From a virus: 26,153 nt of DNA. The stretch's first letter is position 1; every line of letters begins with the position of its first letter. Below the pieces are notes generated by a model, which saw nothing but the letters and a program-made list of their open reading frames with translations, ran no database searches and had not been told where the DNA came from. Position numbers and translations under genes: made by a program. Where the stretch lies: the IMG/VR virus record IMGVR_UViG_3300042559_002754, positions 1 to 26,153 of that record. The stretch is one strand, 5' to 3'. Positions 1 through 26,153 of this stretch are shown one piece after another.

Positions 1-848
1 TCGACTGTTGGCGGATTATTGTGACTAAATTCATCTTCGTCTGTATCTGGTTTTTGTTCTGGTGATCCTTTTAATCTTTGCTGTTCTGGTGATCCTTTTA
101 ATCTTTGCTGTTCTGGTGATCCTTTTAATCTTTGCTGTTCTGGTGATCCTGTTGGTTTTTGTTCTGGTGGTCCTTTTAATCTTTGCTGTTCTGGTGATTC
201 TGTTGGTTTTTGTGGTGATCCTGTTGGCTTTTGTGGAGTTGCTTCTGGTGATCCTGTTGGTTTTTGTGGTGATCCTGTGGGTTTTTGTGGAGTTGCTTCT
301 GGTGATCCTGTTGGTTTTTGTGGTGATCCTGTGGGTTTTTGAGGAGTTGCTTCTGGTGATGGTTGCGGCATTTGATCAATTTTAAACTTACCGCTTTCTA
401 TGCCGATTTTAAAGATATCTGCCAGTTTATTTTTTAAATTATTAGCTTGTTTATCGATTATGTTCATAATCCTTAGTTTTGAAATATTGGCAGGTAAATC
501 TTCTTCGTTAATTGTTTGTTCTAAATTTTCACAAATTTCTTGAAAATATTTATATTCATTAAGAGAAAATTTATAGTGACGGATTGATTCGACTGTTTGA
601 CCCAATCCTCCCAGTTTATTTGTCCACACATAAGGATTTTTTTCGTTTTCTCTTCCATGCCAAAGATTAGCAAGAGTATTTTTAAATCTATCCCACAAAC
701 TGCGCTGAGAAGAAGATCCAGAGATTAATTCTCTTTTTAAATCATTGACCCATAGATCAACAGCTTTGTTAATTGCGTTAATAATGTCAGAGTTTGGTGC
801 AACATCTTCTTTGATTAATTTTTTGTTAAAACTTCTCAGCTTAGACAT
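1..848 (-). CDS. Pro-rich tandem-repeat protein, 3' end beyond the window
   Basis: The reading frame is open from an ATG at 848 to the left window edge (282 codons, no stop). A good ribosome-binding site (AGGAGA, about 6 bases before the ATG) fixes the start. Residues 1 to about 170 look helical and charged and contain a Trp-rich stretch (LWDRF, NLWHGREN, PYVWTNKLGG). I recognise no family. From about residue 170 the protein becomes low-complexity: 18-residue units of the type SPEATPQKPTGSPQKPTG, then 9-residue units of the type SPEQQRLKG, then an acidic stretch (DTDEDEF). Such a tail is probably disordered. It is the last gene of the actin-like/duplicated-domain group and its function is unknown. 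The hydrophobic frame on the opposite strand over the repeats is a composition artefact. Confidence 0.85.
   Translation of the reverse strand, partial: MSKLRSFNKKLIKEDVAPNSDIINAINKAVDLWVNDLKRELISGSSSQRSLWDRFKNTLANLWHGRENEKNPYVWTNKLGGLGQTVESIRHYKFSLNEYKYFQEICENLEQTINEEDLPANISKLRIMNIIDKQANNLKNKLADIFKIGIESGKFKIDQMPQPSPEATPQKPTGSPQKPTGSPEATPQKPTGSPQKPTGSPEATPQKPTGSPQKPTESPEQQRLKGPPEQKPTGSPEQQRLKGSPEQQRLKGSPEQQRLKGSPEQKPDTDEDEFSHNNPPTV
57..188 (-). repeat. 27-bp tandem repeats coding for SPEQQRLKG units
   Basis: Three exact or near-exact 27-bp units lie at 57-83, 84-110 and 111-137. A 24-bp variant follows at 138-161 and a fourth 27-bp unit with one substitution at 162-188. All stay in frame with the Pro-rich gene, each 27-bp unit coding for nine residues. 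Near-identity at the DNA level indicates recent slippage or recombination rather than old protein repeats. Confidence 0.9.
189..350 (-). repeat. 54-bp tandem repeats coding for 18-residue Pro-rich units
   Basis: There are three copies, at 189-242, 243-296 and 297-350. Each codes for SPEATPQKPTGSPQKPTG with few changes (one copy has TES for TGS). Within each unit the SPQKPTG part is itself a shorter repeat, so the array is nested. The whole array is in frame with the surrounding gene. Confidence 0.9.
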
Positions 849-881
849 ATAAAATTCTCCTAAAATTATATAGTCTAAATG

Positions 882-1343
882 TCAAGATTGTTCGCTAATA
901 TATTCGCCTATTTTCTTTAAAGACATAAGGCAAGAATCAAATCTGTGAAAATCACTGGAAATATACTCTAGAGCTATTTCGTCAAATTTATCTGTGGCAA
1001 CATCATCTACTTCAAAATAAATTGCTTTGCCACGCTTGCCAATTACTTTATATTTATGCATTAAAATATATGCAGCGGCACCAAGATCAGTGACAAATCT
1101 GAAATTTTGTTTTGAATCAAATGGATATTCACCAATTTTTTTCAAACTCATAATACACGCATCAAATCGATGAAATTCACTAGACAAATAGTCTAATGTT
1201 AACTGATCAAATTGTGATGGCGTGTATTTTGGCCCAACAAGAAAATAAATTTCTTTCCCTTTTCTTCCAATAACTTTCAAATCATGCATAAGGATATAGG
1301 CCGCTGCACCTAAATCACTGACGCTTTTCTGATTGACCTTCAT
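882..1343 (-). CDS. Small protein made of two copies of one domain (DUF5659-like?)
   Basis: The 153-residue protein consists almost entirely of an internal duplication: residues about 8-73 and 84-148. Both copies begin with V-(S/T)-DLGAAAYILMH, continue with KVIG(R/K)(K/R)GK.IYF, and end with FHRFD.C(L/I)MSLKKIGEY. The fold looks alpha/beta. The start of each copy (DLGAAAYILM...) resembles the small phage and bacterial domain annotated DUF5659, but I assign that from memory of the pattern only. Start ATG at 1343 with AAAGG upstream. The two copies differ clearly in DNA, so the duplication is old and both copies were kept. It lies directly after the actin-like gene; function unknown. Confidence 0.85.
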   Translation of the reverse strand: MKVNQKSVSDLGAAAYILMHDLKVIGRKGKEIYFLVGPKYTPSQFDQLTLDYLSSEFHRFDACIMSLKKIGEYPFDSKQNFRFVTDLGAAAYILMHKYKVIGKRGKAIYFEVDDVATDKFDEIALEYISSDFHRFDSCLMSLKKIGEYISEQS

Positions 1344-1437
1344 TCTTTACCTTTCAATTATTCGCTTATATTCTATACAAATCAAATATCAGCCGTTTAA
1401 AACTTTTAGCGGTTTAGACATTTTAATTTCCTGTCAG

Positions 1438-2445
1438 TTAACTTGCTGACTCTGCTGCAATTAAACATCCTCTGCTAACAGAAAATAACGGATCAGATGG
1501 TTTAATTATTTCTCCCATTTTAATCGGCAATTCTGTTGCGTTCACAACTTCCTTAAATATTTCTGTAAATCCGTTTGGTGAACTTGTTCCTCCTGCGATA
1601 ACAACATCAACTGGAGCGTCTGTTCTAACAGTTTTGCTGATATCTGAAAATCCTCTTTTAATTTCTGCAACAGTGTGTTCAATCATAATTCTATATTGCG
1701 CTTGAATAGCACGCTCGATAAGATTGGTGGGCTGTTTCATAAGATCTATTTTTGTTTTTTCTTTGTTGATGAAAGAAATGCTTTCGCCTGTAGCCTTGGC
1801 GGCTTGGCGATCAATCCAGTCTCCTGAATTAACAATTGCGAAGCTAAAAACAGGATTGCCGTACATTGCATAGCAAATGTTTACCATTCCGGCTCCGCAA
1901 GATATTCCAATTCCCGTAAAAGCTTTCTTGCCTAATTCTGCGTAAACCAAAGCTAGTGCTTCATTGATTGGGTGAGCATCTACAGTGTAGCCTGTCTCAT
2001 TCTTATAGGCTTTGAAAATTGCTGCCAGAATTCTTTGGTGATAATTGGCATCTGTTTCTTGATTTATTGCATTTGCTGGAACGCAATAATAAAGTGTTTC
2101 ACCATCTTTTTTGACGCCTTCGATTAAATTATGCATCATGATTGACATGATTTGAAATGCATCTTTTTCTTTTGGATTAACGCATCCATAAATCATTGGT
2201 CGCTTTAATTCTAATGCGCTCATTGTGTATGTCATGTTAACTGCCGCTTCGCCCAAAGCATAAGCGGTTTTGCCACGTTCTATCAAAGGCACACCAGACC
2301 TTTTCATCATATCAAACACAAATCTGTTTTCTAAAGGCATTTCAAGAAAAGCATTTATCTCACGACGATAAACAAAATTTCCTTCAGTGTCACGCTGACA
2401 GCAAACTAAATTATATGTGCCACAATCAAAACCGATTCTTCCCAT
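1438..2445 (-). CDS. Actin-like ATPase (MreB/ParM superfamily)
   Basis: The 335-residue protein shows the ASKHA/actin order of motifs. Phosphate-1 is FDCGTYNLV (residues 6-14). CVPA (121-124) matches the MreB-type CVP. A connect-1-like helix is INEALALVYAE (160-170). Phosphate-2 is GIGISCGAGM (178-187), SGDWID (207-212) matches the GGD..D of MreB, and the adenosine motif is VVIAGGTSS (281-289). SRGCLIAAE (324-332) fits the last conserved helix. By family knowledge such proteins bind ATP and often polymerise into filaments that move DNA or organise the cell. Oddly, the usual Asp of phosphate-2 (D.G.G) is Ser182 here, so hydrolysis may be altered. The start is an ATG with a strong AAAAGGAG site. 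A 77-residue gene lies just upstream and could be a partner, but nothing shows it. Confidence 0.82.
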   Translation of the reverse strand: MGRIGFDCGTYNLVCCQRDTEGNFVYRREINAFLEMPLENRFVFDMMKRSGVPLIERGKTAYALGEAAVNMTYTMSALELKRPMIYGCVNPKEKDAFQIMSIMMHNLIEGVKKDGETLYYCVPANAINQETDANYHQRILAAIFKAYKNETGYTVDAHPINEALALVYAELGKKAFTGIGISCGAGMVNICYAMYGNPVFSFAIVNSGDWIDRQAAKATGESISFINKEKTKIDLMKQPTNLIERAIQAQYRIMIEHTVAEIKRGFSDISKTVRTDAPVDVVIAGGTSSPNGFTEIFKEVVNATELPIKMGEIIKPSDPLFSVSRGCLIAAESAS

Positions 2446-2467
2446 TTTATTTCTCCTTTTAAGTGTG

Positions 2468-2487
2468 ACCAGCGATATATTGCTGGT
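2468..2487 (-). promoter_or_regulatory. Stem-loop in the leader of the actin-like gene
   Basis: ACCAGC at 2468-2473 pairs with GCTGGT at 2482-2487, and a G-T wobble plus two A-T pairs continue the stem inward. It lies between the stop of the 77-residue gene and the free AAAAGGAG site of the actin-like gene. No T-run follows on the minus strand, so it is not a typical terminator. It may be an RNA processing or stability element. Confidence 0.45.
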
Positions 2488-2492
2488 GTAAT

Positions 2493-2726
2493 TTATTCCC
2501 GTTTTCCAAAATCAACTTTGGGGCCTGTGAAAAAATCAGGTATTTCCCACATTGGTTCTTTTTCTTGTTTATTTTTGATAACATTGTTATCAGCTTGAAT
2601 TGGTGATCCAGATATTTTCAGGTTATCACTATTCAAATTTATAGTTAGCTCAAGTGATATGGTCACTTGAACTTCACCATCCTGTGTGACAACTTTTACT
2701 GTATTTGGCTTTAAAAGGTTTGCCAA
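2493..2726 (-). CDS. Small hypothetical protein with TTG start
   Basis: The 77-residue protein starts at TTG (2726). A strong GGAGG site lies about 5 bases upstream, and no ATG in this frame fits that site, so the rare start is well supported. The first half is hydrophilic beta-type (VKVVTQDGEVQVTISLEL). The second half is Lys/Glu-rich and ends in MWEIPDFFTGPKVDFGKRE. I recognise no family. It lies between the GT9-type gene and the actin-like gene, in the position where segregation operons often carry a small adaptor gene, but it has no visible DNA-binding motif. Confidence 0.7.
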   Translation of the reverse strand: MANLLKPNTVKVVTQDGEVQVTISLELTINLNSDNLKISGSPIQADNNVIKNKQEKEPMWEIPDFFTGPKVDFGKRE

Positions 2727-2759
2727 ATTTCCTCCGATAAGTGCTACTATTTACTATAG

Positions 2760-3731
2760 TTATGTGTTGTCAGATAAAACATCTAAAGAAAATTTAGGTT
2801 TCCAAGGCCAACGAGAAAACATTTTTCTTAATCCTGTTTCAAGCATTTCTTTGCTTATTTCAGTCAGGCAAGGTTTTATTTCTTTTTTTGTTTTGCAGCA
2901 AGAATTATAGTCATAACATGGGCCACAATCCCAATCACCATTTTCAAAATGTTTTTGCACCAGCACAAAATCATAGTATTTCCCATATGTTTTGCCGTTT
3001 GCAAAAGTAAATATTCCCAACAAAGGTTTTTTTAAACCACCAGCCAAATGAAATGTAGAAGTGTCAACAGAAACGACATAATCAGCTAAAGATGTGTAAT
3101 AAATCCAGTCTTCCAAAGAAGTTTGATATATCCCTTTTATTCCAAGTTTTTTAAAATCATTATTTTCTTTTTTGTCTATCACAATAACATTACAGTCAGA
3201 CAAATAATCGATAATTATTTTGATTTGATTTGGCAACAAAGATTTGGTTGACACAGCAGATTTTGCAGCCAATATGACTATTGGCCTGTTGGGTTTTTCT
3301 ATAATTTTTTCGATTTTATTTTTATAAATTATATTTTTTTTTGCACATAAATTAAATTTCATGTCGTGATCTTTTAATTCAAAACCACACATGTGTGACC
3401 AAATGTCTGCTCTAAATTCTTTGCAGTTTTTTCCAAGTTTTGTTTCATAAATGTTTGGAGTTTTAACACATGTTTTGTATGAAACAAAAAAATCATTTTT
3501 ATCATATGTTTCAGGTGAATATATTTTGTGAACACAAGTGTGATCGGCAACAGCTTGCATATAATTGTGGTTGCATGAAAAATGTATTTCAATATCTGGA
3601 ATTAAATTTTTAACTTCGTGAAACAACATGCGATGCATAATAACATCGCCAAGACCTCCAAATTCTGAAATAAATAATATTTTATTTCTTTTTTGGTTGA
3701 ATTCCTTGAGTGACATTGCCCCTATTCTCAT
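2760..3731 (-). CDS. GT9-type (heptosyltransferase-like) glycosyltransferase
   Basis: The 323-residue protein has the GT-B layout of glycosyltransferase family 9. The N-terminal nucleotide-binding-like strand with the GGLGD loop is KILFISEFGGLGD (residues 17-29). A second Rossmann half starts at about 150 (PIVILAAKSAVSTKS). The diagnostic motif is VSVDTSTFHLAGG (220-232), matching the D-T/S-x-x-H-L-A of ADP-heptose transferases. The C-terminus has a Cys cluster (C269, C272, C278, C279, C288) seen in some GT9-like proteins, possibly structural or metal-binding. It should transfer a sugar from a nucleotide donor; acceptor and sugar are unknown. The start could be ATG 3731 or ATG 3716 (AGGGG lies just before the latter). 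It directly follows the caspase-like gene. Confidence 0.82.
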   Translation of the reverse strand: MRIGAMSLKEFNQKRNKILFISEFGGLGDVIMHRMLFHEVKNLIPDIEIHFSCNHNYMQAVADHTCVHKIYSPETYDKNDFFVSYKTCVKTPNIYETKLGKNCKEFRADIWSHMCGFELKDHDMKFNLCAKKNIIYKNKIEKIIEKPNRPIVILAAKSAVSTKSLLPNQIKIIIDYLSDCNVIVIDKKENNDFKKLGIKGIYQTSLEDWIYYTSLADYVVSVDTSTFHLAGGLKKPLLGIFTFANGKTYGKYYDFVLVQKHFENGDWDCGPCYDYNSCCKTKKEIKPCLTEISKEMLETGLRKMFSRWPWKPKFSLDVLSDNT

Positions 3732-3743
3732 TTTTTTAAAGAG

Positions 3744-4697
3744 TTAGTTGGGCAGTAAAATATAATCTTTATTGAAAATTTCCCCATGTTGATCAACAAC
3801 GGGTATTTCTTTGGCTGGTAAAGAATCAAAAAGAGGTTCTTCTAACATAGATTCTGGAATTATTTTATACATTGGTTGTTGACGCAAATCACTGAATAAA
3901 TCAGCAAATTTCTTCAAAAATTGTGCATTACTGATTTTTTTATTTGCCAAGGCATAAGCATATGCTTTTTTAAATCTTATTGGAAATTCTGTTCTGGTAG
4001 AAAAATTTGCAGCATTAACAGAACATATTACCAGAAGTTGATCGTAAGCCTTATCGTCTTCTCCATATTTCATTTCACCATCTTTTTCAAAAAAATCAAA
4101 AAATGGTGTTTGTTTTTCGCTGCATTTTGTTGGGAATTCTGCTAAACCTGTTTTTATATTTTTTAAAAGTTTAGCGCCACCTTCAAATCCTTCATTAATT
4201 GCTCCTTCCGCATGACATGTGTCAACCAGAACAATTAATCTTTTTACCTTTTTACCTTTTTTAATACTTTCTAAAACTTTACTAAATTTAAGATCGCCTC
4301 CAGCAGCTGTCATGCTGAAATATTTTCCTTCGCCTCCACCATGACTGTTAAAATAAAGCAGCAATGTTCCATCATTGTCAATTTTTTTAGAAATATTGGT
4401 TATTTTTTCATAAATTTCTTTTGATGATTTGTTGTGGAATGCTTCAACTTGAAAACCAAGATTTCCATCTTTAAAAACACTTTGCATCATATCAATGCTT
4501 TCTTTTCTTCCTTCTTCATTTGTCATTGTGAAAAGAAATGCATAATTATTTTCTTTGTTGTAAATGTCATAAGGCAGTGTTACAATTATTTTTTCTTGTT
4601 TTTTTGATAATGTTTTTTCTTCTTGCTTTGATACAAAACAAGTGATGCCGATTAAGGCAATTAAAAATGAAAAAGCTACAAAAAAATTTCTTTTCAT
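3744..4697 (-). CDS. Caspase-like cysteine peptidase (C14/metacaspase type) with N-terminal membrane segment
   Basis: The 317-residue protein has the caspase-fold signature. The strand-His motif is LLLYFNSHGGGEG, with catalytic His119. The strand-Cys motif is LIVLVDTCHAEG, with catalytic Cys161. After that comes LLVICSVNAANFSTRTEFP and then KKAYAYAL, which matches the 'stop-gap' strand and following helix of C14 peptidases. An N-terminal charged MKRN plus a hydrophobic stretch (about residues 5-22) makes a signal peptide or membrane anchor; the Cys at 20 (GITC) is a poor lipobox. There is no obvious substrate-recruitment or partner domain; the C-terminal 40 residues are unassigned. Start ATG 4697 has no good Shine-Dalgarno; the only candidate, GGCGG, is inside a hairpin. 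It sits between a small beta-rich protein and the GT9-type gene. Substrate and role are unknown; anti-host, anti-defence and virion-processing roles are all open. Confidence 0.85.
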   Translation of the reverse strand: MKRNFFVAFSFLIALIGITCFVSKQEEKTLSKKQEKIIVTLPYDIYNKENNYAFLFTMTNEEGRKESIDMMQSVFKDGNLGFQVEAFHNKSSKEIYEKITNISKKIDNDGTLLLYFNSHGGGEGKYFSMTAAGGDLKFSKVLESIKKGKKVKRLIVLVDTCHAEGAINEGFEGGAKLLKNIKTGLAEFPTKCSEKQTPFFDFFEKDGEMKYGEDDKAYDQLLVICSVNAANFSTRTEFPIRFKKAYAYALANKKISNAQFLKKFADLFSDLRQQPMYKIIPESMLEEPLFDSLPAKEIPVVDQHGEIFNKDYILLPN

Positions 4698-4706
4698 ATT
4701 TTTTTG

Positions 4707-4727
4707 CCGCCGATTTTTAGTCGGCGG
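4707..4727 (-). promoter_or_regulatory. GC-rich hairpin covering the ribosome-binding site of the caspase-like gene
   Basis: CCGCCGA at 4707-4713 is a perfect inverted repeat of TCGGCGG at 4721-4727, with a 7-base A-rich loop on the minus strand. It is strikingly GC-rich in an AT-rich region. The 3' arm ends 9 bases (CAAAAAAAT) before the ATG at 4697 and holds the only purine-rich SD candidate (GGCGG). No T-run follows on either strand, so a simple terminator is unlikely; translational masking is my inference. Confidence 0.5.
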
Positions 4728-4748
4728 ACTTGTAATTTTATGATTAAA

Positions 4749-5327
4749 TCAGCTTAGGCAAACACTTTTAACTGAAACAATAACTTGAACTGTTTGATCG
4801 TTGCCACTTGAATTATCGAATTCAAGTTTTGTTACTGCCAAGTCTCCATAATTGAAAACTTGAGTATCACCTGCTTTAAGATCAAAAATTGCGCCAGCCA
4901 TGCCGTTCAATTTAACACGAATGTCACCACCAGAAGGATCTACTGATGAAATCTGTACGAAATTTGCAGGCGAACCAGTATCACCAACAATATCAGCAAC
5001 ATTGTCGGCAAATGCATCGCCATCATTAACAGAAAAATTGTAAACATTTGGATAATTGTTTTCTTCTTCAATTTCACTGTAAATTGAGCCATCATCAGTA
5101 ATAACTTCAATGAAAGCCTGATCAAGAGCAATATTAGGATATGCGAACTTTTTCCAATAATTACAATCTGTGAATGTTTCTCCGTCAAATAATTTGCGAT
5201 AAATTTTCTTTGGTCCAGTCACATAAACTGTACGCTGAACCGAAGTGTCAAATTTAAGTCTTGTTATTGGATTGATGTCTAAAACACCTTGCTGGGAATT
5301 GTTTAGCTTAACTCTGAATACACTCAT
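4749..5327 (-). CDS. Putative virion structural protein, beta-rich
   Basis: The 192-residue protein has no signal peptide or membrane segment. The N-terminal half (to about residue 100) has alternating strands and an acidic stretch (SEIEEENNYPN). The C-terminal 70 residues (from about IRVKLNGMAG to VQVIVSVKS) look like a small beta-sandwich, with strands separated by Gly/Asp/Asn turns (FDLKAGDTQVFNYGDLAV). This is typical of small phage decoration, fibre or neck proteins, but I do not recognise a specific family. The start ATG has a strong AAGGAG site. It lies between a degenerate GT9-like gene and the caspase-like gene and could be the most abundant product of that stretch. Confidence 0.7.
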   Translation of the reverse strand: MSVFRVKLNNSQQGVLDINPITRLKFDTSVQRTVYVTGPKKIYRKLFDGETFTDCNYWKKFAYPNIALDQAFIEVITDDGSIYSEIEEENNYPNVYNFSVNDGDAFADNVADIVGDTGSPANFVQISSVDPSGGDIRVKLNGMAGAIFDLKAGDTQVFNYGDLAVTKLEFDNSSGNDQTVQVIVSVKSVCLS

Positions 5328-5370
5328 TTTTCTCCTTGGAGTTTTTGAGAACGATCCCCTACCTCAAATA

Positions 5371-5378
5371 TATTTATG
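5371..5378 (-). promoter_or_regulatory. Possible T4-type late promoter box
   Basis: The minus strand reads CATAAATA, 7 of 8 to the T4 late box TATAAATA, about 45 bases before the ATG at 5327 and overlapping the preceding stop codon. In AT-rich DNA such matches arise often by chance, so this is only a candidate. Confidence 0.2.
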
Positions 5379-6000
5379 CGTGTTGCGATATTTTTAATAT
5401 TTCAGCATCTGGAAACATATTTTTAAATAAATTTTCACCAACACCAGTGGGAATTAATGTTACTTTTTTGCCTTTTGCCGCCTGATCATATAAAAGTTCG
5501 TTTTCCACACCTATTATCCAATCAAAAGATTCAGGAGGTTTGTTTATTTGAATATCTATGTGAAATTTTTCAACATGTTCTGTTATTTTTTGCAACTGAT
5601 ATGATGTTAATTGTTTGGTGGGTTGATTTGATTGCGTCAACAACACACAACTGCCCGGAACAGAATATTTTGAATTTTGATTTGCAATTTTTGAGAAATA
5701 TATTTCTGATTCATTCATGAAATCTTCTACAGGATGCGTCTGCTGATTGTTGCATATTTCTCTGATATAAGCAAATTGATTTTTATTTTCTATAACTTTT
5801 GATTTTTGTACAATTCTTTCTTGACCATTCAGAAGATACATATGTTCATCACGGCAAGAAATAAATATTTTAATTTCAGGAAATGATGCTTCCATATAAG
5901 GCCTTAGAAAGCACATTTGCAAAAGATATTCTTTGTTGTGACCCCAATGGGCTAAACAGTAATAATCTTTTATTGTTGCATATTCAGGGAGCGATATCAT
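5374..6000 (-). CDS. Short, degenerate GT9/GT-B-like protein
   Basis: The 208-residue protein can be laid over the intact GT9-type protein of this window. FPEIKIFISCRDEHMYLL matches IPDIEIHFSCNHNYMQAV. SCVLLTQSNQPTKQLTSYQL matches the start of the second Rossmann half. FDWIIGVENELLYDQAAKGKK occupies the place of ADYVVSVDTSTFHLAGGLKKP. It is about 115 residues shorter and the D-T-S-x-x-H-L-A motif has become E-N-E-x-x-Y-D-Q, so normal catalysis is doubtful. It may be a pseudoenzyme, a binding partner, or a glycan-binding protein. The ATG at 6000 overlaps the ATG of a plus-strand gene by two bases. GAGG lies about 10 bases upstream. Confidence 0.65.
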   Translation of the reverse strand: MISLPEYATIKDYYCLAHWGHNKEYLLQMCFLRPYMEASFPEIKIFISCRDEHMYLLNGQERIVQKSKVIENKNQFAYIREICNNQQTHPVEDFMNESEIYFSKIANQNSKYSVPGSCVLLTQSNQPTKQLTSYQLQKITEHVEKFHIDIQINKPPESFDWIIGVENELLYDQAAKGKKVTLIPTGVGENLFKNMFPDAEILKISQHA

Positions 6001-6157
6001 GAGCGAAAAACCTCAGGATCAAATTTCTTCAGGTGTAGAAGCCTTAATGGCTTTTGTAAAAAATTTTGGTTCTAATGATGAATATACTAAGTTAATCATG
6101 GAAATTGTTTTAGAAGAATTATTTGACACACAAAATAATCATAGTCAGCAAGGTTAA
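5999..6157 (+). CDS. Small acidic hypothetical protein on the opposite strand
   Basis: The ATG at 5999 opens a 52-residue frame ending at TAA 6155-6157. AGGGAG lies about 7 bases upstream. The protein starts MSEKPQDQIS, is rich in Glu/Asp and helix formers (EYTKLIMEIVLEELFD) and has no membrane segment or recognised domain. It is followed after 3 bases by another plus-strand gene. The pair is the only coding on the plus strand in the window. The start codon overlaps, head to head, that of the degenerate GT9-like gene, so its promoter must lie inside that gene. Confidence 0.65.
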   Translation: MSEKPQDQISSGVEALMAFVKNFGSNDEYTKLIMEIVLEELFDTQNNHSQQG

Positions 6158-6160
6158 ATT

Positions 6161-6526
6161 ATGGCAAGTTTATCAAAAAATGTTTATATTTATTTGACAA
6201 GAAGAGACAAAACCAGCGTTCGTATTCTGGCCAAATTTATTGGACAAGAAATATTGGCTCAAAGATTAACAAGTTTAGAATTTTTAAACATTCCAATATC
6301 ATTAAAATCAGAAATTGAACAGAAAATTTATGACGACAGAATGATGTGGGAGCCTTGGGTAGATTCGTATAATGTTTTTGAAGAACTTCGGGCTGCTTTA
6401 AAAATAAGAGGATATTCCAATATACCTTTAAGTGATCAGCCCGAAATCACAGCAACAACGGCTTCTGCATACGCAATAAATACAAAAAATTTAATACAAA
6501 AAAAAACAATGCTGAGAAAAAATTAA
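6161..6526 (+). CDS. Hypothetical basic protein on the opposite strand
   Basis: The 121-residue protein has ATG 6161 with AAGG upstream. The first part alternates strands and helices (VYIYLTRRDKTSVRILAKF). The middle has several Trp and acidic residues (DDRMMWEPWVDSYNVFEELRAAL). The C-terminus is basic and Lys-rich (LIQKKTMLRKN), compatible with nucleic-acid binding, though no motif proves it. I recognise no family. It is cotranscribed with the 52-residue gene before it. Its stop TAA (6524-6526) overlaps the stop of the convergent minus-strand gene by two bases, so neither gene leaves room for a terminator between them. Confidence 0.7.
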   Translation: MASLSKNVYIYLTRRDKTSVRILAKFIGQEILAQRLTSLEFLNIPISLKSEIEQKIYDDRMMWEPWVDSYNVFEELRAALKIRGYSNIPLSDQPEITATTASAYAINTKNLIQKKTMLRKN

Positions 6527-6831
6527 TCTGCACATTTCAAATGCATTCTGTGAATCATAAAAGAACCACTGTCCACTGAAACGTACATATAGTGGCCATT
6601 TTCTTCTGTTATAGTGCCACCATTTTTCTTGAAATCTTTGGCTACTTCAATGATTTCACCTTCTTGCGTTTCAATTCTTGATACAAGTTTTTTCAAGTGT
6701 ATTTTTGATTCCACTTGAACACCAACCATGCTTTTGTTGTTAGCGTCTTGCTGATTAGATATCCATTTCTTAAAATCACTCAAATTGAATGGTCCGAAAG
6801 GATCATCGTTTGTTTTACTCCATTTATTCAT
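6523..6831 (-). CDS. Small hypothetical protein
   Basis: The 102-residue protein starts at ATG 6831, which overlaps the stop of the preceding gene as ATGA, with AAGG about 11 bases upstream: a typical coupled pair. The N-terminus is polar with Trp/Phe (NKWSKTNDDPFGPFNLSDFKKWI). The second half looks like a small beta sheet (KNGGTITEENGHYMYVSVDSG). There is no signal peptide and no known family. Coupling to the DUF115-like gene suggests that the two products are needed together, which is inference. Confidence 0.7.
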   Translation of the reverse strand: MNKWSKTNDDPFGPFNLSDFKKWISNQQDANNKSMVGVQVESKIHLKKLVSRIETQEGEIIEVAKDFKKNGGTITEENGHYMYVSVDSGSFMIHRMHLKCAD

Positions 6832-7685
6832 TTTTCACCAACCTTGTTGAAAAAAGGAAGGACATCTTCCTCTTTTATATATGGTGCATATTCATATATT
6901 TCTCCGCTTGAATGATCGCAAATTTTTGTTTCAAAATAAGGATGATTTTTCAACCAATAAAAACAACCATCAATAATTCCATGAGCCATGTTTTGTTGTT
7001 CATATTGATGCAAATTATTGTGCAATTTTACAGATCCTGCACGTTCATCCGAAAAACTATCATCACAACAAAAAAGCATTATTTTTTCAGCACCAAATCT
7101 GTACGCCAAATTTATAGCAGCACAAATAGGATTTCTATAATCATCAATTTGCCACTTTGTTTCTTTAAATCCAATGCCGGAATAACTGCTTTCATTGGTG
7201 GAATAATATTTAAATTTAGACCCACGATATGCTGATAAAAATTTATAATTTGTTCTGGAAGAAGCAATACATTTGGGCATTATTCTCATTCTTCTTGGCA
7301 AATATCTAACACACTCTTCATATGGATTGTTGGCCACATACCAATTTATATTTCTTGAAGCAACATTCCATTTTGATAATGCTCCATTTACTCCAATTAT
7401 GGTCACATCCTTTGGAATATTTTCAAGAATTTTATGTTTTCTTTCAAAATCATAACCATCTGAAACAATTAAAACATCTGTCATCTGTATTTCTTCTGAA
7501 TCAATCCAAGTATATTTTTCCAATGAATTTTTTGTTTCATTTTGCAAAAACAAAAAATAATCTTTTTTTTCTATTGTTTTATTAATGTCGCAAAATGGAA
7601 CTTGATCAATTGTAAAATTTCTGACCCACATATTGTTTTTAGTTAAACAATATTGGTTGCCATCTGGTGTTTTTTTTAATCTCAT
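6828..7685 (-). CDS. DUF115/MAF-like protein (possible glycan-modifying enzyme)
   Basis: The 285-residue protein has a layout like DUF115/motility-accessory-factor proteins. A central Rossmann-type block has the strand DVLIVSDGYDFERKH (70-84), then VTIIGVNGALSKW (94-106) and INWYVANNPYEEC (113-125). A later block is PICAAINLAYRFGAEKIMLFCCDDSFSD (186-213), the usual 'GA..I.L.G.D' position, followed by a His-containing stretch. Relatives include sugar-transfer enzymes acting on flagellin and pterin pyrophosphokinases. The first glycine-rich loop is altered (SDGYD), so activity is uncertain. The first 60 residues are unassigned. Start ATG 7685 has no clear SD. It directly follows the giant shaft protein gene, so fibre modification is a reasonable guess. 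Confidence 0.6.
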   Translation of the reverse strand: MRLKKTPDGNQYCLTKNNMWVRNFTIDQVPFCDINKTIEKKDYFLFLQNETKNSLEKYTWIDSEEIQMTDVLIVSDGYDFERKHKILENIPKDVTIIGVNGALSKWNVASRNINWYVANNPYEECVRYLPRRMRIMPKCIASSRTNYKFLSAYRGSKFKYYSTNESSYSGIGFKETKWQIDDYRNPICAAINLAYRFGAEKIMLFCCDDSFSDERAGSVKLHNNLHQYEQQNMAHGIIDGCFYWLKNHPYFETKICDHSSGEIYEYAPYIKEEDVLPFFNKVGEK

Positions 7686-7700
7686 AAATTAATATAGTTT

Positions 7701-10505
7701 TCAAGCAGGCTTATTACATGGGACTAATGCAAAACATGGTTGATCACCATTTTCTCCTGTTAATTTTGTGAAGTCTAAATTTATTTTCACATCAATTGGC
7801 GCACCACGATAAACCATTTCTATTTCAGGTTTTTCTGGCAACACAAGTTTTATCTCACTCGGCGCACCAACAAGTTCAATAGAGGAAGGAATGCCGACAA
7901 CTTGAATTTTATCAGGAATTCCACTAGCATCAATTTTTATTGATGGCATAAAACTCGGCATTTCAAGCTTTATTGAACTCGGCAACCCAGATGTGTCAAA
8001 TCTTATTGTTGAAGGCAAATTACTGGAAATCAACTCAATAGTTGATGGCACACCAGCAGCGTTTATTTTTATTTCTGTTGGTATTGGCGTTTCTGGTCCC
8101 AAAATTTTAATATCAGGAATTTTTATTTTTTCTATCCTGATCATTGTGGGAATGTCATGTATTATTTTCACATCTGGTATTTCTGGCACCTTTATTATAA
8201 TTTCTGAAGGTATGCCAATATCTTGCGATTGAATTTCAACATTTTCAAACGGCGAATAAATACTCTCTGAATTGAAAAAATCTGTAGGAGCAGAAAACTT
8301 AGGAGTAGTACTTGGCGCAGTTGGACATTGAACGGTAACAACACAACTGACAGTTGGAGGCGTACCAAACTGAACCAATGGAAATGATACAGGTCCAAAA
8401 CCAACAGGCCCAAGAGTTACTGGCCCAAAAGTAATTGTTGCTGGTATATTGGGATTGTTTGAGAATTTAATTGTGTTGGGTATTGCTGGTGTTGGACCAG
8501 TAATATTAATCGTTCTTGGTATAATAGGGCCAGTAACTACGAGCGGAATGGTGTTGGGCAATGGATTGGCTCCGAATCCAATAACTGTTGGTATATTTGG
8601 AGCACCAAGGAATGTAATCACATTTGGAAATGTCGGCGCTGGTCCGAAGAAAATTGCATTTGGAAATGTCGGAGCCGGTCCAAAGTTAATTGCATTTGGT
8701 ATAGGTGGCAAAGGACCAAATGTAATCGGTGGAATAGGTGGCACATTCACATTAATGTCTGGAATAGTCGGCATATTCACGCCAATATCTGGAATAGTCG
8801 GCATATTCACTTTAATGTCTGGAATATTTGGCGGAGGTCCAAATTTAATGTCTGGAATAGGTGGTGGTGGTGCGAATTTAATATCTGGAAATTCCGGCAC
8901 GTCTATTCCTATTTTTGGAAATTCCGGCACGTTTATCTCTATTTTTGGAAATTCCGGCACGTTTATCTCTATTTTTGGGAATGTTATGCTGGGAAAAGAA
9001 AAACTGGGTATTGAAAAACTGGGCATTGAAAAGCTGGGAATACTAATTGGCGGAATACTAATTGGCGGAAAATTAAAGTTTGGAACATCAAACTTGACAT
9101 TCGGAAATGTAATGGTTGGAACATCAAACTTAACATTCGGAAATGTAATGTTTGGAACATTAAATTTAATGTCAGGAAAAGTTATGCTCGGAATATCAAA
9201 CTTGACATTTGGAAATGTAATGCTTGGAACATCAAACTTGACAGTGGGAAATGTAATGTTTGGAACATCAAATTTAATGTTGGGAAAATTAATGTTTGGA
9301 ACATCAAATTTAATGTTGGGAAAATTAATTTCTGGAACAACAATTGAGATAGTAGGTGGAATATTTGGAATTGGTGTAAAGCTAACAATACTTGGAAAAC
9401 TTGTGCTTGGAAAACCGGTGATCGTGCTAGGTATGTTTATTTCTGGTATAAAAATTGTACTTGGTATTGAAAAACTAGGAATAACAAAACTAACTACAGG
9501 TGGAATATTTGGAAATGGTGTAAAACTAACAAGACTAGGAAAGCTTGGTAATGGTGTAAAGCTAACAAGACTAGGAATTGTTATGTTAGGAGTTATGCTT
9601 ATTATAGATGGAATGTTAATTGGCCCAATAGGCCCAATATCCAAACAAGGAAACACAATAGGTGGTATTTGTGGCGTTAACGATGGTATTGGAATATTTG
9701 GGAAAATTACAGGAGGTATGCTTGGCAAAGTTGGAATTGGAATCTCAAGACCAGTTGTTGTTGCTTGAGGAGTAGGCTCAGTGACTACATCTCTTTTTAT
9801 TGGTGTTTGAATCACTGTGCATTTGCTGTTTGATAAGCTCAAAACAGGATCAACTGTTGAATTCAAAGAATATCGATGTGTTCCACTAGTCGTTGTTGTT
9901 GTGTATTCGCCGTCTCCAAAATCTAATCTGAAACTTGTGAAAACACCTGTTATTGTTAATGTGTATTGAGCCAATATGCCTGTTACTGAATTATTTTCTA
10001 TAATATAAAAATCAAAAACCACATCAGGACATGAAAAATCATCAAATATAACATCAAGTTGCTGAAGGTTTCTGATTCTCCAGTCAAGAGTTTCTTTGTC
10101 TTCTGTGTTGTTTGATCCAATAAATTTTTCTGTTTTTATAATAGCTTGCATCAATTGATTGTGATGTTCTGCAATTACAAATCCTCTTACTTCAGCGCCT
10201 GCTGAATTCTTTTTTGTGTGAATTCCGCCTAAATTACGAGTGCATCGTTTGAATTTATTTATTTTTCCATTACTGTCTTTTTCTACAGAACTATAATAAA
10301 AAAGTTCTCCTTCTATATTTGCATATCCATTTTCAGCCCATATTTCATCTGCATTTTCCGCAACAGGCTTGATGGAAATTTCCTCTGACCAAGGCAGATT
10401 TTCCTCCGTAGTGATTGTTTCTGATGTGTTATGCACCATAAACAATGTTTCATCACTGTCGTAATTTTTAGGATAAATAGGTATAGGCGGAAAATAGTTT
10501 GCCAC
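7701..10505 (-). CDS. Giant fibre-like protein: shared N-terminal module, PKD-like domain and Pro/Ile-periodic shaft
   Basis: 934 residues. The start is GTG 10505 (GAGGA upstream), supported by alignment of MANYFPPIP with the starts of the two upstream paralogues. Residues 1-130 are the shared module, ending in AEHHNQLMQAIIKTEKFIG (112-130). Residues about 155-230 are a reduced PKD-like domain with FRLDFGDGEY. Residues about 255-715 are a shaft in which Pro recurs every 10-12 residues, with alternating Ile/Val/Phe. The core is seven units like PNITFPNVKFDV. A linker with two Cys follows (716-765), then a second shaft with units like GLPSSIKLE (765-900). The end is GENGDQPCFALVPCNKPA. The pattern suggests an extended, perhaps trimeric, fibre shaft on the virion. 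It lies downstream of an intrinsic terminator, so it probably has its own promoter. Confidence 0.85.
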   Translation of the reverse strand: MANYFPPIPIYPKNYDSDETLFMVHNTSETITTEENLPWSEEISIKPVAENADEIWAENGYANIEGELFYYSSVEKDSNGKINKFKRCTRNLGGIHTKKNSAGAEVRGFVIAEHHNQLMQAIIKTEKFIGSNNTEDKETLDWRIRNLQQLDVIFDDFSCPDVVFDFYIIENNSVTGILAQYTLTITGVFTSFRLDFGDGEYTTTTTSGTHRYSLNSTVDPVLSLSNSKCTVIQTPIKRDVVTEPTPQATTTGLEIPIPTLPSIPPVIFPNIPIPSLTPQIPPIVFPCLDIGPIGPINIPSIISITPNITIPSLVSFTPLPSFPSLVSFTPFPNIPPVVSFVIPSFSIPSTIFIPEINIPSTITGFPSTSFPSIVSFTPIPNIPPTISIVVPEINFPNIKFDVPNINFPNIKFDVPNITFPTVKFDVPSITFPNVKFDIPSITFPDIKFNVPNITFPNVKFDVPTITFPNVKFDVPNFNFPPISIPPISIPSFSMPSFSIPSFSFPSITFPKIEINVPEFPKIEINVPEFPKIGIDVPEFPDIKFAPPPPIPDIKFGPPPNIPDIKVNMPTIPDIGVNMPTIPDINVNVPPIPPITFGPLPPIPNAINFGPAPTFPNAIFFGPAPTFPNVITFLGAPNIPTVIGFGANPLPNTIPLVVTGPIIPRTINITGPTPAIPNTIKFSNNPNIPATITFGPVTLGPVGFGPVSFPLVQFGTPPTVSCVVTVQCPTAPSTTPKFSAPTDFFNSESIYSPFENVEIQSQDIGIPSEIIIKVPEIPDVKIIHDIPTMIRIEKIKIPDIKILGPETPIPTEIKINAAGVPSTIELISSNLPSTIRFDTSGLPSSIKLEMPSFMPSIKIDASGIPDKIQVVGIPSSIELVGAPSEIKLVLPEKPEIEMVYRGAPIDVKINLDFTKLTGENGDQPCFALVPCNKPA
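8892..8981 (-). repeat. 30-bp tandem repeats coding for FPKIEINVPE units
   Basis: Three in-frame units code for FPKIEINVPE, FPKIEINVPE and FPKIGIDVPE (residues 509-538 of the shaft protein); a diverged fourth (FPDIKFAPPP) follows. The first two are nearly identical in DNA, pointing to recent duplication. Confidence 0.85.
9084..9335 (-). repeat. 36-bp tandem repeats coding for seven 12-residue shaft units
   Basis: Seven consecutive in-frame units (residues 391-474) follow P-x-I-x-F-P-x-(I/V)-K-F-(D/N)-(V/I), for example PEINFPNIKFDV and PTITFPNVKFDV. The DNA copies are similar but not identical. Length change by whole 36-bp units would keep the frame and change shaft length. Confidence 0.9.
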
Positions 10506-10525
10506 TTTATGTTTTTTCCTCGTTA

Positions 10526-10555
10526 AAGATAACTTATTTAGAACTCTTGAATCAA
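10526..10555 (-). promoter_or_regulatory. Candidate promoter for the giant shaft gene
   Basis: Just after the terminator the minus strand has TTGATT (10555-10550), an 18-base spacer and TATCTT (10531-10526), each 4 of 6 to the sigma-70 boxes. Inside the spacer lies TCTAAATA (10542-10535), 7 of 8 to a T4-type late box. Either could start transcription about 30 bases before the GTG. A promoter is expected because a terminator separates the gene from its upstream neighbours. Nothing else is visible in the 86-base gap. Confidence 0.3.
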
Positions 10556-10556
10556 T

Positions 10557-10579
10557 AAAAAAACAGACTAAAGTCTATT
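10557..10579 (-). terminator. Intrinsic terminator after the second PKD gene
   Basis: On the minus strand AATAGAC and GTCTGTT form a 7-pair stem (one wobble) around a TTTA loop, and a run of seven T follows. It begins about 13 bases after the stop codon at 10592. The stem is short and AT-rich, so it may be leaky. Confidence 0.6.
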
Positions 10580-10591
10580 GTGACAAAGATA

Positions 10592-12937
10592 TTAAAAAAC
10601 AATCATGTTCCATTGATCGCCACTTGGTCTGCTTGTAACGCTTGAAAATGTAACATCAAGTTCATTAAATTTTATAAAAGCTTTGTCACTATAGTCAAAG
10701 CTCAAATAGGCAATTTTATCATTATCTGAAGCACATAATAGTGTTTGGCTCTCGTTGTCAAAACCTTGCACTGTTGTGTCTTGCAAAGATCTGAAAGCAG
10801 GTGAATTCACGCCTGTTCCACCAGATCCCCACACACCAGTTAGTGTGTTATATGCCGCCACAGAACCAGAATTGCTGAAGAAATATATTCCTTGACTCAA
10901 CGAAACAAGTTGTCCTTCAATTTTAGATGGCCCACCCATATCTGCAAGTTTGCGAATGTCAATAAAAGGTTCTGCTGTATTGCCACTGGTTTTATAAAAA
11001 CTTTTAATTCTGAAAAATGTTCCTGTGCCTTGATTTCTTAAAAAATAACCCGCATCACCAGACCAAGTGCTTCTGTAAACACTCATATGACCCTGAACAG
11101 GAAGCCCACCACTATATGTAACTTCATTTTCCATCAATTCATCTGCTCCGTTTTTATAATTTGTCGGTACAAAAGAATTTGATGGATTTATTGCTGTTAG
11201 ATTAGACAAAGACACTTCATCTTTTGCTTGATTTGTTGGTGAAGTTTCTGCTGGAATTGTTCCAACAACTCCTCCTAATATAAAATAAATCTTTTTAGAT
11301 GATGCTAAACCAATCCAATTCCAAGGTCTTTGAATATCAATTAAATTTTTTGTAAATCCAGAAGTGTAAATTTGTGTGAAACCATTGAATTCTGCTGATA
11401 AAATCTTTTCTGTAAGTGCTGAAACTCCAACACCTCTTCCGCTGGCCCAATAAAGCAAACCTGTGCCGCCATTTCCAGAACTTGATGTGGTTCTTTGAGC
11501 AAAACCTACATTTCTGTTAAACTCTTTAACTTGTTGTGTTGAATTCGCAACAGGATTTAAAACAGTATTCACTAAAAAACTATCATCAACATTAAGACTC
11601 AATGGCGCTAGAGTTGTTTTGAAAACTTCGCTTAGCATGCCAAATTCACTTACTCTTGCTTCTGTTTTATTTTGATTGTAAATCCATAACCACAAATTAA
11701 CTTTTTCCACAATGTCAAAAGCATCTTCATAAGAAGTTATTCTGTATGCGCCAAACTCAGTGTCACAACGCAAAATCATGTCATAATATCCACCAACACC
11801 AAACACGGCTCTTGTTGTGCTTGAGTTTCCATGATTTAAATCATCTGACAATGACCAAGTGTAACTTGTGATTGGATCAATGATTTCACCATCAATAATC
11901 TTTTCACCGCCATATGTTATTCCCGGAGTGTTTGGATTTACACCTGAAGGAATGTACATGTCAATAATTGAATTTATAGTTGCTCTTAAAACAGGTGTTG
12001 TTGTGTAAGGCCCACCCGATGGAGTTCCGGGATTTAATATTTGATTGGTTCTTGATATAAATGTGACACATGCTTCGCTTGGGGCTGGAAATCTTGCAGA
12101 AATCAAATCGTCAAATGTAACACTATCAGAGCCAAAGTCATTTGTTACTGTTAATTTTACTGTATACAATCCGGGATTAGCATAAGTTTTGGTGAGTGTG
12201 TTTCCATCCAAGTCTTGCGCATAAACATTTGTTACTGTTGATGGAACAGCAGATGTCACTGAAACAGTTAATGGAGTCACAGAAACAATTTGAGTTGTAG
12301 ATATTCCTGATATTACAGAAGAATAAGACACAACAGATGTGGTGGCGTCTCCAAAATCCCAAAGGAATTTAACTGATTGAGAATTACCATCGCTTCCAAG
12401 TCTGAAACTTTGATCTTTAAAAGTCACAGTTAAAGGTGCTAATCCTATTTTTTTGTCAACACTAAACCAAGCTTTGGGCTGTAAAACTATGCTTCTTAAA
12501 TAATTTATTCTTTGCTCCATTGTTCCTTCAAGAGGACGATCTCCAATATCACCTTTTTTACCTGCAAATTCTTGCACAGCAATAACAGCATCTTTGATGT
12601 TGTTGTGATGCTGTGCCATTACATTCTGTGTTACATTTGTGATGTTTTTTGGTTTTATTGAATCTTCAAATTCAGAAAATAAAACCAGACCTTCAAATGT
12701 GTTTGGCGTTCTAGATGTGTATGAAAAACTTAATGCACGAAGCTCTGCATCGCTACATTGTTCTGTTAAAGTTATTATTCCCGTATTAGGAAATCGCAAC
12801 ATTGTTTCTTGATCAGCAATAACCGTGATTATTGTGTCGCCGGGATTATAGTCTTCTGCAAGACGTACTCTTAGACCATCTTTTACTAAATAAAGATTGT
12901 CATTACCATCAAAACTTACAGGATATCTCGTTGCCAT
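10592..12937 (-). CDS. PKD-domain virion protein with possible beta-propeller C-terminus
   Basis: 781 residues. The N-terminal 150 residues match the shared module of its two neighbours (MATRYPVSF..., then AQHHNNIKDAVIAVQEFAG). A PKD domain follows: WFSVDKKIGLAPLTVTFKDQS, FLWDFGDATTS, then after an insertion YANPGLYTVKLTVTNDFGSD. A second PKD-like stretch has ITSYTWSLSDD and VFGVGGYYDMILRCDTEFG. The last about 350 residues repeat short aromatic strands (LLYWASGRG, KIYFILGG, GIYFFSNSGSVAAYNT, TLLCASDNDKIAYLSF), suggesting a beta-propeller or kelch-like tip. PKD domains usually act in adhesion or as spacers. The start ATG shares one base with the stop of the upstream gene (TAATG), so translation is probably coupled. 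Likely role: a receptor- or surface-binding appendage. Confidence 0.82.
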   Translation of the reverse strand: MATRYPVSFDGNDNLYLVKDGLRVRLAEDYNPGDTIITVIADQETMLRFPNTGIITLTEQCSDAELRALSFSYTSRTPNTFEGLVLFSEFEDSIKPKNITNVTQNVMAQHHNNIKDAVIAVQEFAGKKGDIGDRPLEGTMEQRINYLRSIVLQPKAWFSVDKKIGLAPLTVTFKDQSFRLGSDGNSQSVKFLWDFGDATTSVVSYSSVISGISTTQIVSVTPLTVSVTSAVPSTVTNVYAQDLDGNTLTKTYANPGLYTVKLTVTNDFGSDSVTFDDLISARFPAPSEACVTFISRTNQILNPGTPSGGPYTTTPVLRATINSIIDMYIPSGVNPNTPGITYGGEKIIDGEIIDPITSYTWSLSDDLNHGNSSTTRAVFGVGGYYDMILRCDTEFGAYRITSYEDAFDIVEKVNLWLWIYNQNKTEARVSEFGMLSEVFKTTLAPLSLNVDDSFLVNTVLNPVANSTQQVKEFNRNVGFAQRTTSSSGNGGTGLLYWASGRGVGVSALTEKILSAEFNGFTQIYTSGFTKNLIDIQRPWNWIGLASSKKIYFILGGVVGTIPAETSPTNQAKDEVSLSNLTAINPSNSFVPTNYKNGADELMENEVTYSGGLPVQGHMSVYRSTWSGDAGYFLRNQGTGTFFRIKSFYKTSGNTAEPFIDIRKLADMGGPSKIEGQLVSLSQGIYFFSNSGSVAAYNTLTGVWGSGGTGVNSPAFRSLQDTTVQGFDNESQTLLCASDNDKIAYLSFDYSDKAFIKFNELDVTFSSVTSRPSGDQWNMIVF

Positions 12938-13995
12938 TATTCCACCACAATTCTATCGCTAATAAAAACTCTTTGTAATTTTTGATTTTCAAATAAAATC
13001 AACAAAGATGGTTGATAAGATCCCGGTTTGTCATAAACATAATTTGCATAATGCACATTAGGATCAAATTGGCTAAGTGTGTTGTTTTCCAAAACTTGAC
13101 CATTGTATTTTCCCAATCCATCAAATATCCAATATCTTTGTATTATATTTCCATCTGTTTGATCCATATAACTAAAATTTGTTGCAAGGTTCGGGTTCCC
13201 AAGTTTTGTTGCAGTTTGAAGAGAAATTCCAGATGTTGGATTGATGTAAAAAAATGGGGTTACTTGCGTTTGATCTATTGTGATATAATTTATTTTTTCT
13301 GAAATACCTTGCGCTCCTAAAGAACTTATAATATTCAATTTAACAGAGTAAACACCTTCTTTTTGATAAAAGTGCAATGGTGATTTTTCTACAGATGTTG
13401 TTCCATCTCCAAAATCCCATAAATATCTAATCAATGGCCCAGTGCTGAAATTTTGAAAACGAATTTTTGTTCCGGGCGGACCTTTAGTTGGATAAGCACG
13501 AAAAACTGCTCTTGGAGCTAAATATCGATTTTCTTGAGCTTTTAAAATACCATTAAGAGATGTTGACAATGGTAATTCTTGAACACCAACATTGTTTTCT
13601 ATTTTTATTACTGCATCTTTTATTGAATTGTGATGTTCTGCAAAAACAGCATTGCTGACATAACTGTTGATAGGCCAAGAATTTTGTCTTGATCCTGCGA
13701 AACCTCTAATTAAATTGCGAAAAACACCTTGTGTTTTGCTGTCATAATAAATCATTTCTGATGCACCAGTTTGGCCTGCTGGTGGACCAACTCTTATAAT
13801 ACCATTTGGTGGGAAATGATCATTGTTTTCAACAATTAAAAAATAGCCAGAATAAGTCAAAGATTGAGAAAGTCTTGTTTCAGAGTTGTTTGTTGCTTCA
13901 TATAATTGATAATTTGTATCAATTGCTTCTGGATACACAGACAGATTTCCCGTTGTGTATCCAGAATCGTATGAAGTTACTCTTGTTACGGCCAT
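12937..13995 (-). CDS. PKD-domain virion protein, shortest of three paralogues
   Basis: 352 residues. The first 135 residues are the shared module (YPEAIDTNYQLYEA..., MIYYDSKTQGVFRNLIRGFAG, AEHHNSIKDAVIKIENNVG). A clear PKD domain follows (FRAYPTKGPPGTKIRFQN, IRYLWDFGDGTTS, YQKEGVYSVKLNIISSLGAQG). A second, diverged PKD-like domain (RYWIFDGLGKYNG, VYDKPGSYQPSLLILFENQ) ends the protein. With no distal part it may be the base to which the larger paralogues attach, or a short appendage of its own; this is inference. The ATG overlaps the upstream stop by one base (TAATG), with GGGAGA before it. Confidence 0.82.
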   Translation of the reverse strand: MAVTRVTSYDSGYTTGNLSVYPEAIDTNYQLYEATNNSETRLSQSLTYSGYFLIVENNDHFPPNGIIRVGPPAGQTGASEMIYYDSKTQGVFRNLIRGFAGSRQNSWPINSYVSNAVFAEHHNSIKDAVIKIENNVGVQELPLSTSLNGILKAQENRYLAPRAVFRAYPTKGPPGTKIRFQNFSTGPLIRYLWDFGDGTTSVEKSPLHFYQKEGVYSVKLNIISSLGAQGISEKINYITIDQTQVTPFFYINPTSGISLQTATKLGNPNLATNFSYMDQTDGNIIQRYWIFDGLGKYNGQVLENNTLSQFDPNVHYANYVYDKPGSYQPSLLILFENQKLQRVFISDRIVVE

Positions 13996-14702
13996 TAATT
14001 CTCCCTATTTTTTTCTTCTATTTTTTTTGCAACTTGATTTAATTTTTGCAACATCTCATTTTGTCTCATGTTAAGATTTTGTAATGTTTGCTTTTTGATG
14101 GGAACCTCATCAGGAAGTGCAACAATAGTTTCGATTAAATCTGTATCGATTGAGCTATTTGTCAACATTTTAAGATTGATTTTTTGAGTTAGCTTTTCAT
14201 GCCAATATTCTTTTTGCGATTCGATATCATCAAAATTTCTCAGACATTCCATTTTTTCAATATTTTTGAATGTTTCCAAGAAGAATCTGCATTCTTCAAG
14301 CAAATACCTCCTTCTTTCTTCTAGTTGTTTTGTGCTGTCAATTAAAGCTTCTTTTTGACGAGCAGATTGTCTGGTTTTAACGCCACATTCTCTTGCGAAT
14401 AAATCTTGAAAATTGTTGTCGGAAAATGTTGTTTTCTCCAATTCAATTTGGATTCTTTTGGCGTTTATATCTAGTAGTTCTATCTTGTCTTTTGTTTCTT
14501 CTAATTCTAATTCAATATTTTTTAAGCTTTCATGTCGTGTTTTAAGTTCCCTTAAACATTGCCACATTTTTGATTGCAATGTGGGTTCTTTGCCAATAAG
14601 AAAATATTTTAACTGAAAATAACTGTGTCTTTGAATCACTTCATTTTTCAATGCTTTTTCCATTTCAACAATCAAATTACTTTTAACAACTTCTTCGTTC
14701 AT
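13995..14702 (-). CDS. Coiled-coil protein
   Basis: 235 residues, starting at ATG 14702 with AAGGAG 7 bases upstream. A GTG further up in the same frame (14720) lies before that site and is rejected. The protein is almost wholly helical and charged, with long heptad-like stretches (LKNIELELEETKDKIELL, KQLEERRRYLLEECRFFLETF, MRQNEMLQKLNQVAKKIEEK). There is no signal peptide, membrane segment or recognised domain. Its place between a glycosyltransferase-like gene and the PKD paralogues suggests an assembly chaperone or a rod-like link for the fibres, but function is unproven. Confidence 0.75.
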   Translation of the reverse strand: MNEEVVKSNLIVEMEKALKNEVIQRHSYFQLKYFLIGKEPTLQSKMWQCLRELKTRHESLKNIELELEETKDKIELLDINAKRIQIELEKTTFSDNNFQDLFARECGVKTRQSARQKEALIDSTKQLEERRRYLLEECRFFLETFKNIEKMECLRNFDDIESQKEYWHEKLTQKINLKMLTNSSIDTDLIETIVALPDEVPIKKQTLQNLNMRQNEMLQKLNQVAKKIEEKNREN

Positions 14703-14713
14703 GCTGGGTCTCC

Positions 14714-15250
14714 TTAGCACATTTTACTTCCAAGAATAGCCTTGAACCTGCAACCATAATCAATTGCATTTGAAGCCCATTCGGCTTTTATCATTTCTAA
14801 TTTTCCATCTTCTGAAAATTCACCAACTTCCTTGAAAGTTTTTTTATTGATACACAAGCCGTTTAATGTTGCCTCAATAAAATTATATTTGTTGTTGGCG
14901 ATAGGAAAAAGTACATCTTTGTCATTAGTGATGTAAAAAGAAAATTTTTCATCTAATTTTGGTCGAACATTGCTGCCAGCAAAAATCATAAAAGCCCAAT
15001 CTGATGGCGCATGACGCATTCCAACATTAATTAAAGATGTAATTGTATTTTTCCCTTTATAAATGGGACAATTTTTTTTCATTTCGGCAACATCTTCTTT
15101 TGTTGCACTCTCATCAACAACAGCAATGTATGGTAAATTTGGATAATGATTTTTTATCGATGAAGCTGTAGCACCCAACAAACTTAATGAATGATCTGGA
15201 CAAATAATCAAAAAACTATGTTTAAGTTGTTTGGGCCTTAAATTATTCAA
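14714..15250 (-). CDS. Short GT-A (family 2-like) glycosyltransferase-like protein
   Basis: 178 residues from TTG 15250 (AGGAG 9 bases upstream; no ATG fits). HSFLIICPDHSLSLLGATASSIKNHYP has the form of a GT2 N-terminus, followed by IAVVDESATKED, and by SLINVGMRHAPSDWAFMIFAGSNVRP, where GT2 enzymes have the 'N.G...A.G.w...lD.D' stretch. The DXD metal motif is replaced by AGSN, and the protein is shorter than normal GT2 domains. The end (AEWASNAIDYGCRFKAIL) fits the late 'ED.......G' helix. It may be a reduced or inactive transferase. It is soluble with no membrane segment. A hairpin masks its ribosome-binding site. Confidence 0.65.
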   Translation of the reverse strand: MNNLRPKQLKHSFLIICPDHSLSLLGATASSIKNHYPNLPYIAVVDESATKEDVAEMKKNCPIYKGKNTITSLINVGMRHAPSDWAFMIFAGSNVRPKLDEKFSFYITNDKDVLFPIANNKYNFIEATLNGLCINKKTFKEVGEFSEDGKLEMIKAEWASNAIDYGCRFKAILGSKMC

Positions 15251-15285
15251 AATAGCTTTCTCCTGTTTTAAAAGAGAAAACTATT
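15251..15285 (-). promoter_or_regulatory. Hairpin masking the ribosome-binding site of the GT-A-like gene
   Basis: Bases 15251-15262 pair with 15274-15285: 12 pairs including one G-U, with an 11-base loop. On the RNA the 3' arm ends directly before the UUG start, and part of the AGGAG site lies in the stem. No T-run follows, so it is not a terminator. The rest of the 57-base gap holds a T9 run and an AT-rich stretch with TTTAAATA (15299-15292), a weak late-promoter-like match. Confidence 0.55.
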
Positions 15286-15307
15286 GAAATTTATTTAAAA
15301 AAAAAGA

Positions 15308-16147
15308 TCAAGTTACGCTAATGTCAAAGTCTATCATGATGATGTCATTGCTGGTAATTGCTGCGTCTAAGTAAAAAGAACCGTTTAAATGATCTGGCAC
15401 AAACCTGTTTGCAGTCCAACTTGTGACATTGTCATTTGGAACGTAAACAGAATAATATGAATTTATTCTCACACCATTGATGTAAACACGCAAACTTCCT
15501 TCTATGTAAGGAGTTGCCGGTCCATTAACTGTATAATTTAGATAATCACTTGTGACTGGTTCTATTTCATAATAATGACGATGAGCATATGCTAAAGAAA
15601 ATTTAATTTCAGGTTTAATTGAATTTGGCGATTCAAATGTCCAACTAATTGAATCAGATTCAATTAAATTAAGCGTTCCAATAGTTCCATCACCAAAACT
15701 AATTGTTGTTGATGGTGCTGTATACACATCGATTTTTAAATCTGTTGCTTCGTTTTGAATAAGTGTTAATTTATCCCTTTCTGAACCAAGCATTCGCACA
15801 AAATCAACTGGATTTACTAAGCTTGGATATCCAAGGCTTTGAAAATAATTTAAATCAGGAGTTGAAAGTGTAATTGAACCATCAGTATGATTCGCTATAT
15901 CGTGCAACGATGCATTTACAGCTTGTGTTTTTATCGCACCATTAAGATCAAGAGATTGATTTAATCTGTTGGCTAAACTTCCAGCCGATCCAGCGCAATC
16001 CTTTAAAATAGCAGATTGAATATCAACAGAAGAATTAATTAAATTGTCTCTGTCGGCCAATACTTTTAATGGAATATTATCATAAGTGTGATGATACGGT
16101 TCTGCACCTGTGAACTGAGGCACTGGAAGTGAATTCAAATCTGGCAT
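15308..16147 (-). CDS. Putative tail-fibre or baseplate appendage protein
   Basis: 279 residues from ATG 16147, chosen because AGGAG lies 6 bases upstream; longer readings overlap the previous gene without such a site. Residues about 15-100 (EPYHHTYDNIPLKVLADRDN, then SLANRLNQSLDLNGAIKTQAV, LHDIANHTDGSITL) are of a type I know from N-terminal parts of phage fibre proteins, where a fibre subunit joins the baseplate. The C-terminal half is beta-rich (SLRVYINGVRINSYYSVYV, GSFYLDAAITSNDIIMIDF), like a small jelly-roll or sandwich. Cotranscribed with the collar-fibre-like gene 11 bases upstream. Confidence 0.72.
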   Translation of the reverse strand: MPDLNSLPVPQFTGAEPYHHTYDNIPLKVLADRDNLINSSVDIQSAILKDCAGSAGSLANRLNQSLDLNGAIKTQAVNASLHDIANHTDGSITLSTPDLNYFQSLGYPSLVNPVDFVRMLGSERDKLTLIQNEATDLKIDVYTAPSTTISFGDGTIGTLNLIESDSISWTFESPNSIKPEIKFSLAYAHRHYYEIEPVTSDYLNYTVNGPATPYIEGSLRVYINGVRINSYYSVYVPNDNVTSWTANRFVPDHLNGSFYLDAAITSNDIIMIDFDISVT

Positions 16148-16158
16148 GCTGCTCCTAA

Positions 16159-16635
16159 TTAAATAAAACTCAATGTCCAATTCCAAATAATGCTCATATT
16201 ATCTGTTTTGGTAAAATCTGGAAAAGTGACCATGGAATAAATATCACCTGTTCCCATTTGAAGAGCCATTTCGTTTAAAGTTTCACCTACTGCATCTGAA
16301 TTTGTCAAAACAGATGTGAAAATGGCTTGTGATGGCACATTGGAATCAACTGATGAAATTACAGGCTTGCTGACTATCGGATTGCCGCAAAAAAGACCAT
16401 TTCTGCTGGCATCAACATACTTCAGCGACCCCATTGATGTTCCGGCATTGCCAAACAACATTCGATTAATGTAATAATTGTAAGTGCCAGAAAATTTATT
16501 TGTAAGAGATGCTGCTAATGCATTTCTACCACGAGTTAAAACTGCATTCGGAAATTCAATAACTTCTAATTTCCCATCACTATGACAAATAGTCATTTTG
16601 ACATCACCACAAGTTTTGATCGGACTTGTTTGCAT
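16159..16635 (-). CDS. Tail-collar-fibre-like protein
   Basis: 158 residues. The pattern FPNAVLTRGRNALAASL (28-44), INRMLFGNAGTS, then QAIFTSVLTNSDAVGETLNEMALQM and SIIWNWTLSFI matches small phage structural proteins and the N-terminal region of tail-collar fibre proteins, in which a beta domain ends in W-x-(I/L)-x-F. It probably attaches an appendage to the baseplate. The ATG shares one base with the preceding stop (TAATG), and an AAGGAG site precedes it inside the previous gene. Confidence 0.7.
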   Translation of the reverse strand: MQTSPIKTCGDVKMTICHSDGKLEVIEFPNAVLTRGRNALAASLTNKFSGTYNYYINRMLFGNAGTSMGSLKYVDASRNGLFCGNPIVSKPVISSVDSNVPSQAIFTSVLTNSDAVGETLNEMALQMGTGDIYSMVTFPDFTKTDNMSIIWNWTLSFI

Positions 16636-19600
16636 TACAATTCTCCTTTTTCAGTCTTTCCATTTGAATACTGTATTGTATATGAGATTCCTTCGTTTTG
16701 TTTTATCATATCTACTGGCATATTTGATGATGAATCAGACAAACTCACAACAATATTTTCATTCGATGCTTCTGTGCCAGTTACTGTTGGACTTCCATTC
16801 CTGTTTATACTTTCAAAAGTATGTTCCGGCTTGCCTTTTTGTTGACCCATAATTGTAGCCCCCTTGCTTGTGTATTTGTAAATGTTTAAATTTACATTAG
16901 TTCCACCATTTGCTAATGTTCTCCAATAAACATCAGAACCATACAACTGGATAGTTGTGCTTCCAACCGGATCATTGCCGTTTATTTCAGCCATATAGTA
17001 ATTTTCATCATCAATTTCAACAATAAAATTTTCTTTAAAACTATTGACTATTGGATCTCCATAAGGAAGAATTTGATTCACACCATTTTGTATCTGTAAA
17101 TTTGTCTCATAATCAACACCTGTTATTTCCACATTCAAACCTCGATGAGTCATATAACCAATTTGTTCGTCAATAATTCGACGATTAACAATAAGATTGA
17201 TTCCATTAACATCACCACTGCTGTAATTTGAAATATAAAATTGATCATCTGTTTCATCAACCAAACTTGTTATTTCATATTCCATCGAACCAATAACATG
17301 ATAATGATTCGTTGTTCTTATCAAATTTACTATCGGCAAGTTAGCTGTATTAAGAACTGTTACCCTTGCACGATGCGTCACATCTAATTTTCCTGTAACA
17401 CCTGTGGCTTCTGCAACAACGCCATTATAAATAGTATAAGACAATCCACTTGCAGACAAAGATGGCATGCTTGCATCATAAAGAAGAACTATTTTACCGT
17501 CTGGCTTAACATTCAGAATTGTATATTTTGTTGCACTGTAAGATGGAATTAAAATTTCCCAAGCTTGAACCGCTGTTCCTTGCTGAACATCAAACTGAGA
17601 TTTAACATTTAAATCAGAGAAATTAATATTTTCATCACTAAAAATCACTAAATTGTCTTGCGCCACATCACATAAAGATCCATAATTAAAATTGTCTATT
17701 ATTGGGTTTATAATTCTAAATGGAAAAGCACATGTGTTCAATGTGCCATTTGACAAAAACACATTGTTGCATTCATCTATTGGTTCAGTTGGCGAAGAAT
17801 TAAATCTAACTATGTTATTTTCAACACCCCAAATAATATAAGAACCTTGATATAATCCATCTAATATCTGAATAATTGCACTGTGATCATTGTAAATTCC
17901 AATATTGGTAAGTGATGCCGTAGGACAATAAACAACAATATCAGAGTTGTATGCTGTCGCAGAAACTCCAGACGCCACCAAAGTAGCATCTGCTAAATCA
18001 TCTCTGAACAAACACATGCTTGTTGGAAGATTGTTTAAATTGCTTCGCCTCATTGAACGATGAAAATACATTTGCGCTTCACCAGATAAAACAGCTTGAT
18101 TGAAATTTATCTTCACCATAATTTCAATATTTTCAACCGGCGCTGATATAAATTCACTAAATCCACCATAAAAATTAGCACTATTCAAAATTGCGTGAAA
18201 AGGAGTGTTTTCACTTAAAATTTCATAAAATTCTTGAATTCTATCATTTGATAAATTTTCAATTTCAACATCTACTGTGTAACTGCTGCTCAAACCATTT
18301 GAACACGAATCAATAAAATTTTTGTCGATATCACATGGAGCTTTTGAATTACGGATGCTTCCGTTGTATTCTTCCATGTTGTAAATGTTTTCACTATAAG
18401 GAAATTCAGTTCTTATCTTTCCAAACACAAGAAAATCATGATAAGGATGCCTGTCTTTTATTATCAAATCAAACAAAACATCTTTCTCACTGATTCCATA
18501 AACATTCCAATTCTTTTTTGGATAATCTTGATTTTTTTCGTTTCTATTGTCTATCAAAGGCAAAAGACGAATATAATCATTTAAATTTTGTTCTGTCGAG
18601 TTTGGAACCAATTCATATTGATAAAGAACTTTAATTCTATCGCCAATATTTAAAGATATTGGAGCAACTGACAATGCGTCTCCTACCCAAGACATAACAG
18701 TGACGCCATTTGTTGTATTGAAATCAACATAATCAGATGTTAAAGATGTGTAAAAATTATCTGCTTCAAATCTAATTGATAATTCAAAATTATCCAGATC
18801 CAAAGGTTCAATTAAAGATTTTTCAAGAGAAAATTCAGTGGTTGTTCCGTCAAATACAAATGATTCAACCCATGTGTATTTTGAAATAACTTGCCATAAT
18901 TTGTTGTATTCCAACAATTTCATTCCCGCTAAATTGAATGATTCTTTGAGTCCTTTTATTGTTCCCTTGCTTTTGAATACAGGTATTGCTCTTTTTATCT
19001 GACCACGCCACTTTGTTGGATCAGCAGATTTGAGTTTCAAATTAAAATAATTTGATAAATATGGCAATAAAGCTTCATGTAAAGCGTTTGAGTCTTGTAA
19101 GTCCACAATTTGATTGGTGAGATTTTCAAGTGTCACAAATCCTTGGGAAATAGCTGAATTAAATTTATTTATAACCTGTGGAGTTATGTCATCGTTGGAA
19201 ATATAATTCTTGAACATTTCTGGAGTGTATCTTTCCAAAAGCGTTGGATATTTCTCAGGATCGGTGAAATGCGTTGGAATACTTGTTGTTACTTGAGTGT
19301 TGCCTGCAACACTAAATTTTATATGTGAAGAAAGACTTGTTCCTGCGATTAAGGGCGTCCATGTCCAGCAAATAAAATAATCGCCTTCTCTTGCGCCAAC
19401 AGGTTTCCAAAAATATTCAAAATTTCCCACAACAGTTTTGTTGTTTTCCATAACTGGTGAGACAAAATTTGCAGAATTTTCTTGAGCCGTATACCAAATC
19501 CCGCTCGTTCCTGCCACATATGACAAATCAGATAAATCTACAGGAATGCTGAAAGAATTACTGTTAATGTATGTTATTTGGTATTCACCATCAATCGGTG

Positions 19601-20093
19601 GCGTGGAATTGCTGGCATAAATATAAACTGTATTGCCATTTGATAATCCATGAGCATTAGATGTAATTACTGTTGGATTAGCCTTGCTTATTCCAGTAAT
19701 TTGATGACCAGTAAGCCAAGCTGGATTCAAAGCATTACCAACAATTTTAATCGGTGTGGATTGATTAAAATAAAAATTACTTGTTATAATCGCACTTTCA
19801 GCCTCTGCCCTGAATTTCTTAGCATTTTCAATGTTTTGTGATGTTGGATTGTCACAAGCAATCGCTTCAGCAGCCTCAGCAGCAGCAAGCTTTACAGGAT
19901 TATATTTTTTTTCGATATACTCGCTGGTTTTATTACTGGAAAAATCTCTTTCAACAAAATAAATTGTTAAATTGTCAAACTTGTAAGGCATTGACAAAAA
20001 ACAACCATTAGCATCAGGTGTTTGTAATCTAAAATAAATTACATCAGTAATACTTGGATTATTATCATAACTTACTGGCACTGCATTACTCAT
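16635..20093 (-). CDS. Very large baseplate/tail protein with P2 gpI-type domain
   Basis: 1152 residues from ATG 20093; a TTG 12 bases earlier in frame is less likely. It overlaps the J-type gene by 8 bases, with no strong SD, so it is probably translationally coupled. Residues about 135-186 (ANPTVITSNAHGLSNGNTVYIY, GEYQITYINSNSFSI) form the 'aHGL' beta domain found in many phage structural proteins. Residues about 284-395 carry the gpI-type signature: LERYTPEMFKNYI, LLPYLSNYFNLKL, then KRAIPVFKSKGTIKGLKESF. The remaining about 750 residues are beta-rich and unassigned. P2 gpI is about 176 residues and links wedge and fibres, so this is a much enlarged version, likely carrying built-in fibre-docking parts. 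Confidence 0.82.
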   Translation of the reverse strand: MSNAVPVSYDNNPSITDVIYFRLQTPDANGCFLSMPYKFDNLTIYFVERDFSSNKTSEYIEKKYNPVKLAAAEAAEAIACDNPTSQNIENAKKFRAEAESAIITSNFYFNQSTPIKIVGNALNPAWLTGHQITGISKANPTVITSNAHGLSNGNTVYIYASNSTPPIDGEYQITYINSNSFSIPVDLSDLSYVAGTSGIWYTAQENSANFVSPVMENNKTVVGNFEYFWKPVGAREGDYFICWTWTPLIAGTSLSSHIKFSVAGNTQVTTSIPTHFTDPEKYPTLLERYTPEMFKNYISNDDITPQVINKFNSAISQGFVTLENLTNQIVDLQDSNALHEALLPYLSNYFNLKLKSADPTKWRGQIKRAIPVFKSKGTIKGLKESFNLAGMKLLEYNKLWQVISKYTWVESFVFDGTTTEFSLEKSLIEPLDLDNFELSIRFEADNFYTSLTSDYVDFNTTNGVTVMSWVGDALSVAPISLNIGDRIKVLYQYELVPNSTEQNLNDYIRLLPLIDNRNEKNQDYPKKNWNVYGISEKDVLFDLIIKDRHPYHDFLVFGKIRTEFPYSENIYNMEEYNGSIRNSKAPCDIDKNFIDSCSNGLSSSYTVDVEIENLSNDRIQEFYEILSENTPFHAILNSANFYGGFSEFISAPVENIEIMVKINFNQAVLSGEAQMYFHRSMRRSNLNNLPTSMCLFRDDLADATLVASGVSATAYNSDIVVYCPTASLTNIGIYNDHSAIIQILDGLYQGSYIIWGVENNIVRFNSSPTEPIDECNNVFLSNGTLNTCAFPFRIINPIIDNFNYGSLCDVAQDNLVIFSDENINFSDLNVKSQFDVQQGTAVQAWEILIPSYSATKYTILNVKPDGKIVLLYDASMPSLSASGLSYTIYNGVVAEATGVTGKLDVTHRARVTVLNTANLPIVNLIRTTNHYHVIGSMEYEITSLVDETDDQFYISNYSSGDVNGINLIVNRRIIDEQIGYMTHRGLNVEITGVDYETNLQIQNGVNQILPYGDPIVNSFKENFIVEIDDENYYMAEINGNDPVGSTTIQLYGSDVYWRTLANGGTNVNLNIYKYTSKGATIMGQQKGKPEHTFESINRNGSPTVTGTEASNENIVVSLSDSSSNMPVDMIKQNEGISYTIQYSNGKTEKGEL

Positions 20094-21645
20094 ATGTGAA
20101 TCCAATAGTTAAAATATCATATCTAATAATTTCATTAAATCTTGCGTTCACAATGTTTCCACCATTATTGGGGTCATCAGTTGTAAAAGTAATATCTATG
20201 CTGGAAATTTCTTTCAAATCACTCAAAGCTTTGGTTATATCAATGTCACGAAGCTGCTCTCCAAATTCCCAATTTGATACCGCAAAAAACTGATCCAACC
20301 TTCTTTGTATCTTTACTCTAAACTCTTCCTGAAATTTTCTGTACAACCTGTCCATCACAATATCAATCGTTATATCAACTGATAAAACTATTCCATTTCT
20401 AATGCAAACAAAATCTGTCATCATTTTTATATTATTGATGTATTGCTCTAAAGAAACCTTAAGTTCTGCTGATGCTTCTTGAAGATTATCCGTTCCGTTT
20501 CTTGCCAAAACGTAAAGATCAACAATGTTGCCAGCACAACCATGATTGCGAAGAACTGCTGTTGATTTGCCAATCTGACCTTGATATGGAGTTGAAAACT
20601 GATCAGTTAGTGTTTTATAATCAAGACCAGTCACAGCACGATTTTGCGCCCTTGTCCACGCTGGCAGCTTGTTCCTGATGTCATCAATCGTGTCCCCATC
20701 ATAACCGTATTCACCCTTTGTGTAGTTTCTTAAACTAACAGGAATCCCATAAGGAATTCCCGGTATATTGATAATTGTTTGCTTTTCAATTGTTCCACTC
20801 ACAATATTACCAACAGAACCACCACCACTACGATAAAAAACTCTAATTGCACTGCCTGCACTAGGTATCAATCCTGCTCTGTTATTACCAAATATAACAA
20901 ATGCCGTATAAGTCGAATCATATTCAACACGATATTCTCTTCTTGGTTGAGAATCTGTGAAAAAATCAACTTGCTGCCATTTTACACCATCAACGTAAAC
21001 CCTTATAGAATCAAATATAACAGGACTTTGCCCCAATGTGATTGTTTGTGCCACTGAACCAGTTCCAACCGAATCAGCTTGAATTGTACGGCCTTCTAGG
21101 CCAACAATACTTGCATTCACTATATTGCCAGCAGGAATAATAATGTTGTCGTCCAGAATCGGATTGTTTTCAGAATCTGCTGGAAACAATTCTATCATTA
21201 TCGATGTGCCACCAGCATCAACTTGAATGTCAAACGGTGTTGGAATAATTAAATCAACAAGCACCGGATTGTTCAAACTTGCAGTCCACAAAGATCTGGC
21301 AGCAATTGGTGGTTGAGGATTAAATCCAACCAATCTTGCCAATCTGAATGCATTTTCTATTTCAGTGACTGTGTCAATAAAAACTTCATTAGCTATTTGA
21401 TCCATTTTAAAAGATAAAGTATCAGCCAAAAAAGCCCAGTTTTCAATAAGCATGATCGCTAAACTAGATTCTACAAAGTCTGAAAAGTCATTTTCAAAAC
21501 GCTGTCTTATAAACTCAATCATTCTTGTTTTCATTGACCAAAAATCTTGATTTGTATAATTCAAATTGAAAATACTTGGCGTAGTTATAATTTGCGATTG
21601 CGTATATGGCGTGATGTCAAATGGACAATGATTATTTATTGCCAT
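20086..21645 (-). CDS. Baseplate wedge protein, gp6/J family
   Basis: 519 residues from ATG 21645 with AAAAAGGAG upstream. The start region (FWSMKTRMIEFIRQRFEN, then SSLAIMLIENWAFLADTLSFKMDQIANEVFI, ARLVGFNPQPPIAA) is characteristic of baseplate J-like and T4 gp6-like proteins. The centre has beta repeats (VKWQQVDFF, REYRVEYDSTYTAFVIFGNN, RVFYRSGGGSVGN) and the 'ALTGLDY'-like stretch NRAVTGLDYKTLTDQF. The C-terminus has the usual helical, Arg-rich domain (RLYRKFQEEFRVKIQRRLDQF). By family knowledge it forms the ring of the baseplate wedge. It follows the gp25 gene, as in many contractile tails. Confidence 0.9.
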   Translation of the reverse strand: MAINNHCPFDITPYTQSQIITTPSIFNLNYTNQDFWSMKTRMIEFIRQRFENDFSDFVESSLAIMLIENWAFLADTLSFKMDQIANEVFIDTVTEIENAFRLARLVGFNPQPPIAARSLWTASLNNPVLVDLIIPTPFDIQVDAGGTSIMIELFPADSENNPILDDNIIIPAGNIVNASIVGLEGRTIQADSVGTGSVAQTITLGQSPVIFDSIRVYVDGVKWQQVDFFTDSQPRREYRVEYDSTYTAFVIFGNNRAGLIPSAGSAIRVFYRSGGGSVGNIVSGTIEKQTIINIPGIPYGIPVSLRNYTKGEYGYDGDTIDDIRNKLPAWTRAQNRAVTGLDYKTLTDQFSTPYQGQIGKSTAVLRNHGCAGNIVDLYVLARNGTDNLQEASAELKVSLEQYINNIKMMTDFVCIRNGIVLSVDITIDIVMDRLYRKFQEEFRVKIQRRLDQFFAVSNWEFGEQLRDIDITKALSDLKEISSIDITFTTDDPNNGGNIVNARFNEIIRYDILTIGFTYE

Positions 21646-21657
21646 ATTTTCTCCTTT

Positions 21658-22074
21658 TTAACTCATTGGAACTTGCAAAACAAGTTGCTCAACCTGTTTA
21701 ATATTATCTGGATCAACAAAAGAAATTCTTATAAATAAAACATGTTCTTTCTGCGACCTATCGTCCGAAGAATTTAAACTATCATTATCTATCATAGAAC
21801 TAACTTCAATATTTTGAACAGCAATTCTTGGCTCCCACCTTTGTATAGAGTCAGCTATCATGGATTGAGCTTGTTGCTGCAAAACTATATCATTTTGTTC
21901 AAATATTAATTTTTTCAATGGTGTGCCGAATTCTGGCAACATAACACGTTCACCGGGATTTGTCAGCAATAAACACAACAAATCAGATTTAATTTGATTG
22001 ATTCCATGCTGAGAATACCAATATCCTTTTGGTGTTTTTCTGGTTGGATATGGTAAGCCTAAAAATGATCTCAT
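21658..22074 (-). CDS. Baseplate wedge protein, gp25 family
   Basis: 138 residues, close to the T4 gp25 length (132). It has the family pattern KSDLLCLLLTNPGERVMLPEFGTPLKKLIFE, then QSMIADSIQRWEPRIAVQNIEV; the EPR motif (about residues 96-98) is the hallmark of gp25/GpW wedge proteins. It should start sheath assembly together with the J-type protein encoded next. The ATG at 22074 shares a base with the stop of the spike gene (TAATG). Confidence 0.93.
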   Translation of the reverse strand: MRSFLGLPYPTRKTPKGYWYSQHGINQIKSDLLCLLLTNPGERVMLPEFGTPLKKLIFEQNDIVLQQQAQSMIADSIQRWEPRIAVQNIEVSSMIDNDSLNSSDDRSQKEHVLFIRISFVDPDNIKQVEQLVLQVPMS

Positions 22075-24236
22075 TATTCCCCATTACACTTTTTGATAAA
22101 AGGATGCATCATAAATATACTCGCCAAAGGAGCGTCTTGAGAACAACTGCCAATAATTCGATCACTGATTTTAATACAACCTCCTTGATAAACCAAAACA
22201 GGCGCAGGACAAGGGCCTTTTTGACCGCTGTCTGGTATCGGGCAATCTTGACCAGCAAGCAACAAAATAACCCTTTTGTTTAAAAATAAATGTAAAGCAT
22301 CAGAAACATTCACATATTCTGCTTTTGAGTAAACTAAGTTTACATTAGTTACATATTCAATTAAGTTTGATGGATTGTCTTCTTCACCAACAACAGTGTA
22401 ATGATTATCTGTTGTGTAACAAACATAATTGCCACCAACACGCAAAAAAACTAAACCCGGTCCACTTCTTGCTTCTTGATACCTGTGAATATGCGGACCT
22501 TTGGGTTTATTGTCTTTTTGTGGCGCAAAAATCTGAATGCTTTGTTGTTGTGTTTCCTCTTGACTTGCATCATCATTAAAACTCATTTCAAGACCATAGC
22601 CAGTTCGTATTCTAACGAAAGCCTTTTTAGCCTTTGCTTGTGGCGCTCCACCTTCAACACGACATGGTCCACATTGCTCATTTCCTTCATCTGACATTTG
22701 AATCACATGATTGCTTGTGCTTTGAAGCAAAATTCCTCGATTTTTACCTGCAATATTTGGAGGACAACCAACACAATTTGGCTGTGATTCGGTGTGATCA
22801 TTCAATTCAATTTTGTTGCCAGTGGCACTCTTTATTCTTACATAATTTTCTTTGCCACGAAGACCACCTTCAGGCGTTGATTTGTCTGTTTCAACATCAC
22901 TCATTTCAATCGAATGGCCAGTCGCAGACTTCCAATAAGTTCTTCCCAAATACTTATTGTTGCAACCAAAGTCAAATTCACGATCCCAAGTTGGTTCTCC
23001 ACTAGGCTCTTCCACACTATCATCCATAACAAATGCATGCCCAGAAATAGATTGTATCTGTATTCCACTTTGTGGCAAATCGCAACTTGTGTTTTGAGGA
23101 GTTAACGATCCACGATAAGGTCGGCACTCTTGCCTGTGTTTAAAATAAGGATTTGCACCTACTTGTGATTTAAAATATTTTGTTTTTGGAGATGGCGTTC
23201 TTGGATGACCGCCAATAATTTTTCTGTTGCTGACTTTTTCTTCACAACTTATTTCTTCTAATTTTTTCCCTTCAATAGGAGTTAAATTTAAACTTGGATC
23301 TGCATTATATTGAGCATCAGTTTGGGCTTCGTAATCTGGATTAGATGCCAAAGAACCAAATCCTTTTGCATAACGATCAATTTGATTTTGATTGTAAGCA
23401 TCTTCAACACAACTAGTTTCCCCATCAACTATAACATTTCCGCCACATAAAGGATGCGCCCATTGACCTGCATAATGCAAATGGTCATCCTTAAGCATGA
23501 TGTAATTGCCACAACTAGACATTATTTCAAAACGCTTCCACTTGCGATTACATTTAGGGTCGCCATCGACCATTTTTATCATGTGCTTTTCTGGAGTTTT
23601 AAATCCATAAATATTAGGATATGTAATTAATCTCTGAGCTTCTGGATTAGCCGCAAAGTCAATCACTGACGATAAATCATAACCATTATAATTTTCAGTG
23701 TTCCACGGTGGAAAATTCTGAGAGCCATCATTGGCACCAACTAAATATCCTTTTCTTTTGCCTTCATATATTTTGTAATACTCAGGAACATTAAAGCCAA
23801 AATTATGTTCACCATCAGGGCCACGACTTCTGTTCCAAGTTGTGCCAACATAATAAGGCGATTGCCTGCTGCCGTTTTCAAATAAAACACAAAGTATAGA
23901 ACCAGCTGGAGGAACCCATGTCACACCAGAATCGTCAAATCCCCCTAAACAACTTATTGGCTGAGCAAAAGGTAATTGGTCAACTCTCATGTTTTGATCA
24001 TGAAACAAAGGAGAGAAAAATCTAACTCTATTTTGCTTCCAAATATCAATTGTGTCTACACAAAGAGCAGTGTATAAACCAAATTGCATTTGTGCTTGCT
24101 CAACAACATTTGAATTCTCAACTAGCTCTGCACGAACAATTTCACGCATGTCATAATTCATGCCGCCAATTCTACTTTCTATGCTTGCTATTCTTCTTGA
24201 CAAAGCAACTAATTCTTTATGATGCACTAAACTCAT
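22074..24236 (-). CDS. Baseplate spike protein (gp5/gpV/VgrG-like) with repeated tip motifs
   Basis: 720 residues from ATG 24236 (AAAGG upstream). A longer frame to 24338 overlaps the hub gene and has no support. Residues about 1-50 are helical. Residues about 55-135 form the OB-fold (RVRFFSPLFHD, QPISCLGGFDDSGVTWVPPAGSILCVLFENG, YYVGTTWN). Then 'S-x-(S/T)-G-(H/N)-x-(I/F)-x-(M/L)-x-D' motifs recur: SCGNYIMLKDD (241), SISGHAFVMDD (396), SATGHSIEMSD (437), SATGNKIELND (470), STSNHVIQMSD (506). These resemble spike repeats of gpV/VgrG proteins. About 20 Cys are present, with CVGC (488-491) and CGPC (522-525), and an HIH (582-584) that could bind metal. There is no lysozyme domain. It punctures the outer layer of the host. 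Confidence 0.88.
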   Translation of the reverse strand: MSLVHHKELVALSRRIASIESRIGGMNYDMREIVRAELVENSNVVEQAQMQFGLYTALCVDTIDIWKQNRVRFFSPLFHDQNMRVDQLPFAQPISCLGGFDDSGVTWVPPAGSILCVLFENGSRQSPYYVGTTWNRSRGPDGEHNFGFNVPEYYKIYEGKRKGYLVGANDGSQNFPPWNTENYNGYDLSSVIDFAANPEAQRLITYPNIYGFKTPEKHMIKMVDGDPKCNRKWKRFEIMSSCGNYIMLKDDHLHYAGQWAHPLCGGNVIVDGETSCVEDAYNQNQIDRYAKGFGSLASNPDYEAQTDAQYNADPSLNLTPIEGKKLEEISCEEKVSNRKIIGGHPRTPSPKTKYFKSQVGANPYFKHRQECRPYRGSLTPQNTSCDLPQSGIQIQSISGHAFVMDDSVEEPSGEPTWDREFDFGCNNKYLGRTYWKSATGHSIEMSDVETDKSTPEGGLRGKENYVRIKSATGNKIELNDHTESQPNCVGCPPNIAGKNRGILLQSTSNHVIQMSDEGNEQCGPCRVEGGAPQAKAKKAFVRIRTGYGLEMSFNDDASQEETQQQSIQIFAPQKDNKPKGPHIHRYQEARSGPGLVFLRVGGNYVCYTTDNHYTVVGEEDNPSNLIEYVTNVNLVYSKAEYVNVSDALHLFLNKRVILLLAGQDCPIPDSGQKGPCPAPVLVYQGGCIKISDRIIGSCSQDAPLASIFMMHPFIKKCNGE

Positions 24237-24249
24237 TATTTTTTTACCT

Positions 24250-25764
24250 TTATTTCGTGGATTGACCCTGACCCTGACCACTAAAGTTCTGATCAATACT
24301 TCCGCAACCATCACCACCAACAGCTTCGTTGTAATCAATGTCTATGTTTGGTTGAGGTAACATCAATTTAAAACTAGTTGTATAAGAACCATTTTGTATG
24401 TCGTGAGAAACACCAGTTATTTTATATTTTTTATTACTTAAAAGACTGCTGCATGTTGATGTTTGCAACCATGTTGATGTTGCACTGTTTCCATAAAAAA
24501 AGGGATTTATAAAAACTATTGATAAATTCCCTCTTGATACTAAGTACAAAGGATCACTGTAAAAAGGATCGCCAATTATTTTCAAATCGCATTCCCATCC
24601 GGGTTTTCCTCCAGTTCCAGCTGATTGTGCCGCCTGCATATGCGCAGCATTTCCTTGGGCAGATTTTACGCCATGCTCTTCTGGACTTCTAAATGTCCAC
24701 TCATGTTGCATTGTAGAAGGACTGGTTTGAGAACCTACCTTTTGCACATCAGCAGGTGATTTTACATAAACAGGAGTGCCTCCAGAAGATCCGCCAGCAG
24801 TACCACCACCACCCGGAATAAATCCTTTGGGCCAATTTATTGTTGGATTAAAACTTAAAACAGGTGAACAGTTTCCTCCATTTATCACATAAGTAGCAAG
24901 ATGTCCAACACAACATCCTTTTTGAGCATCAGTAGGGTCTTCTTTAATCACTAAACTATTATCACTAGTATTATATAAAAATAATAAACCACGTCCTTCT
25001 TTTGATGTGACAGAAGAAAGCCACATTCTGACCGTAGACAACGCACTTTGTCTGTCCATTGGCCAAATTGCTCTTGGACCGTTTTTTCCACCATCAGATG
25101 CAGCAAATTCTAAACTATCAGGTGCCTGACTGTCGTGCTTTTGAAATGATACTTTGCTAACCCTAACAGTTGGACTATTCATTAATTCTCTTATTGCTGT
25201 TTTCAAATTCATTGGAGAATCAGAAGATCCTTTCGATCCAGATTGCACAATAGATGCATCTTCAGACAAAGGAGTTCCTAATTCTAGTTTAATTTTTACA
25301 TTTCCTCCTTCAAAACTAGTATCAACTCCTGTGAATATCCCACGAAATTTTTTCCCAGCAATTCTACTGGCCGACATAACATTTACAGAACTATTTAAGC
25401 TATCTCTAACTATCCAGCCAAAGTCAAACTGAATATTTGCAAGTTCTTCGTCTTTTTTTGAAGTGGATTTGTTTAATGCTCTGATTATACTTCTATACAT
25501 TGCGCCGCCACTGTCAAGTATTTCAAATTTCGCTCCCAAACCTTGAGAGCCACCTTGGAAACCATAATTAAATGATGTTATTGTGGCTAAATTCACCTTT
25601 GGAGAGGATTGGTTGCCAACTGTTAGTATTTGTCTTTTGTTGTCTCCCGGTCCAGCAGGAAAAGAAAGTTCAACAAAAGGAGAATAAACAAATCCTGCCA
25701 TTTGATCTTTTGGTGTTGAACATGTATATGTTTCAATACATTCTTTTGATGCTTTACAAGCCAT
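24250..25764 (-). CDS. Baseplate hub protein (gp27/gpD-like)
   Basis: 504 residues from ATG 25764 with GAGG upstream. Beta-rich parts typical of tail hub proteins: LATITSFNYGFQGGSQGLGAKF and ILDSGG near the start, NIQFDFGWI (110-118), KIKLEL (157-162), then a helical insert. A Gly/Ser linker (about 316-330) leads to the second half with CDLKIIGDPFYSDP (392-405), LSIVFINPFFYG, and YKITGVSHDIQNGSYTTSFKLML (447-469), the usual final strand pair of hub proteins. The first 15 residues hold three Cys. It should form the trimer that carries the spike encoded next. Confidence 0.83.
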   Translation of the reverse strand: MACKASKECIETYTCSTPKDQMAGFVYSPFVELSFPAGPGDNKRQILTVGNQSSPKVNLATITSFNYGFQGGSQGLGAKFEILDSGGAMYRSIIRALNKSTSKKDEELANIQFDFGWIVRDSLNSSVNVMSASRIAGKKFRGIFTGVDTSFEGGNVKIKLELGTPLSEDASIVQSGSKGSSDSPMNLKTAIRELMNSPTVRVSKVSFQKHDSQAPDSLEFAASDGGKNGPRAIWPMDRQSALSTVRMWLSSVTSKEGRGLLFLYNTSDNSLVIKEDPTDAQKGCCVGHLATYVINGGNCSPVLSFNPTINWPKGFIPGGGGTAGGSSGGTPVYVKSPADVQKVGSQTSPSTMQHEWTFRSPEEHGVKSAQGNAAHMQAAQSAGTGGKPGWECDLKIIGDPFYSDPLYLVSRGNLSIVFINPFFYGNSATSTWLQTSTCSSLLSNKKYKITGVSHDIQNGSYTTSFKLMLPQPNIDIDYNEAVGGDGCGSIDQNFSGQGQGQSTK

Positions 25765-25766
25765 AT

Positions 25767-26093
25767 TTACCTCAAAATAGAATCTGGTAATCTAATATTC
25801 AATCCAGCTTTGAATTTAAAAATATCTATTATATTGTTTGCTTCCATAATCTTCCACCAGAAATCAGGTGTTCCATAAATACTTTTTGAAACCAAATCTG
25901 GTCTGTATTCAGTTCCGGGAGTAACAACATAATATCTATCTCTTTCAGTCATCGGAATGTTGACTTTTTTATAAGTTGCAAATGTCAAAATTTTATTCTC
26001 TGTGTAATAAACAACCGGCGTTTCAGCATATCTGCTTGAAATCGGCACAAATCTCAATGGTGTTGCATCAGATGCCTCAAATAAATTTGCCAT
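25767..26093 (-). CDS. Baseplate wedge protein, gp53/LysM-like
   Basis: 108 residues from ATG 26093 with AAAGGA upstream. The core DRYYVVTPGTEYRPDLVSKS, then IYGTPDFWWKIMEANNI and GLNIRLPDSIL, is the LysM-like fold of T4 gp53-type proteins, which join neighbouring wedges. It is shorter than T4 gp53 (196 residues), holding mainly the LysM-like part. The stop overlaps the SD of the hub gene, indicating a tight operon. Confidence 0.85.
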   Translation of the reverse strand: MANLFEASDATPLRFVPISSRYAETPVVYYTENKILTFATYKKVNIPMTERDRYYVVTPGTEYRPDLVSKSIYGTPDFWWKIMEANNIIDIFKFKAGLNIRLPDSILR

Positions 26094-26103
26094 AATTATT
26101 CCT

Positions 26104-26153
26104 TTAAGGTATAACGCCTGTAAATATTTGATTTGCTCCGGGCAATTTAACTT
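26104..26153 (-). CDS. C-terminal end of a further gene running in from the right edge
   Basis: A frame open from the window edge ends at TAA 26104-26106 and codes for VKLPGANQIFTGVIP, 10 bases before the gp53-like start. Spacing and strand fit the last codons of another baseplate or tail gene, but 15 residues cannot show which one. Confidence 0.45.
   Translation of the reverse strand, partial: VKLPGANQIFTGVIP

Follow-up and report, generated by a model that had tools for sequence, protein, structure and literature searches.

What does a phage gain from a caspase-like peptidase encoded amid its structural genes? This question is raised by a 26,153-nucleotide stretch of viral DNA (the complete IMG/VR record IMGVR_UViG_3300042559_002754, here called the window), in which an earlier note, made from the sequence alone, had recognised a stand-alone, membrane-anchored caspase-like peptidase among the fibre and sugar genes of a phage late region. 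The core of that observation is confirmed and reaches further than was claimed. The open reading frame encodes 317 amino acids and occupies positions 3744-4697, as the note had it; the strand, which it had left out, is the minus strand, with the ATG at 4697.

The protein matches the Pfam Peptidase_C14 profile (PF00656) with 41.4 bits against a cut-off of 21.4, and at an E-value of 1.8e-10 this match is not due to chance; 17 of 20 family members match C14 at E <= 0.01. Matches in NCBIfam were weak and restricted to generic caspases, the match to the 'caspase' entry of PADLOC was weak too (E 0.014) and a PHROGs search found no match. An AlphaFold model built with an alignment of 20 family members (20 rows) has a mean pLDDT of 75.8 and a pTM of 0.72, with core blocks above 90; a model from the single sequence was poor (pLDDT 43) and was discarded. 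When submitted to Foldseek, the model matched caspases and their relatives with a probability of 1.00: procaspase-1 was the top match, and GSU0716, MALT1, yeast Yca1 and T. brucei MCA2 were among the others. TM-scores of 0.4-0.5 by query length show that the core is shared and the loops are divergent, and the downstream C14 strands that had been read from the sequence are present in the model (residues 151-159, 218-225 and 276-280). Among viral models, Foldseek matched the caspases of giant eukaryotic viruses (ascovirus, Orpheovirus, Pithovirus); these have the virus-encoded caspase fold in common with the phage protein, but identity is about 10-15% and their hosts are eukaryotic. From the solved members of C14, with which it shares the profile match, the His/Cys dyad and the fold, the phage family differs by its export signal and by motifs of its own (LFTMTxExGR and QQPxYK), at 10-16% identity. 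The profile, the modelled fold and the invariant dyad all back the original assignment, and on the predicted structure the protein is a caspase-fold (clan CD) cysteine peptidase, whose catalytic activity is predicted.

Both catalytic residues were placed correctly by the earlier note: His119 in FNSHGGG (4341-4343, minus strand) and Cys161 in VDTCHAEG (4215-4217, minus strand) are invariant in 20 distinct sequences, and the pair, whose consistent loss from homologues would have spoken against a peptidase, is kept in every aligned member. Also invariant in the 20 sequences are Asp159 (4221-4223, minus strand), Glu61 (4515-4517, minus strand), Arg64, the triple glycine after the histidine and about 50 other columns. 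An acidic S1 pocket selects Lys or Arg at P1, as in metacaspases and MALT1. In a phmmer alignment, Glu61 falls on the caspase arginine (R in R-x-G) that binds the P1 aspartate (MTNEEGR in the query, LKTRNGT in the match), and Asp159 occupies the position of the caspase glutamine in QAC. From these two invariant acidic residues we infer a P1 preference for Lys or Arg, not Asp. The Asp-binding S1 of caspases proper (C14A), with its arginine after strand 1 and the glutamine of QACxG, is absent; what the family shares with true Asp-specific caspases is the fold, whereas it has Glu61 and Asp159 at these positions and is predicted to be exported. The acidic S1 of metacaspases and prokaryotic orthocaspases (C14B), with an Asp two residues before the catalytic Cys, is predicted here too, with D159 invariant. 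Compared with the C14B signatures SGHG and DSCHSG, the motifs NSHGGG and DTCHAxG are similar but altered; the phage family is moreover encoded by huge phages and no close bacterial relative was found. Huge phages also have a second, metacaspase-like C14 subfamily, represented by L128:1498-2256 (a 527-kb phage), which adjoins glycosyltransferase-like genes, and by LR745208.1:345811-346599 (485 kb). It has the phage-borne C14 domain in common with the window family but is separate from it: L128 has no signal peptide and a canonical metacaspase-like N-terminus.

Residues 1-24 of the window protein (4626-4697, minus strand) form a putative export signal or membrane anchor, consisting of MKRN followed by 18 hydrophobic residues with no lipobox and a weak cleavage site. 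This is the hydrophobic segment seen earlier (about residues 5-22), and in the model it is a helix (residues 3-24). In every family member a short n-region opens the sequence and is followed by a hydrophobic stretch, which in most ends with an A/S/G-x-A/S/G site immediately ahead of the conserved mature start (for example SAAAAA/QEKTG, ...AQ/EKTG, FA/QDKTG and FA/EVKETG, the slash marking the site). A lipobox (LILGC) is found in one member only, L140, and in the window protein and L136 the hydrophobic segment is longer and lacks a convincing site. A hydropathy scan of the family members found no further segment of trans-membrane strength. By these rules of hydropathy, charge and cleavage site, the label 'membrane-anchored' holds at most for the window protein and a small number of others: a cleavable Sec signal is predicted for most relatives and one has a lipobox, so the shared trait appears to be export and not anchoring, with anchoring a possible state of the window protein. 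Bacterial C14 proteins with a single N-terminal trans-membrane or signal helix have been described (46 sequences, PMC3501461).

Two IMG/VR scans seeded with the family alignment identified 25 further contigs with full-length or near-full-length homologues, about 20 distinct proteins, with 39-51% identity to the window protein; one more segment (the truncated L151) has 55%. A C14 search of 50 related-phage records returned the window's twin, L002, plus homologues at other positions. L002 contains the same 5.7 kb with zero mismatches and one 27-nt repeat indel; short tandem repeats with PQKPTGSPEQ-type coding (window 46-364, L002 5357-6245) differ by one 27-nt unit between these two assemblies of the phage. 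Of 23 carrier records tested, 14 have the clade's baseplate protein and 8 have the volactin described below, the remainder being partial. The carriers belong to, or would fit into, a single huge-phage clade, to which the uncultured 595-kb phage LR756511 is related. Among the large relatives the gene is patchy: for example, LR756511 and G010 (533 kb) lack it and G046 (459 kb) has it. Searches of INPHARED and PLSDB by tblastn yielded no family member, nor did two pattern scans of 84,980 GTDB species, whose sole match was a 64-residue generic C14 in a Rhodobacteraceae genome; these scans need conserved peptides and distant cellular relatives could escape them. The open-licence literature yielded no account of such phage-encoded caspases, and the word 'caspase' is absent from the main text of a 2021 jumbo-phage survey, a 2020 huge-phage paper and a 2026 review, although such absence is no proof.

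The genomic surroundings agree with the original description. The same-strand neighbours of the caspase gene include three PKD-domain or repeat proteins, a baseplate J/wedge protein, a GT9-like glycosyltransferase (2760-3731, minus strand; PF01075, E 9.4e-6), an MptE/DUF115-like protein and a Volactin-type actin homologue (1438-2445, minus strand; PF25216, E 1.1e-63): it is thus flanked by fibre-type and sugar genes, and the late operon is kept in more than 100 related loci. The presence of a volactin-type actin in a late structural operon is itself conserved across at least 50 huge-phage loci in IMG/VR. Over its whole length the window baseplate protein shares 47% identity with its LR756511 counterpart, and the operon of LR756511 has the same order with the caspase missing; given both, the window most likely represents part of the genome of a huge phage in the LR756511 clade. 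Two further observations concern these phages: window positions 7701-10505 encode a protein of 934 aa whose long proline-rich repeats are of the FPNIKFDVPNI type, the repeat in the LR756511 homologue being a different one (FDCISFCHPPS), and the portal-like protein of LR756511 (L003:1015-3588) contains an apparent intein (C-VAGDTLIST ... VMHNC).

In LR756511, a 192-aa phage protein (here MSVF; 4749-5327, minus strand, in the window) is directly followed by the GT9-like gene, and these two form the conserved left and right boundaries of a slot. The gap between them is at most 114 nt in 83 of 103 loci with this gene order (some contigs counted twice) and 64 nt in the nearest relatives without the caspase. 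In the window the caspase fills it, 51 nt after MSVF and 12 nt before GT9. A strong, G+C-rich hairpin of 9 pairs (4707-4727) is located between MSVF and the caspase, 9 nt upstream of the start codon and with an A-run on the coding strand; it could mask the ribosome-binding region or serve the other strand as a terminator. Those nearest relatives have a hairpin as well, inside their 64-nt gap. The earlier note had suggested looking for phage orthologues in the same gene context: homologues do exist, but only the window and L002 have the caspase between MSVF and GT9. The distant member L158 has it directly behind an MSVF homologue, with a 4-nt overlap and different genes downstream, and the other carriers have it in unrelated neighbourhoods. 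We rejected the idea that the slot is a dedicated defence island, because the cargo of other phages at this position is unrelated (DnaJ-like, LAGLIDADG-like and a MotA/ExbB trio). In one 527-kb phage (L103:8707-10519), a MotA/TolQ/ExbB-like gene and two membrane-protein genes lie between MSVF and GT9, an arrangement that recalls a proton-channel defence module. The caspase gene is cargo of patchy occurrence: in the window it occupies a short gap in a conserved late operon, and elsewhere it usually lies at other sites.

Neighbours that recur in the other carriers, counted over loci that are not independent of each other, include an Astacin-like HExxH protein (9 loci, adjacent every time), a patatin-like phospholipase (10 loci), the mechanosensitive channel MscL (6 loci: L141:9346-9813, L136, L142, L144, L147 and L148) and a trypsin-like serine protease with a signal peptide at most four genes away (4 loci, for example L147:7255-7983 and L136:6862-7611); a thioredoxin-like protein with a signal peptide also occurs nearby and lies directly upstream in L154. 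A simple signal-peptide filter applied to one 381-kb carrier (L196-L214) marked 21 of about 510 ORFs, namely the caspase and about 20 further proteins that include trypsin-like, thioredoxin-like and CAP/SCP-like ones. It therefore appears that caspase-carrying huge phages encode many exported proteins. Clustering of the exported genes around the caspase was rejected, as just one of its 16 nearest neighbours in this one genome was marked, and the context consequently names no pathway.

Purifying selection on the family is strong, with dN/dS between 0.035 and 0.14 in close pairs. Trees of the caspase and of the baseplate protein from the same 12 phages both recover a five-member clade, L146,(L145,L157,(L153,L156)), and the pair L141/L142; the deeper branches of the caspase tree are without resolution and its end branches are roughly twofold longer (median 0.49 versus 0.22 for the baseplate protein). 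This combination of a matching subclade, unclear deep branches and long ends indicates that the gene has probably been resident in the clade for a long time, was mostly passed on with the phage within the five-member subclade, and was lost or moved elsewhere.

Which function would fit an exported, conserved but patchily distributed peptidase? With moderate confidence, we favour cleavage of envelope proteins of the infected cell in a way that protects the infection; we infer both the substrate and the purpose. Export and an intact dyad point to proteolysis outside the cytoplasm and the patchiness speaks against a core role in structure or lysis; for jumbo phages, it has been argued that patchily distributed peptidases target host proteins (PMC7824862). 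Together, these points favour cleavage of host envelope proteins and leave a helper function in lysis as the second choice. The enzyme would be made in the host during infection, in the window phage probably along with the late structural operon. Sec would move it to the periplasm or to the outer face of the inner membrane, a scheme that assumes a diderm host. There its N-terminal helix may keep it tethered in the window phage; in others, signal peptidase may release it or it may be lipidated. The Cys161/His119 dyad would then cut envelope or periplasmic proteins, after Lys or Arg and not after Asp if the acidic S1 pocket of Glu61 and Asp159 is read correctly. The most likely use would be the removal of proteins from the cell surface or periplasm on which competing phages depend or which envelope-located host defences employ. 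More tentatively, and short of an even chance in our judgement, the huge-phage clade may have its own exported caspase family with basic P1 specificity that remodels the envelope against competing phages or envelope-located immunity.

An exported protease could also weaken the envelope late in infection, by cutting peptidoglycan-linked or outer-membrane-anchoring proteins and complementing endolysin and spanins. The position in a late operon in the window and the envelope-acting MscL and patatin-like genes in the wider neighbourhood of other carriers would suit this, but the counts of these two genes cover carriers only and come from the non-independent loci, no endolysin, holin or spanin gene is adjacent to the caspase in the window, and most relatives must lyse their hosts without a caspase; we regard a lysis helper as unlikely. 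The earlier note had also proposed that the enzyme might process fibres. It does sit among fibre-type PKD proteins in the window, and the same 192-aa protein directly precedes it in the window and in L158. Processing of virions or neighbouring tail proteins is nevertheless improbable, given that all members have the export signal, that nearly all of the more than 100 related loci keep the fibre operon without the gene, and that the gene lies elsewhere in the genome in most carriers.

Caspases are known defence effectors, and the fold together with the weak PADLOC match might suggest a captured bacterial defence or suicide effector of the CBASS or CRISPR type, used against rival phages inside the cell. 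This is very improbable: an exported protein would work outside the cytoplasm, the GTDB representatives yielded no family member in the two pattern scans, the PADLOC E-value is only 0.014, and no sensor, nucleotidyltransferase, Cas or TPR partner is present among the window genes, in line with the 'stand-alone' of the original description. The least credible reading is that the enzyme is a clan CD transpeptidase or ligase, which would join a protein of the phage or the host to the envelope instead of degrading it. Legumain and GPI-transamidase (C13) have the clan CD fold, HGG and DTC motifs and an exported or ER-facing location in common with the phage family, 12 of 20 members have sub-threshold matches to the C13 profile, and among single PDB sequences the family profile matches GPI-anchor transamidase best (E 0.005). 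However, the window protein scores 20.3 bits with the C13 legumain profile and does not reach its cut-off of 22.8, and Foldseek ranked caspases and metacaspases first and legumain only 39th.

Prokaryotic caspase-like proteases have been studied as host cell-death and defence effectors. If cleavage of envelope proteins by the exported phage peptidase is true, it would be a caspase-fold weapon that acts outside the bacterial cytoplasm and is encoded by the virus and not by the host. With a virus-owned, exported caspase family, this type of enzyme would also serve the opposing party in the conflict, and in a different compartment; the family further supports the view that huge phages have a sizeable secretome.
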